Assembly: GCF_036345255.1 (NCBI RefSeq)
Contig: NZ_CP107783.1
Location: forward strand, 8,487,001-8,551,000
Direction: 5' to 3'
Length of the DNA stretch: 64,000 nucleotides
Source of the DNA: Streptomyces sp. NBC_00569
Lineage (GTDB): Bacteria > Actinomycetota > Actinomycetes > Streptomycetales > Streptomycetaceae
Shown here piece by piece: positions 1 through 64,000 of this stretch; the first letter of the stretch is position 1; every line of letters starts with the position of its first letter. Made by a program: the position numbers and the translations under genes. Below the pieces are notes generated by a model. It saw nothing but the letters and a program-made list of their open reading frames with translations. It had not been told where the DNA came from and did not search any database.

Positions 1-1
1 C

Positions 2-439
2 AACGCGGGCAAGGTTCCCGTCACCGAACTGCCCGGGGCCGCGTACTTCCACCACGCCGACTCCTTCGCCATGATGCGCGGCGGCCATCTCGACATCTGC
101 GTCCTCGGCGCATTCCAGGTCTCGGCCCTCGGCGACCTGGCCAACTGGCACACGGGCGCGCCCGATGCCATCCCCGCCGTCGGCGGAGCCATGGACCTGG
201 CGATCGGCGCCAAGAAGGTGTTCGTGATGATGACCCTGTTCACCAAGGACGGCACACCCAAGCTGGTTTCCGAGTGCAGTTACCCCCTCACCGGTCTCGG
301 CTGCGTCGACCGCGTATACACCGACCTCGCGGTCTTCGACATCACCCCCCAAGGAGTGCGCGTCGCGCAGACCTTCGGCATCACGCCGGACGAGCTCGCC
401 GCACGCCTGGACATGCCGCTGACTGTCGTCGAGCAGTGA
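2..439 (+). CDS. 3-oxoacid/3-oxoadipate CoA-transferase subunit B, C-terminal part
   Basis: The frame is open from the left edge and ends in TGA at 437-439, so only the last 145 residues are present. The segment with LTGLGCVDRVYTDLAVFD is characteristic of the beta subunit of family I CoA-transferases (PcaJ/ScoB type), which move CoA from succinyl-CoA to a 3-oxoacid in the beta-ketoadipate or ketone-body pathway. The subunit A gene should lie to the left, outside the window. PcaJ and ScoB cannot be told apart from this fragment. The gene looks intact and is probably chromosomal, giving the last core-type gene before accessory DNA. Confidence 0.88.
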   Translation, partial: NAGKVPVTELPGAAYFHHADSFAMMRGGHLDICVLGAFQVSALGDLANWHTGAPDAIPAVGGAMDLAIGAKKVFVMMTLFTKDGTPKLVSECSYPLTGLGCVDRVYTDLAVFDITPQGVRVAQTFGITPDELAARLDMPLTVVEQ

Positions 440-492
440 TGTGCGGGTGATGGACCGCCGTCGCGGAACATGCGAGGTGCGCACAGCAGGCG

Positions 493-640
493 TCAGTCCG
501 CAATGGTGACCAGCACCCGGCCGCGCCCGACGGCCTCAACCCGCTCGTGAACTTTGGCGATATCCTGAAACGGCTGGCGGTCGCCGATGTCGACGGTGAG
601 GGCGCCCACGGGTTCAGCTGCGTACCGAGCGGGACCTGGA
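493..640 (-). pseudogene. zinc-type NADP-dependent oxidoreductase, C-terminal remnant
   Basis: Read on the minus strand, about 45 residues ending at a TGA (493-495) give GALTVDIGDRQPFQDIAKVH followed by a GRGRVLVTI tail. This resembles the extreme C-terminus of medium-chain NADPH:quinone oxidoreductases. No Rossmann or catalytic domain is present upstream, so this is a scar of a deleted gene. The assignment rests on a short stretch and the upstream limit is approximate. Confidence 0.4.
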
Positions 641-758
641 GCGCGCTCAAGACCTGTTCCGGCTGAGCTACGCCGCGGCGTGACGGAGCAGGAGCCGGCA
701 CACGTGACGCGTGGCGGTGACGTGATGGATCGTGGCAGTGCTGCCTTTCGACGGGCGG

Positions 759-1196
759 TCAGGAAGTGGCGGTGGAGCTACAAGTATTCGGCGGATCCCC
801 GGTTTCGGTAACCGGGGATCCGCCGCTATATTGCCGCCGCCTTCCCGCGTGGCCCTGAATGGACTGCTGCTGCTCTCGGTTCTCTGCTGGCGTCGGCTTC
901 CGGTGTCGACCCCGGCCTTTCTCCAGCGCGGGGCGATCCCATTCGGCGGCTTTCTGTTCGGCCGGCTGCGGCGGGTACAGCACGGTCTTGGCCTCGGCGA
1001 GATCGCTGACCAGGCTGACCGTCTCCCACTCGGTTCCGTCCCATTCCTGGATCACGCGGGGTGCGTCGGGGGCGACGTGTTGCCCGCGGTGCGGCCCTTC
1101 GGTCAGCGGCACCGCGCGACGCTTGCCCTTCGAGGCGTTCTGACGTTCCTCGCGTCGCCGTGCCCAGTCCTCCAGCGACTCCTGTTCGTCGTGCAT
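759..1196 (-). CDS. DUF6087-like small hydrophilic protein
   Basis: Starting at the ATG at 1194-1196 gives 145 residues opening with MHDEQESLEDWARRREERQ. The middle contains a HVAPDAPRVIQEWDGTEW block and then GRGRHRKP, a pattern I associate with the actinobacterial DUF6087 family of unknown function. The C-terminal 40 residues run through a strong palindrome (790-824), so the stop may have moved and the protein may be longer than its relatives. No partner gene or function is evident. Family assignment is from memory of the motif. Confidence 0.6.
   Translation of the reverse strand: MHDEQESLEDWARRREERQNASKGKRRAVPLTEGPHRGQHVAPDAPRVIQEWDGTEWETVSLVSDLAEAKTVLYPPQPAEQKAAEWDRPALEKGRGRHRKPTPAENREQQQSIQGHAGRRRQYSGGSPVTETGDPPNTCSSTATS
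790..824. terminator. perfect 15-bp hairpin
   Basis: Arms GGCGGATCCCCGGTT (790-804) and its exact complement (810-824) flank a 5-nt loop. The hairpin lies inside the 3' end of the DUF6087 reading frame, pointing away from the CoA-transferase. It probably works as a factor-independent terminator for minus-strand transcripts. There is no T-tract, as is usual in Streptomyces. Confidence 0.6.
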
Positions 1197-1454
1197 CTCA
1201 GCATCGTGGCGCAGATGTGATGGCCGCGGCCACCGGCTTGGCCAGACGTCACCGTGACCTCGCCGAACCGGCGCGTGTCTGCGCATCGCCTCCCCGTCCG
1301 TCGATGAGCTGCCATCTGGCCAATCGACGGACGTGGTGGGCAGTTGAGTGCCCCAAGATTTCACCGTCGTGCAAGAAGGTGTCTCAGGTTGCCCGTCGTG
1401 ATGCCTCGATGGAGCGGCAGAAGATGTTGACGATGTTGAGATCGAAGTCACTGC

Positions 1455-2267
1455 TCATTGTCGGACCAGCGCGATCATGCGTAGATCTGGATGACTCATC
1501 GGAGCGAAGGCCATGATGCGTACTTGGATCTCCTGGCCGTCGTGAAAGGGCAGGGAGAAGCCTCGGACCTCCCCGTCTGGATGCGCCTGTGCCAGACGAT
1601 CGGCCCAGAGCTCACGCGCTTCGTCGTTGCCGTCCAGGATGTCGTCGCGGAGTTGTAGGAGCTCTGGAACGTCGGGATGCGTGGCGATCGCGAAGCGGAT
1701 CTGCGCGAGGAAGGGGACGGCCCAGTCACTACGCCAGTTGACGAGCTGGTCCCGGGCCTCCGGATACAAGAAGGCGAAGCGCATTAGGTTCGGCTCGTAG
1801 GGCAGCCAGGGGAACCAGTCCTCCTGGGGCTTGTTATGGGCGACGATGTCCCACCAGAGGTTCGAGACATAGGCCGGATGAGGCAGGAGCGCGTCGAGCA
1901 CTGACTGCAGATTCGCATAGGACGCGGGGTCCGGCGCTGTCCGGGGCGGCGGAGGCGCGTGGCCGAGCGCGAGCTGGAAGAGGATGACGCGCTCGGCTTC
2001 CTTCAGCCGGAGAGTCATGGCCAAGCGCTGGACGAACTGTTCCGAGACGGGGCGCGGGCTGCCGCCCTCCAGCTGGCGATACCAGGAGCTTGCGACGCCG
2101 GTGAGAGAGGCGACCTCGTCCTGAGTCAGCCCGGGTTTCAGGCGCCTGCGCGTGGAATCGATGCCGGTGATCCGCCTGTGGTCGATCCGTTTGCGCCACC
2201 GCTTGAGCAGGGGGCCCAACTCCGGAGAAACCGCGTGCTTGGACGGTGTATGGGCTGTGTCACTCAT
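1455..2267 (-). CDS. XRE-family regulator with MmyB-like ligand-binding domain
   Basis: The ATG at 2265-2267 gives 270 residues. An N-terminal helix-turn-helix (about residues 45-95, around LTQDEVASLTGVASSWYRQL) is followed by a MmyB-like C-terminal domain with the typical HPAYVSNLWWDIVAHN and PWLPYEPNLMRFAFL blocks. Such proteins are dimeric repressors that sense small ligands; the ligand here is unknown. The gene is divergent from the ImmA/IrrE block, with 325 bp between starts that presumably holds both promoters. A longer upstream extension of the frame is possible, but its codon use does not look coding. Confidence 0.8.
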   Translation of the reverse strand: MSDTAHTPSKHAVSPELGPLLKRWRKRIDHRRITGIDSTRRRLKPGLTQDEVASLTGVASSWYRQLEGGSPRPVSEQFVQRLAMTLRLKEAERVILFQLALGHAPPPPRTAPDPASYANLQSVLDALLPHPAYVSNLWWDIVAHNKPQEDWFPWLPYEPNLMRFAFLYPEARDQLVNWRSDWAVPFLAQIRFAIATHPDVPELLQLRDDILDGNDEARELWADRLAQAHPDGEVRGFSLPFHDGQEIQVRIMAFAPMSHPDLRMIALVRQ

Positions 2268-2592
2268 GTGCCGAATCCACCGCTTCCCGCGTATGGAGAA
2301 TTTGAGGTTATGTCCGACTATTTTTGCTGGTTGACGTGTGCTAAGAGCGACATTCTGGACGTGTGCGGAGTGTCGAGGGTGCGACAGACCGAGTAGCGCC
2401 ACTCTTGGTGGCGGAAGTGGCTGTGCAGGATTACTCATGCAAAGAATGTGTGAGTGAGGGAGCTGGGCAGCCGTGGTGTTGCGATGGCGTTCCGCCAGGT
2501 CTGAATCGGTACCGAGCCTCGGATCGGAGCAGGCTTCCGAGGAAGTGGCGCGGCCGGTCCCACGTGAGCGGTCGAGCGGACGTGGTGTGCAG

Positions 2593-3111
2593 GTGTGGAC
2601 CACCCGTGAGCTGGAGAAGCGTATTCGGCGCTTGCTGCGTTCTCTTGATGTTCAGCCGCCGCTGAGCGTGCCGGATCTGTGTAGGGCCCTTGCGCGGCAC
2701 AGAGGCCGGCACATCGAATTGCGGGCCTTTCCGCTGCGGGCCGATGGCCCGCTCGGGGCATGGCTGGAGACACCGCAGGCAGACGTGATCGTCTTCCAGC
2801 GGGAGACGACAGCGCACCACCAGGACCACATCGTCCTGCACGAGCTGGGACACATCCTCGCCGACCATCCTGGACCGCCGGGCGGTGCCGTGTGGGAGGC
2901 CCTGCTTCCTGGGCTTGGCGCGGACGCGATACGACGTGCGCTCCTTCGCTGCTCGTACGGGACCAAGGAGGAGCAGGAGGCCGAGCTTGTCGCCACGATC
3001 GTGGGGGAGTGGGCGGCGATCTTGGATCACGTCACGCCGGCGGTGCAAAGTGATGACCTGTCAGTCCGCCGGGTGCAGTCCGCTTTGGGTGATCATGCAG
3101 GGTGGCTGTAG
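2593..3111 (+). CDS. ImmA/IrrE-family metallopeptidase-like protein
   Basis: An HELGH zinc motif (about residues 83-87 from the chosen start) sits in a protein whose N-terminus WTTRELEKRIRRLLRSL is typical of short ImmA/IrrE-like proteins encoded beside XRE regulators. Related proteases cleave repressors; here the substrate is unknown. I chose the GTG at 2593; GTG 2587 or 2473 would add up to 40 low-complexity residues. The stop overlaps the start of the next gene (3102), so translation is probably coupled. With the membrane protein and amidohydrolase behind it, it forms a block I recognise as recurrent in Streptomyces. Confidence 0.65.
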   Translation: MWTTRELEKRIRRLLRSLDVQPPLSVPDLCRALARHRGRHIELRAFPLRADGPLGAWLETPQADVIVFQRETTAHHQDHIVLHELGHILADHPGPPGGAVWEALLPGLGADAIRRALLRCSYGTKEEQEAELVATIVGEWAAILDHVTPAVQSDDLSVRRVQSALGDHAGWL

Positions 3112-4235
3112 TGGCGTTCGTCTTCCTCGTCTGCCTCGGCGTGGCCGTGGCGTGGAAGTGGTACCAGCTGTCGAAGGCGCCGAGTGATCGACCCCTGCGG
3201 TCCGTCACTCTCTGTCTGACGTGTGCGGCCGCGTCGTACCCGGTCGCCATGCCCGGGGGAGCGACTGGCCTGGATACGGTCGCCGGCCATGGCGCTGCAA
3301 AGGTCGCTCAGAATCTGCTGCTGCTCGCCACGGTGTACTTCCTGATGTGCTTCTACCTGTACGCGGCCGCGGACGAGCGCCGTGGCCGCCGCCGGGCACG
3401 GGCCGAGGCCGCCCTCGTGCTCGTGGTCGGCACCGCCATCACGGCCGCCGCAGCAAGCGTCCCGCACCACGAGCTGGCAGGCAGCTTCGCCACAACCGAC
3501 ATGACAGTGTGGCAAGTTGCCTTCTTCTACGCAGTGGCCGGCGTGTATCTGATGTACGCGCTGACGGTCGCCGGCCTGTGGACCCGCCGGTACGCACGAC
3601 TGTCCATGAGGCCGCACTCGACGGGCCTGTGGGCCGCCGGAGCGGGCATGGTCGGTATGGCGACCGCTTGCGCGATGCGTGCCGTCATCGTCGCCGCGCG
3701 ATGGCGCGGAGTGGCGGTCTCCGACTCGGTCTTGCTCTGTGTAGCGCTGATCCTCGTCTGCTCGAGCCTCCTGTTCGTCGTCGGTATCACCTACCCTGGC
3801 GTACGCACTCGGCTGTCGCTGTGTCGGTTGTGGCTACGACACCGGCGCGAACACGCTCGCCTCGAACCGCTCTGGCTGTTGATGACCGAGGCCGCGCCGC
3901 ACGTGGTACTCAAGACCGACTCACGTTCGCGCTGGGACCAGTGGCGAGCGCGTGGCGTCCACCGTAGGCATCACCGCCGGTTCGTCGAGTGCCGCGACGG
4001 CCTGGTCGAGATCAGCCCGTACCTTGAACCGAATCCGCGCAGCGATGCGGTGTCGCCCGAGACGAACGTTGACCGGGTGGCTGAGCAACTCCGCGCAGCC
4101 GGGTACTCCCGTCGGAGTGGCGTACCGACGAACGCAGCCACGCCCACGACGCCTGCTCTGCCGGGCCCGCGCAGCCGGGAAGCTGACGTGCAAGAGCTCC
4201 TCGCCCTGTCCGATGCCCTGCGCTCCACCAACTGA
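3102..4235 (+). CDS. MAB_1171c/DUF6545-like integral membrane protein
   Basis: The GTG at 3102 overlaps the end of the peptidase gene. The 377 residues open with a membrane helix (VVAFVFLVCLGVAVAW) and show about seven hydrophobic segments to residue 230, followed by a soluble tail with a WRARGVHRRHHRRFVECRDG block. This pattern matches the MAB_1171c-family putative transporters or membrane sensors found next to ImmA/IrrE-like proteins. No transport motif is visible and the role is unknown. Confidence 0.7.
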   Translation: MAVVAFVFLVCLGVAVAWKWYQLSKAPSDRPLRSVTLCLTCAAASYPVAMPGGATGLDTVAGHGAAKVAQNLLLLATVYFLMCFYLYAAADERRGRRRARAEAALVLVVGTAITAAAASVPHHELAGSFATTDMTVWQVAFFYAVAGVYLMYALTVAGLWTRRYARLSMRPHSTGLWAAGAGMVGMATACAMRAVIVAARWRGVAVSDSVLLCVALILVCSSLLFVVGITYPGVRTRLSLCRLWLRHRREHARLEPLWLLMTEAAPHVVLKTDSRSRWDQWRARGVHRRHHRRFVECRDGLVEISPYLEPNPRSDAVSPETNVDRVAEQLRAAGYSRRSGVPTNAATPTTPALPGPRSREADVQELLALSDALRSTN

Positions 4236-4262
4236 CCCGCAACACGAGGAGAACCGCGTCAC

Positions 4263-5453
4263 ATGCTGATCACCGCCGCCCACGTTCTCGCCGGACCTGA
4301 CCGGCATCCGATCGCCGATGGTGCCGTCCTCGTACGCGACGGCGCGATCGCCGGTATCGGACCACGCGAAGAGGTCCAGCGCCACGCTCACTCCGACGAG
4401 CCGCGCCTTGCTTTCCCGGCCGGCACGGTGATGCCCGGGCTGATCGACGCTCACGTCCACCTCTGCTTCGACGCCGGTCCCGAACCCGTCGCCACTCTTG
4501 AAGAGCAGGACGACGAGGCCTTGTTCACGGAGATGCAGGCCCGAGCCGAGCAGCTGCTGTGCACGGGCGTCACCACCGCGCGTGACCTCGGTGACCGCAA
4601 TGGCTTGGCCGTGCGCCTGGCGCAGTCCGTCGCCGACGGCCTCAGCGTCGGCCCGCGCGTCGTCTCGGCCACCACGCCCGTGACGCCTCCGGGGGGCCAC
4701 TGCTGGTTCCTCGGCGGTGAGGTGTCCGGTGTCGACGAAGTACGCCGTCTCGTGCAGCGCAACGTGGCCGCCGGTGCCAACGTCATCAAGGTCATGGAGA
4801 CCGGCGGCGGGCTCACCAAGGGGGGCGCCAAGAGCTGGGAGACCCAGTTCTCCCGGGCCGAGCTGGACGCGCTCGTCGACGAGGCTCACCGCGCCGGACT
4901 GCCGGTCGCCGCGCACGCCCACGGCGTCGACGGCATCACCGCCGCGGTCGAGGCAGGCGTCGACACGATCGAGCACTGCACCTGGATGACCGCCGACGGG
5001 TTCGAGGTCCTCGAGGACGTGCTCACACAGATCATCGACAAGGGCATCTACGTCTGCCCGGCGGTCAGCCCGCACTGGCCGATGCTGCCGAAGTTCTTCG
5101 GCCCCGAACGCGCCGAGGCCATGTTCGACGCCGTACGGCGCATGGCCCAGGCCGGAGCCCGACTGATCGCGGGTACGGACGCCGGGGTGCAGCGCGCCGG
5201 CTTCGACGGACTGGCGTCAAGCCTCCGCTTCTACGAGCACCTGGGGCTGCCCAACGAGCGCATCCTCGCGATGGCCACCACGGAAGCCGCCGGAGCGCTG
5301 GGGCTCGGCGACACCACGGGGCAGCTGACCCTCGGATACAGCGCCGATCTCCTGGTGGTGGAGGGCGACCCGCTCACCGACCTCGACTCCCTGAAGTCGG
5401 TCAACGCGGTGATCGCGGCGGGACGACACCACCACCTGGACACCAACGAGTAA
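4263..5453 (+). CDS. metal-dependent amidohydrolase
   Basis: The 396-residue protein begins at an ATG behind GAGGAG. It has the amidohydrolase metal ligands: H64 and H66 in DAHVHL, K176 in NVIKVMETGGG, H220 in AAHAHG, H238 in DTIEHCTW and D306 in LIAGTDAGVQ. The C-terminal NAVIAAGRHH strand completes the composite domain. These enzymes hydrolyse amide or imide bonds, and close relatives act on prolyl dipeptides or imidazolone-like rings; the substrate is unknown. It is last in an apparent three-gene operon. Confidence 0.85.
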   Translation: MLITAAHVLAGPDRHPIADGAVLVRDGAIAGIGPREEVQRHAHSDEPRLAFPAGTVMPGLIDAHVHLCFDAGPEPVATLEEQDDEALFTEMQARAEQLLCTGVTTARDLGDRNGLAVRLAQSVADGLSVGPRVVSATTPVTPPGGHCWFLGGEVSGVDEVRRLVQRNVAAGANVIKVMETGGGLTKGGAKSWETQFSRAELDALVDEAHRAGLPVAAHAHGVDGITAAVEAGVDTIEHCTWMTADGFEVLEDVLTQIIDKGIYVCPAVSPHWPMLPKFFGPERAEAMFDAVRRMAQAGARLIAGTDAGVQRAGFDGLASSLRFYEHLGLPNERILAMATTEAAGALGLGDTTGQLTLGYSADLLVVEGDPLTDLDSLKSVNAVIAAGRHHHLDTNE

Positions 5454-5471
5454 CCGAACGAAGGAAGTTGT

Positions 5472-6356
5472 TCAGTGCCCGGGGCCGTCGGCTCCGGGCT
5501 TTTCCCTGTCGGCCATCTCCTCGACGACCTGGTTCAGGAACGACAGAAGCTCGTCCGACATTCCCTCCGGTCCGAGCCCGCGCGCTGCTACGCGCCCCAC
5601 CGCGCCGGTCCTGACGGCAGCGAGCAGCCGCAGCCCTTCCACGACCTGCCGGGCCACGGTGTCGTCCGGCTGGAAGAACAGGGGGGAGACGTCGAAGACT
5701 TCGGCCAGGCCGGATGCGACGAGCGGCGGTAGTTCGGCGTCGTCGCCCGTTCTCAAGTCGCGCACACCGGTCTCCGTGATGACCTGGCCACCGGCGTGCT
5801 CATTGACCGCGCGGGCGATCTCGGCGTCCGACGGGGGAGTCTGAGCGCCGGGATATGAATGCTCCAGCAGGTAGGTGATTTTCTCGGCCACCGATCGGGG
5901 CACCGACGATCCACCGGATGCCGCCGGTACCTCGATGCCGAAGGAGCGCTCCTGCGCCGCCAGGAGCTCCTCGACGGGCACGCGGTAGGCCTTCGCCAGT
6001 GGTTCCTGGAACTTCGGACTCAGACGTCGCTTGCCGCGCTCGGCATTGGCGACCGGGCCTGAGCTCTTGGTGCCGATGAGCTCTCGCGTCTGGTACTGGC
6101 TGTAGCCGGCATCGCAGCGCAGATCGGCCAGGTCGGGCTGCTCGCCTGAGGGGCGGGGGAACAGGTCGTTCAGTGGGAGGCCGAAGAATCTGGCCAGGAG
6201 GGGCAGCTTCTCACCGTCGGGTGTCGAGGAGCCCAGCTCCCAGCTGGCCACGGTCGAGTCACCCACACCGACAGCGTGCCCGAGATCGCTCTGCGTGATG
6301 TCGCGTGCGCGGCGCAGGGCGCGAACTCGGTCGCGGTCGAAGCGACGAGGGGCCAT
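5472..6356 (-). CDS. XRE-family helix-turn-helix regulator
   Basis: The ATG at 6354-6356 gives 294 residues. A first helix-turn-helix (VRALRRARDITQSDLGHAVG, residues 10-30 and on) and a second XRE-like segment around residues 75-120 (CDAGYSQYQTRELIGTKSSG) suggest a two-headed DNA-binding protein. A long C-terminal region starts with VAEKITYLLEH. The gene converges on the amidohydrolase with only 18 bp between stops. An in-frame ATG at 6386 would add 10 residues. It probably controls the adjacent ImmA/membrane/amidohydrolase block or itself. Confidence 0.78.
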   Translation of the reverse strand: MAPRRFDRDRVRALRRARDITQSDLGHAVGVGDSTVASWELGSSTPDGEKLPLLARFFGLPLNDLFPRPSGEQPDLADLRCDAGYSQYQTRELIGTKSSGPVANAERGKRRLSPKFQEPLAKAYRVPVEELLAAQERSFGIEVPAASGGSSVPRSVAEKITYLLEHSYPGAQTPPSDAEIARAVNEHAGGQVITETGVRDLRTGDDAELPPLVASGLAEVFDVSPLFFQPDDTVARQVVEGLRLLAAVRTGAVGRVAARGLGPEGMSDELLSFLNQVVEEMADREKPGADGPGH

Positions 6357-6550
6357 CTGACGGCTCTCCCGATTCTGGTTTCCCAAATCCCGAAAACTTC
6401 AGCTTGTTGATTCGATGCTCAAACCGGGATAGATTCAGTTTGGCGAATCGAGGTGTCCAACGTACACCTCCTGCGCCCCTGTACTCATGTCGACCTGCGT
6501 GTCCCGCGGGCGGCAGGACACGCAGGTCGGCTGCTCGCCATGCGTCGGCG

Positions 6551-6787
6551 ATGACGAGTCGGCGTCGAAGCGTGGTCATGGACGCGGTCCGCCGGATCGC
6601 CGAAGGCTTCATGCACATGTTGCTGTTCCCTCGGCGACAGCGCAGACCTGACGGGCAACTCAAAGGAGCTGTTTGGGAGTTACCACACGCCAGAGACGGC
6701 GCCCCTACCAGGGGAAACGAAAGCGGCGTCCAGAAGTTCGCAGCTTCCGGACGCCGAGACCGCGCCCTGAGAGGGGCGGCTTCATAA
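6551..6787 (+). CDS. small hypothetical protein
   Basis: The possible 78-residue protein opens with MTSRRRSVVMDAVRRIAEGF and a basic, partly hydrophobic N-terminus. No ribosome site stands out, and a strong hairpin (6724-6756) lies inside the frame, so it may be only leader sequence for the replication module. Listed because no other gene explains 6360-6858. Confidence 0.22.
   Translation: MTSRRRSVVMDAVRRIAEGFMHMLLFPRRQRRPDGQLKGAVWELPHARDGAPTRGNESGVQKFAASGRRDRALRGAAS
6724..6756 (+). promoter_or_regulatory. hairpin in leader of the replication module
   Basis: CGGCGTCC (6724-6731) pairs with GGACGCCG (6749-6756), and inside it GAAG pairs with CTTC after one mismatch, leaving a 7-nt loop. A second small stem (CCCCTACCAGGGG) lies just upstream. 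The position, about 100 bp before the first replication-module gene, suggests attenuation or copy control, but no promoter could be mapped. Confidence 0.4.
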
Positions 6788-6858
6788 CTGGAGCGGGTCG
6801 GCTGGCCTTTTCGACGAGAACGGCCGTCCCACTTCATCTACGAGTGAGGAATTCTCGC

Positions 6859-7215
6859 ATGTCCCAGCACAGTCGCGAAAGGCCGGCAGGCCCTCGTGCT
6901 TCCGTCGGCAACCCAGCCGCCGGCAATCGCCGCATCCGGCTGACGCGCTGCCTTGCAGAGATCATCCCGGACGCCCGCACTGTCCGGGTCACGCTCCAAG
7001 CACCGGCACGGACCTGGCCAAGCCCCTACGCAACCGCCTACGACGCATCAGGGCGACGGCTCACGCTCAACCAGGCCCAAGCCCGAACGGCCGCCCGCTG
7101 GATCATCCGTGCCTGCCCCGAGGCCGAGTGGCGCCACGGGCAAGTACTCGACCTGGCAAGCGGATCGATCACCAGCGCAGCAGCCACTGCGTACTCGATG
7201 GACGGAGCACGCTGA
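6859..7215 (+). CDS. conserved-looking hypothetical protein of the mobile module
   Basis: The ATG at 6859 follows a GAGTGAGGA ribosome site and gives 118 residues. The central part (AEIIPDARTVRVTLQAP and RTAARWIIRACPEAEWRHG) looks like a compact soluble domain, but I do not recognise the family. It is first in a tightly packed plus-strand operon, 2 bp before the replication initiator-like gene, so a role in replication or its control is likely by context only. Confidence 0.62.
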   Translation: MSQHSRERPAGPRASVGNPAAGNRRIRLTRCLAEIIPDARTVRVTLQAPARTWPSPYATAYDASGRRLTLNQAQARTAARWIIRACPEAEWRHGQVLDLASGSITSAAATAYSMDGAR

Positions 7216-7217
7216 CC

Positions 7218-8162
7218 ATGGCCCGCATCCGCACCATCAAGCCCGAAGCCTTCGCGTCCGAATCTCTCGCTGCGGTCTCTCTGACCGCCGAACGGACCTT
7301 CTTCGGCCTCCTCACTCAAGCCGACGACCGCGGCCGCTTTCGCGACCAACCTGCCGTCATCGCCGGCTTGCTGTGGTCCCTGCGTCCGGGCCATGGGCCC
7401 ATGGGGGTCGAGGATGACCTCATCCAACTCGCTGCCGAAGACCTCATCTGCCGTTACACAGGTGACGACGGCAAGGCCTACCTCCACGTCGTCACTTGGT
7501 CCCGGCATCAGCGGATCAACCGGCCCAGTGGCGTACGCACCCCCCCTTGCCCGCATCACGACCAGGAGCCGGCCGACCGGGTCGAGGATGCGAGCACGCG
7601 ACGAGTGCTCACGGAGGACTCACGGACGGCTCACGAGGCTGACAAGCGACTCTCACCCCAGCCTGCGGACGTGCCCGAACGCCTCGAAATAGCAGGCCAG
7701 AGAGTTGTATTGGAGGGCTCTGCCCAAGCTCAGGCGCAGCTCACTGAGCCCTCGGTGAACCCTCACACTCCGGATCTAGGACCTAGGAACCTGGATCTAG
7801 GAACTACTTCCCCTTCGGGGAGCGCAAGCGCTCCCGCGTCCCAGCACCTCTCCGCCCAGCAGCTCATTGCCGAATACGCCGCTGCCTGCACACACCGACC
7901 GCCCAGCGGAGTCCTGGGACATCTGGGCCGGGAGACGGTGAAACTCCTCTCGGAAGGCATCGCCCCGGCCCACATCCGCTCGGGGCTGAGCCTGCACCGG
8001 GCCAAGGGCCTACACCCCAGCACCCTGCCGAGCCTCGTCCACGAAGCGATGAATGCCTCCAGGACCAACTTGGACCGGCCGGACTCCCGACCTAACGTGC
8101 CCGCCCATCGGGCCTGGGCCAACCCCGCCGACCCTGCCGCCGCCTACGCCGAGGAGCTGTGA
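7218..8162 (+). CDS. replication initiator-like protein (phage/ICE type)
   Basis: The ATG at 7218 gives 314 residues opening with MARIRTIKPEAFASESLAAV and then LTAERTFFGLLTQADDRGR. This signature is typical of phage replisome organiser and winged-helix initiator proteins of actinophages and ICEs. A low-complexity linker (about residues 120-200) precedes a C-terminal domain with LHRAKGLHPSTLPSLVHEA. It overlaps the following DnaC-like gene by one base, the classical initiator/loader pairing, supporting autonomous replication of the excised element. Confidence 0.75.
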   Translation: MARIRTIKPEAFASESLAAVSLTAERTFFGLLTQADDRGRFRDQPAVIAGLLWSLRPGHGPMGVEDDLIQLAAEDLICRYTGDDGKAYLHVVTWSRHQRINRPSGVRTPPCPHHDQEPADRVEDASTRRVLTEDSRTAHEADKRLSPQPADVPERLEIAGQRVVLEGSAQAQAQLTEPSVNPHTPDLGPRNLDLGTTSPSGSASAPASQHLSAQQLIAEYAAACTHRPPSGVLGHLGRETVKLLSEGIAPAHIRSGLSLHRAKGLHPSTLPSLVHEAMNASRTNLDRPDSRPNVPAHRAWANPADPAAAYAEEL

Positions 8163-8875
8163 TGCGCGACCACGACGCCCAGCCCGTCGGCGGCCTGGCC
8201 CGACGCCTCGCGGGCATCCTCGCGGCTCGCGGCCAGGACCCCACCGCACAACCCTCCTACGAACCGGAACGGCTACCCGCCCTCGAACTGGGCGAGGCCC
8301 GCATCCCCACCCGCTACCAAAGGGCCGTCGCTGATCACCCCGCCGTCGCCGCCTGGGTGCGCGAGGTCGCCGACGGCGGACGCCCCGGCCCCCAAGGCGC
8401 CCCCGGACTCGCCGAAGGCCGATCACTCCTGATCGTCGGCACCACCGGCACCGGCAAAACCCATCAGGCCTACGGAGCCGTGCGCTCGCTCCTGATCGCC
8501 GGAGTCCGACTGCGCTGGAAAGCGATCACCGCCGCCGACCTCTACGCCGAACTGCGCCCCAGGCCCGGACACGACGGCGAACGGGAACTGATGGACCTGG
8601 CCCGCTGCCCCCTGCTGATCATCGACGACCTCGGCGCCGCCAAGTACAGCGAATGGACCGAGGAGATCACGATGCGGCTCATCAACCGCCGCTACAACGC
8701 GATGCTCCCGACCCTGATCACCACCAACCTCGGCATGGCCGACCTACGCACACACATCGGCGACCGCGTCGCCTCCCGCCTGACCGAGATGACCGACCGC
8801 GTCATCCTCGACGGGCCCGACCGTAGACGCGCCCTCGCCGCCGAGCGCTACGCCTCAGCGGCGGCCCGCACCTGA
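8162..8875 (+). CDS. DnaC-like AAA+ ATPase (helicase loader)
   Basis: The protein has 237 residues from ATG 8162, whose first base is the last base of the upstream TGA; GTG 8159 is an alternative start. Walker A GTTGTGKT (93-100) and Walker B LLIIDDLG (151-158) are followed by a sensor-like LITTNLGMADLRTHIGDR stretch, as in DnaC/IstB-type loaders. It should load a replicative helicase at an origin bound by the upstream protein. A DnaB-N-like protein at 28.1-29.3 kb may be a partner. Confidence 0.85.
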   Translation: MRDHDAQPVGGLARRLAGILAARGQDPTAQPSYEPERLPALELGEARIPTRYQRAVADHPAVAAWVREVADGGRPGPQGAPGLAEGRSLLIVGTTGTGKTHQAYGAVRSLLIAGVRLRWKAITAADLYAELRPRPGHDGERELMDLARCPLLIIDDLGAAKYSEWTEEITMRLINRRYNAMLPTLITTNLGMADLRTHIGDRVASRLTEMTDRVILDGPDRRRALAAERYASAAART

Positions 8876-8960
8876 CCGCACGGACCCACGTCACGCCCGT
8901 ACCCTGCACCACCCCCTGGCCACCCCCGCCCAAAGGCGCCCAGGGAAGACGGAGACACCC

Positions 8961-9566
8961 ATGCACCACACCACCAGCAACACCTCTCAGCACCGCGCAC
9001 TTGGCAACCACGCATGGCGCGACCGCGCGGGCTGCCGCTCGACACCTCACCACCAGGTCGACCCCGACCTCTTCTTCCCCGAACCCGACGAACTGGACCG
9101 CATCCACCAGGCCAAGACCCTCTGCGCCCAGTGCCCCGTTCGCCAAGGCTGCCTTGACGCCGCCCTAGACAACGGCGACACCGTCGGCATCCGGGGCGGC
9201 ATGACCGAAGAGGAACGGGACCCGCTGCACAAGAAGACGGAGTTCCGACTCGACTACAGCCGAGTCAACGACGCATTGGCCGGCCGCGACATCTTCCTCT
9301 CCCGCGCCGAACGCCGCGCCGTCGCGCGTGCCGCCTGCCAGGCCGACATCCCCGCGGACCGGCTCGCCACCATGCTCAAGATCAGCGATGAGCACGCCAA
9401 GAAGCTCTACCGCCGCACCCGGCGCGAAATCCGCAACCGTGCCGCAGAACAGAAGCAAGCGACGGAGGATAACGCGGCAGTGATCCCCCTCGGCGACACC
9501 CGCAAGGCGTCGCATAACCCGCAGCGCAAAGCCTCTGCACACGGCACAGGCCAGAGCGCCGCGTGA
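8961..9566 (+). CDS. WhiB-family iron-sulfur regulator
   Basis: The ATG at 8961 follows GGAGACACCC. The four cluster-binding cysteines are C25, C55, C58 and C64 (LCAQCPVRQGC), followed by the GIRGG turn at about 76-80, as in Wbl proteins. The protein is 201 residues, longer than usual, with a basic C-terminal extension (KLYRRTRREIRNR) and a helix-turn-helix-like stretch near ISDEHAKKLYRR. Wbl proteins bind sigma factor and DNA in a redox-dependent way. Its place inside the replication/transfer operon suggests control of element genes. Confidence 0.88.
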   Translation: MHHTTSNTSQHRALGNHAWRDRAGCRSTPHHQVDPDLFFPEPDELDRIHQAKTLCAQCPVRQGCLDAALDNGDTVGIRGGMTEEERDPLHKKTEFRLDYSRVNDALAGRDIFLSRAERRAVARAACQADIPADRLATMLKISDEHAKKLYRRTRREIRNRAAEQKQATEDNAAVIPLGDTRKASHNPQRKASAHGTGQSAA

Positions 9567-10561
9567 GCCACTCGCCGCCCACTCCGGCCCACATCAACTC
9601 ATGGGACCGAGCGGCCATCGTCGCCCTCGGCGGCGCCGGATGCGCTCTCTCCTACGACGCCCTCCAACAGATGGCCACCGCCATCCACATCCGAGGCTTC
9701 CTGACCTTCGTCTTTCCCTTGGTCATCGACGGCTTCATCGCCTACGGAGTACGCGCACTCCTCGTCCTACGCAGCGCACCTCTCGCCGCCCGCTGCTATG
9801 TCTGGCTGCTCTTCGGCACAGCGACTGCCGCCAGCATCTGGGCCAACGCACTGCACGCAGTACGCCTCAACGAACAACAGCCCGAGCGCACCGGTCTCCG
9901 CCTCGGCGACGTCACCGTCGGGGTGTTGTCCACCCTGGCCCCACTCGCCCTGGCCGGAGCCGTCCACCTGTACATCCTCATCGCCCGCCGAATTACCGAA
10001 GCAGCTGTGGCCGGGACAACGGACAACCAGAGTGCCCGGAGCGGGCGGGACGGCGCTGCCGACCCGGATACCGTCCCGATAGCCACCGGCCAGGTACCCG
10101 CAGACAACGTCCGTCGGCCGACCGTCCGGACATCGGCCACCGAAGTGTCCGTGGAGACCAACACGGTCACAGCGCCGGTCGAAGCCTCCGGACACTCGCC
10201 GGTCGGCCCGGAACCCGCACGCCATGACCGAGCTGCCGACCTGGACGGTCAGTCGGTCGCCAGACCTCGGACGGTCACCGTCCTGCCCTCGGCGAAAGCG
10301 CCAGAGACCTTCGCGGACACCATCCGCGCCCGCCGCCCGGACAACCGTGACCAGAAGCCAACGGCGGTCACCGACGACGAACTCCTCGACATCGCCCGCA
10401 CCGCGGTCAGCGACTCCGGACGCGTGACCCGGAAGGTCGTCGGCGACGCCATCCGAAGCCGAAACCTCGGTCTGGGCAACGACCGGCTCACCGACCTCAT
10501 GCGCCTCCTGCGCGAAGAACGTGACAAGGCTCAGCAACAGGTCAACGACCCGGTCAACTGA
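9563..10561 (+). CDS. DUF2637 membrane protein
   Basis: The GTG at 9563 overlaps the WhiB stop. The first 145 residues carry four predicted membrane helices (including LTFVFPLVIDGFIAYGVRAL and LSTLAPLALAGAVHLYILIA), matching the DUF2637 domain common on Streptomyces conjugative elements. The rest is a long hydrophilic tail ending in a helical DNA-binding-like segment (LLDIARTAVSDSGRVTRKVV). DUF2637 proteins are thought to aid transfer or spread within the mycelium; the exact role is unproven. Confidence 0.82.
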   Translation: MSHSPPTPAHINSWDRAAIVALGGAGCALSYDALQQMATAIHIRGFLTFVFPLVIDGFIAYGVRALLVLRSAPLAARCYVWLLFGTATAASIWANALHAVRLNEQQPERTGLRLGDVTVGVLSTLAPLALAGAVHLYILIARRITEAAVAGTTDNQSARSGRDGAADPDTVPIATGQVPADNVRRPTVRTSATEVSVETNTVTAPVEASGHSPVGPEPARHDRAADLDGQSVARPRTVTVLPSAKAPETFADTIRARRPDNRDQKPTAVTDDELLDIARTAVSDSGRVTRKVVGDAIRSRNLGLGNDRLTDLMRLLREERDKAQQQVNDPVN

Positions 10562-10645
10562 CCGGACACCTTCTCTCCGGCGGGTGCCAAGGAACCGCCA
10601 CCGAGCCGGGCACCCGCCCCTGCACACGAACAGGACGCAGCACGA

Positions 10646-10864
10646 ATGCGCACCACATCAACCACCCGCCTCGAAGCCGACGCGTGGATCGCCGTACTCA
10701 TCAGGTACGAGCACCTGCACAAATCCGGACCCGAGGAGACCTGGACCGTGAAGCGCACACCCGCGAGCACGCCCCAGCCCCTTCACCGCCCTGTTCTGGC
10801 CCTCGACTTCGTCGCCGACGTCCTGCGCGACGTACGCCGCGACGCCTCAGGCCTTCGACGATGA
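10646..10864 (+). CDS. small hypothetical protein upstream of mobC
   Basis: A 72-residue frame from ATG 10646 to TGA 10864 overlaps the mobC start by four bases (ATGA). It has a central LEADAWIAVLIRYEHLHKSG stretch and a VLALDFVADVLRDVRRDA helix. I do not recognise it. Coupling to mobC and its position in the operon argue that it is real. Confidence 0.5.
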   Translation: MRTTSTTRLEADAWIAVLIRYEHLHKSGPEETWTVKRTPASTPQPLHRPVLALDFVADVLRDVRRDASGLRR

Positions 10865-11484
10865 CCCTTCACGACCCGACCCAGACCCGCCTGGAATCGG
10901 GTGAGGTCCATTGCCCGTACCGAGGCCGAGCAAGCTGTAGCCTCCGTAACTCCTCCGCTGCCACGGGCTGCGGAGGAGTTACGGAAGCGCATGCCCCCAC
11001 CCCTGAAGGGGAGGAGGAGGCCCGGCACCAGGGGGCGCCGGGCTCTGAGGCTGCGATCGAGGGCGGATCGCAGCCTGGGGGAGAAGCCGACCCGACCGCC
11101 GCGACGTGTGCGCGTCCCCGACTGCGCCAGAGCGTGCCCCGCGACCAAATCCGCAGCGTCCGCCTGACCCGCGACGAACTCGACCTCGTCCACCACGCCG
11201 CCGAATCCGTCGGCCTGAAGACCGCAGGATTCCTCGCAGACGCCGCCGTCGCGGTCGCCCAGGCCCAAGGCGGTCCGAAAACCTGGCTGTTGGACCAGCG
11301 CCGCCAGGTCGAGGAACTGATGGCCGCGAGCACCCAGCTCGTCCGTGCCGGCAACAACCTCAACCAGGTTGCCCGCATCCTCAATTCCGGAGGTCATGTC
11401 GAATACGCAGACGAGGCGGTCGCCCGTGTCCTGCGAGCCGCGGCCCGGATTGAGGCTGCGGCCATCGAACTGGCCAGGCGGTGA
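10861..11484 (+). CDS. MobC-like relaxosome accessory protein
   Basis: The C-terminal 120 residues carry the MobC pattern: a ribbon-helix-helix-like start (IRSVRLTRDELDLVHHAAES) and the signature STQLVRAGNNLNQVARILNS. MobC proteins bind oriT and help the relaxase open the strand. The frame is open from ATG 10861, but residues 20-80 are low complexity and encoded by a run of inverted repeats (10942-11076), so translation may really start later, near the end of that region. The relaxase starts 4 bp after the stop. Confidence 0.85.
   Translation: MTLHDPTQTRLESGEVHCPYRGRASCSLRNSSAATGCGGVTEAHAPTPEGEEEARHQGAPGSEAAIEGGSQPGGEADPTAATCARPRLRQSVPRDQIRSVRLTRDELDLVHHAAESVGLKTAGFLADAAVAVAQAQGGPKTWLLDQRRQVEELMAASTQLVRAGNNLNQVARILNSGGHVEYADEAVARVLRAAARIEAAAIELARR
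10942..11076 (+). other. oriT candidate (inverted-repeat cluster)
   Basis: Four inverted repeats lie in 135 bp: 15-bp perfect arms at 10942-10956/10968-10982 (CCGTAACTCCTCCGC), CCCCT/AGGGG at 10998-11009, CCCGGC/GCCGGG at 11019-11040, and 11-bp perfect arms at 11048-11058/11066-11076 (AGGCTGCGATC). The cluster sits just upstream of, or in the 5' end of, mobC and ahead of the relaxase, the usual place for a transfer origin. The nic site cannot be assigned. The repeats could also be an attenuator for mobC. Confidence 0.5.
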
Positions 11485-11487
11485 ACC

Positions 11488-13233
11488 GTGGTCCCGGACA
11501 TCTCTACCGGCAGCCGTACGTACGGACTCCTCGCCTATCTCTATGGGCCCGGCCGCCGGGACGAACACACCGCCCCGCACATCGTCGCCGCCTGGAGTCA
11601 GGAACTCGCCCCAGACCCCGGCCGCGACCCGGCCGCCACCCTCAAGCAGCTCACTGACCGACTCGACCTCCCCGTTCTCGCCCTGCCGAAGGACCAACGC
11701 CCGGTCCGGCACGTGTGGCACTGCCCCGTACGCACCGCGCCGGGCGACCGGCACCTCACCGATGCCGAGTGGGGCGAGGTAGCCCGCCGCATCGTCCACG
11801 CCACAGGCATCGCCGAGGATGGCGACGACAAGGCATGCCGGTGGATCGCCGTACGCCACGCCGACGACCACATCCACATCGTCGCCACGCTCAAGCGCGA
11901 AGACGGACGCAGTCCCCGCCGCCACGAAGACGGCATTCGCGCCCAGGCCGAATGCCGCAAGATCGAAAGGGCATGGGGCCTGCAGATCCTCAACCAGGGT
12001 GACGGAACCGCTGCTCAACGCCCGACCAGTGCCGAACGCTCCAAGGCCGAACGCACGGGCCGGGCCGAACCGCCCCGCGAAACGCTACGCGAGCAGGTCC
12101 GCCAGGCCCTGACCGGAGCCGCCGCCGAGGACGAGTTCTTCCGCCGCCTCACCGAGGCCGGCCTGCGTCTCGAAAAGCGCATCGCCCCCTCCGGCGACAC
12201 CATCGGATACAAGGTCGCCCTGCCAGGTGACCGCAACCGCGACGGACAGCCCATCTGGTTCCCCGGCTCCAAACTCGCCCCCGACCTCTCCCTCCCTAAG
12301 ATCCGGGAACGCCTTGAAGCTGGAACCGTCGACAACGGGCCAGCCCCCGGCGGCCCGGTCCACCCGTCCTCCCGACCGGCCCGCGCACGACGTAACGCCA
12401 CCCACGTTGCTGAGCAGGCGCTCACGACACTCGCCGGAGACCACGACGGAGATATAGCCGCGCAGCTCGTTGGAGTCGGCGAACTGCTCGACGCCGTCGC
12501 CCAGACGGCCCCGGCCTCCACCCGCAAGGAACTCTCCGAAGCAGCCCGCACCTTCGAGCGCGCCACCCGCTCCCACATCCGTGCCGAGCACGCCGACCAT
12601 CGCGCTCTACGGTCCGCTGCGCGCGGCATCGTCCGTGCCGGCAACGCCTTGGGCAAAGGCGAGGACGGCGGTAGCACCGCGATGCTTCTGTCCACCATGG
12701 TCCTCGTCACCATCGCCGCCATCCGCTGGCACTCCGCCCGCGGACACGCCCAACAGGCCGCTGCCGCCCGGCAAGCCGCCCAACACCTGCGCGCCGCGTA
12801 CCGAACCGCTGCCGCCACCCCCATGAACACGATGCGCGCGCAGGGCCGCCAGCTCCCCGCTCCCGTCCGCGACTGCTACGCCCACACCCTCGAAGGTGCC
12901 CTCCCCGCACAGGCCGACCACCTCCTGTGCGAACCCGGCTGGGACGCCCTTGCCGCCACCCTCGCCCAAGCCGAACAAGCAGGGCACGATCCCGAGACGC
13001 TCCTTCAACAAGCCATCGAATCTCTCGAGTTGGACACCGCTGACAACGTCACCGACGTCCTCGTCTGGCGACTGCGTAGCATCGGAGAGCTGCCCGCAGC
13101 TGCCATCTCAGCCCGCGGACGAACGAACCCCCGATTGCACCCGCCACAGCCCCAGGCCCCGAAGCCAACGACACCCGAGTCTCCGGCCCGGAGGGGAGTG
13201 AGCAGCTCGCGCAGGCCAGGCCCTCGGCGCTGA
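11488..13233 (+). CDS. relaxase/mobilization nuclease
   Basis: The GTG at 11488 gives 581 residues. The three-histidine metal site HADDHIHIVATLKRE (H124, H128, H130) follows an upstream RPVRHVWHCPVR motif, as in relaxase/mobilization nuclease proteins of actinobacterial ICEs. The likely catalytic tyrosine is Y12 or Y19 near the N-terminus. A single hydrophobic segment near residues 395-412 (AMLLSTMVLVTIAAIRW) could anchor the C-terminal half to the membrane or channel. It should nick oriT and pilot the single strand through the type IV secretion channel encoded at 52-60 kb or a similar one. Confidence 0.88.
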   Translation: MVPDISTGSRTYGLLAYLYGPGRRDEHTAPHIVAAWSQELAPDPGRDPAATLKQLTDRLDLPVLALPKDQRPVRHVWHCPVRTAPGDRHLTDAEWGEVARRIVHATGIAEDGDDKACRWIAVRHADDHIHIVATLKREDGRSPRRHEDGIRAQAECRKIERAWGLQILNQGDGTAAQRPTSAERSKAERTGRAEPPRETLREQVRQALTGAAAEDEFFRRLTEAGLRLEKRIAPSGDTIGYKVALPGDRNRDGQPIWFPGSKLAPDLSLPKIRERLEAGTVDNGPAPGGPVHPSSRPARARRNATHVAEQALTTLAGDHDGDIAAQLVGVGELLDAVAQTAPASTRKELSEAARTFERATRSHIRAEHADHRALRSAARGIVRAGNALGKGEDGGSTAMLLSTMVLVTIAAIRWHSARGHAQQAAAARQAAQHLRAAYRTAAATPMNTMRAQGRQLPAPVRDCYAHTLEGALPAQADHLLCEPGWDALAATLAQAEQAGHDPETLLQQAIESLELDTADNVTDVLVWRLRSIGELPAAAISARGRTNPRLHPPQPQAPKPTTPESPARRGVSSSRRPGPRR

Positions 13234-13305
13234 CCAGCACCGCAAAGGGCTGGACACTCACAGACGCCGTCTGTTAGGGCTGGTGAAGAAGAGGACGAGG
13301 AGACC

Positions 13306-13698
13306 ATGCCGATGCTCATTGAAGACCGCCAGCCCCCGAGAGCCATTCCGCCGACATCGGCTGGGGACGCTGACCCTCTGCTGCGGCTCCAGCAGGAATC
13401 CCAGCTCGGTGACGGCATCATCCGCCTCCGCACCACCACCCACCCCGAAGAGATCCGGATCACGGGCATCCCGGTGATGTGCTCGAAGTGTGGGGCCCGG
13501 CGGGACTGGATGGTCATCTGTGACCGCAGCACGATCAGTATCCGCTGCCGATGCGCGCACGAGTGGGTCGAGCCGGAGCTGACTCGCGCGGACTACCAGG
13601 CGATGATCGATGTCGGCGGCGTGGACCACCCGAGCCTGGAGGCCGCTGCCCAGGCCATGGGATACGACGGCACGCTGGCTGGCGCCTACCTCGCATAG
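13306..13698 (+). CDS. hypothetical cysteine-rich (zinc-ribbon-like) protein
   Basis: The 130-residue protein starts at an ATG behind GAGGAG. CSKC (59-62), C72 and CRC (81-83) could bind zinc. The C-terminal part (TRADYQAMIDVGGVDHPSLE) is helical and ends at TAG 13698. I do not recognise the family. It is the last gene that looks intact in the mobilization operon; decayed DNA follows. Confidence 0.6.
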   Translation: MPMLIEDRQPPRAIPPTSAGDADPLLRLQQESQLGDGIIRLRTTTHPEEIRITGIPVMCSKCGARRDWMVICDRSTISIRCRCAHEWVEPELTRADYQAMIDVGGVDHPSLEAAAQAMGYDGTLAGAYLA

Positions 13699-14012
13699 CG
13701 AGCGATATTGCATTGGATGGCAACATACGCCGTAGCGCTCAAAGCCTCGGGGTTCGTAGTCGGCCATCCGATTCCACTGCAGTTGTAGAGGCATTCGAGC
13801 CACTCCTGGCGGCAGGATTCACGAGTCAGCTGATTCCTGGCCGGTGCTCATGAGAGTGCCCTTGAATGACCTCATGGGTCATTTACGGGTCAGCGGGACC
13901 TGACGATGGGACTCGACAGTGCGTCACTCCTGCGTCTGTCGAGGCGCTGGCACGGTAGGACTTTCCTACCTCATCAAGCATCCGGCTGAGCTCCGCTCTC
14001 CGGGCCTTCCCG
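13699..14012. other. no gene seen
   Basis: The stretch has short frames on both strands without family features, ribosome sites or convincing codon bias. It marks the change from the intact mobilization operon to decayed sequence. Confidence 0.5.
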
Positions 14013-14190
14013 CCGCAGGTCGTGCTGGTCGGCTGCGGAAGCATCGCGGAATTCGCCCATGTCCCAGCGCTGGCCGAGTCCCCGGGCCTCCGTGTCACCG
14101 ACCCATCTGGTAGACCCTGCCCCGGAGCGGCTGGCTCGTATAGAGCAGCTCCTGGGCCTGACGGCAGCCCGGACGGCTGCCTGGTGGAAG
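14013..14190 (+). pseudogene. Gfo/Idh/MocA-family oxidoreductase, N-terminal remnant
   Basis: VVLVGCGSIAEFAHVPAL (from about 14019) is a classical NAD(P)-binding start of Gfo/Idh/MocA dehydrogenases. At about 14100 the homology moves to another frame, continuing LVDPAPERLARIEQLLGL. The rest of the enzyme, including the catalytic EKP region, is missing. It is a frameshifted, truncated remnant of a sugar or inositol dehydrogenase-type gene. Confidence 0.6.
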
Positions 14191-14613
14191 TCGGTGTGGG
14201 TGTCCACGCCGTCTGCCATGCTGGGAACTGCTCTCCTTCCGTGCGATACGCGAGGGATCGCACGGGCCGGTCGGGCGTCAGGACAAGACTGTGATGGGAC
14301 CTTTGGCCGGGCTCCTATGAGGTCACAGGCGCTCGACCGGCCGCGTGCAGAGCGGCACCGCCAGACCGCCGACGATTCCTGGAAAAGACAGCCCGAAGCG
14401 TCAATCGTTCGGTGGGTCAGGCCGCCGAGCGGTGCCATGACCAATCCTCACAGTCGTTCGTACAGTGGCGCGCTCCACCTGGACGCCATGAACCACGCCC
14501 GCTCCACAGACGTGTGGGTCGACGGCGGACGGGATGGGAGCTGGGGGCAGTGGTGGGTTTTGGGTTGCAGAGATGGGAGCAGCCAGTGCGGCACAAAGGC
14601 GCCGTGGTCACTT

Positions 14614-14626
14614 CTACCGGTGGTAG
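14614..14626. promoter_or_regulatory. palindromic operator-like site
   Basis: CTACC-GGT-GGTAG is a perfect 5-bp inverted repeat overlapping a possible -10 (TAGCCT at 14624). It lies just before the hairpin-rich leader at 14640. No cognate regulator is known and the -35 is unclear. Confidence 0.3.
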
Positions 14627-14639
14627 CCTGACCGCGCGC

Positions 14640-14818
14640 CGGGCGACAGTTCCGCCCGAAGCCGACAAGCTAACCAGCTAAGCGTCTGGCCCAGTGGCCA
14701 GGAGCGCTGAAGGTGCAAGCACCTGCACCGGCTGGGACCCGAGGTAGTTGCCAGCAGTGGATTTGCTGGCTCGGGCTGAAGCGCACAGCCCCGGACCGTT
14801 AGTTCCGGGAGTCTGTGC
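14640..14818 (+). ncRNA. structured RNA/leader with five successive hairpins
   Basis: Five stem-loops follow each other: CGGGCG (14640-14645/14653-14658); CTGGCC (14686-14691/14696-14701) with an outer AGCG/CGCT; GGTGCA (14712-14717/14724-14729); GCCAGCA (14750-14756/14764-14770) stacked on CCCGA/TCGGG (14738-14742/14771-14775); and CCCGGA (14790-14795/14804-14809) extended by GCACAG/CTGTGC (14783-14788/14813-14818). The density of perfect stems is unlike ordinary decayed DNA. A micro-ORF with a good ribosome site follows, so this may be a riboregulator, or an independent RNA. It matches no RNA family I can name. Confidence 0.42.
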
Positions 14819-14872
14819 ATGCTTCCCCCGGAAGAACGCCCAGGCTCTCGGAGGATCACCTCAGGAGCCCTT

Positions 14873-14989
14873 GTGGATCTTCTCCAGACCGTCGCCCAAC
14901 TCGTCACCCTAGCCTCGGCGCTGCTCGAATTTGGGCGAAGGATCGAGGCTTGGCGCCGTCAGCGCGGCGACAGAGACGGCGAGGAGTAG
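14873..14989 (+). CDS. 38-residue micro-ORF behind structured leader
   Basis: The GTG at 14873 is preceded at ideal spacing by AGGAG (14863-14867). The product opens with MDLLQTVAQLVTLASALLEF and ends in the charged tail REGDRDGEE-like segment (RRQRGDRDGEE). It is an amphipathic or membrane-seeking helix with a charged end, as in small toxins, leader peptides or membrane regulators. Function unknown. Its credibility rests on the ribosome site and composition rather than on homology. Confidence 0.4.
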   Translation: MDLLQTVAQLVTLASALLEFGRRIEAWRRQRGDRDGEE

Positions 14990-15580
14990 GGACCGTGCAT
15001 CTGTCGAGGTCGTTGGGTGAAGCTGACACCAACGCCTGACACCAACAGGGGCGAGCCGCAACGGTTGGAGGCGGATGGCAGCGGACATCGGGTCAAGGTG
15101 CGCAGCGGGCTGACGACCTAGCAGATGCTGCCTGATCGACCTGATAAAGATCCAGGCCGACCTCAAAGTCTCGCTCGATCGAGCCCCAGCGGCTCCGCTG
15201 CCCACGATGTTTCACGCGGCGTTTCACGATCTTGCAAGACCAACTTTTACGCGGGACGCCGTACCTTGGCTGTTGATTCGCCGTAGTTCCTCTACGTCAT
15301 TTCGGTCGCTTAAGGAAAAGACTAAGTAAAGAGGGAAACGGGCGAAGTGGACAGACCGTGAAGAGGTGGGACGCGCAGAACGCCGGATTGTCAGTGGGGG
15401 GCGGTATAAGGGGGAGCCGGTGGAAGAAATGCCAGTTCAGCGCCCTCTGACCCGCTCGGGATCACGCAAAGTGGCCCAATGCGTCGAAATGAAGGGGGCG
15501 TTGGTGTACCGCGAGCGCACATCGAGTCTGAGCCTCCCACGCCCGCCGCTGACGCGCCAACATGGTTGGACCACGAAGAA
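14990..15580. other. no confident gene
   Basis: No frame here shows family features. TTTCACG repeats (around 15210-15230) and A-rich, lower-GC sequence around 15300-15340 (AAGGAAAAGACTAAGTAAAG) differ from the surroundings and hint at foreign or regulatory DNA. The short frame at 15366-15590 has no ribosome site. Confidence 0.4.
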
Positions 15581-15628
15581 GCCCACCTGAACCGCGCTGG
15601 CTTCCCAACGAGAGCGGTATAGGTGGGC
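15581..15628 (+). promoter_or_regulatory. hairpin leader before small membrane ORF
   Basis: GCCCACCT (15581-15588) pairs with AGGTGGGC (15621-15628), and ACCGC (15591-15595) pairs with GCGGT (15614-15618) inside it, giving 13 base pairs around a 2x2 internal loop. The hairpin ends 11 bp before the GGAGG of the next small ORF, a position suited to translational control. Confidence 0.4.
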
Positions 15629-15649
15629 GACGAACCTTGGAGGTCCAGC

Positions 15650-15889
15650 TTGAGTGTCCCCCCGTCCACCCCGCGGCTGTCAACTCGTAGTCCCCAGCCG
15701 ATCTTGGTAATAACCGTGATCGTCTGCATTCTCTGGGCGGCCGTGCCTCAAGTACAGGAACTGATCACGTCGTTGATCGTCCTGAACGCGTTGTGGCTCG
15801 CGCAGGCCGGCGTCAGTATTAGCGCAAGGGCGGCAGTGGGCGTACAGCGGCGGATTACCGCAACTGCAGCGATCGACCGCATCCGATAG
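15650..15889 (+). CDS. small membrane protein (TTG start)
   Basis: The TTG at 15650 has GGAGG seven bases upstream (TTGGAGGTCCAGC). The 79 residues contain two adjacent hydrophobic stretches, PILVITVIVCILWAAVP and LITSLIVLNALWLAQAGV, then a basic tail (VGVQRRITATAAIDRIR). It is probably a small inner-membrane protein of unknown role. Longer starts (GTG 15623) lack a ribosome site. A hairpin leader precedes it. Confidence 0.5.
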   Translation: MSVPPSTPRLSTRSPQPILVITVIVCILWAAVPQVQELITSLIVLNALWLAQAGVSISARAAVGVQRRITATAAIDRIR

Positions 15890-16089
15890 CGCCTCTGCCT
15901 GGCCCACGAGCGACCTGCTTGGTCCTCGCTGACCGTTCTGCATAGAGCTACGGACTAGAAGTTTCCCCGTGCCCCTGGCGTGCCCGATCAGCGGGAGACG
16001 AGCGGGGAACCACGGAGAACCACGGAGGGTCCGGCACTGCCACGCAGGTCAGCGGCACCGCAGGTCAGCACTGATCCGCATACGGCGTC

Positions 16090-16242
16090 TTCCAAACTGG
16101 TGCTCCAGAGCCTTGCGTCGGCTCAGCAGTGGTGAAGCAGGCGGCGGCCGACAAGGTGGTGCCCGAACTGGCGACGTACGGCGGACAGTTCGGGCAGACC
16201 TCGCTCAGCAAGGCGGATGAAGACCATCTGAAAGGAGATGGC
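16090..16242 (+). pseudogene. DUF1269-like protein, C-terminal remnant
   Basis: VVKQAAADKVVPELATYGGQ followed by TSLSKADEDHLK matches the C-terminal half of DUF1269-type membrane proteins, which normally have a transmembrane segment before it. That N-terminal part is missing and no intact start is present. Upstream is a tandem 10-mer (AACCACGGAG twice, 16008-16027). Confidence 0.4.
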
Positions 16243-16332
16243 GAAGGCGGCGCGGGCTGCTGCCTGAGGGGTACGGGAGCGGCCGCCCTGCTTGCCGTAA
16301 CGCGGGGCGGCCGGGGTGGGCTCGCAGGGTCG

Positions 16333-16713
16333 TCAGTCCGCCGTCGGCTCTGTCCCGATCAGGGAGAACGCGAGGATCGAGACGCGCGTGATCAATCCCG
16401 CAAGCAGGATCGTGCCGAGGCCCTCGACCTCCAGCTCGGAGAACTTCCCGCCCAGCCAGGAGAGCAGCCACCAGATGAGCGAGTCCTGTAAGAATCCGGC
16501 CAGGCCGAAGGCCAGCAGAGCCGGGGCCGGGACACGGGCGGATGGGCCGACGTAGACGAGCTGGGTGAGGAGGATGACCACGAGGGCCGCGACCATGAGT
16601 GAGAACGGCACGTCCACGTCTTCCGCACCCAGGGTGATGCCGGGCAGCAGGGCCCCGGCTATGCATACGCCAGCGAGGGCACCGAGCTTGCGTCGTCTGC
16701 CTATGTCAGTCAT
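16333..16713 (-). CDS. small four-helix membrane protein (phage-holin-4-like)
   Basis: The ATG at 16711-16713 gives 126 residues with four hydrophobic segments: LGALAGVCIAGALLPGITLG, SLMVAALVVILLTQLVYVG, PALLAFGLAGFLQDSLIWWL and LGTILLAGLITRVSILAFSL. The spacing resembles Phage_holin_4_2-type bacterial membrane proteins. No lysis partner is nearby, so holin function is not implied. It is one of few intact genes in the decayed 14-17 kb stretch. Confidence 0.6.
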   Translation of the reverse strand: MTDIGRRRKLGALAGVCIAGALLPGITLGAEDVDVPFSLMVAALVVILLTQLVYVGPSARVPAPALLAFGLAGFLQDSLIWWLLSWLGGKFSELEVEGLGTILLAGLITRVSILAFSLIGTEPTAD

Positions 16714-16761
16714 GGGCGGACTCTCGCACGCGGGAGGTGAGCCTGTGAACATCCCGTAGGG

Positions 16762-16812
16762 TCCGTGATCGGATCGAACCGACGTCACCCGACTTGCAAA
16801 CGGGTCCCTGAA
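16762..16812 (-). other. tRNA-like 3'-half relic (low certainty)
   Basis: On the minus strand the segment reads like an anticodon arm with loop TTTGCAA (TGC anticodon) followed by a GGTTCGATCC T-arm. The anticodon stem is imperfect, the T stem only fits with a short loop, and no acceptor or 5' half is present. It could be a scar of a tRNA-targeting element or chance similarity. Confidence 0.25.
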
Positions 16813-17204
16813 CAACTTGGGCACACGGTCGTGTTGTGCACGAGTACGACCGTAGGGCGGGCAAGCGGGAACGCGTCGTGCTGTACAGCAGCGAAGTACA
16901 GCAACCACGGCAGCTGTCCCCAGCCCACACCGCCCCCCCAGCGGCCGACTGACCAGCCGGCAGACCTCAGCGACCACCGTGCCGAGTAGTTCGCATCGAG
17001 GGGCGATGACGTCCGGCTGGCGTCAACGACGCCGGACGGAGGTGTACACGAGCGCTCCTGTCCGACCGCAGTGACGGCAGCGCTGACGGCAACGACGGCG
17101 GACGGCAGCGGCATTCGGCGGCCCGGCACGGTGCCGGCATAAGTCGATCGGGCGAACTCACCAAGGCGTGCCCGCATCTTTTTAAGCGCTCGGTCGCTCG
17201 GAAC

Positions 17205-17246
17205 GTGCCACAGTCGTGCCACATCGTGCGGTCAATCACGGTCAAT
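17205..17246. repeat. direct repeats beside tRNA relic (integrase arm-site candidates)
   Basis: GTGCCACA occurs at 17205-17212 and 17216-17223, and GGTCAAT at 17230-17236 and 17240-17246. Paired short direct repeats about 100 bp from a tRNA 3' end are typical of tyrosine-integrase arm-binding sites. No integrase gene remains next to them. Confidence 0.45.
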
Positions 17247-17332
17247 GAGGGTTTGCTGCAGTCGAGATGCGCCGTTGACCTGGGCTGCGGCCAGAGCCCT
17301 TGTGACCTGGGCACCACGGTGACCCCGTACCC

Positions 17333-17380
17333 CCGCCCTTACAAGGCAGAATCGGCGGTTCGAAGCCGTCCGCACCCACC
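17333..17380 (+). other. tRNA-Val(TAC) 3'-half relic, probable att site
   Basis: CCGCC (17333-17337), loop CTTACAA with anticodon TAC, and GGCAG (17345-17349) form an anticodon arm with one mismatch. GGCGG-TTCGAAG-CCGTC (17354-17370) is a complete T-arm. CGCACCC-A-CC (17371-17380) is the acceptor 3' strand and discriminator. No 5' half exists upstream. A lone tRNA 3' half is the classical scar left by an element integrating into a tRNA gene. The variable loop is one base short, so it has begun to decay. Confidence 0.6.
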
Positions 17381-17403
17381 GGAACTAAGTCCCTTGACCT
17401 GCG

Positions 17404-17435
17404 TCGGCCCCCTGGAGATCTCTCCAGGGGGCCGA
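17404..17435. terminator. perfect 15-bp hairpin after tRNA relic
   Basis: TCGGCCCCCTGGAGA (17404-17418) and its exact complement (17421-17435) are separated by 2 nt. Placed 24 bp after the acceptor end, it is probably the old tRNA terminator carried with the att site. Confidence 0.65.
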
Positions 17436-17478
17436 TGTCGTCTCCGGAATCCACATGGAGTCCACATCCCCATGTAAC

Positions 17479-17544
17479 CAAGACGTCGGCAACCTGATCC
17501 GCATCGCCGACGCGCTCGGCGTCTCGCTCCGCGACCTCGTCTGA
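17479..17544 (+). pseudogene. XRE regulator C-terminal remnant
   Basis: The frame reads DVGNLIRIADALGVSLRDLV and then TGA (17542-17544), the typical last helices of a short Cro/CI-type helix-turn-helix protein. The DNA-binding N-terminus is missing. It may be the other side of the integration event that left the tRNA relic. Confidence 0.45.
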
Positions 17545-17545
17545 C

Positions 17546-18355
17546 CTACCGTCCCTCGGCCAGGTGGTCAGCGAGCAAGGCAGCGTGGCGAGCCATCCCC
17601 TGCTTCCACTCGATCGGCGACTGCTCGGAGATCTCGCGCCACAGTGCGGCCGTGGCCATCCCGAATGCTGCGAGCGCTCTGGGCTCGGCGTTGTGCCACG
17701 ACGGGAACCGGTCGGCGAACCTGAGCGCATCCTCAACCGAGTGGCCGGCATCCATGAGCCGCAGCGCCAGCGCCCCTGGATCGATCCAGGCTGCGCCACG
17801 CGTCGGCCACGCCCAGTCGACGAGGCGGGCCCGGCCGCCGGTGATCAGGATGTTGTCAGGGGCGAAGTCGGTGTGGAGCAGCGCCCCGCCGGCGAAGTAG
17901 TGCAGCGTTCCGGGCGGCGCATAGTTCTTCCACCGGTCCGCGGCCTCCTTGATCTCGACGTCGGCTGGCGCGCGCACGGCCTGGAGCTCGGCGAGCGCGG
18001 CCTGGACGAGTGGGAGGTCCAGGGATCCGGGCGCGTAGTCGGCATGGCGCCCGTCGACGACCTCATATCCGAGCAGGCTCCACCCCGCGGCCTCCACGTA
18101 CCAGAACAGGCGGGGGCAGGAGGCGGGCAGGTGCGGGGCAATGGCGGCCTCGCGGCGCTGCGCGTCGACCTGATGGTGGTCGACGGGAATGCCCTTGACG
18201 AACACCGGACCGGAGTCTGTGTCGAGGACGGAGGCGATGCCGGAGTTCATGCCGCCGGACACTGTCACGGCCTGATGCACGGCGCCGGTCTTGTCGGCGA
18301 CAGCCCGGCGGGTGTCGGCGGGGAGCTGCTCGAAGGCGATGCGGGGGATGGGCAC
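17546..18355 (-). CDS. APH-like phosphotransferase, RiPP operon candidate
   Basis: The 269-residue protein has the aminoglycoside-phosphotransferase/choline-kinase fold motifs: catalytic LLHTDFAPDNILI (Brenner HxDxxxxN) at about residues 159-171 and the metal-binding LVDWAWPTRG after it. The N-terminus VSGGMNSGIASVL is a nucleotide-loop-like segment. It lies 81 bp downstream of the precursor-like peptide gene on the same strand, behind a hairpin. The substrate is unknown: the modified peptide, a small molecule, or a resistance role are all possible. Related enzymes are frequent in natural-product clusters. Confidence 0.75.
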   Translation of the reverse strand: MPIPRIAFEQLPADTRRAVADKTGAVHQAVTVSGGMNSGIASVLDTDSGPVFVKGIPVDHHQVDAQRREAAIAPHLPASCPRLFWYVEAAGWSLLGYEVVDGRHADYAPGSLDLPLVQAALAELQAVRAPADVEIKEAADRWKNYAPPGTLHYFAGGALLHTDFAPDNILITGGRARLVDWAWPTRGAAWIDPGALALRLMDAGHSVEDALRFADRFPSWHNAEPRALAAFGMATAALWREISEQSPIEWKQGMARHAALLADHLAEGR

Positions 18356-18383
18356 GCGCTGATCCTCGGAGAATGGGGGGGAT

Positions 18384-18415
18384 GCCGCCCCGGCCAGAGT
18401 ACGGGCCGGGGCGGC
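18384..18415 (-). terminator. 12-bp perfect hairpin between peptide and kinase genes
   Basis: GCCGCCCCGGCC (18384-18395) and its exact complement (18404-18415) flank an 8-nt loop, between the stop of the peptide gene and the start of the phosphotransferase. It could stabilise the peptide mRNA and reduce read-through, so that peptide exceeds kinase. Confidence 0.6.
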
Positions 18416-18436
18416 ACGGTGGTGCAGGGTGCGGTT

Positions 18437-18649
18437 CTAGTAGGGCTGGTCGTCGCCGGCCGAGCAGGAGCACTTGGCGCCCTCGGCGGCCACGTCGAGA
18501 TCGGCGATGATCTGGAACTCGTCCGCGCGGATCGGCGTCGCGGTCAGCGGGAGCGGCGGGGTAGCGGTCGCGTGTGCGGGCGGCCGGGTGCTGATGGTGA
18601 GCATCACGGGCTCGCGCGGCGGGGCAATAGTGGCGGTGGGCGGTGTCAT
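18437..18649 (-). CDS. putative radical SAM RiPP precursor peptide
   Basis: Seventy residues start at an ATG that overlaps the radical SAM stop (ATGA), so translation is coupled. A Pro/Thr-rich N-terminus leads to a conserved-looking leader, IRADEFQIIADLDVAAEG, and a short tail AKCSCSAGDDQPY with C60 and C62. A small ORF with an acidic leader and a Cys-containing C-terminus directly after a SPASM radical SAM enzyme is the usual layout of a ribosomally made, modified peptide. The core is probably the last 10-14 residues. ATG at 18604 is an alternative start. The peptide class is not one I can name. Confidence 0.65.
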   Translation of the reverse strand: MTPPTATIAPPREPVMLTISTRPPAHATATPPLPLTATPIRADEFQIIADLDVAAEGAKCSCSAGDDQPY

Positions 18650-19755
18650 GATCCGTAACCTCCGTGTTGGCAGTAGAGTTCTCGTCGATCCCCCGCCTCC
18701 TGGTAGAGCTTGGCCAGCGGTCGGCACGTTCGGCACGTGCCGACCTTTGTGCAGCCGGAGCAGCCACCGGTGCGGAGCTGTAGGGACTCGGCGATCTGGC
18801 CGAGCCGAGGGAGGGTAGCCAGGCCCTCGGTGATCAGGTTCACGCTCGGGTCGCGGCCGACCTTGCAGATCGAGGCGATGCCGTGTGGGTTGACGTGGAA
18901 GAAGGTGTGGCCCGCGTTGCAGCCGGTGAAGACGCTGCGCGGAGTGATGTGGCTCTCGGCCTGTGTGGCGAGGGGGTTGGCCTCGCCGTCGATCGTCGGC
19001 GACATGTTCGTGAAGACCTGATGCGGGAATCCGTACCGTTTGCACAGGGCGACCATGTCGTCGACCTCGTGGGCGTTGTCGTCCGAGACGATGACGTTCA
19101 GGCGGACAGGAAGTGCGTCTTCGTGGGCGGCGTCCAGGCCCTTGATGAACCGGCCGAACGCACCGCGGTTCCGGGTGACCTTGTCGTAGGTTTCTGCGGT
19201 CGCCCCGTACACGCTGAGGGTGAGCCGGTAGGGGCGGTGCCGGGCGAACAGCTCACGGATCGGAGCTTTCCGTAGGGACGAGCCGTTCGAGGAGACCTGC
19301 ACCATCATGCCCAGCTGGTGGGCGTATTCGTAGGCCGCGCCGAATTCTCGGTCGATGAGGGCCTCGCCGCCCGTGATCTGTAGCCACAGGACGCCGGCGT
19401 CGCGCATCGTGCGGAGGAGTTGTTGTTTGCCCTGCCAGTCGAGGCCCTTGAACCGCTTCTCTCCGAGATAGCAGAACTCGCAGTCGTAGTCGCAGCCGAG
19501 GTTGATCTCCCAGGATGCTTTCGCGTACCCGTACCGGGAGCGCTCGCGGACGAGGAGGTCCGCAGTCAGGGGCCGGTCCAGGGTCAGCCCCCATGCCTGG
19601 CGGGCGGCGTCGTGCAGCCAGACCGGGGCGGCGTCCGGCCCAGTGCGGGCGCGTAGCTCGTTGTAGCGGGCCTCAGGGATGCGGACGCCGGAGGGATGAC
19701 CGGGGTGCAGGAGGAGGTAGTCACTGAGGAACGGGCTGGCGATCAGTCGGTGCAC
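18646..19755 (-). CDS. radical SAM/SPASM peptide maturase
   Basis: The 369-residue protein has the radical SAM cluster motif CDYDCEFC (C88, C92, C95) and ITGGEAL (SAM-binding GGE, 129-131). The C-terminus has a SPASM-type cysteine set: C279-x12-G-x4-C297, then C332, C335, C341, C344 and C362, enough for two auxiliary [4Fe-4S] clusters. Such enzymes make thioether, C-C or other crosslinks or epimerise residues in peptides. It overlaps the precursor gene by four bases. An N-terminal extension of about 80 residues may recognise the leader. It starts 180 bp after the upstream gene, probably from its own promoter. Confidence 0.85.
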   Translation of the reverse strand: MHRLIASPFLSDYLLLHPGHPSGVRIPEARYNELRARTGPDAAPVWLHDAARQAWGLTLDRPLTADLLVRERSRYGYAKASWEINLGCDYDCEFCYLGEKRFKGLDWQGKQQLLRTMRDAGVLWLQITGGEALIDREFGAAYEYAHQLGMMVQVSSNGSSLRKAPIRELFARHRPYRLTLSVYGATAETYDKVTRNRGAFGRFIKGLDAAHEDALPVRLNVIVSDDNAHEVDDMVALCKRYGFPHQVFTNMSPTIDGEANPLATQAESHITPRSVFTGCNAGHTFFHVNPHGIASICKVGRDPSVNLITEGLATLPRLGQIAESLQLRTGGCSGCTKVGTCRTCRPLAKLYQEAGDRRELYCQHGGYGS

Positions 19756-19849
19756 GGGCGTTCCTTCCGCGGAGGGGCGGTGCGGGTGGATGGGATGGGG
19801 AGGAGGTCCGCCGGACGGGGCGGGGACTACGGGGTAGGCGGTTCATGTT

Positions 19850-19890
19850 GGGCGGGCCGCCCCCACTGCTCGCCATCGGGCGGTCCGCCC
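19850..19890. terminator. 13-bp inverted repeat before the radical SAM gene
   Basis: GGGCGGGCCGCCC (19850-19862) pairs with GGGCGGTCCGCCC (19878-19890) with one mismatch. It lies between the 67-residue protein gene and the radical SAM gene and probably ends the upstream minus-strand transcript. Confidence 0.5.
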
Positions 19891-19935
19891 TGTCCCGTCG
19901 CCGGTCACCTCCAAGCACCCCGGCGGCGGGAGTCT

Positions 19936-20139
19936 CTAGTCGGCCTGCGTCTCGCCGGGCCGGCGCGGCCAGCTCGTGCCGACGCGGAAGCCGTTGCGGA
20001 GCGGGCCGGTGTAGAAGTTCTGGTGTTCGCCGTAGTGCCCGGCCTGGAGCGTGCAGCGCCGCGTGCTTTCGGGTTGGCGGATGAAGCAGATGCCGGGGAT
20101 CTCGACGTGATCGAGGGGCGCCGTGCGCTTCACGTTCAT
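19936..20139 (-). CDS. small conserved-looking Streptomyces protein
   Basis: The 67 residues from ATG 20139 begin MNVKRTAPLDHVEIPG and contain CFIRQPESTRRCTLQAGHYG, with two cysteines and a histidine that could bind metal. It overlaps the preceding gene's stop (ATGA). I know similar small proteins from Streptomyces accessory regions but no function. It is last in a three-gene coupled run. Confidence 0.6.
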   Translation of the reverse strand: MNVKRTAPLDHVEIPGICFIRQPESTRRCTLQAGHYGEHQNFYTGPLRNGFRVGTSWPRRPGETQAD

Positions 20140-20474
20140 CGGTCGTCTCCCGCGAACCGCTCGAGGCCGAGCAGCGCGCGTCCCAGTGCGCTCACCGTGA
20201 GGGACGCCGCGAGGCAACTCGGGCTCAAGCCGTCGCACAGGATCGCTTCCGCCTCGTCCACCGCGCGCTCCCGTGAGGCACGCTCCGGCCCGCCGGGCGC
20301 GTCCTCGACCTGAGCGGCCACGACCGGTAGCCGTACCTGGATCATCTGCCGGGCCGCCGCGTACAGGTACCGCAGCCGATCAGGGCCGGGGTAGTCGCGC
20401 GGCGCGGACAGCGCCGCCCTGATCACCTCGCCTGCCGTGGGCGCCGGCAACGCAGTGCCTCTGAGAACCGTCAT
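20136..20474 (-). CDS. DUF6415-like protein
   Basis: The 112 residues from ATG 20474 include RAALSAPRDYPGPDRLRYLY and AVDEAEAILCDGLSPSCLAA, a pattern I associate with the DUF6415 family, whose members often lie near natural-product or accessory genes in Streptomyces. All-helical, no catalytic motif. It is coupled by four-base overlaps to genes on both sides, so the three probably act together. Confidence 0.6.
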   Translation of the reverse strand: MTVLRGTALPAPTAGEVIRAALSAPRDYPGPDRLRYLYAAARQMIQVRLPVVAAQVEDAPGGPERASRERAVDEAEAILCDGLSPSCLAASLTVSALGRALLGLERFAGDDR

Positions 20475-20935
20475 CCGAACGCCTCCGCAAGGATGCGGGG
20501 CCCGCCGGGACCGAGCGCGGAGGCGAGATGCACGGGGTCGGTTAGCCGACCGCGGCCGTCGGGTGCGTGGAGCCAGAACCGGCCGGCAGCGGGGCGCCTC
20601 GTGGGTGGGCAGTGTAGGGGCCAACCGGCCGGGTGCACGGTGAGGAGGCGGACGTCGGCCAGCTCCTCGGCGGCGTCGGGCGCGACCAGCCACCATGCGG
20701 TGTCGAGGTCGGGGTCGAGGAGGAGCGGCCCGCGGTGTCGTTGTGGGATGCGTCTGAGTGCCTGGAGGGCGACGCTGAGCTGTGCCTCCGCGGCAAGCCA
20801 GTGGGTGCAGTGGATCGGCGCGAGGCCGTCCATGTCCCACACTTGGTGGGCGAGTTCCGGATGGCGAGCCCAGTCGGCGAGCCAGGTGTCACCTGCCTCG
20901 CGCGCGGGTGTGGTGGTGCGCGTCGTTGCGGCCAT
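20471..20935 (-). CDS. hypothetical protein
   Basis: The 154-residue protein contains TWLADWARHPELAHQVWDMD near the N-terminus and a C-terminal half rich in Trp and Pro (PAAGRFWLHAPDGRG). It starts the coupled run 20935 to 19936. I do not recognise the family. The 87 bp between it and the XRE gene may hold a promoter. Confidence 0.55.
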   Translation of the reverse strand: MAATTRTTTPAREAGDTWLADWARHPELAHQVWDMDGLAPIHCTHWLAAEAQLSVALQALRRIPQRHRGPLLLDPDLDTAWWLVAPDAAEELADVRLLTVHPAGWPLHCPPTRRPAAGRFWLHAPDGRGRLTDPVHLASALGPGGPRILAEAFG

Positions 20936-21022
20936 GACCAGGACCGTAGGAGAGCACCTCGTGACCGGGTTGATCGATTGCGCGTGATTGCGTGCGCCCG
21001 ATCCGCGATTGCACCGGATTGC

Positions 21023-21865
21023 TTACGGAGATTCCAGCGAGGCCCGAGCCCGCCCGATGAGGCGGCGCGCATCGCGGCCGTATGCCGCAGCCTCGGTGAG
21101 CCAGTCCCACGCCCGCTCGTAGAGAGCGATGTCCGCGTCGCCGTCGAGCCACAGTTCCTCGCTGATCGTCTCGACAATGACGAGGCGTCGGTCATAGATC
21201 CAGAAGCCGTGCGCCGGGGTGCGCCGGAGCTGCGCTCCCAGAGGAATCACACCGAGCTGGACAGACGCCATCCCGACCACGTTGTACAGCCGGTCGAGCT
21301 GGGCCGCCATCACCTCCAGCGAGCACAGCCGTATGAAGAGCGCGCCCTCGGAGACGAGAAAGGTGAACGACTTCCCTGGCTCGTACAGCGCCTCTTGCCG
21401 CCGGATGCGGGATGCGACCGCCTCATCGATCGACCGGGGGATCTGCCGGAACTCGGCGTTCGCCTCGAACACGGAGCGGGCGTACTCCGGGGTCTGCAAC
21501 AGACCGGGTATGCGGGCGACTTCGAACGCCCGGATCTCCCGCGTGGCTGACGTCTCGGCGATCGCGAGTTCCTGCCGAGCATGCTGGCCGGCCGAGAGAG
21601 TGCGCCGCAGCGAGCGGTGTTTCATCTCCAGCCCGGCGAGCAGGCCGTGCAGTTCGTGGGCGACATCCGGCCTGCCGACTCCCTCGGCCCACGCCGTGAG
21701 GTCCTCGGCGCTGGGGGTCTGCTTCCCGCCCTGTAGGCGGGAGACCTTGGAAGGCTGCCACCCCAGTTGCGCGGCGAGGTCCTTGCCCTCCAGACAGGCA
21801 TCGGCGCGCAGCTCACGCAGCCGCGCGCCGAGGGCCTCTCGTGCCGTTTGAAAGTCCGTGCTCAC
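21023..21865 (-). CDS. XRE helix-turn-helix protein with DUF5753 domain
   Basis: The 280-residue protein has an N-terminal helix-turn-helix (LAAQLGWQPSKVSRLQGGKQ, residues 29-48) followed by the DUF5753 region with RAFEVARIPGLLQTPEYARS and the late VIVETISEELWLDGDADIAL block. This WhiJ/BldB-system-like architecture is abundant in Streptomyces, usually paired with a small partner. Here the partner is the DUF6879 gene directly upstream, overlapping by four bases. It may regulate the RiPP operon or a developmental signal. Confidence 0.88.
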   Translation of the reverse strand: MSTDFQTAREALGARLRELRADACLEGKDLAAQLGWQPSKVSRLQGGKQTPSAEDLTAWAEGVGRPDVAHELHGLLAGLEMKHRSLRRTLSAGQHARQELAIAETSATREIRAFEVARIPGLLQTPEYARSVFEANAEFRQIPRSIDEAVASRIRRQEALYEPGKSFTFLVSEGALFIRLCSLEVMAAQLDRLYNVVGMASVQLGVIPLGAQLRRTPAHGFWIYDRRLVIVETISEELWLDGDADIALYERAWDWLTEAAAYGRDARRLIGRARASLESP

Positions 21866-22602
21866 ACGGTGGAACGTACCTGCCTGACGACGTCTTCGGT
21901 ACGGGTGGCGTGGTGCCAGGCGGCATCGCGGGCCTGGCAGGCGGCGAGGACTTCGGCAGGGTCCTCGGTGACGTACACACCAAGGGTGGTGTCGTCCTCG
22001 TCGAACGCGAAGCGGGCGACGACGCGGGAGTCGAAGAGCCAGAAGTCGTATTCCGGCAGACGCAGGTCCTGCGCCTGCGTGCGAGCGAGGTGGCGGATGT
22101 CCTCGCCCGCGGCGACGTTCCCGAGCCCGCTGGCGAGGAGGAACTCCTGGCCCTGCGTGGCGGGCTCGTCGAGGAGACGGACGCGCTCGAAGCGCTTGCC
22201 CTGCGCGGTCTGGGCCCGGACGTTCTCACGCCACGAGTTGTCCGGATCCTGAGTGATGTCCTCACCCGCGAGGAACCGCGCCCACTTGGGACTGTTGCGG
22301 TCGGAGGCGTAGCCGCGGCGGGTCTCCAGGCGCCAGGCCGTGTGGCGGAACTCGCGGAACAGGTGGGAGATCTCGCCGAACGGCACCAGCTCGGGCGCAG
22401 GGGTGCGAGGGGCGTAGCGAGTGAGGAGCGAGCGGGGTACGCGGACGAACGTCTCGCTTGGCTTCACGTCGCGGAGGGAGACGAGGTGCTGGGGGTGGGT
22501 CTCGCGGTCGCCTTGCACGAGGTACTCATCGGTCTCAGGGATCTCGTACAGGGTGGGGCAGTCTCCGTCATCGCTGGTGGTGCCGATGAACCGCAGGGTC
22601 AT
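21862..22602 (-). CDS. DUF6879-family protein with N-terminal extension
   Basis: From ATG 22602 the 246 residues fall into two parts. Residues 1-65 (MTLRFIGTTSDDGDCPTLYE then VPRSLLTRYAP) resemble a separate small protein often found beside DUF6879 genes. Residues 70-246 carry the DUF6879 pattern FREFRHTAWRLETRRGY, SWRENVRAQTAQGKRFERVR and YDFWLFDSRVVARFAFDEDD. It looks like a fusion of two normally separate ORFs. It is coupled to the XRE/DUF5753 gene by an ATGA overlap. Confidence 0.72.
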   Translation of the reverse strand: MTLRFIGTTSDDGDCPTLYEIPETDEYLVQGDRETHPQHLVSLRDVKPSETFVRVPRSLLTRYAPRTPAPELVPFGEISHLFREFRHTAWRLETRRGYASDRNSPKWARFLAGEDITQDPDNSWRENVRAQTAQGKRFERVRLLDEPATQGQEFLLASGLGNVAAGEDIRHLARTQAQDLRLPEYDFWLFDSRVVARFAFDEDDTTLGVYVTEDPAEVLAACQARDAAWHHATRTEDVVRQVRSTV

Positions 22603-23353
22603 GTCGTCCTCCGTCAGAGGGTGTTGGAGGAACAGCATGCGCCGAGAAGGACGCCAGGATGGAGGCATTGCGTCGGATTGCAGATCAGGGAAGGCTCGTT
22701 GTGATTGCGCGCAATCAGCCCTGACGAGGGGGCCTCTCCCGCACCTGTAGACGGATCAGGCGACCGCGACCGACCACCTTGACCTTCTCAACGCAATGAA
22801 GGTCATGATCCTTCGCCTGGAGAGGGACGGCATCGCCGCGCAGGCGGAGGTGTCCGCAATCCTCGCGGAGGCCGGCGCCGGAGCGCCGGACCCCAACTAC
22901 GGATGTAGTGAAGCCCCGCCACGACGGGGGGAACGTGGCGGGGCCTGGACCCCAGCGTTGCTACTCCCCGAGCACCTCGCGCCGGGCGGCGTCAGCCTTC
23001 CTGTTTAGTGCGCCCGCCATCCGGAACAGGGCGACCGCGAGTCCGAGGAGCACGACGACGAGCAGCACCTGTGTGGCACGGAGACGATGGCGATGTCCTG
23101 CGTGGGCGCCCGCAACGATGAACATGATCACGTTGCCGGTGATCCACGCGAACCACAGCTTGAATTACTCGACCCGCACGGCCTGTTGAACCTCGTTGTA
23201 GTTCGCCACGGCGCCCGCCCCCTCGCGTTGGTGTTGAGGGGCATGATGCGACGCGGGGCGTTAGGTTTGCATGGGCGTGTCCGTGTTGTGACTTATGCGA
23301 AGCAGACGTCTTTGTAGACCACCGCGGCTACGCCGTCGAGCTCCGCCAGCACC
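22603..23353. other. intergenic with a phage-type gene remnant
   Basis: A plus-strand frame open from 22751 reads DHLDLLNAMKVMILRLERDG and AEVSAILAEAGAGAPDPNYG before running into the hairpin at 22913. It looks like the C-terminus of a phage or plasmid protein without its start. The rest (22945-23353) holds only short frames. Promoters for the DUF6879 operon (leftward) and the 23354 gene (rightward) must lie here, but none was identified. Confidence 0.35.
22913..22944. terminator. 11-bp hairpin of a repeated family
   Basis: GCCCCGCCACG (22913-22923) and CGTGGCGGGGC (22934-22944) are perfect arms around ACGGGGGGAA. Near-copies occur at 25479 and 25586. Confidence 0.65.
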
Positions 23354-23920
23354 GTGGGTGATTTCGCCATGGATGCTGCAATGCAAGGGGTGCTCGTAGG
23401 TGCCGCCGCTACGGCCCTTGGAGGAGTCTTGGCGTGGTTCGGGGCCAAGACGCAGGCAAAGTCGGCACTCAGGGCCGTAGAGATGCAGGCTAGGGCGCAA
23501 CGCGATGATGGGCTTTGGCAGATGCGTCGGGATGCTCACGCGGTCTTCCTCCGCAGCGTCGAAACTTTCCGCTCAGCCATGGGGCAATTGATTGCGTGCC
23601 AAGACTTTGTGGACGGTCATCCAGGGCATGAACGGGCGCAGTCCGATATGGATAGAGCGTTTGACCAGTTCCAGGCAGCGTTCAAGGAGGTGCATCGCGA
23701 GCGCTTGGTGCTGGCCCTCTCTGTTGAGGACGAGGAGGAGCGAGCCGCGCGCGTGCTAGGGACCCGTGTGGACGAATGCTTTCAGGCTATGGGGCGTCGC
23801 GGTGGAGCTTCAGAGGGGGAACGGAGGTCTGCGGAGACAGCCCTTGACGCGTCGTCGGCTGGGCTCGCCAGGGGTATCCGGGAGTACGTGACTGGGGTCC
23901 GGGCGATCCTCAAAGGCTGA
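23354..23920 (+). CDS. membrane-anchored hypothetical protein
   Basis: The 188 residues from GTG 23354 (ATG 23369 also possible) open with one hydrophobic helix, GVLVGAAATALGGVLAWFGA, followed by a long charged, helical region (EMQARAQRDDGLWQMRRDAH onward). It looks like an N-terminally anchored cytoplasmic coiled-coil-like protein. The family is unknown to me. Confidence 0.55.
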   Translation: MGDFAMDAAMQGVLVGAAATALGGVLAWFGAKTQAKSALRAVEMQARAQRDDGLWQMRRDAHAVFLRSVETFRSAMGQLIACQDFVDGHPGHERAQSDMDRAFDQFQAAFKEVHRERLVLALSVEDEEERAARVLGTRVDECFQAMGRRGGASEGERRSAETALDASSAGLARGIREYVTGVRAILKG

Positions 23921-23998
23921 GGCCCCGCTGCGACGGGGACGCACGGCAGGGCTGCTCCACGCCCGGCCTGCGACCCTGGCGTGTGGGCGAGCCTGGTC

Positions 23999-24559
23999 TC
24001 ATTCTCCCTGGGGCGTAACGTCGGTGATCTCCACTGACACCTTCGTGCTCGCCGAAGCGGTGCTGATCATGGAGGGTGTGTAGTTCAGGCTTGTCCGGTC
24101 CGACAGCTCGGCAGTCTCGATGATCGGGCCGGACTCGTCGCCGTGAATCTCGTAGGTGATCTCGTACACCGCGTCCGGGTCAACGCTCTCGCTGTCGATC
24201 ACAAGGGTCAGGTCCGGCTCGACCGTGACATTGCAGCCTGCGGACCCGAAGCACTGCCGCGACTTGGTTTTGAGGTCGATCGTGAAGCTGTCGGCGTCGA
24301 CGTCGCTGTACGTCGGCTCGGGCTCCGGCTCCTTCGCGGCGTCGGTCGCGACGTTCTTGTCCGGTGCGCTCGACCGGGCGGCGGTGGCCGGCTTGGTGTC
24401 GTCATCTCTGGACTGCGTGACGACGATGCCAGTGGCTACGACGGCCGCGATGACGGCGGCGGCCGAGCCGATGATGACGAGGTTGGTCCGGCTCTTCTTC
24501 TCTGCCGGCGGTGGCTGCGGTGGGAAGGTGGGCGGCGGTGGCGGCGTGGTGTTGCTCAT
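23999..24559 (-). CDS. proline-rich, single-pass membrane protein
   Basis: ATG 24557-24559 gives 186 residues: a Pro-rich cytoplasmic start (MSNTTPPPPPTFPPQPPP), one membrane helix (NLVIIGSAAAVIAAVVATGI) and an extracytoplasmic domain with C92/C97-type cysteines (QCFGSAGCNV). The outer part is beta-rich and ends ISTASASTKVSVEITDV. This is a typical actinobacterial surface protein of unknown function. Confidence 0.65.
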   Translation of the reverse strand: MSNTTPPPPPTFPPQPPPAEKKSRTNLVIIGSAAAVIAAVVATGIVVTQSRDDDTKPATAARSSAPDKNVATDAAKEPEPEPTYSDVDADSFTIDLKTKSRQCFGSAGCNVTVEPDLTLVIDSESVDPDAVYEITYEIHGDESGPIIETAELSDRTSLNYTPSMISTASASTKVSVEITDVTPQGE

Positions 24560-24708
24560 GGGTCCCCCTGCGGTTGTGCTCTCTCTGCGCATGATGCGCC
24601 GTTGTGTGGGATCCGTGAAGGCAAAGTGTTGGATTCGTGACGCGACATCCGGTCACGAACTCATCACTCCCACACCCGACATCACGCCCGTACGCCACAC
24701 TCGTGCGC

Positions 24709-24942
24709 ATGCCAGACACCACCGCCACGCGAGGCTGGCGTCCCTCGCGCACCACAAAGATCGTCGCCGCGCTGCTCGTCCTCATAGCCTGGACCGCCAT
24801 GGCCAACTCCTGGACTGACAAGGGGTGCAGCCTCGTCCAGGGCTACAGCTTCACCATCGGCCACGGAGGAAGCCCCGACCGTGAGCAGGGCTGCGAGGGC
24901 GAACCCGGCGGGCCCGCGTACACCGACGAGTACTACGGCTGA
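24709..24942 (+). CDS. small membrane or secreted protein
   Basis: The 77 residues from ATG 24709 have one hydrophobic helix (TKIVAALLVLIAWTAMANSW) and a short tail with two cysteines (KGCSLVQGYS and EQGCEGEPGG) that could form a disulfide outside the membrane. No ribosome site is visible, so the message may be leaderless. It is divergent from the proline-rich protein gene and 11 bp before the next gene. Confidence 0.5.
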   Translation: MPDTTATRGWRPSRTTKIVAALLVLIAWTAMANSWTDKGCSLVQGYSFTIGHGGSPDREQGCEGEPGGPAYTDEYYG

Positions 24943-24953
24943 GGTGGCGCGCA

Positions 24954-25475
24954 GTGAACTGGGGAGACGTACCCACGTGGGGCGGCGTGACCTTCGCTGC
25001 CCTTGCGGCGGCCGCAACGATCTGGACGTTGAAGAGCCAGCGAGACCAGATCGGCGAGCAGCGGCAGTTCATCGCAGAGCAGGCCGCCACGCTGGCTCTG
25101 GAACGCGCGGAGTTGCACGCAGCCGCCCTGAAGCGGCGACAAGAGCAGGCGAGACGTGTGCGCCTAGTGAATTCGCGGCCGTACGTCGGGCTGGTCAACG
25201 ACAGCGACGACCCGATCACTGACGTGACGTGCACCGACGATGGTGTCGAGATTGACCGCGTATTCGTCGCTGACGGCACGAATCGGGCGTCGGCTGAATT
25301 GCTCGCAGCGATCTTGCAGGGAGCGGCCAACACCCCTGCCGCAGTCGTCGGTGTTGGGCAGGCTGCGTCGTTTCCGAGAGAGCAAGGCAACAGGGGCCGA
25401 CTGGTGTTCGAGTTCACCGACGCCGCGGGTGTGCGGTGGCGGCGCGATGATCTGGGCTCCGTATCGGAGGTATAG
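24954..25475 (+). CDS. membrane-anchored hypothetical protein
   Basis: GTG 24954 starts a 173-residue protein with one N-terminal helix (VTFAALAAAATIWTLKSQ), a coiled-coil-like stretch (RDQIGEQRQFIAEQAATLAL) and a beta-rich C-terminal domain (RPYVGLVNDSDDPITDVTCT). It probably faces the cytoplasm. It forms a pair with the 24709 gene and ends just before a terminator hairpin. Confidence 0.62.
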   Translation: MNWGDVPTWGGVTFAALAAAATIWTLKSQRDQIGEQRQFIAEQAATLALERAELHAAALKRRQEQARRVRLVNSRPYVGLVNDSDDPITDVTCTDDGVEIDRVFVADGTNRASAELLAAILQGAANTPAAVVGVGQAASFPREQGNRGRLVFEFTDAAGVRWRRDDLGSVSEV

Positions 25476-25478
25476 CAA

Positions 25479-25511
25479 GGCCCCGCCACGACGGGGGAAC
25501 GTGGCCGGGCC
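25479..25511. terminator. 12-bp hairpin of the repeated family
   Basis: GGCCCCGCCACG (25479-25490) pairs with CGTGGCCGGGCC (25500-25511), one mismatch, loop ACGGGGGAA. It follows the 24954 gene by 3 bp. Confidence 0.65.
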
Positions 25512-25585
25512 CGGACTCCAGTGTGTCAGCGCTCGTCCTTGGGTGCGCCCGGAGCAGGCTTCTCCTCCACGGGGTGCGTGGAGCG

Positions 25586-25619
25586 AGGCCCGCCGCGACG
25601 GGGGGGCGCGGCGGGGCCT
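25586..25619. terminator. 12-bp hairpin of the repeated family, bidirectional
   Basis: AGGCCCGCCGCG (25586-25597) pairs with CGCGGCGGGGCCT (25607-25619) around ACGGGGGGG, with one bulged G. It lies 14 bp beyond the stop of the convergent lipoprotein gene. Confidence 0.65.
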
Positions 25620-25633
25620 GGATCAGCGGCGGT

Positions 25634-26218
25634 TCAGCCGATGCTCCACTGGCCAGTCTGGTCCGAGAAGCCCGAGTCCATCGCGAACTGCACCTGAGTG
25701 ACCTTCGACTTAGTGGGCGCTTCGAACACGATCCAGCCGAGAGCCTTGCCGCCAGGCGTCAGCTTGACGCTGGACGACATGGACGGACCAGCCGTGATGT
25801 CTCCGAACGTGGACTGGAACTGCTGCCCGTCGGCGTCGGCGACCTGAGCCCCGTTGGAGGGGCTGTCGTTGTACGCCTTGGTGCCGGTGTTGACGAGCTT
25901 GAACTGCACGCCGATCCACCGCTTGCCGGACTCCGGAGTCATGAAGTCGTCGCTGCTCTTGGCGGGGTCGACGACCTTGACGACGGTGACGTCGAGCTGG
26001 CTGCCGTCTTCCATGCCCTTGAGGGTGATGGTGTCGCCGGTCTTGGCGTCCTTCTTTGCGGCTTCCTTCGTCGGCTTCTTGGCGGGCTTGTCGTCCGGCT
26101 TGGTGTCGCTCTTCTTGTTCGGAGTGGTGTTGACCTCGGAGCCGCTGCTGCATGCGGCTGTGAGGGGCAGGAGGCCCGCGAGGAGCAGGGCTGCAACGGT
26201 CTTGGCGGCGCGGTTCAT
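25634..26218 (-). CDS. DUF4352-type lipoprotein
   Basis: ATG 26218 gives 194 residues with a lipoprotein signal (AALLLAGLLPLTAACSSGS, lipobox LTAAC). A Lys-rich linker follows, then a beta-sandwich with GKRWIGVQFKLVNTGTKAYN and LGWIVFEAPTKSKVTQVQFA, as in DUF4352 immunoglobulin-like telokin domains. It should be anchored on the outer face of the membrane. Function unknown. ATG 26248 is an alternative start. Confidence 0.82.
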   Translation of the reverse strand: MNRAAKTVAALLLAGLLPLTAACSSGSEVNTTPNKKSDTKPDDKPAKKPTKEAAKKDAKTGDTITLKGMEDGSQLDVTVVKVVDPAKSSDDFMTPESGKRWIGVQFKLVNTGTKAYNDSPSNGAQVADADGQQFQSTFGDITAGPSMSSSVKLTPGGKALGWIVFEAPTKSKVTQVQFAMDSGFSDQTGQWSIG

Positions 26219-26385
26219 TGGAGAGGGTGCCCTTTCTGTGAGCGACATGTGTGTGACATGTGAAGGAGGTGGATGGTTGTACGTCGCCGCTACTTTTTCC
26301 TCGGTGTGCCAGAGACCGGCTGCTCCTACACCGGGTAGTAGCCGCCGCGGCCGGGATGCCTGGCAGCGATCGGCCGCCCCGGGTC

Positions 26386-26724
26386 TCATGGGTTGGTCAG
26401 CGGCCCCTTCACCCGCGCCAGCGTCCACCGCTGGTCCACCCACCCGTGAGCAAGCGGACCGCGCTCCAGTTCCCGCTCCAGCCTGGCGATCTGCGCGGGG
26501 CCGAGTCTCGGGCGGCCGGGCGAGCCCTTCGACAGGACACCAGCCTCGCCGCGTTCACGCCAGGCCCGACGCCACCGCTCCACCGACCGCTTGCTCACCC
26601 GCAAAATGACCGCGATCTCCCGGCTTTTCTCCCCGCGCCCGAAGCGTTCCACGGCCTCCAGCCGGATCCGCTCCCGCATAGCCCTCCCGGCGTCGGTCAG
26701 CCCGCCGCCCTGCGCGTATCTCAC
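26386..26724 (-). pseudogene. IS630-family transposase, N-terminal remnant
   Basis: The 112 residues contain the winged-helix start of IS630-type transposases: LEAVERFGRGEKSREIAVIL, VSKRSVERWRRAWRERGEAG and VDQRWTLARVKG. The frame then stops (PLTNP) and the DDE catalytic domain is missing. It is a truncated insertion-sequence relic at the left border of the conjugation gene block. Confidence 0.7.
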
Positions 26725-26776
26725 GCCACAGGGCTACCGCAGCCAACCAACCACCCGCAGGCGAACCGACCCGACA

Positions 26777-27049
26777 TCACCCGATCAAGTTCAGTAGCAA
26801 CGACCGGAACTGCGTTGGCGACCGGACCTCATCAATGCCCCCGTCTGCGCTCTGGGGCGCCGCTCCTGCCCTCGGCCCGCTCCCCCCGGCTGCGCCGATG
26901 CGCGCCCACATATGGATAGGGCCGTAGGCCCCGTCGATCACCACGCGAAACGGCCACAGGCTAGGACATGCCTCCGGCGGGGGCGCGACGACCTCATACC
27001 GGTCCTGGGGATTGGCTCGGAGCAGGTCCTGCAACCGTGAGGTGAGCAC
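26777..27049 (-). CDS. hypothetical ICE protein, possible frameshifted second half
   Basis: GTG 27049 starts 90 residues containing LLRANPQDRYEVVAPPPEAC and PFRVVIDGAYGPIHMWARIG. It overlaps the end of the 26994-27176 frame, and the two may be halves of one gene broken by a single frameshift near 27040. The last 30 residues look degenerate. Not recognised. Confidence 0.4.
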   Translation of the reverse strand: MLTSRLQDLLRANPQDRYEVVAPPPEACPSLWPFRVVIDGAYGPIHMWARIGAAGGSGPRAGAAPQSADGGIDEVRSPTQFRSLLLNLIG

Positions 27050-27176
27050 GTCGGCAGGCCGGGGCCGCAGTTTCGGGTTGGGTCGGTGGCCTCCGGCTCT
27101 TTATCGACCGCTCGGTGGCGGCGCCGAAGCCGTCGATCCGGTAATCCGGCTCCGAGGGCTCGTACGTGCTGGCCAT
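26994..27176 (-). CDS. small hypothetical ICE protein
   Basis: ATG 27176 lies two bases after the DUF4913 stop. The first 25 residues (MASTYEPSEPDYRIDGFGAA) look like a genuine protein start; the last 20 lose bias after a likely frameshift into the 26777-27049 frame. Probably the 5' part of one gene with it. Confidence 0.4.
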   Translation of the reverse strand: MASTYEPSEPDYRIDGFGAATERSIKSRRPPTQPETAAPACRRAHLTVAGPAPSQSPGPV

Positions 27177-27177
27177 G

Positions 27178-27789
27178 TCAGGCTCCGGCAGACTGGGGGG
27201 AGGCCAGTAGCCGGTGGTTGGGGCGGGTTGCGCTGGTGGTGCACGCCCCGAATGGGCCGTCAGGTGTGCGGAGTTGAAGCAGCGTGGGATCGAGGTGATC
27301 GCGGTGCCAGGTCGATGGGCCGGTGAGGCCGGCCTCGACGTCGGTGAGCTGCTGCCAGGCCAGCCACAGGGCGTGCAACCGTGCCACCGCTTCGGGGTGA
27401 TCCTGCCACCGTTGGCACCACGGGCGGCTGGTGGTGACCTCCCGCCCGTACACCGGCAGCAGCAGGTCGTCCAGCCACTTGGTGAGCGCGGCGAGTTCCT
27501 CGGTGTACGCCGTGCCGTCGAGCGCCAGGATGAAGATGGTGGTCGGCGCCTCCTCCGAGGCGGCCAGCACGGCCTCCGCTGTAGCGGAGGCCGGGGTCTG
27601 GGCGTCATCGGACTCGGCCTCACCCTCGGTGCCGTCGTTGATGGACGGCTCCTCGTCGGTGAGGCGGGCGAGCGTTTCGTTCTGCTTGCGGGTCACCGTG
27701 ACCAGCTGCGTAACGGTGGAGACAAGGTCGTCCAGGTCGTGATCCGGTATGCGTACCGGCGCGGTGCTGTCTCGTGCGGGCTCGGACAT
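27178..27789 (-). CDS. DUF4913-domain protein
   Basis: The 203-residue protein has an acidic N-terminal half and a C-terminal domain with ALTKWLDDLLLPVYGREV, WCQRWQDHPEAVARLHALWL and WHRDHLDPTLLQLRTPDGPF, the pattern of DUF4913. This family is common in Streptomyces ICE conjugation regions next to VirD4 and DnaB-like genes, as here. Function unknown; a transfer accessory role is inferred from position only. Confidence 0.85.
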   Translation of the reverse strand: MSEPARDSTAPVRIPDHDLDDLVSTVTQLVTVTRKQNETLARLTDEEPSINDGTEGEAESDDAQTPASATAEAVLAASEEAPTTIFILALDGTAYTEELAALTKWLDDLLLPVYGREVTTSRPWCQRWQDHPEAVARLHALWLAWQQLTDVEAGLTGPSTWHRDHLDPTLLQLRTPDGPFGACTTSATRPNHRLLASPQSAGA

Positions 27790-28136
27790 CTCGACACCTC
27801 CGAAGAATTCGTGGGGTGTCGAGAGTCCGGAGATTCAGCGGTTTGGCCCCGCCGGAGATCTCGTGTACACGGCGCAGGATGCCTGTTGGAACGACACCGT
27901 TGCAGAGCGCGGTCGGTTGGGCGGGCCTGCCCAGGCCTGGGGTGCCGGTTACCCATCCTTCGTCGGGGCACTGTATCTACTCCGCAAACCGCGGGCTCAG
28001 GCGGCCGGCGTCGACGGTGGGATGGGGCGAGCAGGGAGCCCGGGGTACGAGTGAGCGATCACTACGGAGATTCTCGAACTCGTGGGCCATGGCGTACATC
28101 CGTCCCCTTCCAAGCCGACCCGGCTGGCCTGATCGT
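27790..28136. other. gap inside conjugation operon, no gene seen
   Basis: The 347 bp between the DnaB-N-like stop and the DUF4913 start hold no frame with family features on either strand. The gap interrupts an otherwise dense operon, so an internal promoter for DUF4913 is possible. No -10/-35 pair was convincing. Confidence 0.4.
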
Positions 28137-29315
28137 TTATGACGGACGCCGATGGGTGCGACGGCCGGTGATGGCGGGCCGGGGGACTGTGGTGGACGTT
28201 GCCGACAGCGTGGTGTCCGCGAGGCGGCTGCGGGCACGTGCGGCATTGCTTCGGGCGCTCGGCGATGGGGCGCCAGGTGGGCCGAGCGATGGTCGCGGTT
28301 CCCGCTCAGCTCCGCGCGCTGTGCGAAGGCGACGGCGGACGTCGTCCAATGGACCGAGGGCGTGCAGGGCGTAGCTGATGAGCTGCCCAGGGGCGAGCGC
28401 GTCGCGGTCGGCCAAGGCGGCGACCTGCCGGGCCGTCAGCGTGGCGCTGCGGATGAGGGAGGCTTGGACGACCTGTTCGCCGAAGTGTTCGGCTGCTCCA
28501 CCGAGCAGTGGGTCACAGATCCGCCGTACGCGCTCGGGGTCGAGAACCCCGTCGGCCAGCGCACCGCGTCGCTGTGTCTCCCACAGCACGGTCAACTGGT
28601 CGATCGGTTCACCGCGATGGTGCAGTGCTCCGAGCGCGCGGTAGATCTGTTGATGACCGGGGTCGGCGAAGTCGTCGGGGTGGAGCCAGCGCACCAGGTC
28701 GAGAAGCTGCTCGGGTCGGGACGCGAGGCAACCGAGGAGGAACTCCTCATCAGCGAGTCCCTGGTCGCTGACGGGTTGGGGAGGGGTGGCTTGTTGCGCG
28801 TACGCGGCGGGCGGCTGCGCGGGCCGGGCCTCGGTTCCCCAAGCACGGGCAAGGTCGGTCAGCACATCGGAGAGCACCTGGGCGTGGTGCAGCGTCTCCT
28901 CCACCGTCCCGTTCCGGTCGTCGGCGAACGCGGCCTGGTGCAGGCGTGTGGCGTGTTGGGCGACGCTGCGGTGGATAGCGCCCTCCAGGACCATCCGTCC
29001 GTACACCGGGACGTGGTCGGGGCGCGGGCACGCCGAGATCAGGAGGTGCGGGTACGACGGGGTGAGCCCGCGGGTGTGAGTGCTCGCCTCCTGCAAGGTG
29101 TCGGTGATCCAGGCAAGTGGTACGGACCCACCCTCCGGCGCGGTCGTCGCTGGGTGTTCGGCGACCCGGAGCTTGAGCATCGCGGCGTAGAGCGCGGAGT
29201 GCGCGGGACGGGAGAAGTGCTCCGGGTGGAGCCAGCTACCAAGCCGGTCGAGCTGGCCGGGATTCAGGAATAGTGCGCCCAAGACGGCCTGCTCGGCGTG
29301 AACGAGCGGGGTCAC
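28137..29315 (-). CDS. protein with two DnaB N-terminal-like domains
   Basis: The 392 residues contain two repeats of the DnaB-N fold: EQAVLGALFLNPGQLDRLGS then LHPEHFSRPAHSALYAAML in the first half, and EEFLLGCLASRPEQLLDLVR then LHPDDFADPGHQQIYRALGA in the second. No RecA-like helicase domain or Walker motif follows; the tail is basic and disordered. It may bind helicase or primase, or dock the DnaC-like protein, to replicate the element. The GTG start overlaps the upstream 78-residue gene. Confidence 0.82.
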   Translation of the reverse strand: MTPLVHAEQAVLGALFLNPGQLDRLGSWLHPEHFSRPAHSALYAAMLKLRVAEHPATTAPEGGSVPLAWITDTLQEASTHTRGLTPSYPHLLISACPRPDHVPVYGRMVLEGAIHRSVAQHATRLHQAAFADDRNGTVEETLHHAQVLSDVLTDLARAWGTEARPAQPPAAYAQQATPPQPVSDQGLADEEFLLGCLASRPEQLLDLVRWLHPDDFADPGHQQIYRALGALHHRGEPIDQLTVLWETQRRGALADGVLDPERVRRICDPLLGGAAEHFGEQVVQASLIRSATLTARQVAALADRDALAPGQLISYALHALGPLDDVRRRLRTARGAEREPRPSLGPPGAPSPSARSNAARARSRLADTTLSATSTTVPRPAITGRRTHRRPS

Positions 29316-29548
29316 GGCTGCGCCTTGCGTGCGGCCTGGTGCTGGGCGCGAATCTCAGCAACGGCAAGGTCGGCGGCGGTCAAGGCGGTGGCAAATCGCT
29401 GCAGTTCGCCGGTGAACGCCGGGTCCGATGCGAGCAGGGAGCCGCTCTGGGACACGAGCCACCAATGGCCGCCCCGCTTCACGACGGGGGCGCCGGCGAG
29501 ACGTTCGGAGCGGCGAACGGAGGCCCAGGACGGTGTGGGGTGGGACAT
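29312..29548 (-). CDS. small hypothetical ICE protein
   Basis: The 78 residues begin MSHPTPSWASVRRSERLAGA and contain GGHWWLVSQSGSLLASDPAF and a helical end. It overlaps the DnaB-N-like start by four bases (GTGA). The family is unnamed to me but I would expect it in related ICEs by its place between virD4 and the DnaB-like gene. Confidence 0.6.
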   Translation of the reverse strand: MSHPTPSWASVRRSERLAGAPVVKRGGHWWLVSQSGSLLASDPAFTGELQRFATALTAADLAVAEIRAQHQAARKAQP

Positions 29549-29654
29549 TGGGAGTGAGTACCTCACGAGGAAGGGGCGAAGGCCCCGGGATGTACTGGCG
29601 TTCGGGGAAGTGCGCCGTCGCGTCTCGCCCTGCGGGGGTGCGTCTTCGGCGGGT

Positions 29655-31448
29655 TCACGTGGCGTGACCGATGCCGTCGCGGCGCAGGGTCTTGGCCAGC
29701 GCGCGCTCGGTGATGGCCGCGGTTTCCCTGGCGGAGGCGGCGCCGAGCTGATCGGCGTTGGGTTCGCGGTACCAGGGCTTGAGGCTGAGGAGGGCGGGGC
29801 GGATGCCTGTGGCGAGCAGGAGCGCGGAACCCTTGGGCAGGGCGCGGATCGCATCGGCGGGCAGCACGCGTTCCTGGCGCATGGAAACTGAAGTGGACTT
29901 GCCCGACTCGCTGGTGGACACCGAGACGGTACGAACGTCGTGGTCGCCCACCAGGCGGGAGAGCTTGTCCGCGAAGTCGGCGTCGTCGATACCGGAGCCG
30001 ACGAGCTTGATCGTCGCGGCCGACCAGAGCGCGTCCATGCCGGGCTCGCCCCACACTCGGACGCCCTGGCGGTAGGACTGCAGAATCGTGATCGGGATGA
30101 CGCCCCGGCTGCCGAGGTGGGAGTACAGGTCCGGCAGGTCCGCGATCTTGCATACGTTGGCGGCCTCGTCGAGGATCGCGAGCAGCGGGGCATCGAGCCG
30201 ACCACCGTCGCGCTCTGCCTGCATAACGGCCGAGCGCATCACGGCGTCGGCAGCGGCGGCGATGATCGCCGAAGCCGAGCCGCCGCCATCCTTCGACAGC
30301 AGGAACAATGTGTCCTTGCTGGTGGCGAACGCCTCGGGCTTGAACTCCCGGATCTTGTCCATCCCGCTGGGTGGGGTGACCCAGGCGGCGATGACCGGGT
30401 TGAGTAGGCAACTGGCGTACTGCCGGGCGGTTTCGAAGATTCCGTCACGGGTTTCGACGGCTCCGGCCACGGTGCCGTGGAGTTGGGCGGCGACCGCGTC
30501 GAGCCCGGCGTCCTGGAGCAGGTCGATGGGGGCGCGGTCGGCTGGGGAGGCGAGCCAGGCTAGGACGTCGGTGATCGGCCGTCGGCCGCGGGCGGCAGCG
30601 AGGAACAGCGCGGTGAGGGTATTCGCGGCGGCAGTCGACCAAAAGTCGCCCGCGCTCGATTCGTCCACGGAGGCGGTCACGAAGTGCCCGGCCAAGCGGC
30701 GGGCCCCGGCAAGATCGTGGGCGTCGGCGAGGATGTCCCACCACATCATCTGGGGGGCGTGGGCGATCTGTTGAGGATCGAGCGTCCACAGCGTGCCAGC
30801 CTCGGCGCGGGCCGCGAGCGTGGCGGTGTAGGCGTCGCGCGCCGCTTTGTTGGAGGTCAGCAGTACAGGGCCCGGCGCGCGGAGGATCGCTGGTATCGCC
30901 AATCCGGAGGTCTTCCCCGAGCGGGGCGCCATGATTGCGAGGAGGACGTCCTCCCAGGATGAGCGAACCTCCCGCGCGCCAGGGGTGAGCGTGCCGAGCA
31001 GGACCCCGCGGTCGTCGGGCGAAACGGCCTTGAGCTTGGTTCCCTTGAGGCTCGGACGGAGCTCGACCGCCTTCGCCAAGTTCTTCTTGGGCATCAGGTC
31101 GGCCAGGTCCCGCTGGTCGGCCAGCCCCTTGAGGTTGCCGCGCAGCCGGAGCCACACCTTCACCCCGAGCAGCGTGGCGGCCAGGAGGATGAGCGCAGGG
31201 AGGACGTAGCACCCGCTGATCACGGCAGGGTGGGCGAGATGCGGCCAGACCTCACCGGGGTGCAGCAGCGATTCTGTTGGTCGGAAGGAGGCCCGCGGAT
31301 CGGAGCCGACAGCCGCGTTGAGGAGGTTGCCGAACAGCCAGGCGAGAGTCCCGCCGCCCATACCGAGCGCGGCGACCGCGATCAGGAGGTAGAGGAGGAC
31401 GTCGGTGCCGGTGGTGGTCGAGGGCGTGCTGGTGCGTGCAGGAGACAA
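29655..31448 (-). CDS. VirD4/TraG-like type IV coupling protein
   Basis: The 597-residue protein has two N-terminal membrane segments (VLLYLLIAVAALGMGGGTLA, ISGCYVLPALILLAATLLG), Walker A APRSGKTSG (174-182) and Walker B LLAILDEAAN (422-431). The following VIPITILQSYRQGVRVWG is the conserved coupling-protein region. It should bring relaxase-DNA to the secretion channel and drive transfer with ATP. The channel genes now lie 21 kb away at 52.5-59.8 kb because of an inserted cargo block. Confidence 0.92.
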   Translation of the reverse strand: MSPARTSTPSTTTGTDVLLYLLIAVAALGMGGGTLAWLFGNLLNAAVGSDPRASFRPTESLLHPGEVWPHLAHPAVISGCYVLPALILLAATLLGVKVWLRLRGNLKGLADQRDLADLMPKKNLAKAVELRPSLKGTKLKAVSPDDRGVLLGTLTPGAREVRSSWEDVLLAIMAPRSGKTSGLAIPAILRAPGPVLLTSNKAARDAYTATLAARAEAGTLWTLDPQQIAHAPQMMWWDILADAHDLAGARRLAGHFVTASVDESSAGDFWSTAAANTLTALFLAAARGRRPITDVLAWLASPADRAPIDLLQDAGLDAVAAQLHGTVAGAVETRDGIFETARQYASCLLNPVIAAWVTPPSGMDKIREFKPEAFATSKDTLFLLSKDGGGSASAIIAAAADAVMRSAVMQAERDGGRLDAPLLAILDEAANVCKIADLPDLYSHLGSRGVIPITILQSYRQGVRVWGEPGMDALWSAATIKLVGSGIDDADFADKLSRLVGDHDVRTVSVSTSESGKSTSVSMRQERVLPADAIRALPKGSALLLATGIRPALLSLKPWYREPNADQLGAASARETAAITERALAKTLRRDGIGHAT

Positions 31449-31460
31449 GGCGCGGTCCCG

Positions 31461-31784
31461 TTACGTGCTGAGTGGCGGGCGATGGGGTGGGACCAGCGGC
31501 TTCTTCTGGTGATCACGAGGGGGCTCCAAGAGGCTGTGGCGCGAAGGAAGAAGGGGGCGGCAGTCGGTGCAGTCCCGGCTGGCGAGCCAGCGCGTATCCA
31601 GCCCGCCGGTCAGCCGGGCGGCCGGAGGGTACGAGCTGGGGTGTGCGGGGTGCCCGCACTGCTCGGTGCCGCCCCGTCGGGGTGTGGCGCAGCCCTCGCA
31701 GGGTGATTGCCGAGGACGACCGACGCTCGTCTGCGACGGCGGCGGCCACGCCGAGGCGACGTCCGGCTCGAGCTGCAGATTCAT
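31461..31784 (-). CDS. hypothetical cysteine-containing ICE protein
   Basis: ATG 31784 gives 107 residues beginning MNLQLEPDVASAWPPPSQTS. CEGC, C45 and a late CTDC (DCTDCRPLLPS) could form a small zinc site. It ends 12 bp before the VirD4-like start on the same strand. Not recognised; position and codon use suggest it is real. Confidence 0.5.
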   Translation of the reverse strand: MNLQLEPDVASAWPPPSQTSVGRPRQSPCEGCATPRRGGTEQCGHPAHPSSYPPAARLTGGLDTRWLASRDCTDCRPLLPSRHSLLEPPRDHQKKPLVPPHRPPLST

Positions 31785-31810
31785 CGTGAGTTCTTGTTGG
31801 CGCGGATCGG

Positions 31811-32527
31811 CTAGCGGGTGCGGCTCGGCTCCGGGGCAGCTGGGGTGGGGTGGTACTCGACGGAAACAGCGGGCCGTCGTGGCGGCGATACACCCGTACA
31901 GGCCGGGGAGAGGGCAGTGGCGGCCTGGGCTCGGCGCTGTTGCATGGTCGATACAGGGTCTGGCCACCCGCTGTCGCGCACGTAGGAAAAGGCGTCGAAG
32001 GCGAGGTCGGTACGGACCTGCAGGGTCTCGACGTACTGGAGGTCGCCCTCGCCAGGGAGCGGGACGCCCTCGTTGGTGCGGGTCTCAGTGCCCATGGCCC
32101 GCAGGATGCCTTCGGGGTCGCGAACCTGGTCGTGCACGATGATCCGGTCGGCACGGATGTCGGCGTCGAGGGGGCGGGCCGAGGCGACCGCCGCCTCCTG
32201 GATGCCGGAGACCGGCATGATGGGAGGTTTCTCCGGCAGGTCAGTGGGACCTCGGCTCGGGCTCAGCCGGGTGTAGGGCTGAAGGTCGTACGCGGCGTCG
32301 GAGGTGACGCTGTACTGCGCGGCCCGCATGGATTGCACGGCTTGTGCTCCGCGCCGCAACGGTTCGCGGGTCGGATCGGTGAGGCTGTACAAATCGCTGC
32401 CGGGGAGCCGCTCGAAACCGACGAGGCGAAGGATGTGCTCGGCGACGTGGTTGTCGTGCGATGTCGCTGCCACGACGCCGTAGCGGCCGTGATGGCCGAC
32501 GGTGATGTGCGGATGTGTTTCCGCCAC
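31811..32527 (-). CDS. hypothetical ICE protein
   Basis: The 238-residue protein has a first domain with HHGRYGVVAATSHDNHVAEH and VGFERLPGSDLYSLTDPTRE, followed by a linker and a Pro-rich tail. It lies just upstream of the 107-residue and VirD4-like genes in the conjugation operon. I do not recognise the fold. It is one of the last genes of the left half before the cargo block. Confidence 0.62.
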   Translation of the reverse strand: MAETHPHITVGHHGRYGVVAATSHDNHVAEHILRLVGFERLPGSDLYSLTDPTREPLRRGAQAVQSMRAAQYSVTSDAAYDLQPYTRLSPSRGPTDLPEKPPIMPVSGIQEAAVASARPLDADIRADRIIVHDQVRDPEGILRAMGTETRTNEGVPLPGEGDLQYVETLQVRTDLAFDAFSYVRDSGWPDPVSTMQQRRAQAATALSPACTGVSPPRRPAVSVEYHPTPAAPEPSRTR

Positions 32528-32529
32528 GA

Positions 32530-32818
32530 AGATGCACCTCGCAGAAGTCGGGGCCGTGCGGAGGACGAGAATGCGGCCCGAAGCCGGGTTTGGTGCGGCC
32601 TGGAATCTGAGCTATTGAGCGCGAGCGCGGCGGCCGGGCAGCGCGGAAGAACCGATCGGCCGGTGGGCCAGAGGCGTCTCGATCGCCGCAGCGGTGTGGG
32701 CAGGCCATGTGGCCACGTGTGGTGACCAGGCGCGGGCTGCCTCGACCCGAGCCGAGGGGTATCCACCGGAGGCCGGCCGCGTCGGCGAGGGAGATAGGGC
32801 CTTCTTGGTCCGAGCCAT
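32530..32818 (-). pseudogene. frameshifted small ICE gene
   Basis: From ATG 32818 the frame starts MARTKKALS. The better-coding continuation lies in another frame (SLADAAGLRWIPLGSG and HMACPHRCGDRDASGPPADR). A two-base TC insertion in CTATCTCCCTCGCC would explain it. The conceptual product has a C-x3-C pair and no recognised family. Beyond it, 32820-33170 has no gene. Confidence 0.3.
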
Positions 32819-33170
32819 GTCGACGCGCGCGCATCGGCGTTCTCTGCCTGCGTCAGGGAGTAATGCCAGCCACAGGCGTTGCTCAGGACGACGACGTTCG
32901 CGAGGGCCGCTGCACTGACCTGCTAGAGCCCGGGGCGGGCCCTGGGCCCAGTCCTCATCACCGGGGGTCGCCCGCCGACCTTCGACACGGAGGCAAATTA
33001 GCAGCGCAACGCGGTCGAGCGATGCATCAACGGACGCCCTGCGTACCGACAAACTCTCCATTGCCTACCAGGCTGCAGCCCACCCCGCAGTCATCCTCAT
33101 TTGAGCAAGGCGCTGACGGCTGAAGGACGCTCTTGCTAGTGCGCCCGGATATCGTGCACCAGGGCGAGTA

Positions 33171-34031
33171 AGAAGTCATTTCGTTTGGTGTGATCTTGCG
33201 GGATGCTGATGGGGTGACGACGAAGCTTATTGAGCGGTTGGTGCCGGACGTCTTGTGGGAGTTGTTCCAGCGGGTGGTTCCTCCGGCGCCGACGCGCCCC
33301 AGGGTGGCGGCCGGCGCCGGCAGGGGGACCGTGAAGTGCTGGCGGCCATCGTCTTCGTGGCCTCGTCAGGATGTACGTGGAACCAGCTCCCACCTGGTTT
33401 CGGGCCGTCAGGTGTGACCGCATTCCGGCGTTTTACCGAGTGGTCTCAGGCCAGAGTGTGGGCCAGGCTCCACCGCCTGGTGCTCGATGAATTCGGTGCC
33501 CAGGGCGAGCTGGAATGGTCGCGCTGCGCGATCGATTCGATGAGTGTCCGAGCGCTCAAAGGGGGCAGGTGACGGGACCGAATCCGACCGACCGAGGTAA
33601 GAAGGGGCCCAAAATCCACCGCATAGTTGACCGCAACGGTCTTCCGATCTCGCTCGGAATCTCCGCGGCCAACACCCATGACAGTCAGGGCTTTCAGCCC
33701 CTCGTCCGTGGGATTCCGCCGATCAGGTCCCGCCGCGGACCTCGTCGCCGCAGGCCGGACAAGCTCCATGGCGACAAGGGCTGCGACTACCCTCATCTGC
33801 GGCGATGGCGCCGCTCACGCGGCATCACGCCCCGCATCGCCCGTCGAGGCATCGAAAACTCCGAACGCCTCGGACGGCACCGCCCGGTCGTGGAACGGTC
33901 CGTTGCCTGGCTTGCTGGCTGCCCGAGACTTCACCGTCGCTACGAACGCAAGCCCGAACAATTCCTTGCCTTCGTCGCCATCGCCGCAACACTCATCTGC
34001 CACCGCAGACTCCCCAAATGAAATGAATTCT
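33171..34031 (+). mobile_element. IS5-family insertion sequence with 18-bp terminal repeats
   Basis: Left end AGAAGTCATTTCGTTTGG (33171-33188) and right end (34014-34031, reading AGAATTCATTTCATTTGG on the other strand) match at 16 of 18 positions. Between them is a frameshifted IS5/IS427-group transposase. The element lies at the left border of the 20-kb block that separates the two conjugation gene groups. A target duplication could not be fixed with certainty. Confidence 0.8.
33214..34021 (+). pseudogene. IS5-family transposase, frameshifted
   Basis: Coding moves through three frames: TKLIERLVPDVLWELFQRVV, then EVLAAIVFVASSGCTWNQLP to AIDSMSVRALKG, then VTGPNPTDRGKKGPKIHRIV to the end (FLAFVAIAATLICHRRLPK). 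The second switch falls where IS427-group elements use programmed frameshifting between OrfA and OrfB and may be functional. The first (near 33290) is a true lesion, so the copy is probably dead. GTG 33214 is the likely start. Confidence 0.8.
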
Positions 34032-34046
34032 GAGGTGGCTGGGCCG

Positions 34047-34532
34047 TTATGCACCTGTCGTCGAGCCAGGGCGGACGATCATCAGGACCACCACGATCAG
34101 CCAGGCGAGGGCGAACAAGCCGGTGATCATCGACAGGCGAGGCAGCCGGGCGATCAGGGGCTCCACGGAGGTCGACACCTGTTCGGGCTTGTCGAGCTGG
34201 GTGACCACGCTGTCCTGGATGCCGAGTACCGCGATGCCCAGCAGGACGGCGGCGACAACTGTCAGTGCTATGGAGGCGATGAGCCAGGCGCTGCCCATCA
34301 CACCCATCACCTCGGCGGTGCCGACACCGAAGACCGGGACGGCGATTCCGACCACCGAGTAGACGCGGCAGATCCGGTGCAGCAGCTCGACCGAGCCGCT
34401 GGCCGACTGCTGCTCGGGTCCGTCGGCCAGTGCCTGGCGCGCGTAACGCGGGAACAGGCTCGCCGCAATGGTGACCGGTCCGATGAGCAGGATCGCCGCC
34501 AGCACGTGGATGCTGAGCAGGAATTTGGCCAT
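34047..34532 (-). CDS. DUF2269 integral membrane protein
   Basis: ATG 34532 behind GGGGAG gives 161 residues with four membrane helices: FLLSIHVLAAILLIGPVTI, VVGIAVPVFGVGTAEVMGVM, LIASIALTVVAAVLLGIAVL and MITGLFALAWLIVVVLMIV. This is the DUF2269 pattern. Divergent from a MarR regulator, which probably controls it through the repeat at 34582-34604. Function unknown. A degenerate second copy lies at 35681-36015. Confidence 0.78.
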   Translation of the reverse strand: MAKFLLSIHVLAAILLIGPVTIAASLFPRYARQALADGPEQQSASGSVELLHRICRVYSVVGIAVPVFGVGTAEVMGVMGSAWLIASIALTVVAAVLLGIAVLGIQDSVVTQLDKPEQVSTSVEPLIARLPRLSMITGLFALAWLIVVVLMIVRPGSTTGA

Positions 34533-34581
34533 GGCGGTGTCTCCCCTTTTCGCGCACACGCTGACGCGGGGGTCAGGTGCA

Positions 34582-34604
34582 CAGTTTCAGTCAGGCTTAA
34601 ACTG
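34582..34604. promoter_or_regulatory. inverted repeat in marR/DUF2269 intergenic region
   Basis: CAGTTT (34582-34587) and AAACTG (34599-34604) form a 6-bp inverted repeat with an 11-nt spacer midway between the divergent starts. It is a plausible MarR operator. Confidence 0.4.
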
Positions 34605-34678
34605 GGTCGACGATAGCATTCCTGTTTCAAGAGCCCAGAACTGCCGACTGTCGGCATCCGGCCTGGAAGGTGGGACAG

Positions 34679-35143
34679 GTGACGAGCAACCCGGCCGAGC
34701 GCCTACCCCCAGGGCGCCCCGCGCTGCTGCTGCTCACCCTGGGGCGGATCGTGCGGGAGGAGGTCGAGCGCGCCCTTGAGGCCCAGGGGCTGTCGCTGCG
34801 CCTTCTGAGCGCTTTGGGTCATCTTTCGCGTGAGCCCGGGCTCTCCTACAGCGCGTTGGGGCGCAGGGCTGGAGTCACCGCGCAGAGCATGCAGGCCACT
34901 GTTCGCCAACTCGAACAAGCTGGCGCCGTCCGCCGCGTGACTCCAGCAGGACGTGGCCGCACCGCCGAACTGCGCGTTACTGACACAGGCCGCCAGTTGC
35001 TGCGCGAACTGGACCATGCCCTCGGCTCGGTCGAGACCCCACTGCTCGATGGGCTGACGGCCGAGGAGCAGGCCAGCCTCGGCGCGCTGCTGCACCGCCT
35101 CCTGGCCAAGAATCTCCGGGCTGACGCGCCCGGCAGCTCCTGA
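34679..35143 (+). CDS. MarR-family transcriptional regulator
   Basis: The GTG at 34679 follows GGAAGG and gives 154 residues (GTG 34670 would add three). A winged helix-turn-helix runs from about 35 to 95 (LRLLSALGHLSREPGLSYSA, VTAQSMQATVRQLEQAGAVR, then the wing RRVTPAGRGRTAELRVTDTG). Dimerising helices lie at both ends. It probably represses the divergent DUF2269 gene and itself in response to a phenolic or drug ligand. Confidence 0.85.
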   Translation: MTSNPAERLPPGRPALLLLTLGRIVREEVERALEAQGLSLRLLSALGHLSREPGLSYSALGRRAGVTAQSMQATVRQLEQAGAVRRVTPAGRGRTAELRVTDTGRQLLRELDHALGSVETPLLDGLTAEEQASLGALLHRLLAKNLRADAPGSS

Positions 35144-35169
35144 CTCCCGGTCGCGGAGCGGCTCGCCGA

Positions 35170-35388
35170 AGGGTGCGGCGTCCTTGCGGGCAGTTCCCAC
35201 ACGGCCGGCTCCACCGCGTCCACCGCCGAACCCTTCGGCGCCCGCCGATACCGCGGCGGGCGGTCCGAGGCCGGCGCCCGCAGCATGGTGATCCTGGAGG
35301 TCCTCAGCTGACGAGCCACCGCCCGAGCCGGCAGCCCTCTCATCGGATGTATCCGACGGATCTCAGCCCAGTCCTCCACGTGGATCAC
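35170..35388 (-). pseudogene. IS21-family transposase (IstA), N-terminal remnant
   Basis: The minus strand from 35388 reads VIHVEDWAEIRRIHPMRGLP and SDRPPRYRRAPKGSAVDAVE, the start of IstA proteins. It ends after about 70 residues without the catalytic core. The cut coincides with the end of marR. The rest of 35144-35680 has no gene. Confidence 0.6.
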
Positions 35389-35680
35389 CCTTTCTTCCTC
35401 TCTTCCTCCCGACTCCAGAAACGGTGAAGTCAGGAGGATCAAGAGATCGCAGAGTGGCTCACTTTTCATCCGCCGTCCGTGGCCCTTCGGTTCACCCGTC
35501 TTCAAGACCTGGACGGTCCGTAGTGGGCCGATCGAAGGTCGACAACGCCACCCCGATTTTGCATGTATGACCCGCACGAGCCCCGGAGCCGGGGAATGCG
35601 CCGAGGCTCGGGTCTGTGGGGGCGGCTCTCCGCGCGGGGCCAACTGGTCGTCGGTCGCGGCCGGTAGCCAGGCTGTCGGT

Positions 35681-36015
35681 CCCACCGGTCGTGGGGCCGG
35701 GTCGAAGAATCATGAGGACGGTCACGATGTCCATAACAGGTTGAACGCGCCAGCCGTCCCGGCCAGCCGACCTGGCGATGCGAGGCTGGACTCCTCCAGC
35801 GCCTTCGTCTGAAGCGCCACGGTCGCGAAGAGGGTCACGGCAGCCAAGGCCGTGAGACCGATCGAGGCGATCAGCCACAGGGAGTCCAGGACATGCATGC
35901 GTGAGGCGGTGGCCATACCCAAGGTGGGTACGGCGAGGCGCATCAGGGCGTAAACGCTGCAGATGCGATGCAGGATCCGTAGTTCCCTTCCAGCCGCTGT
36001 GGCTTCAGCTTTCAT
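35681..36015 (-). pseudogene. DUF2269 paralogue, truncated and frameshifted
   Basis: LRILHRICSVYALMRLAVPT and SLWLIASIGLTALAAVTLFA align with ELLHRICRVYSVVGIAVPVF and SAWLIASIALTVVAAVLLGI of the intact gene at 34047. The tail VTVLMILRPGPTTGG follows in another frame after about 35740. The first 40 residues are missing. It is a decayed duplicate 1.5 kb from the intact copy, separated by an IS21 scar. Confidence 0.7.
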
Positions 36016-36043
36016 GCGGCGCAGGCGGCGGTTCGGAGACCGT

Positions 36044-37042
36044 TCAGCGTGTGGCGAGGAGTTCCAGCGTGTCGATCACGCGGTTGGAGAAGCCCCACTC
36101 ATTGTCGTACCAGGCGACTACCTTGACGTGGCGGCCGTCGACGCGGGTGAGGGCGGCGTCGAAGATCGACGAGGCAGGGTTGCCGATGATGTCGGACGAG
36201 ACGAGCGGGTCGTCGGAGTACTCGAGGATGCCGAGGAGCGGGCCCTGCGTGGCGGCGCGGTACGCAGCCAGCACATCGTCGCGGGTCACGTCGCGGGCGA
36301 CGGTGGTGTTGAGTTCGACGATCGAGCCGACCGGCACCGGCACACGAATCGAGTCGCCGGACAGCTTGCCGTCGAGGCTGGGCAGCACGAGGCCGATCGC
36401 CTTGGCGGCGCCCGTCGTGGTCGGCACGATGTTGACAGCGGCGGCGCGGGCGCGGCGGGCGTCGCGGTGCGGACCGTCCTGCAGGTTCTGCTCCTGGGTG
36501 TAGGCGTGCACCGTGGTCATGAAGCCGTGCTCGATGCCGGCGAGCTCGTCGAGCACCGTGGCAAGCGGTGCAAGCGCGTTGGTCGTGCATGAGGCGTTCG
36601 AGACGATTGTGTGCGCGACCGGGTCGTATGCCTCCGTGTTGACTCCGTAGGCGAGCGTGACGTCGGCACCGTCCGACGGCGCACTCACGAGCACCTTCCT
36701 CGCGCCCGCGTCGAGGTGAGCGCGGGCGGCCTTGACGGAGGTGAAGCGGCCGGTTGCCTCGAGCACGATGTCTACGCCCAGCTCGGCCCACGGCAGCTGT
36801 GAGGGTTCGCGCTCGGCGAGCACTGTGATGCGACGGCCGTCGACGACGAGGGCATCCCCGTCAACGGTCACCGGACGGCCGAGCCGTCCGGCCGTCGTGT
36901 CGTAGGCGAGGAGCCGGGCGAGGGTGACGGGCTCGGCGAGGTCGTTGACGGCGACGACTTCGAGGTCGCTGTCGCGTTCGAGTAGTGCGCGCAGCGCGTT
37001 GCGCCCGATGCGGCCGAATCCGTTGATGGCGATGCGAGTCAT
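36044..37042 (-). CDS. gap: type I glyceraldehyde-3-phosphate dehydrogenase paralogue
   Basis: The 332-residue protein is full length: NAD-binding INGFGRIGRN (6-15), catalytic SNASCTTN with C152, H179 in TTVHAYTQ, the PTTTGAAKA phosphate region, and WYDNEWGFSNR near the end. It converts glyceraldehyde-3-phosphate to 1,3-bisphosphoglycerate. It stands alone, without pgk or tpi, beside two drug-efflux MFS genes on the same strand. Extra GAPDH copies beside efflux genes are known to give resistance to GAPDH inhibitors such as pentalenolactone in Streptomyces; that role here is inference. Confidence 0.93.
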   Translation of the reverse strand: MTRIAINGFGRIGRNALRALLERDSDLEVVAVNDLAEPVTLARLLAYDTTAGRLGRPVTVDGDALVVDGRRITVLAEREPSQLPWAELGVDIVLEATGRFTSVKAARAHLDAGARKVLVSAPSDGADVTLAYGVNTEAYDPVAHTIVSNASCTTNALAPLATVLDELAGIEHGFMTTVHAYTQEQNLQDGPHRDARRARAAAVNIVPTTTGAAKAIGLVLPSLDGKLSGDSIRVPVPVGSIVELNTTVARDVTRDDVLAAYRAATQGPLLGILEYSDDPLVSSDIIGNPASSIFDAALTRVDGRHVKVVAWYDNEWGFSNRVIDTLELLATR

Positions 37043-37251
37043 GCGTTGTGTTCCTTCGGTTCGTTACCAGTGCTTGTTGAGAGGCGCTGCGCTTCTTTTC
37101 GGCACAGCTGCGCTCATGGCCCGGAACGTGAATTCGCGGGAGGTGCCGGTGTTGATGAGAGGGGCTGCTCAGCGATCAACACCGGCTGCTCGGTGGGACG
37201 TTGTTCGGCTAGAAGACCTTCAGGCCTCGCAATGGCCTGTTCGCCTACCGC

Positions 37252-38817
37252 TTATGCTTCGGCGGATTTTCGGGGACTGTGAACCTTGTGGCGGACGAAC
37301 AGCGCGGCAGGTACGGCCATGACGATCAGTACGACTCCGCCGATGACGTTGCCCACGTGCACGGCGTCGGTGAACGCCCTCGGTACCGCCGTTCCCACCA
37401 CGCGGGCAAGGGAAGCGGGGAGGTCCGCTCCGCCACCCCCGTGTGACACACCCTCCACGATCTTGTCCGCCTGCGGCGAGGGGATGTTCGCCTCGACGAG
37501 GCGGTCGTGCAGGTTGCGGGGGAAGCGGCTGGTGACGATCGTTCCGAGCACACTGGGGCCGAGAACCGTGCCCAGCTGGCGAGCCATGTTGACCGCTGCC
37601 GCCGCCATGCCCTCCTGCTGTGGCGGGACGCTGTTGACCGCGGCGGCCGTCGAAGGTGCCGTCAGCAGGCCCGCGCCGACGCCCGCGATGAGCAGCCCCG
37701 GCCACATCGCCCCGTAGCCTCCCGAGGCGTCGGTCGCGAGCAGTGCGAGGGACCCGGCTCCGATGAGGACGAGACCTGCGGTGATCAAGGAGGTCAGGCC
37801 GACCCGGCGTACCAGCACCCGGGCGGCCACCACGGTGACCAGGAGGAACGGTCCGAACAGCGGCAGCAGGCGCACCCCGACGTCGAGAGGGCTGGTCTGT
37901 CCCACGCGTTCCATGTAGAGCACGCTGAGCAGGGCGACACCGACCAGTCCGAAAACGCTGACAGCAGCCACGCCCATCACGGCCGAGAAGGAAGCGCTCC
38001 GAAAGAGCCTCAGGTCCAACATGGGGTCGGGGTTGCGGAGTTCCACGCGTACGAACAGGAACAGGGATAGGGCGAAGACCACGTACATGGTGATGATCGG
38101 TGCCTCGGTGTAGCCCGTGGAGCCACCTTGGATGATCGCGTAGGTGGCCGAGGCCGTCATCACAGTGCCGAGGACGAGGCCCGCGAGGTCGGGCTTGCGC
38201 GTGGGGTGCTTGGACTCGGCCACGAAGGCCGGGGCCAGGAGGAGGGCCACGCCGGCGATGACGATGTTGGCGATGTAGACGGAGTGCCAGGAGAAGTGTT
38301 CGAGCAGGGCTCCGGCGAGGATCGGGCCGACGGCGAGGCCGACTCCGGAGCATGCGGCCCAGATGCCGATCGCGGAGGTGCGCTCGTGCGGGGCGGTGAA
38401 CGTGGCGCTGACGATCGCCAGGCTCGTCGGCAGTACGGCTGCCCCGCCGAGGCCCGCGGTCGCCTGTGCGGCGATGAGCATGCCGGCGCTGTCGGCGAAG
38501 ACAGCGACCACGCTGCCGGCCAGGAAGACGGCGGCACCCAGGCTGAACACTCGCCGGCGCCCCACGAGGTCGCCGAAGGTACCTGCGGACATCACGAAGC
38601 TCACGACAGCGAGGCTGTAGGCGCTGGTGATCCACACCAGGGTGCTCGCGGTGACGTGCAGGTCGGTCTGTATGTCGCCCAGGGCCGAGATGGTGGAGGT
38701 GACGTCGACGAAGGCCATCATGACGCCGAGGCAGACCACCAGGAGGCCGAGCCAGCGGGACCGCCCGCTGCCGGGGCCCGCGGCGCGGGAGGTCTGAGCG
38801 GGAACGGACGCCGTCAT
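37252..38817 (-). CDS. DHA2-type MFS drug efflux transporter
   Basis: ATG 38817 gives 521 residues with about 14 hydrophobic helices, starting LGLLVVCLGVMMAFVDVTST, with the motif-A loop GDLVGRRRVFSLG and the motif-C helix WAACSGVGLAVGPILAGALL. This is the EmrB/QacA family of proton-driven drug exporters. Its start overlaps the stop of the next upstream MFS gene (ATGA), so both are co-translated. The gap gene follows 209 bp downstream. The substrate is unknown. Confidence 0.88.
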   Translation of the reverse strand: MTASVPAQTSRAAGPGSGRSRWLGLLVVCLGVMMAFVDVTSTISALGDIQTDLHVTASTLVWITSAYSLAVVSFVMSAGTFGDLVGRRRVFSLGAAVFLAGSVVAVFADSAGMLIAAQATAGLGGAAVLPTSLAIVSATFTAPHERTSAIGIWAACSGVGLAVGPILAGALLEHFSWHSVYIANIVIAGVALLLAPAFVAESKHPTRKPDLAGLVLGTVMTASATYAIIQGGSTGYTEAPIITMYVVFALSLFLFVRVELRNPDPMLDLRLFRSASFSAVMGVAAVSVFGLVGVALLSVLYMERVGQTSPLDVGVRLLPLFGPFLLVTVVAARVLVRRVGLTSLITAGLVLIGAGSLALLATDASGGYGAMWPGLLIAGVGAGLLTAPSTAAAVNSVPPQQEGMAAAAVNMARQLGTVLGPSVLGTIVTSRFPRNLHDRLVEANIPSPQADKIVEGVSHGGGGADLPASLARVVGTAVPRAFTDAVHVGNVIGGVVLIVMAVPAALFVRHKVHSPRKSAEA

Positions 38818-40247
38818 CGGACCGCCACCGCCCTCTTCGGAGACACGCCCAGTGACACCACGCCCGCGACGGCCATGAGGGCCATCGCGACCAGCCACGC
38901 GTGCCGGTAAGTGTCCAAGGAGGAGCCACCGGAGGCGGTGCCGAGCATGACGACCAGGATGCTGATGCCGACGACCGAGCCGATCTGCGTCGACATGGTC
39001 ACGATGGCGCTGCCGGTGGCGGCCTCCTCGGGGCGCAATCCGACCGTCGCGGACGAGACGACGGTCGGTAGCGCCAGGCCGGCGCCGAACCCGAAGAGCA
39101 GCCAGCACGGGAGGACTCCGGAAAGGTAGTTCGGGTCGTCGTGCAGCAGGAAGACGAAGAGCAGGATGCCGACGGAGGCGATCGCGCTGCCGACCGCCGC
39201 GACGACACCGGCCGGGATCCGGAACCGGCGCTGGAGGGTCTCACTGATGGTGGCGGCGACCGCGAAGCCGATCGGGCCGGGAAGGCTGGCGCATCCGGTC
39301 TTGATGGCGGAGTAGTGCCAGTGGTTCTGCATCCAGAGGATCGACGACAGCAGGAGGCTGGCGAACGAGGCCAGTTGCAGCATGCCGGCGAGGTTCGCCG
39401 AGGCGAAGATCCGGTCACGGAAGAGCGAAAGGTCGACCACGGGCACCCGGTGCCGTGACGAGCGGAACAGGAACGCCACCAATCCGACCACTGCCACGGC
39501 CAGGGACGTGATGACGCGGGTGTCCGACCAGCCCCAGTCGGGCGCCTTCACCACGCCGAGAGCCAGGGCGCCGACCATGACGATCAGCAGGACGCCGCCG
39601 AGCAGGTCGGGGATGCGGGCGTTCTGTTCGTGCCGGGCGTTGGTGATGAGCCGGGCGGCCAGTGCGATGGCGAGCAGTCCGACGGGAATGTTCACCAGGA
39701 ACAGCCACCGCCAGGAGGCCTGGACCAGCAGCCCGCCGAAGATCGGTCCGCACACCCCGGACAGCGAGCCTGCGGTGAACCAGATCTTGACGTACCGCTC
39801 CACCTTGTCGGCGGGCGCGCTCGTCAACACCAGGCCGAGGCTGGCGGGGGTCAGCAGGGCGGCACCCACCGCCTGGATGGCGCGGAAGACGACCAGCACC
39901 CAAACGTCGCCGGACAGCGCCGCGCCGAGGCTCGCCGCTACGAAGACGGCCATGCCGAGCAGGAAGCCGTTCTTGCGTCCGAAGCGGTCGGCGAGCCGCC
40001 CGGCAGGGACGAGAAGGGCGGCGAAGACGATCGCGTAGCCATTGAGCACCCAGCTCAGGTCCGACAAGGAGGTCGAACCCAGTCCCTGACCGATGTTCGG
40101 CAGACCGACATTGGTGATCCACACGTCGAGTTGGCCGAGGAAACTCGCCATGGCCATCACGGCGAGGATGAGGACAGGCCGTGTTTTTGGTGTCTCCCCG
40201 CCTTTCGTCTGCGCTCGCGCAGGGGCCATCTGATCTTGCCAAGACAT
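38814..40247 (-). CDS. DHA2-type MFS drug efflux transporter
   Basis: From ATG 40247 (ATG 40229 also possible) the protein has 477 residues and about 14 helices, beginning PVLILAVMAMASFLGQLDVW, with motif A ADRFGRKNGFLLG and motif C TAGSLSGVCGPIFGGLLVQ. EmrB/QacA family. It is the first gene of a two-transporter operon divergent from a TetR regulator (40385), which probably represses it. Confidence 0.88.
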   Translation of the reverse strand: MSWQDQMAPARAQTKGGETPKTRPVLILAVMAMASFLGQLDVWITNVGLPNIGQGLGSTSLSDLSWVLNGYAIVFAALLVPAGRLADRFGRKNGFLLGMAVFVAASLGAALSGDVWVLVVFRAIQAVGAALLTPASLGLVLTSAPADKVERYVKIWFTAGSLSGVCGPIFGGLLVQASWRWLFLVNIPVGLLAIALAARLITNARHEQNARIPDLLGGVLLIVMVGALALGVVKAPDWGWSDTRVITSLAVAVVGLVAFLFRSSRHRVPVVDLSLFRDRIFASANLAGMLQLASFASLLLSSILWMQNHWHYSAIKTGCASLPGPIGFAVAATISETLQRRFRIPAGVVAAVGSAIASVGILLFVFLLHDDPNYLSGVLPCWLLFGFGAGLALPTVVSSATVGLRPEEAATGSAIVTMSTQIGSVVGISILVVMLGTASGGSSLDTYRHAWLVAMALMAVAGVVSLGVSPKRAVAVR

Positions 40248-40301
40248 ACGTCTTTTATCCGTTCCGTGGGCTTCGAGGGTGCCGTGAGCAACTGGCAGCA
40301 A

Positions 40302-40327
40302 AGTTCTGGACTGATTCGCCAAGAACT
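40302..40327. promoter_or_regulatory. inverted repeat between MFS operon and tetR
   Basis: AGTTCT (40302-40307) and AGAACT (40322-40327) form an inverted repeat with 14-nt spacing; a third AGTTCT half-site follows at about 40334. The tetR -10 is probably TAAAGT just before its ATG. Candidate TetR operator. Confidence 0.35.
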
Positions 40328-40384
40328 CTACGAAGTTCTGGAACGACGTGTCAAGAATGCTCGTGCGGCCTGTAAAGTGGCCCC

Positions 40385-41026
40385 ATGGGACGCCCACCAG
40401 GATTCGACAGGACCAAGGTCATGCAGGCCGTCGAGCGACAGTTCCGCCGAAGCGGATACGCCGGCACGAGCGTTGACGACATCGCCAAGGCCGGCGGGCT
40501 GGGCCGCGGCAGCCTCTACGCCGCCTTCGGCGACAAGAGCACCCTGTACCGGCAGACGCTGTCGGCCTACTGCGAGCGCAACGAGGCCGCCTGGGCGGCG
40601 GTACTCGAAGGTCCCGACGAGACCGCGCTGGAGCGGCTGCGGGCATATCTCTTGAAGTCGGCACGGGTCGTCCATGACGACCCCGACGGGCTCGGCTGCA
40701 TGGTGACCGGCTTCGTCGTCGAGGGAGTCGACCACGATCCGCAGGCCCGCGCACGCGTCCGGCAGGCTCTCGCGAGAATCGAGGGCTCACTCACCGAGTG
40801 CGTTCAGGCCGGACAGCGCCATGGCGACCTCGATCCGGAGGCGGATGCCCCCGAAATCAGCCAGATGCTCATGGCCGTTAACCGGGGCATGGAAGTAATG
40901 GCCAGGGCCGGGCTCGACGCGGTCGCGCTGGAACGCGTCGCCGGTCACGCGTTCGAGGGACTCCCGCTCACGGCGCGAGCCCGGTCCCAGCAGGTGTCCC
41001 AGGCGGCCACCGCGGATGCTTCCTGA
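40385..41026 (+). CDS. TetR/AcrR-family regulator
   Basis: The 213-residue protein has an N-terminal TetR helix-turn-helix (RQFRRSGYAGTSVDDIAKAG then GRGSLYAAFGDKSTLYRQTL). The C-terminal domain has TECVQAGQRHGDLDPEADAP, where AcrR-type proteins bind ligand. It is divergent from the two-MFS operon and should repress it until an efflux substrate binds. Part of its 3' end is duplicated at 44315-44533. Confidence 0.9.
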   Translation: MGRPPGFDRTKVMQAVERQFRRSGYAGTSVDDIAKAGGLGRGSLYAAFGDKSTLYRQTLSAYCERNEAAWAAVLEGPDETALERLRAYLLKSARVVHDDPDGLGCMVTGFVVEGVDHDPQARARVRQALARIEGSLTECVQAGQRHGDLDPEADAPEISQMLMAVNRGMEVMARAGLDAVALERVAGHAFEGLPLTARARSQQVSQAATADAS

Positions 41027-41236
41027 GCGCTCACGCGCAGGTCAGGAGACGTTCGGATCGCGCTCCGCCCTGGCCGGAGTCCCCCTCCTGCGCTACGTGT
41101 GATCCTGACGTGCCATCTCTGACGCCGCTACCCGTGACGGGGTGTCACCGGCGCACCTGGGTCCCGGTGCGTGAGTATCCAACGTCGTGTGACCTCCTCG
41201 GAGGGGCACGTCGGTCGGCTGGCGGTAGTTGCGCGG

Positions 41237-42193
41237 TTAGGTCTGCGCCGGCTCCGTCTTGTGGCGGAACAGGGTCCGGTATTCCTGGGGGGAGGTGCCG
41301 AGGTGCCGGTGGAAGGCGGCCCGCAGCGAAGCGGGAGCACCGAAGCCGGTGAGGCGGCCGACCTGCTCGACGGGCACGGTGCTCGCCTCCAGCAGTTCGC
41401 GTGCTCGGTCGATACGCGCGTCGGTCAGCCAGGCCATCGGTGTAGTGCCGGTTTCCTCGCGGAAACGGCGGATCAAGGTCCGCCGGGACATATGGGCGTG
41501 TTCTGCGAGGTCGTCGACAGTGAAGGTGGCTGCGAGGTTGTCGAGCATCCACTCGCGCAGGGGAGCGAGCTCGTCTCCGCTGGCTTCGGGGCGGAACTGT
41601 TCGATGAACTGCGCCTGGCCGCCCCGTCGCCGTGGCGGTGCGACGAGGTCTCGTGCGTGTGTGTTCGCTGCTGCGGCGCCCAGGTCGGTGCGGATCAGGT
41701 GCAGACACAGATCGATCCCTGCCGTCACGCCGGCGGATGTGAGGATGTCGCCGTCGTCGACGTAGAGCTGGTTGGGCAGGACATCGACGTGCGGGTAGCG
41801 CCGTCGCAGTTGCTCGGCATGCCGCCAGTGCGTGGTCGCGGGGCGCCCGTCGAGCAGTCCGGCCGCGGCAAGGGCGAAGACCCCGGTGCAGATGGAGACG
41901 AGCCGGGCGCCCCGGGCGTGAGCCGCCCGCAGCGCCGCCAGCATTCCCGGTGAGTGGGTCGTGTCGATGTCGTCGTAACCCGGGATGATCACGGTGTCGG
42001 CGTCCTCCAGTGCCTCGAGGCCGGCTGCGACAGCGATCGTGAAGCCGGACACGGGCACGGGTCCGGGCCCGTTGTCGGCGCATACGGTCAGCTCGTAGTG
42101 CGGGTCCGTCGAGAAGATCTGCGTCGCAGCGCCGAATTCGAGCGCGAGCACACCGGGCAGCACGAGCACGGCGACATGGTGTCTGTTCGTCAT
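41237..42193 (-). CDS. GlxA-type AraC regulator with DJ-1/PfpI domain
   Basis: ATG 42193 gives 318 residues. Residues 5-170 are a DJ-1/PfpI-like domain with nucleophile-elbow-like LVSICTGVFALAAAGLLDGR. Residues 215-315 are an AraC DNA-binding domain (DDLAEHAHMSRRTLIRRFRE, and the second helix-turn-helix around VPVEQVGRLTGFGAPASLRA). GlxA-type proteins regulate transcription, usually activating. The divergent HD-domain gene 73 bp away is the likely target. Confidence 0.9.
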   Translation of the reverse strand: MTNRHHVAVLVLPGVLALEFGAATQIFSTDPHYELTVCADNGPGPVPVSGFTIAVAAGLEALEDADTVIIPGYDDIDTTHSPGMLAALRAAHARGARLVSICTGVFALAAAGLLDGRPATTHWRHAEQLRRRYPHVDVLPNQLYVDDGDILTSAGVTAGIDLCLHLIRTDLGAAAANTHARDLVAPPRRRGGQAQFIEQFRPEASGDELAPLREWMLDNLAATFTVDDLAEHAHMSRRTLIRRFREETGTTPMAWLTDARIDRARELLEASTVPVEQVGRLTGFGAPASLRAAFHRHLGTSPQEYRTLFRHKTEPAQT

Positions 42194-42266
42194 GGTGGCA
42201 CGACAGTAGCGCTGGTTGGCATCAGTGCCACTTTTCGCGCGAGATCCGCTCTCGTAGCGTCGAGTC

Positions 42267-42932
42267 ATGACCGACATTCCTGCCCCCTCGAACAGGCTGC
42301 ACGACGGCGTATTCGCTCTCCCTTCCGGGCCGCTGGTCGAGGCGAGCCTCGCCGCCGCCCGCGCCGCGATGCATCCGTCCGTGCTGAACCACTGCATCCG
42401 CGGCTTCCACTGGTCGCGCCTGTTCGCCGCCCATAAGGGGGTTCTGAACGACGCGGACTACAACGAGGAACTCCTCTTCGCCGCCAACGTGATGCACGAC
42501 CTGGGAACCGGGCCGGACGCACCGGGCTTGCTCCGGTTCGAGATCGAGAGCGCCGATCTCGCCGCCGCTGTGCTGACCGGTGTCGGCGCCCCGGCCGGGG
42601 ATGTGGACAAGGTCTGGGAGGCCATCGCTCTGCACACCACTCCGCAGATCCCCGAACGAATGGGGCTGCTGACCTACCTGACCTACGAAGGCATCTCGAT
42701 CGACTTCGGCAAGAACGCCGACCTCGTGGCCGAGGAGCAGAGTCAGATCCATGCCGCGTATCCGCGGCTTCAGATGGTCCACCACCTGGCCGAGGAAATC
42801 CTTGCCCACGGTGCCCGCTCCGAGTCAGCCGCGCCTCCCTACGCGCTCGCCTTCCACCTTGCGCAGGAGCGGGCAGCTGACGGCGTCACCACCATGGAGC
42901 GGGGCGTGGTCGGCGGGCCGTGGGGGGAGTAG
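42267..42932 (+). CDS. HD-domain hydrolase (cyanamide hydratase-like)
   Basis: The 221-residue protein has H52 (LNHCIRGFHWSRLF), HD in NVMHDLG and a later H in ALHTTPQIPERMG, giving the HD metal site. The pattern, with RFEIESADLAAAVL, resembles the cyanamide hydratase/Ddi2-like subgroup of small HD proteins. It probably hydrates or hydrolyses a small substrate. It is divergent from the GlxA-type regulator. Confidence 0.78.
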   Translation: MTDIPAPSNRLHDGVFALPSGPLVEASLAAARAAMHPSVLNHCIRGFHWSRLFAAHKGVLNDADYNEELLFAANVMHDLGTGPDAPGLLRFEIESADLAAAVLTGVGAPAGDVDKVWEAIALHTTPQIPERMGLLTYLTYEGISIDFGKNADLVAEEQSQIHAAYPRLQMVHHLAEEILAHGARSESAAPPYALAFHLAQERAADGVTTMERGVVGGPWGE

Positions 42933-43035
42933 CCAGGAGCTTTCAGCGGCGGTGCCAGGTGCCCATTCCCTATCTGAAACGTTCCTGGCTTCCCGAGAGA
43001 GCCGGGGAGTCAACCATGAGAAGCGGAGTCAAGCA

Positions 43036-43631
43036 GTGTCGGATTTTGCGGAGTTCACGTTTCGAGCGCAGCCGGATTACGACGAAGCGGTGGCTCGGGA
43101 GATCGTCACCGGTTCGATTCCCGTCAGGACGATCATCATGTACTGCTTCGACCCTCGGGCGGCCGGGGCTGCTCAGGCGGTGGCCGATCACTTCGGCGAC
43201 GAGGTCTACCCCGGCGAACTTCTCCTCGACGCGACCGGCAAGAAGATGGGCTCCACAGCGACGGTGTTCCCCTGATCGTCGGGGGTGGGCGCGCGGCGGA
43301 TGCTCTTCGCTCGATCACGGTCTCCCAGCACCTCTTCGGTGTCGAACGAGTTGTCGTCGTACACCACTCCTTCTGTGGCGCCACCTCCTTCACGGCGGAG
43401 GGAATCACCTCTGCGTGGAAGAACGAGCAGCACACCGACATCTCGTCGTTGTACGACTGTGACGGCATCGCCATCACCGACTTCGAAAAGTTGCTCAACT
43501 ACGACGTGAGCCTGATCCGCAACAGCCCGGGCACCCCGAAGCACGTGGAGATCTACGGCCTTTTCTACGTCATCGATTCCGGGGGGCTGACCGAGATCGT
43601 CCGCGACGTTCCCGCCGAGGTTGCGCAATAG
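43036..43631 (+). pseudogene. beta-carbonic anhydrase-like gene with frameshift
   Basis: The first part (GTG 43036; IIMYCFDPRAAGAAQAVADH) carries the Cys-x-Asp-x-Arg-like site of beta-carbonic anhydrases as CFDPR. At about 43265 the frame stops and homology continues in another frame: PLIVGGGRAADALRSITVSQ and then VVVVHHSFCGATSFT, the His-x2-x-Cys zinc site. The order and motifs fit one interrupted gene of about 198 residues. A sequencing error at one base would restore it. Confidence 0.62.
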
Positions 43632-43701
43632 TCCGTACGCAAGCACAGCGGACGGGGTAAATCTCGTGGACGTCCGCCTTACCCGCGCTCGGCTTCACTT
43701 C

Positions 43702-44283
43702 TCAGGGCGTGGCGGCCGGTACGTTGGCCAAGACCACGCAGACGGCCAAGGCGAAGTGCCCGGCAGCGGCCAGGCACTTCGCCGCCGCTGTGCCCGGGTC
43801 GGACTGCCACTGTGCTTCGTGGAGCAGTCCGGACAGCCGACCGAATCGGTTGCCTCGCCAAGGATCTGATCCACGGTGAACTCGCCTGTGCTCGCCCGTT
43901 CCTGTACCCACTTGACGGCCTGTGCCGGATCGTCCAGCAGCTCGGTGAGGAAGTCGGCACCGACATCTGCCAGCGCGCCGTCCGCCTGGGCCAAGATCCC
44001 TTCCGCCTCGGTTATGGCGCATCGCGCGGCGTCCTGAGCACGCGCCGCGTCCCCCCAGTACCGGCAGAGGCCGCCAAGCAGCCCGAGGTTCACGGGGACA
44101 TCAGTCTGTGTGGGCGGGGGCCTCGGCGACCGCCCGGTACACCTCCCCGGCGGCTTGTGCGCAGTCGCCGATCAGTTCGGTGAGAGTGGCGAGCAGCCAG
44201 GCGTGCCGACGACGGCGTGCGAGCGGCTCCGCGCAGTTCGGCGCGGCCACCCCGTCCATGCCTCGTTCGGGCAGCGGATCCAT
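43702..44283 (-). pseudogene. decayed gene of unknown family
   Basis: Three minus-strand pieces in different frames read in order: ATLTELIGDCAQAAGEVYRA (before a stop at 44101), then GLCRYWGDAARAQDAARCAI to EFTVDQILGEATDSVGC, then DPGTAAAKCLAAAGHFALAV. Each has coding character, and together they suggest a broken all-helical, cysteine-containing protein. I cannot name it. Confidence 0.35.
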
Positions 44284-44314
44284 GGTCAGTACCTCGTCGA
44301 TGCCGAGTGCGGCA

Positions 44315-44533
44315 CAGCGCCATGGCGACCTCGATCCCGAGGCGGACGCGCAGGGGATCAGTCACCTGCTCATGGCGGTCAAGCGGGGCATGGAAGCGCT
44401 GGCCTGGGCCGGGTCCGACACGGCCGCGCCGGAACGCGTCGCCGATCAAGCGTTCGCCGGGCTCCCGCTCACGGCACAGGCCTGGTCCCCGCAGGCGCCC
44501 CGCCCGGGTCCGGTCGTCTCTGGCGCTTCCTGA
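44315..44533 (+). pseudogene. duplicated 3' end of a tetR gene
   Basis: QRHGDLDPEADAQGISHLLM through the last codons matches residues 139-213 of the TetR at 40385 (QRHGDLDPEADAPEISQMLM), and the DNA at the left junction is identical over more than 20 bases. No DNA-binding half is present. It appears to be a truncated copy from an old duplication that also bracketed 41-44 kb. Confidence 0.75.
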
Positions 44534-44566
44534 GCGCCGCTTGCCCGAGGGCACTCCGCGGTGCGG

Positions 44567-45193
44567 TCAGCGTTCCGCGGCGAATGACTCGATGTAGGCC
44601 AGGGCTCCGTACAGCGCATCACGCAGGGGTGTGGACTCGCCGGCCGCCTGGTCCAGCAGCGCTCCGCCCTGGAACGCGGCGGCGAGCAGATGGGCGAGCG
44701 CGGCCGGGTCGGCCTCCGGCCGCAGTTCGCCGCGCTCGCGCATCTTGCCCAGGCCGCGCTTGAACAGCTCATGCCACCGCTCGAAGCCGTCGGCCACCAC
44801 GTCCTGGTGGGAGGACTCGGTCTTGACGACCTCAGCGGCCAAAGAGCCGAACGTGCAGCCGCCGCGCAACATGTCCTGCGAGGCGATGTAGGAGTCGGCC
44901 CACCGATGCAGGGCGGCGAAGCTGTCCAGCTCGCCCAGCTCGGGCGCCTGGTGGCGGACGACGATGCTGTCGGCCTGCCAGGCCAGCACCGCGCGCACCA
45001 GGGACTCCTTGGTGGGGAAGTGGCGCGTCAGCTGCGAGCCGCTGACCCCGGCGGCTTCGCGGATCTGCTCGTTGCTGGTGTTCTGCGCGCCATGTTCGTA
45101 GATCAGCTCCGCCGCCGCCCGGACGATGCGTTCGCGTGTGGCCAGGCCCTTGGCGGTCAGCTTCTGGCCCGGCGCTTCGCTGGTGGTGGTCAT
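44567..45193 (-). CDS. TetR-family regulator
   Basis: ATG 45193 gives 208 residues with a TetR helix-turn-helix (LIYEHGAQNTSNEQIREAAG then VSGSQLTRHFPTKESLVRAV) and a C-terminal domain with GGCTFGSLAAEV, seen in regulators of efflux or redox genes. Divergent from an MFS gene; two matching palindromic sites (45217-45230, 45267-45280) lie between them. It should repress the transporter and itself. Confidence 0.9.
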   Translation of the reverse strand: MTTTSEAPGQKLTAKGLATRERIVRAAAELIYEHGAQNTSNEQIREAAGVSGSQLTRHFPTKESLVRAVLAWQADSIVVRHQAPELGELDSFAALHRWADSYIASQDMLRGGCTFGSLAAEVVKTESSHQDVVADGFERWHELFKRGLGKMRERGELRPEADPAALAHLLAAAFQGGALLDQAAGESTPLRDALYGALAYIESFAAER

Positions 45194-45216
45194 GGTGACC
45201 ACCTTAGCGAAAAAAA

Positions 45217-45280
45217 GGGCTTGACAACCCATTCTGTGAGGTGTTCTCTGGAGGCAGGCAGAAAAAGGGTTGCCAAGCCC
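45217..45280. promoter_or_regulatory. twin TetR operator sites over an MFS promoter
   Basis: GGGCTTGACAACCC (45217-45230) and GGGTTGCCAAGCCC (45267-45280) are inverted copies of each other with one mismatch, 50 bp apart centre to centre. TTGACA inside the first could be a -35, with TTCTCT 17 bp later as -10. They lie between the TetR and MFS starts. Confidence 0.6.
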
Positions 45281-45301
45281 ATTCCTTCGAAGGCGGGCAG
45301 G

Positions 45302-46723
45302 ATGTCCACACAGACTTCACCGCAGGCGGTCTCGACGACACCACGCACCGGCCCGGCTCCGGCCGTCGCCGAGGCGGGTCACTCGCGCCGCTGGAGCATC
45401 ATGGCGGTGCTGGGTGCCGTCGCCTTCATGGCGCAGCTCGACTTCTTCGTCGTCAACGTCGCCCTCGACGGAATCGGGCAGTCCTTCCCCGGCACGAACG
45501 TCGCGAACGTGTCGTGGGTGCTGTCGGCCTACGCGATCGTCTTCGCCGCCGTGCTCGTGCCCGCGGGCCGGATCGCAGACCACCGGGGACGCAAGAAGAT
45601 GCTGCTGTCCGGAGTGGCACTCTTCACCCTCACCTCAGCCGTCGCGGCCGCCGCACCCAGTCTCGGCGTGCTGGTCGCGGCCCGGGCTGTCCAGGCCGTC
45701 GGCGCGGCGATGATCGTGCCGACCTCGCTCGGCCTGCTCTACCCGAGCTTCCCCAAGCGCCAGCACACCCTGGTCGTCGGCCTGTGGGCGGGCGTGGGCG
45801 CGATCGCGGCCTCGGCCGGCCCGCCCGTCGGCGGTCTGCTCGTCACCCTCGACTGGCGCTGGATCTTCCTGATCAACGTCCCCGTCGGCATCGCCACCCT
45901 CCTCGCCGGCGCGCTGCTCCTGCCCGAGGTGCGCCAGCCCAAGGGCGCCGCCGTGCCGGACCCGGCGTCCACCCTCGCACTGCTGCTGGCCGTGAGCCTG
46001 CTGGTGCTCGCCACCGTCCAGGGACCGGCGTGGGGCTGGACGGACATCCGCACCGTGGCCCTGTTCGGCGCAGCCGCCCTGGCCGCCGCCTCGACCATCG
46101 AGCGCACCCTGCGCGCCAAGGCACCGGTGATCGAGAAGCAGCTCTTCGTCGGCAGGCAGTTCACCGCCGCCACCGTGGCCCTGTTCCTGTTCTCCGCCGG
46201 CTTCGCCATCGTCCTGCTCAGCACCGCCCTGTTCATGCAGGAGGTCTGGCACTTCAGCCCACTGCGCGCAGGCGTCTCCATTGCACCGGCCCCCCTGGCC
46301 TCGATCGCCTTCGCCATGAACGCCGGCCCCATCCAGACCCGCTTCGGACGCACCGCCCCCGCCGTCACCGGCACGCTGGCCATGGCACTGGCCGCCGGCT
46401 ACTGGCTCGCGACCGTGCACACCACCCCCGACTACTGGGGCGCCATGTTCCCGGGCCTGATTCTGGTCGGCCTAGCCGGCGGGCTCGCCTGGGCACCGCT
46501 GTTCGCCGCCGCAGGCACCCTCGCACCCGAACGCGCCACCACCGGCAGCGCCGTACTCAACATGAGCCGACAGATCGGCAGCGCCGTCGGCGTGGCCGTG
46601 CTCGTCGCCCTCACGCCTCACGCCACGCTCATCGGATTCGACCACGCCTGGTCGGTCCAGGCCGGAGCCGGCTTGGCCGCCGGTATCGCCCTGCTCGCCC
46701 TCCACTCCCGCCGCATGCCCTGA
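45302..46723 (+). CDS. DHA2-type MFS drug efflux transporter
   Basis: ATG 45302 gives 473 residues and about 14 helices, beginning SIMAVLGAVAFMAQLDFFVV, with motif A RIADHRGRKKMLL and motif C GVGAIAASAGPPVGGLLVTL. EmrB/QacA-type proton-driven exporter. It is divergent from and probably repressed by the TetR at 44567. It is the third such transporter in 10 kb. The substrate is unknown. Confidence 0.9.
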   Translation: MSTQTSPQAVSTTPRTGPAPAVAEAGHSRRWSIMAVLGAVAFMAQLDFFVVNVALDGIGQSFPGTNVANVSWVLSAYAIVFAAVLVPAGRIADHRGRKKMLLSGVALFTLTSAVAAAAPSLGVLVAARAVQAVGAAMIVPTSLGLLYPSFPKRQHTLVVGLWAGVGAIAASAGPPVGGLLVTLDWRWIFLINVPVGIATLLAGALLLPEVRQPKGAAVPDPASTLALLLAVSLLVLATVQGPAWGWTDIRTVALFGAAALAAASTIERTLRAKAPVIEKQLFVGRQFTAATVALFLFSAGFAIVLLSTALFMQEVWHFSPLRAGVSIAPAPLASIAFAMNAGPIQTRFGRTAPAVTGTLAMALAAGYWLATVHTTPDYWGAMFPGLILVGLAGGLAWAPLFAAAGTLAPERATTGSAVLNMSRQIGSAVGVAVLVALTPHATLIGFDHAWSVQAGAGLAAGIALLALHSRRMP

Positions 46724-47173
46724 CAGCACGGCCTCCCAACCGCTCGAGAGCGAACGCTATTGCCCATGGAGCGCCTCCCCGAGCGCCTCCTCTCGGCCTT
46801 ACGCGGCCGGGGTTCACCGAGTTGGGTCACTATGCAGTCGGCGCACAACTGCATGCGGCCATCGGAGTGAAAGAGGGCTTGGTGCAGGCCGGAGAGCCGG
46901 GGCGCCCGATTTGGGGGGGCGGGATGTGGCGGCCGGCTGGCTGTATTCGCGTGTACCCGGGTCGGCGAGAAAGGCTGAGCTCCCGACACTCCGAGCCCCA
47001 TTGGTCGAAGTCCGCCGGGGCATCCTGGGCCGACCTGAGCAGCCTTCCTGACGCGGTGCATCTCCCGCGCGGGGGGTCGTTGGCGCCGCAAACGCCCTCG
47101 CTTACGCCTTGCTGTGAAGCAAACCGAGATTTTTCTGCCATATCGGGAAGACTCTGGAGCCCCTGATAGTTCT
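46724..47173. other. intergenic, no gene seen
   Basis: Several overlapping frames are open because of base composition, but none has a family motif or ribosome site. The right end turns AT-rich (47140-47210) toward the palindromic operator. Confidence 0.45.
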
Positions 47174-47201
47174 AAAACAAGTAGTAACAACTACATGTTT
47201 T
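47174..47201. promoter_or_regulatory. long AT-rich palindrome (operator)
   Basis: AAAACA-A-GTAGT-AACA-ACTAC-A-TGTTTT is symmetric except for one position. GTAnnnnnnTAC-type cores like GTAGTAACAACTAC are typical of HxlR/MarR-like operators. It stands 54 bp before the gene pair that includes an HxlR regulator, which probably binds it. Confidence 0.6.
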
Positions 47202-47254
47202 CAAAGTGGGCGACAGTTCCAGGCGTGTGAGCGCGACGAGGAAGGAGGAGGTCC

Positions 47255-47557
47255 ATGAGCGACAATAAGTGGATGGTTGGATTCCGCCGCCGCTCTGGGG
47301 TCGGAGTGATCATTGAGCACTTCTATCTGGTGGACGGCGTATCAGACAGTGCCGAAGCACGCCGCGCTGCCGCCCGGATGGCCGAGTTCGAGTCGGAGCC
47401 TGCGGGCCGACGTGGCGGCGAACTCGACGTCCAGCGGGTGCAAGTGCAGCGAGTCATCAGTGGCCTGCTGGGTCATGTCAGCCTGTCCGCTCCGGTAGCC
47501 GACCGGATGGCAATGCCCTCCGCATGCTCGGTGATGTCGCCGGCCGGGGTGGCATGA
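47255..47557 (+). CDS. small hypothetical protein coupled to hxlR
   Basis: A strong GAAGGAGGAGG ribosome site precedes ATG 47255. The 100 residues start MSDNKWMVGFRRRSGVGVII, have a central VSDSAEARRAAARMAEFESE helix and end overlapping the HxlR start (ATGATGA). Not recognised. Coupling suggests a role with the regulator. Confidence 0.6.
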   Translation: MSDNKWMVGFRRRSGVGVIIEHFYLVDGVSDSAEARRAAARMAEFESEPAGRRGGELDVQRVQVQRVISGLLGHVSLSAPVADRMAMPSACSVMSPAGVA

Positions 47558-48222
47558 TGAGCCGCTCCTACGAACAGACCTGTTTCATCGCCCGCTCGCT
47601 TGACGTGCTGGGTGAGAGATGGACGCTGCTGATCGTGCGGGAGCTGGCCCTGGGCCCTCGCCGCTACGGGGATCTCCTATCGGCCCTGCCGGGCATGGGA
47701 ACCAGCCTTTTGGCCGCACGTCTCAAGCACCTCGAGCAGCATGACGTGCTGCGTCGCACCACGCTGCCGGGTCCGGGCCGCGTAGCCGCCTATGAAATGA
47801 CTGGCCGGGGCGAAGCGTTGATGCCGGTCCTCGCTGGCCTCGCCGAGTGGGGCGCAGGTCGGGGAGACCCGCCGCCCAGCTACACCGATCGCGCCGCCTG
47901 GTCCGTGGTGGCGATGCGCCTCACGGCTACAGGAGAGGCGGCGCGCTTCGACACGCTCACGGAGTTGGTGGTCGGCGAGGAGATGCTGTGGCTGCAGGGC
48001 GACGGCGAGCGGGTACGGGTGGAGACCGGCCCGGCGCCGCTGAAGCCCGGTCTGCGCTTGATCTGCGACAAGGAAACGTTCTACGCCCTCGCGAAGGGGC
48101 AGGTCGCCGTCGATGACGCGGTGGCCTCGGGGCGACTCGTCGTGCACGGCGAGCCAGACGCCGCCCGGCTGTTCTTCGAACTGTTCCGCCTGCCCGATGG
48201 GCATGGCACGACCCCTCACTGA
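47557..48222 (+). CDS. HxlR-family regulator with C-terminal sterol-carrier-like domain
   Basis: The 221 residues (ATG 47554 adds one) begin with the HxlR winged helix: CFIARSLDVLGERWTLLIVR, RRYGDLLSALPGMGTSLLAA, LKHLEQHDVLRR. The C-terminal 110 residues (EEMLWLQGDGERVRVETGP and FYALAKGQVAVDDAVASGRL) resemble an SCP2-like ligand domain seen in some actinobacterial HxlR proteins. It probably senses a redox or electrophile signal and controls the operon through the palindrome at 47174. Confidence 0.85.
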   Translation: MSRSYEQTCFIARSLDVLGERWTLLIVRELALGPRRYGDLLSALPGMGTSLLAARLKHLEQHDVLRRTTLPGPGRVAAYEMTGRGEALMPVLAGLAEWGAGRGDPPPSYTDRAAWSVVAMRLTATGEAARFDTLTELVVGEEMLWLQGDGERVRVETGPAPLKPGLRLICDKETFYALAKGQVAVDDAVASGRLVVHGEPDAARLFFELFRLPDGHGTTPH

Positions 48223-48289
48223 GTGCGGCGCCCACTCAAAGGACTCAACCCCCATACACCGGTACTTCTCCAGAAACGGAAACATCATC

Positions 48290-49165
48290 ATGGAACGCAA
48301 CCTCCTCGTGATCGGGTCCACCGGCAAGACCGGCGGCCAGACCACCGAACTCCTGCTCCAGCGCGGGCACCGCGTCCGCGCACTCGTCCGCGGTCACGAC
48401 GGGCGCGCCGAGCGGCTCGCCGCCCTCGGGGCGGACGTCGTGGAAGGCGACGTCCTCGACCTGGACTCCCTGGCCCAGGTGACCAAGGGGATCGACGCCC
48501 TGTACTTCACCTATCCGATCCGCCCCGGCCTGATGGACGCCACCGCGAACGTGGCCCAGGCGGCGGAGGAGAACGGGGTCCAGGCGATCGTGAACATGTC
48601 GCAGGTCTCCGCCCGCCGCAACACCGCCAGCAACGCGGCACGCCAGCACTGGGTCGCCGAACGCGTCCTGGACCGCTCCCCGGTCCCCGTCACCCACATC
48701 CGCCCGACCTTCTTCGCCCAGTGGCTGATCGACACCTGGGCCGACGGAACCGGCGAACTGCGCCTGCCGTTCGCCGACGGACGCCACGCCCCCATCGCGG
48801 AAAGCGACCAGGCGAAGGTGATCGCCGCCGTCCTGGAAGACCCCGCCCCGCACGCCGGCCAGATCTACCGGCTGTACGGAGCCGAGGAGCTCAACCACTA
48901 CGAGATCGCCGAGAAGATGTCGCGGGCGCTGGACCGTGAAGTCACCTACGTGCCCATCGAACTCGACGAATTCGCCGCCATCCTGCGCGGGCGCGGCGCA
49001 CCGGACCACCTGATCCAGCACCTGCTCGCCGTGGCCGTCGACTACCGCAACGGCGTCTTCGCCGGCACCAACGACCTGGTGAAGACGATCGGCGGCAGCG
49101 ACCCCCTCGACGTCGAGGGCTTCATCGCCCAGAACCGTGCGGCCTTCGATCTGCCCACTGCCTGA
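48290..49165 (+). CDS. NmrA/NAD(P)H-binding protein
   Basis: ATG 48290 gives 291 residues with the Rossmann glycine motif VIGSTGKTGGQT (7-18) and an NmrA-like continuation (LGADVVEGDVLDLDSLAQ, YFTYPIRPGLMDATANVAQA). No YxxxK catalytic pair is obvious, so it may be a redox sensor or an atypical reductase. It follows hxlR by 67 bp and precedes an SDR gene, a common HxlR-controlled set. Confidence 0.85.
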   Translation: MERNLLVIGSTGKTGGQTTELLLQRGHRVRALVRGHDGRAERLAALGADVVEGDVLDLDSLAQVTKGIDALYFTYPIRPGLMDATANVAQAAEENGVQAIVNMSQVSARRNTASNAARQHWVAERVLDRSPVPVTHIRPTFFAQWLIDTWADGTGELRLPFADGRHAPIAESDQAKVIAAVLEDPAPHAGQIYRLYGAEELNHYEIAEKMSRALDREVTYVPIELDEFAAILRGRGAPDHLIQHLLAVAVDYRNGVFAGTNDLVKTIGGSDPLDVEGFIAQNRAAFDLPTA

Positions 49166-49181
49166 ACACCGGAGCAAAACA

Positions 49182-50012
49182 ATGAGCGTTTGGTTCATCA
49201 CTGGATCGTCCCGGGGCTTCGGCCTGGAAATCACCCGTGCCGCCCTCGCCGCCGGCCACCAGGTGATCGCCACCGCGCGGAAGGCCGAAACCATCCGCGA
49301 GCAGCTTCCCGACACCGGCGACGCGCTGCTCACCGCGCCGCTGGACGTGACCGACCCGCAGAGCATCCAGGCGGCCGTAGACGCAGCGGTCGAGCGGTTC
49401 GGCCGGATCGACGTCCTGGTCAACAACGCCGGCACCGGACTGCTCGCCGCCGTCGAGGAATCCGACGACGCCGCGGTCCGCGCGGTGTACGAGACCAACG
49501 TGTTCGGACCGCTCGCCGTTCAGCGCGCCGTACTGCCGGTGCTGCGGCGCCAGCGCTCCGGCCACGTGATCAACATCAGCTCCATCGTGGGCTTCGCCAC
49601 CGCGCCGGGCTGGGGCATCTACGCCTCCACGAAGTTCGCCGTCGAAGGCTTCACCGAGACCCTCCACACCGAACTCGCCCCCCTGGGCATCCACGTCACG
49701 CTCGTGGAACCGGGCTTCTTCCGCACCGATTTCCTCGACCCCACCAGCCTGCACACCGGCCCCGACACCATCGACGACTACGCGCCCACCGTCGGCGCGA
49801 TGCGTGCAGCCGCCGCGAGCCTGAATCACGCCCAGCCCGGCGACCCGGTCAAGGCCGCGGGCGCCATCGTCGAGATGGCCGCCGCCTCCGAGCCGCCCCT
49901 GCGCCTGCCACTCGGAGCCGACACCCTGCAAGCCTTCGACGCCAAGCTGGACACCTTCCGCAAGGAGATGGACGCCTGGCGGCACGTCGCCCACTCCACC
50001 GATCACGATTAG
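49182..50012 (+). CDS. short-chain dehydrogenase/reductase
   Basis: ATG 49182 gives 276 residues of classical SDR type: TGSSRGFG (cofactor loop), NNAG, catalytic Ser in INISSIVG and YASTK (Tyr-x3-Lys). The loop after the first strand (ATARKAE) favours NADP(H). The substrate is unknown. It is 16 bp after the NmrA-like gene and probably in the same operon. Confidence 0.9.
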   Translation: MSVWFITGSSRGFGLEITRAALAAGHQVIATARKAETIREQLPDTGDALLTAPLDVTDPQSIQAAVDAAVERFGRIDVLVNNAGTGLLAAVEESDDAAVRAVYETNVFGPLAVQRAVLPVLRRQRSGHVINISSIVGFATAPGWGIYASTKFAVEGFTETLHTELAPLGIHVTLVEPGFFRTDFLDPTSLHTGPDTIDDYAPTVGAMRAAAASLNHAQPGDPVKAAGAIVEMAAASEPPLRLPLGADTLQAFDAKLDTFRKEMDAWRHVAHSTDHD

Positions 50013-50110
50013 GACAACACCGCCGCATCCGCCTTCTCCGGCACCACGGCCCGAAGCCCTGCAGAAGCTTCGGTCGCGCCTTGACCACCCATGACCTGAA
50101 GGACGTTCCC

Positions 50111-50974
50111 GTGACCGCACCACAGCCGTCCGCTGTAGCACGCCATTACCGGCAAGGCGATCTGCGCCGGAAGATCGACGAAGCGCTCGACCGCCTCTAC
50201 CCGGGGCATACCGCCCTCACCACCGACGACCTTCATGGCGTGGACGAGTTCCACACCGGCGGCCATGCGGCGACGCGAGAGCTGGCTGAACACCTGGAGC
50301 TGAGAGCGGGCCTGCGCGTCCTTGACGTGGGAAGCGGCCTGGGTGGCCCGGCCCGCCATCTGGCCCAGCACGCAGGCGCGGACGTCACCGGCGTGGACCT
50401 CACCGAGGAGTACGTCGACGTCGCCCGCTGGCTCACCGACCGTGTGGGCCTCACGGGCCGGGCCCGGTTCCAGCAGGGTGACGTGACCGCACTGCCCTTT
50501 CCCCGGGCGAGCTTCGACCGGGCCTGGATGCTGCACGTGGGCATGAACATCGAGGACAAAGCCCGCCTGTTCACTGAGATCAGCCGCGTCCTGACCGACG
50601 AGGGCCTCTTCATCGTGTACGACGTCATGCTCCTCGGCAATCCCGCCCTCGTCCGTTACCCACTGCCGTGGGCCTCGGAGCCCGAACACAGCTTCCTGGC
50701 CCACCCCCAGGAATACCGGTCGCGGCTGCGCAAGGCCGGCTTCGACATCGTCGCCGAGCACGATCACCGCTTGCAAGCAGTCCAGTCGCTTCGTGACGCG
50801 GGCGGTGCGCACCACCGAACCAGAACGCCGCATAACCCTGCAGGCGGGGACACTCCTCCGGCCCCGATCAGCGTGGCGATGGGCAGTGACGCATCGACCA
50901 AGGTCGCAAAGGTACTCCAGAACATCGAGGAAGGTCTCCTTGCTCCGACCGAGATGATCTGCCGTCGCCGCTGA
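50111..50974 (+). CDS. SAM-dependent methyltransferase
   Basis: GTG 50111 follows AAGGA and gives 287 residues. Motif I is VLDVGSGLGGPARHLA, followed by an acidic GVDLTEEY and QQGDVTALPFPRASFDRAWM. This is the Ubi/Gcs type fold of small-molecule methyltransferases acting on C, N or O. The end (SVAMGSDASTKVAKVLQNIE) is typical of that group. It is the last gene of the HxlR-NmrA-SDR run, 98 bp after the SDR. Confidence 0.85.
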   Translation: MTAPQPSAVARHYRQGDLRRKIDEALDRLYPGHTALTTDDLHGVDEFHTGGHAATRELAEHLELRAGLRVLDVGSGLGGPARHLAQHAGADVTGVDLTEEYVDVARWLTDRVGLTGRARFQQGDVTALPFPRASFDRAWMLHVGMNIEDKARLFTEISRVLTDEGLFIVYDVMLLGNPALVRYPLPWASEPEHSFLAHPQEYRSRLRKAGFDIVAEHDHRLQAVQSLRDAGGAHHRTRTPHNPAGGDTPPAPISVAMGSDASTKVAKVLQNIEEGLLAPTEMICRRR

Positions 50975-50976
50975 TT

Positions 50977-51195
50977 TCACGGAGACTGCACCTGGGGTGA
51001 AGACGCGAGCCAGACCGAGAAGTACCGGCTCAGCGCCATGTCGTACCCGCCCGCCGGACTGATCAGGAACGGCTGCCCCTCAGGTATACCCCGGTCGTCC
51101 AACCCCTCATTGAGACCGGCGAACAGGGCGCTGAACTCCCGTAAGAACGGGGTTTCTTCGCGCGGCCACGCCTGGTCTCGGCGAGTGAAGTGCAC
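50977..51195 (-). pseudogene. tyrosine integrase, N-terminal remnant
   Basis: The 72 residues include TPFLREFSALFAGLNEGLDD and YDMALSRYFSVWLASSP, the beginning of a Streptomyces site-specific recombinase as I recall it, just where the core-binding domain should start. It ends abruptly at 50977 with no catalytic domain. A matching C-terminal scrap lies on the other strand at 51299. Confidence 0.45.
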
Positions 51196-51298
51196 CCGCC
51201 AACCCGTGATCGAGATGACGGTGGACGATAACCCGTGGACAGCTCAACAGCGCATAAATCAAGCCCGACGGACGTAAGCCGCCCGGTGCCGCTCACCA

Positions 51299-51454
51299 CA
51301 GGCCCTGCGCGAGGACCGCATCCTCCAGGAGATCTTCGCGACCGGCGGCGACGTCCGCCGCATCTGCGACTTCTTCGGCATCGGAATCGACGCGGCCCTG
51401 CGCTACACCCTGGTCCTCACACAGGCCGACCCCGCAGGCCACTCCGAGCAGTAG
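51299..51454 (+). pseudogene. integrase-like C-terminal remnant
   Basis: ALREDRILQEIFATGGDVRR and FFGIGIDAALRYTLVL, then stop at 51454, look like the last 50 residues of a plasmid or transposon recombinase. Nothing upstream in frame completes it. With the opposite-strand piece at 50977 it marks an old recombination junction. Confidence 0.45.
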
Positions 51455-51600
51455 CCGACTGGCTCGGTACACAAGCGTGGGCAGCAGTTGTTCGTCCTCT
51501 CGCCAGGCGGTTGGATCAAGCAGGGGTCGCTGTTCGCGAGAGCGGGAGGCACCCACGCTTCCGGGCGTGCTCCGGGAGCGGCTGTCTCTGAGGGGTTGTA

Positions 51601-52385
51601 GTGCACTGGTCGACGGGCCTGCTCGGATTCGTGGCCGGGCTGCTGATATCGGTGGTCACGGCGCCTGTGGGCGTCTCCGGCGCCGTCTTCCTGCTGCCCG
51701 TACAGGTCAGCATTCTGGGCGTGCCGAGCCCGGCGGTGACACCGACCAACCTTCTCTACAACGTCGTCGCCGGTCCCGGTGCTCTGTTGCGTCACCATCG
51801 GACGGGGAGCTTGCGAGGGCGGCTCACGCGCCTGTTGATCGCGGGCACCGTGCCCGCCGTGGTCATCGGCGCGGTGATTCGGGTATTCGCCGTTCCCGGC
51901 CCGCGCGTCTTTCGACTCCTCGTGGCCGCCTTGCTGCTGCCCCTTGGGATCTGGTTGCTGGCACGGACGCTGCGTCCGGCGGATGTCCGCCCGCGCCCCG
52001 GCCGCCGTCGCCCCGCGCCACGACGGCGCTGGCCCTGACCGTCGGGGTGGTCGGCGGCGTCTACGGCATCGGGGGCGGCTCCTTGCTCGGCCCGATCCTC
52101 GTCGGCCGGGGAGTGCCGGTTGCCACCGTGGCACCCGCCGCTCTGGCCTCCACCTTCATCACCTCGATCATCGGGTCGTCCACCTACGCACTGCTCTCCC
52201 TCGCCGTGACCGGTGACGTCGCCCCCGACTGGCTCCTCGGCCTGTCGTGTGGAGCCGGCGGACTGGTCGGCGGGTACCTCGGTGCCCGGCTCCAGCCGCA
52301 TCTGCCCGAGGCCGGTCTCCGGCTCTTGCTCGGCGCTCTCGCCGCAGGCATCGGCGCCCTCTACACGGTCCAGACCATGAGCTGA
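51601..52385 (+). pseudogene. TauE/SafE-family permease with frameshift
   Basis: GTG 51601 starts a membrane protein: LGFVAGLLISVVTAPVGVSG, VTPTNLLYNVVAGPGALLRH, and further helices. Near 52010 the frame is lost, and the second half (VGVVGGVYGIGGGSLLGPIL to LSCGAGGLVGGYLGARLQPH) continues in another frame. The two halves together are the normal TauE/SafE sulfite/anion exporter length of about 260 residues. One indel would restore it. Confidence 0.78.
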
Positions 52386-52543
52386 CATCCAGGTCTCAAC
52401 TTCCGGCTGTGGACTGCTGTCGCAACGGGCGACCATCTCGGACCTACCTCGACTGGTAGGTGCCTCCCGGACCCGAGTCGAAGTGGTGTCGGGCCCGACG
52501 CACGATGCCAGCCGCCCGGAACTCAGGACCTCACCTACACTCA

Positions 52544-54109
52544 TCACTGCACCTCCCGGAGCCTGAGGGGCAGCAAAGGCGCTTCAGTTTTCGTGAACTC
52601 GGCGCTTTTGGCGTGCATCCGGGCGTCGGTGTCGAACAGTTCGCGTTCCCGTGGGTGGAGTAGGTGTTGGGTGATGAAGGATCGGCCCGCGGCCTTCCAC
52701 AGGCCGCGTCCCTTGGTCAGTGCGGAGACCGCCTGTGTCTCGACCCCGGTCAGGCCCAGCAGTGAGGCAGCGGAACCCAGCTGGTCGGCTTCCTGGCGGT
52801 AGATGATCCGTGTGGAACAGTCGGTGAGCAGGCCTTCGGCCAGTGCTCGGCCCCGGGAGCCAGCATCGCCCGCGGTGAGCAGGTCGGACAGGCGGTGGAT
52901 GACCATCATGTTGGCGATGCCGAGTCCGCGGCTGAGTTTCCACTGGGACTGCATGCGCTCCAGCAGGGCTACGTGCCGCATTACCCGCCATGCTTCGTCG
53001 TAGATCACCCAGCGTCGCCCTGCTGTGGGATCCGCGAGCGCGGACTCCATCCAGGCCGAGGCGCAAGTCATCGCCAGGACGAGCGCGGTGTCATCGCCTG
53101 CGCCGCCGAGGCGGGACAAGTCGATGGAGAGCATCGGAGCGGCCGGGTCGAAGTCCACGGTCGACGGCGCGTCGAACATCCCGGACAAGTCACCGTGAAC
53201 CAAGCGCCGCAAGGCGTGGGCCAGGTCCTCGGCGGCCTGCCCAAGGCGCCCCGACAGCTCCCCGAGCGCACCGTCGAGGCGCTCGGGAGAGCCGAGTACG
53301 TACGCCACTTCGCCGAGCAGTGGTGTGGTGCCCGTGGCGTCGGCGTGCGTGACTGCTTGGTCGAGCGCGACGTCGAGTGCGGTGTGCTCCATTGGGTGTA
53401 GGTCGCGCTGCAGGACGGTTTTCGCGAGGGAGCCGAGTAGGAGAAGGCGTCGTTTGCGGACCTCGCTGGCCCAGTCCGTCTCGCTGACGCCGGACGGCTT
53501 GGAGGGCGCGTCCAACGGATTCAGCCGGCCCTGGAGCCCGGGTCCAAGTGCGATGGTCTGCCCGCCCAATTCCTTGGCGACGATGGTCCATTCGCCCTTG
53601 GGATCGCAGGGTACGTAGATGCGGTAGCCGAAGGCCACGGCTCGCACGGCAAGAGACTTGGCCAGCGCGGACTTGCCCATGCCGATGACCCCGGCGAGCA
53701 GGATGTTGGGGTTGGTGAAGCCGTCGAGCCGTCCGTACAGGACGAACGGGTCGTAGGTGAACGCCGCTTCGGCGTGCACGTCGCGTCCGACGTAGATGCC
53801 CTGTGCGCCGAGGCCGCCCTCGGCGAGGAAGGGGTAGGCGCCCGAGGCGGTCGCGGTGGTCATTCGATGGGCGGAGAGCTTGAGTCGGCCACCTCGGGCG
53901 GAGGCGGGACCGGGGCGCCCTGCGGGCATATAGGTGGCACACAGGTCGGGGTCGGCCGCGGCCTGAGGTGTGCTGGCCTCGGGCCGGGCGGCATTGCGGG
54001 CCTGGTCGCGGGCGGCGGCGAACTGGTTACGGGCGGCGCGGGCTGTATGGCGGTCGCTCTTGCGGGGAACGAACAGTGGGCTGGCGGAGGTGCGAGTACG
54101 GGAGGACAT
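52544..54109 (-). CDS. VirB4-like conjugation ATPase
   Basis: ATG 54109 gives 521 residues. Walker A is GVIGMGKSA (140-148) and Walker B is RRWVIYDEAW (365-374), followed by the conserved HRLSDLLTAGDAGS and TRIIYRQEADQLGSAASLLG. This is the energising ATPase of type IV secretion channels. The protein is shorter than classical VirB4 because the N-terminal domain is separate, as in the SCO6880-like system encoded next. The cargo block begins right after its stop. Confidence 0.9.
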   Translation of the reverse strand: MSSRTRTSASPLFVPRKSDRHTARAARNQFAAARDQARNAARPEASTPQAAADPDLCATYMPAGRPGPASARGGRLKLSAHRMTTATASGAYPFLAEGGLGAQGIYVGRDVHAEAAFTYDPFVLYGRLDGFTNPNILLAGVIGMGKSALAKSLAVRAVAFGYRIYVPCDPKGEWTIVAKELGGQTIALGPGLQGRLNPLDAPSKPSGVSETDWASEVRKRRLLLLGSLAKTVLQRDLHPMEHTALDVALDQAVTHADATGTTPLLGEVAYVLGSPERLDGALGELSGRLGQAAEDLAHALRRLVHGDLSGMFDAPSTVDFDPAAPMLSIDLSRLGGAGDDTALVLAMTCASAWMESALADPTAGRRWVIYDEAWRVMRHVALLERMQSQWKLSRGLGIANMMVIHRLSDLLTAGDAGSRGRALAEGLLTDCSTRIIYRQEADQLGSAASLLGLTGVETQAVSALTKGRGLWKAAGRSFITQHLLHPRERELFDTDARMHAKSAEFTKTEAPLLPLRLREVQ

Positions 54110-54129
54110 GGCTGCGGTGCTCCTGGTGG

Positions 54130-54585
54130 TCAGTGACGGGTGAGGCCGGTGAAGGGGTCCCGCAGGTCGGCCGGCGTGTGGTCGCGTCGAACTCGGGCCG
54201 AGGCCGCCAGATGGCGCTGGCACACGCTGAGTTCGGGCGCACCCTCGGGCAGCCGGGTCCGGCAAGCGTCATGGGTGGCAAGGCGGTCAGTGCCCGGATG
54301 CGGCGCCGAGTGGAAGGCTGCGTGGAGGTGTTCGGCTGCTTGCCACAGCCGGATCCGGCAGGCCTTGAGGTGATCGCCCTCGGCATCGGCGACCTGGGCG
54401 GTGCGTACGGCGTGCGTGTCGAGCAGCTCGTACAGGGCAATCACGTGGGCGTGCAAGGTGTCCAGTTCGGTGCGGCTTGCGGCGACCGGGGCGACGGGCA
54501 TGTTGATGGCCTGGTGGAAGTCGAGCGCGGCGGTGGCGAACGGGATGAAGTCCTCCGCCAGTTCGGGCAGGGGCTCGGTCGGCAT
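54130..54585 (-). CDS. hypothetical conjugation operon protein
   Basis: The 151-residue all-helical protein includes ELAEDFIPFATAALDFHQAI and HVIALYELLDTHAVRTAQVA, with two cysteines in the second half. It lies 20 bp before the VirB4-like start and 44 bp after the SCO6880-like stop. No membrane segment. Its conserved place suggests a cytoplasmic partner of the VirB4-like ATPase. Confidence 0.65.
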   Translation of the reverse strand: MPTEPLPELAEDFIPFATAALDFHQAINMPVAPVAASRTELDTLHAHVIALYELLDTHAVRTAQVADAEGDHLKACRIRLWQAAEHLHAAFHSAPHPGTDRLATHDACRTRLPEGAPELSVCQRHLAASARVRRDHTPADLRDPFTGLTRH

Positions 54586-54629
54586 GATGGTGCCCTTCGG
54601 TTGAGCGCGGTCGGTAGTGCTGGGGTGCG

Positions 54630-56099
54630 CTACGGGCGGGCGAGTGGCAGGGCGGCGTTGGTGAACGCTTCGGCCTGCTGCCAGGTCAGCGGGCGCAGAT
54701 CGATGAGCGCGGCGACGGCGGCAGTCTCGATCGCGGCGCAGGCGGCGTTGAGCTGTTCGTCGCTGTCGGCGCTGACGGTGAGCAGGCCTGTGAGGGCGAC
54801 ATCAGCGTGCCCGGCGATGAGCTGGCGTTCGCGCTGCTTGATATCGGCGTACTCGACCGAGTCCTCCTCGGAATCGACCTGCCCCTTGCGGGCTCGCTCG
54901 GCGGCGTCCGCGATCACGGTGGCCTTCTTGCGCTGCACGTCCTTGAGCGCGGAGTCCAGTCCCTTGGGCTCGTACGTCAGCGACAGGGTGCGGCGGACGC
55001 CGGAGGTGAACAGGAGCTGGTGCAGGAAGCCCGGTGAGGTCTCGATGCGCGGCCAGTTCTCGATCCAGAACGTGGCGTGGTGGGCCGAGTCGGTGTGGAT
55101 CCGGTCGGCTTTCTCGACCAGGACGACGGGTCCAGCGGCAGCCGGGTCCGCTTGCGGGCGCCCCGAGGCGGACCACTGGTCGAGGGCGGCCGACGCCTTG
55201 GGGTCGTACGCAGTGCGGATCACGGCTGCGATCTCGGTCGCGTGTAGCCAATTGCTCGGCATGAGGCCGGAGTTGCGGGCGGCCTGGTCGAAGGTGGAGG
55301 TGAGCTGGGCCAGGACGGCGAAGCCGCCAGTGAGTCCGCCGCCGGCCTGGTTGATCAGGCGGCGGGCCGCCTTGAGGTCGAGGGCGAGGGCGACGTATGC
55401 CTCGTGCGGGGCGGCGGCCGGACCAGCGGCGCTCAGCAAGTCCCGGTAGATGGGCCCAGCCAGTGTCGATTGCGCATCGCCATGCTGATTCCAGTAACGG
55501 TTCAGTGCGTCACCAGAGTCGGGGACGGTGCGCTCCAGGACCTGGACGCGGGCGATGTGTCCGGTGCGTGCGAGGGCGGCGAGCGTGCGGCCCCAGCCGG
55601 AGACGTTGCTGGTCTGGGTGGCTGGGTCTAGCAGGGCGAAGGCGCGGGAGGAGACCTTGACCACGGCGGTGAGGGTGCCCTCGTGCGGGTCGTGCACTGC
55701 GCCGAAGCGGCCGTCGGGAGAGGTGGCCACACGCAGCGATGCAGCGGTTCCGGGAAGGTGGAGCAGGCCCTCGCGCTGCGGCCGGGTCGAGGGCCAGGTG
55801 AGCCAGATCAACTGGCCCCGGAAGCGACGCAGCGCGTAACGGAATACGATCGGCGCCCAGTCGGCGAGCGAGCGTCCACGGTGGCGCATGAAGACTGCCG
55901 CGAGTACCAGGGCCCACAGCGGTATGAGCTTGAGTGCCCCGGTCACGCCGGCTGAGAGCAGCACCGCGAGCAGCAGCAGGCCGGTGACCGCGACGACGAT
56001 CAGTTGCGGGGCCGAGAGTCCGAGCAGCACGCCGCGGCGTGAGCGGTGTGGGAACTTCACGGTGACCGGACCGTCGGGGTGGGGAGAGCCAGAGTGCAT
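54630..56099 (-). CDS. SCO6880-like conjugation protein
   Basis: ATG 56099 gives 489 residues with two N-terminal membrane helices (APQLIVVAVTGLLLLAVLLS, LKLIPLWALVLAAVFM) and a large soluble domain containing WGRTLAALARTGHIARVQVL and SLTYEPKGLDSALKDVQRKK. This is the SCO6880 family of Streptomyces ICEs, equivalent to a PrgI/VirB3 anchor fused to the N-terminal half of VirB4. It should dock the downstream VirB4-like ATPase to the channel. Confidence 0.85.
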   Translation of the reverse strand: MHSGSPHPDGPVTVKFPHRSRRGVLLGLSAPQLIVVAVTGLLLLAVLLSAGVTGALKLIPLWALVLAAVFMRHRGRSLADWAPIVFRYALRRFRGQLIWLTWPSTRPQREGLLHLPGTAASLRVATSPDGRFGAVHDPHEGTLTAVVKVSSRAFALLDPATQTSNVSGWGRTLAALARTGHIARVQVLERTVPDSGDALNRYWNQHGDAQSTLAGPIYRDLLSAAGPAAAPHEAYVALALDLKAARRLINQAGGGLTGGFAVLAQLTSTFDQAARNSGLMPSNWLHATEIAAVIRTAYDPKASAALDQWSASGRPQADPAAAGPVVLVEKADRIHTDSAHHATFWIENWPRIETSPGFLHQLLFTSGVRRTLSLTYEPKGLDSALKDVQRKKATVIADAAERARKGQVDSEEDSVEYADIKQRERQLIAGHADVALTGLLTVSADSDEQLNAACAAIETAAVAALIDLRPLTWQQAEAFTNAALPLARP

Positions 56100-56190
56100 G
56101 GCGAAGCCGTCCTTGGAGCGTGAGGAGAAGGAAGAGGGAGGGAGGACGGGGCGGCCGGGCTGGGCCTCCATCCCGCCCCATCAGCTACGG

Positions 56191-56218
56191 GCTATGAGCT
56201 GTGAGCTGTGAGCTATGA
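56191..56218. repeat. four tandem heptamers GCTRTGA
   Basis: GCTATGA, GCTGTGA, GCTGTGA, GCTATGA follow one another without spacers across the stop of the TrbL-like gene and into the 113-bp gap before the SCO6880-like gene. It could be a slippage product or a protein-binding array. Confidence 0.8.
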
Positions 56219-57583
56219 GCCCGAATCACCTGGCGGCGCGGGATAGATCCACCGTTGCGGGGTGGCACCGCCCTGCGGCGCAGGCCCGATGCGTCGCGGT
56301 GCCGGCGGATCCTGGTGTGTAACGCGCGGCGGTGCGACGGAGGCATCCTGTGGCGTTGGCGCCGAGGCCACTGGAGCGGAGTCGCTCGCGGAACCCTGGC
56401 CGGGGCGCTGAATGAGAGGTACTCCCCGGTCGCCGTCCGTGGGAGGCCGGCGGATCAGCGCCCGACCCTTGTCGCCCGAGGCGTTCGGGGCCTCGCCGAA
56501 GCGGAAGTGGGCCCGGTCCGGCTTCTCATCTCCGCCGGAGCCGCCGGTCGGATCGATCCCGGAGGCAACACCATCCGACCCCTGGCCCGGAACCTTCGCC
56601 GGACCCTGCGGAGGACGCATCCCCATACCGGACTGCATGGCCAGCTGCCCTGCCGTCTTGGCCGCGCCAGCGGCCACCGCCATGCCCGCGACACCGGAGC
56701 GGTGCACGTCGTCATGACCACCGCCGTCGGCCGCCCAGTGCACGAACTTGTACGTCACATACGGGCAAAGCATGACGAGGACCATCACGACGATGCCCGC
56801 GAGCGCATCGGACAGGGCGCTGAGCCCGTCGTTTGCGTCGGACTTGCCCATGGCCGAGACGCCCAGAAGGAACACGATCGTCATCAGGAGCTTGGAGACG
56901 ATCAGGGTACTGGTGGCCTCGATCCAGCCACGCCGCCACCGCTTGGCGACCTCCCAGCCGCCACCGGCCCCGGCAAACACGGCAAGCGTAACGAGCACCA
57001 GGATGCCGACCTTGCGGGCCAACATGACTGCCCAGTAAAGGAAGGCGCCCACAGCGCAGCCGAGTGCCATCAGAGAGGGGATGGCCCAGCCCAGGCCGTA
57101 CATCGGCCCCAGTTCGTTGACCTTGATGACGCGGCGCACCGCATCGTCCACCGAACTGTTGGCAGCCTTGAACAGTCCCGCGCTGAGCGCGTCGACCACG
57201 GTGATTGCGACGGTGGTGCAGGCTATGGCAGCGAAGGCGAACAGGACTCCGGCCACGGTGCCGTAAACCGCCTGGCCGAGGGCTCGCTCGTCCCGTCGCC
57301 AGGCGGCACGGGTGAGTTGCAGACAGAACGTCCCCACGGTCAGGATCAGGCCGATGGGCAGGATCAGTTCGTAGTTGCTGCGGAACCACTCGGCGTTCAG
57401 ATCGATACCCGTCGTCTGATCGACGGCCTTCGACGCCAGATCAGCTGCTGCCTGTGCCATTTCACCCATCGACTTGGCGATCCAGGCACCGATTCCGTCT
57501 GTGACTGCCTCGCCGGTTGCGCCGACGACACCGTCCACGGTGGCGCACACCGTGTTCATCAGAGGAAGGTCGCAAGCCCCCAT
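56213..57583 (-). CDS. TrbL/VirB6-like membrane protein
   Basis: ATG 57583 gives 456 residues with about eight membrane helices between 70 and 300 (LILPIGLILTVGTFCLQLTR, VLFAFAAIACTTVAITVVDA, IVVMVLVMLCPYVTYKFVHW) and a long Pro/Gly-rich cytoplasmic tail. This matches TrbL/VirB6 polytopic channel proteins of Gram-positive type IV systems. An N-terminal amphipathic region precedes the helices. It lies 34 bp after the next upstream gene. Confidence 0.85.
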   Translation of the reverse strand: MGACDLPLMNTVCATVDGVVGATGEAVTDGIGAWIAKSMGEMAQAAADLASKAVDQTTGIDLNAEWFRSNYELILPIGLILTVGTFCLQLTRAAWRRDERALGQAVYGTVAGVLFAFAAIACTTVAITVVDALSAGLFKAANSSVDDAVRRVIKVNELGPMYGLGWAIPSLMALGCAVGAFLYWAVMLARKVGILVLVTLAVFAGAGGGWEVAKRWRRGWIEATSTLIVSKLLMTIVFLLGVSAMGKSDANDGLSALSDALAGIVVMVLVMLCPYVTYKFVHWAADGGGHDDVHRSGVAGMAVAAGAAKTAGQLAMQSGMGMRPPQGPAKVPGQGSDGVASGIDPTGGSGGDEKPDRAHFRFGEAPNASGDKGRALIRRPPTDGDRGVPLIQRPGQGSASDSAPVASAPTPQDASVAPPRVTHQDPPAPRRIGPAPQGGATPQRWIYPAPPGDSGS

Positions 57584-57617
57584 CAGGGCACCTCGTTTCG
57601 AGAGTTGTGGGGGTGGA

Positions 57618-58304
57618 TCACGGCGCGACGCTCGGCAGGACCCCGACCAGGGCACAGTTCTGGTGAGGTCGGCACTGCACAGCGAGCGTTGTCGAGCGGG
57701 ACTCGGCCCCGGCGCCTGAGCCCTTCCAAGCGATGGACTGCTTGCCGGTGACCGTGACGGCGTAGACGTACGCCTCGGTGATCGCGCCGGGATCCTGGGC
57801 CAGGGCCGTCTTGAACGCCTGCGGGAAGTGGCCCTCGCCGACCGTGGCCCTCGTGTGCTGCTGGTTGTCGTGCATCCGTGACCACAGCATCGGGCTGGGT
57901 ACCCGGTCCGTGACGGACGTCCAGTCCGCGTACTTCTTCTCGCTGGTCATCCACTGTTTGAGGCCGGCCAGGTGCTCGGCCTGGGAGGAGGAACGTGTGT
58001 CGTACGTCCACAAGACCTTGGTGGCGTACTTGCTGAAGACGATCGGATCGTTGGTCTTCGGTGGTGCGGCGACCGCCGAATCTGCGTGCGGCGCGGCGGA
58101 CGGGGAGGCCGACGCCGAGGAGGATGGCGGACCCTGGGTGGCCTTGGCCGAAGTGGGGCTCTCCGGACGTGTGACGTACGCAAGGAGCCCGGCGACCGCC
58201 AGAAGCACAGCGAGGCCGACACCGCCGATCGCAGCGCGGCGCAGAACCGAGGCCGGAGCCTGGTGCGTTCGCTCGCCAGAGGAGGGAAATGGCTTCTTCG
58301 GCAT
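57618..58304 (-). CDS. single-pass conjugation protein, VirB8-like position
   Basis: The 228-residue protein has one membrane helix (AAIGGVGLAVLLAVAGLLAY), a Pro/Ser/Ala linker and an extracytoplasmic domain with SKYATKVLWTYDTRSSSQAE and VYAVTVTGKQSIAW. This layout resembles VirB8/TcpC-type periplasmic scaffold proteins, but similarity cannot be shown without a search. It overlaps the DUF6112 stop. Confidence 0.65.
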   Translation of the reverse strand: MPKKPFPSSGERTHQAPASVLRRAAIGGVGLAVLLAVAGLLAYVTRPESPTSAKATQGPPSSSASASPSAAPHADSAVAAPPKTNDPIVFSKYATKVLWTYDTRSSSQAEHLAGLKQWMTSEKKYADWTSVTDRVPSPMLWSRMHDNQQHTRATVGEGHFPQAFKTALAQDPGAITEAYVYAVTVTGKQSIAWKGSGAGAESRSTTLAVQCRPHQNCALVGVLPSVAP

Positions 58305-58612
58305 CAGCGGACCTGCGCCCCCATCGCCGAGAAGAACGCCACGATGCCGTTGGCCGCGCCGAGCAGCAGCGCGCAGCCGGCCGCGACGACAGTGCCCTTC
58401 TTGCCGTTGGCCTCCGCCTGGTGGCCGCCGCTGTGGTGGCCCCAGGCCCAGACGATCGCCGAGATTGCGAGCGCGCCCACCACGGCGATGATGCCGAAGA
58501 GGTTGATGCTGCCAATGACCTTCTTCAAGACATCGAGTCCGGGCAGGCCCCCCTCACTCGGGGTGACGCCGGGGTTGTACGCCAGGATTTGGGCATGCTG
58601 CATGAGCTTCAC
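58304..58612 (-). CDS. DUF6112-type small membrane protein
   Basis: GTG 58612 sits 5 nt behind GGAG and gives 102 residues (ATG 58603 is worse placed). Two helices, INLFGIIAVVGALAISAIVW and TVVAAGCALLLGAANGIVAF, flank the loop GHHSGGHQAEANGKKG. I recognise this as DUF6112, a constant member of Streptomyces conjugation operons; by size it resembles VirB2 pilin-like proteins. Confidence 0.82.
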   Translation of the reverse strand: MKLMQHAQILAYNPGVTPSEGGLPGLDVLKKVIGSINLFGIIAVVGALAISAIVWAWGHHSGGHQAEANGKKGTVVAAGCALLLGAANGIVAFFSAMGAQVR

Positions 58613-58685
58613 TGGTACTCCAGTACGGTTTTGGGCGCGCGAGAGCCCGGAGAGGGTGGAGCGAGAAGAGAGGGGGAGGCGCCGG

Positions 58686-59825
58686 TCAGACGATCCGGCG
58701 GGCGGCCAGCACGTCCGGTCGCCAAGCGGCAAGGGTCGAGATCTTGACCACGTCGCCGGTGCGCGGAGCCTGAAGGATCAGGCCGTCACCTATGAACATC
58801 CCGACGTGTTCCGGGACTTCAGCGGTGCCGCGGGTGAAGAGGAGATCACCCGGCTTGAGGGCATCCACGCTGACGGCCTTGCCCTCCATAACCTGCGTGT
58901 ACGTGGTCCGGGAGATCGAGACCCCACCGGCTTTGTACGACGCCTGCATCAGGGAAGAGCAATCGCAGCGGCCCATCGGATCCTGACCGTGCGGATCCGA
59001 ACACTCGCCACCCCACTGATATGGAGTGCCGAGCTGGCCAAGCCCCCAACGGATAGCCGTGCGCACAGACTTCGGAGCGGCGGTCGGGATCTTGTAGCCC
59101 TTGGGGACGGAGCCGGCGGAGATCGGACCGAACGCGGCCTCGTCCTCGCCGGTGCCGCACCCGCCAGGCACAGAGTCCGACTCCCCGTCCTTGGCGTCCG
59201 TGTAGCCGCTTTTACCGGACGCCGACTTCTTGGACGGCGACGTGGCGATGGCTTTCTGCAGAGCTGTGGCAAGGGGCCGCCACTTGGCGTAGGCATCGGG
59301 TGAGCCGCTCTGCTGGACTGTCTGCGCGGCCTGCGTAACGGTCATGGACTGCCATCCCGAGACGCTGAGCAATCCCTCGTAGAACTTCCTCGATGCCTGC
59401 ACCGGATCACGGACCTGAGTGGCCGTCCCCCAGCCCTGGCTGGGACGCTGCTGGAAGAGGCCGAGTGAATCCCGGTCGCCGTAGTCCAGGTTCCGCAGTC
59501 CCGACTCCTGCAGGGCCGTGGCCAGGGCAACGATCTGCCCCCGCGCCGGCACCTTCATGGCGACACCCGTGGCCTGGATCGTTTTGGCATTCGGGATCTG
59601 CTCCGTGGGATGGTCCAGGCCCGCAACCGAAGCGAACCGTTTGCCGCCGCCCTTGAGGATCGACTCCACCTGTTTGGCGACCGACGAGGAATCCACAGTC
59701 TGTGTATCACCATCAGAGCAGGCGGCCTGAGCGTCAGCGGCACCAGCTGCGGCGACAGCGATCGGCGCAATCAACAGCGGCGGACCAAGCAACACCACCC
59801 CCACTATGCCTGCGGCCGTCTTCAA
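58686..59825 (-). CDS. SLT plus NlpC/P60 peptidoglycan hydrolase (VirB1-like)
   Basis: The 379-residue protein has an N-terminal membrane or signal helix (5-30), a lytic-transglycosylase-like domain (E107 in LATALQESGLRNLDYG, then DSLGLFQQRPSQGWG) and a C-terminal NlpC/P60 domain (C289 in RCDCSSLMQASY, H340 in PEHVGMFIGDG). It should cut both glycan and peptide bonds to let the channel pass the wall. It is first in the right-hand conjugation operon. Confidence 0.9.
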   Translation of the reverse strand: MKTAAGIVGVVLLGPPLLIAPIAVAAAGAADAQAACSDGDTQTVDSSSVAKQVESILKGGGKRFASVAGLDHPTEQIPNAKTIQATGVAMKVPARGQIVALATALQESGLRNLDYGDRDSLGLFQQRPSQGWGTATQVRDPVQASRKFYEGLLSVSGWQSMTVTQAAQTVQQSGSPDAYAKWRPLATALQKAIATSPSKKSASGKSGYTDAKDGESDSVPGGCGTGEDEAAFGPISAGSVPKGYKIPTAAPKSVRTAIRWGLGQLGTPYQWGGECSDPHGQDPMGRCDCSSLMQASYKAGGVSISRTTYTQVMEGKAVSVDALKPGDLLFTRGTAEVPEHVGMFIGDGLILQAPRTGDVVKISTLAAWRPDVLAARRIV

Positions 59826-60419
59826 CGTCGCGGGCCGTACGTCGGGTAGTGGACCGGAGCGCAGGGTCCCGGTGAAGGGCGTGCCGGTGCGTGGTGCATC
59901 AGCAACTCCTTACGCGTAGGCGGCACGACACTGGCGTTCTCGTCGGAAAGGTCACCAACGCCGCGCCGGGCAGGAATTGAGGAACTCGTGGAAAGAAGGG
60001 GCCCAGGGGGTCGGCAGCAGATAACACCCTTCCCCTGGGCGCCCTTAACGGAGAGCGGCAGCCAGCCGCCTTCGTAATCTCAGACTCCACACGGAGAATC
60101 GCTCCTGCCCAATTTCGCAGCACTTTCGGTCGTGCCAGAGTGCCGCCGCCTGGATGCGGCAACGCGTATTGGCACAGCTCAACAGGGGCGGAGCCGGGCT
60201 CCATTCGTCGAACATGGCTGGACTGTAGGGACGTATTCCGGCCGCGCCAAACGAACCCGAACTTGATCGCACCGCGCAGTCGCCGTTCAGGTCATTAGGT
60301 GCGGCCGTGAAAGGTGGCTAATCTCCAGCCACTTGCTCGCCCGGGAAGGCTTCCTTCGCGCCCTCTAGGCCTGGCTCATTCACACGCACGGAGACCGCTC
60401 GGAAAGAGAGAACCGCGCA
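59826..60419. other. upstream region of the conjugation operon, no gene seen
   Basis: Frames here have no motifs or ribosome sites. The promoter of the leftward conjugation operon should lie in it. A small stem (AGTGGCT/AGCCACT-like, about 60310-60335) precedes the dead methyltransferase. No -10/-35 pair is convincing. Confidence 0.4.
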
Positions 60420-61101
60420 ATGCCGTACACCCTGCACTGAGGTGACGCGCTGACCGCCATCGCCACCGTCCCCGACAGCAGCGTCGACGCCCTCGTCACC
60501 GATCCGCCCTACAACAGCGGCGGCCGAACCAGCAGCGACCGCACCGGCCGCAGCGCCCGCGCGAAGTACACCTCCGCCGACGCCGAGCACGACCTCGCCA
60601 ACTTCCCCGGCGAGAACCGAGATCAGCGGTCCTACGGCGTCTGGCTCACGTCCCTGCTCACCGAGTCCTACCGTGCGACCGTCGAGTCCGGTACCCCGCT
60701 GGTCTTCAAGGACTGGAGGCAGCTGCCGACCACGACCGATGCGCTGCAGGCCACCGGCTGGACCTGGTGCGACATCGCGTCCTGGCACAAGCCGGTCTCG
60801 CGTCCGCAGAAGGGCCGCCTCAAGCAGTCCTGCGCGTACATCGTCTGGGGCGCCGAGGGCCAGGGCGACGCCAACGGAACCCCGTCTACTGCCCGGCCTC
60901 TACTCCGCGAGCCAGCTCAGCAAGGACCGCGTACACATCACGCAGAAGCCCGTCGATGTGATGCAGGAGCTGGTGAAGATCTGTCCGCCAGGTGGCACGG
61001 TCCTCGGCCCCTTCACCGGCACCGGGACCACCGGCGTCGCTGCCCTGCGCGAGGGGTGCAAATTCGTCGGCATCGAACTCTTTGACCACCACCGAATATG
61101 A
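60420..61101 (+). pseudogene. DNA methyltransferase (N4/N6 type), inactivated
   Basis: ATG 60420 is followed after five codons by TGA (60438-60440). Reading on, GDALTAIATVPDSSVDALVT leads to catalytic DPPYNSGG and a long match to about 60880, where two single-base deletions shift the frame. The C-terminal HITQKPVDVMQELVKICPPG and GPFTGTGTTGVAALREGCKF (SAM-binding motif I) follow in another frame. It is a beta-class (motif IV before motif I) methyltransferase of the adenine-N6/cytosine-N4 type with three lesions. Confidence 0.8.
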
Positions 61102-61395
61102 GACAGGGCCGTTCTCTGACAGTCCCCCCGGACTCAACGCTGCGCTGGATCAGGCCAGCAGCACGGTCGAGGTCAAGGCCAAGATCCAGTTCAGGGTTCG
61201 GAAGTGAAGGCATGAGTTCGGCAGCAGAAGCTGCGCTGACCACGTAGGTGGTCGGTGGGGTTCGCTGCTGTGCGTGTCCAGATGCCCCGGGGGTGGTCCG
61301 TTGGTACTGCTGTGCCTGAGTGATATGTGATCGTGTTGGGCCATTGGTATAGGGGGTTTGAGCCCTGTTGAACCAACAGTCGTACAGATGCTGAG
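61102..61395. other. intergenic
   Basis: No gene is apparent. It separates the methyltransferase pseudogene from the FUSC gene. Confidence 0.4.
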
Positions 61396-63000
61396 ATGGA
61401 TGCGTCAATGGCGCTGCGGTCCTTAAAGGGACTCCGCGGCGCCATTGTCGTGTGCGCGTACGGCGGCCGACGGAAGGGGCGGGGCACATTGCTGAAGAGG
61501 GTGTTCGTGGCGGCGGATCCGGGTCGGATGCGGCTGCGTTTCGCGAGCCGGGCCGTGCTGGGGATCGGGCTCGCGGTGACGCTGTGCGGAGTGGTCGGGC
61601 ACTCGCTGGTGCCGGCCATCGCGGGGGGACTGACTGCGCTGCTCGCTCTGTTCACGGTGACGGATGCGACGGTACGTGAGCAGGCGGTGACGACGGCGCT
61701 GCTGCCGGTCGTGGGGTTGCCCGTACTTGCGCTCGCGGCCGTGGTGCATGACGTGCCTGTCGCGCGGGACGCATTGTTCCTCACTGTCGTAGGGGTGGGG
61801 GTGTACGCGCGGCGCTGGGGGCCGCGCGGGCACTCGCTCGGCGTGTTCGCCTTTATGGCCCTTTTCGCAGCCCAGTTTCTGCACGCTGTGCCTGCGCAGC
61901 TGCCCGAGCTGTACGGGGCCATGCTTCTGTCGTTGTTTGCGTCGTCCGCAGTGCGGTTCGGGGCGTGGTGCTACGAGCGTCGGATGCCGGGGCCGGCTGT
62001 GGTGCCCGCGCCGACAGGGGGTAACCGGCTCGGTCGGATGACGACGCGGCAGGCCGTGCAGGCCACTGTGGGAGCCGGGTTCGCGCTCGCTGCCGGGCAG
62101 GTGCTCTCCGACGAGCGCTGGTATTGGGCAGTCGGCGCCACGTGGTGGGTGTTCGTCAATACGACCTCGCGCGGCGAGACAGTGGTGCGGGGATTCAGAC
62201 GGTTCCTGGGAACAGCGCTGGGTGTGGTGCTGGGCTTCGCAGTTGCTGTGCCGCTGCACCATGAGCCGATGATTGCCGCCGTAGTCATCGCGCTCAGCGT
62301 CTTCGGGATCTTCTACACCGCCGCCGTCTCCTATACGTGGATGATGTTCGCGGTGACCGTGATGGCGAGCATGCTGTACGGGCTGCTCGGGGTGCTCGAC
62401 ACGGGGCTACTTGCACTACGGGTAAGCGAGACGGCGGTCGGCGCGCTCGGAGCTGTGCTGGCAGTGCTGTTCGTGCTTCCGGTGACCACGCACTCGGTGA
62501 CCGACGCATGGGTCGAGCGTGCGCTGCACTGTGTGCACGCCTGCACGGCTGAGACCGCGGCACGGCTCGCCGGAAGCGCGGACGCCGATCCAGTCCCGCT
62601 CGTGGCGGAGTTGGACGCGATCCTGGGGCGGGTGCGGCTGTCGCTCACGCCGCTCGTGCATCCCTTCAGCCCGATGCGGGCGCGCAAGAAGCGCGCTCGG
62701 CAGGTGCTCGCGCTGCTCGACGACTGCGCGCGTGAGGTGCGCGGGCTCGCGTCGGTAGCAGCCGACCCGGAGGCCTCTCACGACGCGCGGCTTGCTGCTG
62801 CCTGCTGGCGGGTAGAGGCCGCAGTCGAGGCGCTTACCGACGCGCCGACCGTCCGTCGGCGCGTCCGCGTCGACGATGCGGCGGCTCCCGAACCTACAGG
62901 CGCCGAGCCCGTGCTCGCCCACCTCCAGGCCCTGGAGCACGCTTTGCTTGAACTCGCTGTCCCCCTGCGCAGGACCCGTCAGGTTTCGTCGAGCGCCTGA
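61396..63000 (+). CDS. FUSC-family integral membrane protein
   Basis: The 534-residue protein has two blocks of about five to six helices (from ASRAVLGIGLAVTLCGVVGH, and from QAVQATVGAGFALAAGQVLS) with the second-block signature YWAVGATWWVFVNTTSRGET VR-like region typical of fusaric acid resistance-like (FUSC) proteins. A soluble helical C-terminus follows. It may export aromatic acids. ATG 61411 is an alternative start. It converges on the integrase with 26 bp between stops. Confidence 0.85.
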   Translation: MDASMALRSLKGLRGAIVVCAYGGRRKGRGTLLKRVFVAADPGRMRLRFASRAVLGIGLAVTLCGVVGHSLVPAIAGGLTALLALFTVTDATVREQAVTTALLPVVGLPVLALAAVVHDVPVARDALFLTVVGVGVYARRWGPRGHSLGVFAFMALFAAQFLHAVPAQLPELYGAMLLSLFASSAVRFGAWCYERRMPGPAVVPAPTGGNRLGRMTTRQAVQATVGAGFALAAGQVLSDERWYWAVGATWWVFVNTTSRGETVVRGFRRFLGTALGVVLGFAVAVPLHHEPMIAAVVIALSVFGIFYTAAVSYTWMMFAVTVMASMLYGLLGVLDTGLLALRVSETAVGALGAVLAVLFVLPVTTHSVTDAWVERALHCVHACTAETAARLAGSADADPVPLVAELDAILGRVRLSLTPLVHPFSPMRARKKRARQVLALLDDCAREVRGLASVAADPEASHDARLAAACWRVEAAVEALTDAPTVRRRVRVDDAAAPEPTGAEPVLAHLQALEHALLELAVPLRRTRQVSSSA

Positions 63001-63026
63001 GCCGACGAGGCTGTGCAGCGCATCGG

Positions 63027-64000
63027 TCAGATACCTGTGTTGAGCAGCCTCGCGGCCCTCCCGATAGAGGACGGCATCAGGTGCCGGTAGCTGCGGTAGG
63101 TCACCTCGATGGACTTGTGGCCCATCCATTCGGCGACATCCGTGATCGGGATGCCCATGCTGAGGCAATTGGAAGCGAAGAAGTGGCGAAGGCCGTACAT
63201 CGTGTAGGGCACCTTGATACCCGCTGAGCGCAGAACCTTCCGCCACTTACTGCGAAACGCATTTCCGCAGTAGTACGGGCTGCCGCCGACGCCGGCTCCT
63301 CCCCGTCCGCCATTGGTCAGTAGGTACCCGTGATCATCGGCGGCGTGAGTCTCCGCGTATTGCAGCAAGAATGCTCGCGTCTTTGCGGGCAGTGGCGTCT
63401 CGCGGAATTCTCCCCAGCTGCGGTGCTTGAGCGGTGCTGGTATTCGCTGGCGCCCATGAATCTGATTACTGATGCGGTAGACATCGTCGGCGACGAGCCC
63501 GTTGATGTTGGTGGCGTGTGCCTCACCGTTTCGTAGGCCACATGACGACATCATTTCCACTACGAGGCGCAAGTCTTCGTCGTGTGCGTGCTGCCTGATG
63601 AGGTTGAGCTCCTCCAGGGACGGGATGAGGATGTCCTTGCGCCGGTAGTCCGGGGGAGTGGCGTCCATGAACGGGTCTAGGCCCAGGGCACCGCGAAGCC
63701 GCGCCGAGTTGATCGCCAGACGCAGAACTTTGTACGCGGTCATCTGCGCCGCGCTGCCGATGCCGTCGAGGGCCATGTCGGCGACGAAGTCGTCCACGGT
63801 GTCGGCTGTGAAGGTGCCGATCTTGCGTGACCCCAGGCGGGGGAATATGTGCACCGTCAGAGCCCGCTCGTAGCTTTCGACGCTATTGTCCGTGAGCCCG
63901 CGTGCTCGGTGCCGAATCCAGTTGGACGCGAAGTCCTCAAGAGTCTGGACGGCGATCCTCTCTCCGTCGGAGGGGCCTGCCTTCGCTGCTCCCTTCTTCG
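63027..64000 (-). CDS. tyrosine recombinase/integrase, 5' end cut by window edge
   Basis: The frame is open to the right edge, giving 323 residues. A core-binding domain (IAVQTLEDFASNWIRHRARG to FVADMALDGIGS) leads to the catalytic domain with Arg in CGLRNGEA, YGLRHFFASN, WMGHKSIEVT and nucleophile Tyr in YRSYRHL. It would integrate and excise the surrounding element. Its att site is not visible beside its 3' end, so it probably lies to the right. The unusual GLRH in place of HxLRH is worth noting. Confidence 0.9.
   Translation of the reverse strand, partial: KKGAAKAGPSDGERIAVQTLEDFASNWIRHRARGLTDNSVESYERALTVHIFPRLGSRKIGTFTADTVDDFVADMALDGIGSAAQMTAYKVLRLAINSARLRGALGLDPFMDATPPDYRRKDILIPSLEELNLIRQHAHDEDLRLVVEMMSSCGLRNGEAHATNINGLVADDVYRISNQIHGRQRIPAPLKHRSWGEFRETPLPAKTRAFLLQYAETHAADDHGYLLTNGGRGGAGVGGSPYYCGNAFRSKWRKVLRSAGIKVPYTMYGLRHFFASNCLSMGIPITDVAEWMGHKSIEVTYRSYRHLMPSSIGRAARLLNTGI

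Follow-up and report, generated by a model that had tools for sequence, protein, structure and literature searches.

A three-gene module was found in the window, which is the whole 64,000-nt stretch of Streptomyces sp. NBC_00569 (contig NZ_CP107783.1) that was analysed and in whose positions all coordinates are given. The module consists of genes for a radical SAM/SPASM enzyme, a small precursor peptide and an APH-like kinase, all three on the minus strand of the window. Across 137 distinct related loci, the kinase gene was present in 104, and every one of these had a Tyr in the core of the precursor. We consider it fairly probable that the module encodes a RiPP pathway, in which the radical SAM enzyme would modify the core and the APH-like kinase would phosphorylate the core Tyr. 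The features of the module are as follows.

18646..19755, minus strand: radical SAM/SPASM enzyme (369 aa, GTG start), recognised by its Cys motifs
19540..19755, minus strand: N-terminal domain of the enzyme (about residues 1-72), delimited by model pLDDT and secondary structure
18437..18649, minus strand: precursor peptide (70 aa), with 77 database homologues at E<=1 and a tblastn match in 27/28 contig loci
18440..18472, minus strand: predicted core CSCSAGDDQPY (residues 60-70), from column counts, pN/pS and the Tyr-kinase association
18382..18417, minus strand: RNA hairpin between the precursor and kinase genes, from fold energy and covariation
17546..18355, minus strand: APH-like kinase (269 aa), from Pfam APH (E 0.0031) and the catalytic set

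An earlier note on this DNA had described the order enzyme, small ORF, hairpin and APH-like gene, with a 4-base overlap between the radical SAM gene and a 70-residue ORF. The gene coordinates agree with both on the minus strand, where the TGA stop of the enzyme gene and the ATG start of the precursor gene share the four bases ATGA. The enzyme, precursor and kinase genes were found together in 27 of 28 genome-contig loci, the exception (L028) holding enzyme fragments only. Because all three genes recur in these 27 loci, the set is not a chance layout. The note had also read the layout as RiPP-like, which is supported by an encoded precursor with a conserved core beside a modifying enzyme.

The precursor peptide had no NCBIfam or Pfam match at E<=1 and none in PHROGs at E<=0.001. 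Its leader is acidic, with a hydrophobic stretch around a conserved D-L-D. Over 78 precursors (that of the window and its 77 homologues), both Cys, S63, A64, D67, Q68, P69 and Y70 were invariant, and changes elsewhere in the core were rare (S61 to Thr in 2, G65 to Ser in 1 and D66 to Glu in 1). In an alignment of 24 diverse precursors, one Cys, one Pro and one leader Asp were kept in 24/24, and one core Asp in at least 90%. The pN/pS values of 24 precursors were 0.032/0.280 for the core, 0.30/0.42 for residues 2-42 and 0.23/0.23 for residues 43-58, in a set that had been picked by core and length and is thus biased towards a constant core. The values were recalculated without core selection for 28 of the 30 loci with an enzyme identity of at least 65% (2 were unparsed), giving 0.051/0.308 for the core and 0.209/0.350 for the leader. 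The contrast between leader and core was smaller but kept once the core-based selection was removed. The core is under purifying selection; the constraint that the note had expected for the tail appears both in its near-invariance over the 78 precursors and in the low core pN/pS of the two sets. Two other RiPP types were considered for the precursor and rejected. Two of nine precursors matched a phazolicin-type TOMM weakly (E 0.0062 and 0.019; 16.6 and 15 bits against 33), which we took as chance, and an ATP-grasp RiPP, suggested by the name of one UniRef cluster (P0142), had no ATP-grasp gene in the five annotated regions with a gene table.

The radical SAM motif CxxxCxxC of the enzyme corresponds to C88, C92 and C95, and seven further Cys are found at 279, 297, 332, 335, 341, 344 and 362. 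All ten (three radical SAM and seven SPASM) were invariant among 46 aligned homologues. The canonical SPASM spacing has an x3 gap where the window enzyme has x2, so that the set is nearly canonical, as had been noted before. Radical_SAM was the sole Pfam match of the enzyme, above its cut-off. NCBIfam gave 53 matches, and the 25 listed were all far under cut-off; neither the enzyme nor the precursor had an NCBIfam model at cut-off. The mycofactocin maturase MftC (TIGR03962; 64.8 bits, cut-off 265), the sactipeptide maturase StsB (NF045574; 61.7 bits, cut-off 625) and prokaryotic viperin (NF038283; 44.8 bits, cut-off 180) were rejected as assignments, and so was a heme-pathway enzyme, far under the curated NCBIfam cut-off. 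PADLOC gave a pVip match of 54.1 bits over residues 81-236, which probably reflects the common radical SAM core.

When fold matches were ranked for the enzyme model, SkfB and SuiB came first (ranges 3-349 and 2-363), and their structural alignments to the model show 15-17% identity. The sequence profile search placed BlsE, which has no peptide substrate, slightly above SkfB and as the best solved relative. Whether the enzyme groups with non-peptide enzymes was thus checked by fold alone, with SkfB and SuiB on top there and the profile placing BlsE above SkfB. In the model, the N-terminal domain consists of three strands followed by helices, in a block with pLDDT of 85-95. This secondary structure fits an RRE, so that the part may be a leader-binding RRE-like domain; the alignments to SkfB and SuiB start at residue 2-3, and the N-terminal part is barely tested by the fold comparison.

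The kinase scored 17.8 bits (E 0.0031) with Pfam APH (PF01636), under the gathering score of 23.2. A putative catalytic set was found at K54, E69, H161-x-D163, N168 and D180, which we take to be the Lys-Glu pair, HxD, Asn and metal Asp of the APH fold. Among 93 aligned of 98 family ORFs, K54 and E69 were kept in 92/93 each, and H161, N168 and D180 in 93/93; D163 was kept in 84/93 and replaced by Glu in 9/93. The protein was assigned as APH-like because of these motifs, and since related genes are recorded as aminoglycoside phosphotransferase or kinase. The motifs thus bear out the APH-like phosphotransferase that the note had placed after the hairpin, though its Pfam APH score is below threshold. 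No credible solved relative of the kinase came out of a sequence search.

Relatives of the enzyme (E<=1e-60) were found in 55/295 genomes of the genus, 16/394 of the class and 5/396 of the phylum, as well as in 6/35 and 37/341 genomes of two further families (the sets overlap). Members of this family were found in actinobacteria as well as in some plasmids and phages. Six plasmid records had relatives, one of which is 11.8 Mb long and probably a chromosome; the phage relatives come from one phage in two records. A motif-bearing small ORF was present 3' of the enzyme gene in 137/137 distinct loci kept. Four rows were without a small ORF, one with the enzyme in pieces (L028) and three at contig ends (L044, L166 and L208). 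The variants of the core in these downstream ORFs include CSCNAGDDNPY, CSCDAGDDNPH, GCGDDNPYN, GCNDDNPYK and GCGNDNPF, and the pattern C-x(1-3)-[D/N]-D-[N/Q]-P-[Y/H/F/N] fits 125 of 137 cores. The earlier proposal that homologous loci carry a downstream small ORF with a conserved CxCxAGDDxPY-like end therefore held for the conserved end and for its position, but CxC was not universal (96/137); residues beyond the Tyr were found in 33/137. A search with a precursor profile gave 851 precursor-like proteins at E<=0.01, predicted from sequence, and in the best 120 of them the residue after Pro was Tyr in 110 and Phe in 6, with 4 unparsed.

Several of the loci differ in layout. In Streptomyces phage Success (L149, 266-2380) the whole module is present as genes 3-2-1, annotated as oxidoreductase, hypothetical protein and kinase, and the small gene ends in GCGDDNPYN. 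Nine viral contigs (L209-L217) hold the enzyme and the precursor, with the kinase in L209, L210 and L214-L217, and with GNAT and no kinase in L211-L213. A Mycobacterium MAG contig (L026) has the kinase and the GNAT gene together, lined up with enzyme and precursor, which is possibly the ancestral four-gene layout.

Kinase and GNAT acyltransferase genes were scored by tblastn in the same-strand sequence downstream (up to 3 kb for the kinase), in locus sets of 111, then 129 and then 137 with the viral contigs. In the final set, 31 loci had His (16), Phe (12) or Asn (3) instead of the core Tyr; none of these had the kinase, 29 had a GNAT acyltransferase and 2 had neither. Tyr without the kinase was seen at two loci (L155, and L212 with GNAT present), and kinase and GNAT together at four Tyr loci. 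The Tyr/kinase table of the 129 loci was 98/1/0/30 (Fisher p 1.5e-28, uncorrected for relatedness). A profile of 93 kinases found no match at E<=10 in the open frames of at least 60 aa of 33 kinase-less loci; as a control, it found 98/98 positives, most of them training sequences. At L155, GNAT-like and kinase-like genes were seen by eye downstream on the opposite strand and are possibly unrelated. At L086 (11105-11581) and L154 (6346-6858), whose cores read GCGNDNPF and GCGEDNPF, the place of kinase or GNAT is taken by a third gene of another kind, encoding similar proteins of 158 and 170 aa.

A core Ser or Thr was considered as the phosphate acceptor and rejected, being present in 28/31 kinase-less loci and absent in 38/98 kinase loci of the 129-locus set. 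At 17 of these 98 kinase loci, the last 13 residues have no Ser, Thr or other Tyr, which leaves the core Tyr as the sole hydroxyl that could accept a phosphate there. Since the kinase gene tracks Tyr across loci, the core Tyr (Y70 in the window) is likely the phosphate acceptor, as far as sequence comparison can tell. The suggestion in the note that the kinase could phosphorylate the peptide can hence be sharpened to a single candidate residue, the core Tyr that the kinase gene follows.

The association was also examined on the enzyme tree, where Tyr takes 6 changes and the kinase 5. Five independent contrasts on well-supported branches went the same way in 3.7, showed no difference in 1.3 and went the opposite way in 0 (means of 200 pairings), and the sign test gave a median p of 0.125, five contrasts being too few for significance. 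Because the sign test misses 0.05, relatedness by descent could account for part of the association. If it accounted for all of it, the kinase would have some other, unrelated substrate, and the pattern would follow the lineages of the clusters. Such a link by history alone would suit the non-significant test and the 1.3 contrasts without a kinase difference; we judge it quite unlikely, given that no contrast went the opposite way and that kinase-less Phe variants arise in separate clades (L086/L154; L156/L187/L211; L159/L160/L163/L165/L200). The clade L156/L187/L211/L212 is kinase-less amid kinase-bearing kin, with Phe in three and Tyr kept in one, as if Tyr were free to change after kinase loss; in the pair L211/L212 the Tyr differs and neither has the kinase.

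Two other readings were considered. The note had mentioned self-protection, in which the kinase (or GNAT) would inactivate the finished peptide inside the producer, phosphorylation then being a resistance step and not a feature of the product. APH and GNAT families are known for antibiotic inactivation, the third gene is usually one of these two, and the Tyr-kinase rule is compatible with Tyr as the site of inactivation. This is nevertheless unlikely in our estimate, for the kinase and GNAT genes follow a residue of the precursor instead of occurring at random, and a recurring transporter was not seen among the partly scanned neighbour groups. The same lack of a recurring transporter would fit a precursor of a cofactor or signal like mycofactocin or PQQ, from which the Tyr-ended core is excised to give a small invariant metabolite. 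The core is near-invariant in the subfamily of the window (78 sequences), and its Pro-Tyr end resembles the mycofactocin precursor, which has a Tyr end. However, the enzyme scored 64.8 bits with the mycofactocin maturase profile (cut-off 265), His, Phe or Asn replaces Tyr in 31/137 loci and 33 have extra residues after Tyr, and we regard this reading as improbable.

The RiPP pathway with a peptide Tyr kinase remains our preferred reading, slightly weakened because the leader-core contrast is smaller without core selection and because peptide maturases do not stand out in the sequence profile. In this pathway, the radical SAM/SPASM enzyme would bind the leader through its putative N-terminal RRE-like domain and modify the C-terminal core, most likely by a cross-link from Cys to Asp (or Asn). 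The APH-like kinase would phosphorylate the hydroxyl of the core Tyr before or after the radical SAM step, so that the precursor would be the substrate of both enzymes. Sister clusters in which His, Phe or Asn takes the place of Tyr lack the kinase and usually have a GNAT acyltransferase as third gene. The leader would be removed by an unlinked protease; no recurrent adjacent protease or transporter was seen among the gene groups common to at least 4 of 48 loci (six groups were Pfam-scanned), and one recurrent group, found at 5 loci at a distance of about 5 kb or more, resembles an ABC ATPase on inspection by eye. We put at about even the chance that these loci represent a RiPP class of actinobacteria, plasmids and phages, in which the radical SAM enzyme cross-links a C..DD[N/Q]P core, the APH-like enzyme is a dedicated peptide Tyr kinase and GNAT is swapped in upon loss of Tyr.

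Parts of the proposed pathway have counterparts in known systems. The maturases SuiB and SkfB match the fold best, along most of the model; like the window enzyme, they carry a domain N-terminal to the radical SAM core and have a small precursor next to them. They differ in sequence (15-17% identity) and in the kinase or GNAT gene of the window family, and the window core lacks the streptide motif and does not resemble SkfA in sequence. Ranthipeptides (PapB, freyrasin) are likewise made by a radical SAM-SPASM enzyme, with a Cys followed by Asp at x3 as in CSAGD. They have six motifs and the window core one, the kinase gene belongs to the window family, short cores there read C-x-D-D, and the cross-link is a prediction here. 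According to passages of PMC9413430, PapB accepts Cys-Xn-Asp with n of 0-6. Since CSAGD has the Cys-X3-Asp spacing of PapB and PapB tolerates this range, a Cys-Asp thioether in long and short cores alike is a fair guess by analogy.

For the kinase, phosphorylated lasso peptides are one parallel. According to passages of PMC9266682, PadeK adds a phosphate to the Ser at the C-terminus of paeninodin, and precursors accompanied by the kinase gene show extreme conservation of this Ser; as in the window family, a kinase gene (PadeK/ThcoK) tracks a conserved C-terminal residue. The residue there is Ser, not Tyr, and maturation is by lasso-forming B and C proteins. The class V lanthipeptide kinase CaoK is APH-like and, in passages of PMC9486802, phosphorylates Ser/Thr of a RiPP precursor. 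CaoK acts on its Ser/Thr target together with the HopA1-like lyase CaoY, whereas the window-family kinase follows Tyr and not Ser/Thr. A class V lanthipeptide was rejected for the window, as PF17914 (HopA1) had no match in its genome at E<=0.001; the control search found it in 1/14 genomes. We know of no APH-like enzyme that acts as a Tyr kinase in RiPP biosynthesis.

The six core motifs were absent from the open-access literature searched, and no description of the peptide family was found there; subscription papers were outside the search, so a description elsewhere is possible. The searched passages of the decRiPPter paper (PMC7794033) held nothing on the peptide family. If the proposed pathway is true, Tyr phosphorylation by an APH-like enzyme would join RiPP chemistry, and the Tyr-kinase rule turns the guess about an orphan kinase into an experiment on one residue and one enzyme. 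Mobile elements and a phage also carry the conserved core, which hints at some conserved target or signal and not at a diversifying toxin.

The hairpin that the note had placed ahead of the kinase gene was borne out by its fold z-score and by covariation in relatives. The 81-nt gap between the precursor and kinase genes folds at -35.7 kcal/mol (z -3.28). In 20 of 25 copies that were aligned (those of the window and L012, each with an extra base, and three duplicates were dropped), 92.9% of cells pair, compared with 31-48% in slid controls, and changes on both sides were found at 6/17 pairs, which 1/500 shuffles equalled. At distant loci, the 140 bases 3' of the precursor fold at z<=-1.3 in 25/29 (mononucleotide shuffles). 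The hairpin is perhaps a partial terminator or a stabiliser that keeps the precursor in excess.

The surroundings of the module were also inspected. Just past the kinase gene, at 17340-17380, lies an apparent 3' half of a tRNA (tRNA-Val by reading of the anticodon loop, uncalled by ARAGORN), and a full tRNA-Cys is at 16759-16830. The half was rejected as an attachment site, since a genome search allowing up to 3 mismatches gave a single copy. Upstream genes at 19936-22668 encode a small ORF, DUF6415, a 154-aa protein, an XRE/DUF5753 regulator and DUF6879. The sole match for DUF6415 in the open-access literature concerns spiders; beside two relatives (L151 and L154) it is recorded as a natural product biosynthesis protein. 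Genes of mobile elements are present at 8162-8875, 28137-31448 and 63027-63998 (an IstB-like protein, a DnaB N-terminal domain protein, a TraG-type coupling protein and a phage-type integrase). The protein encoded at 11488-13233, relaxase-like by eye and without a Pfam match, groups with proteins found beside nine relatives.
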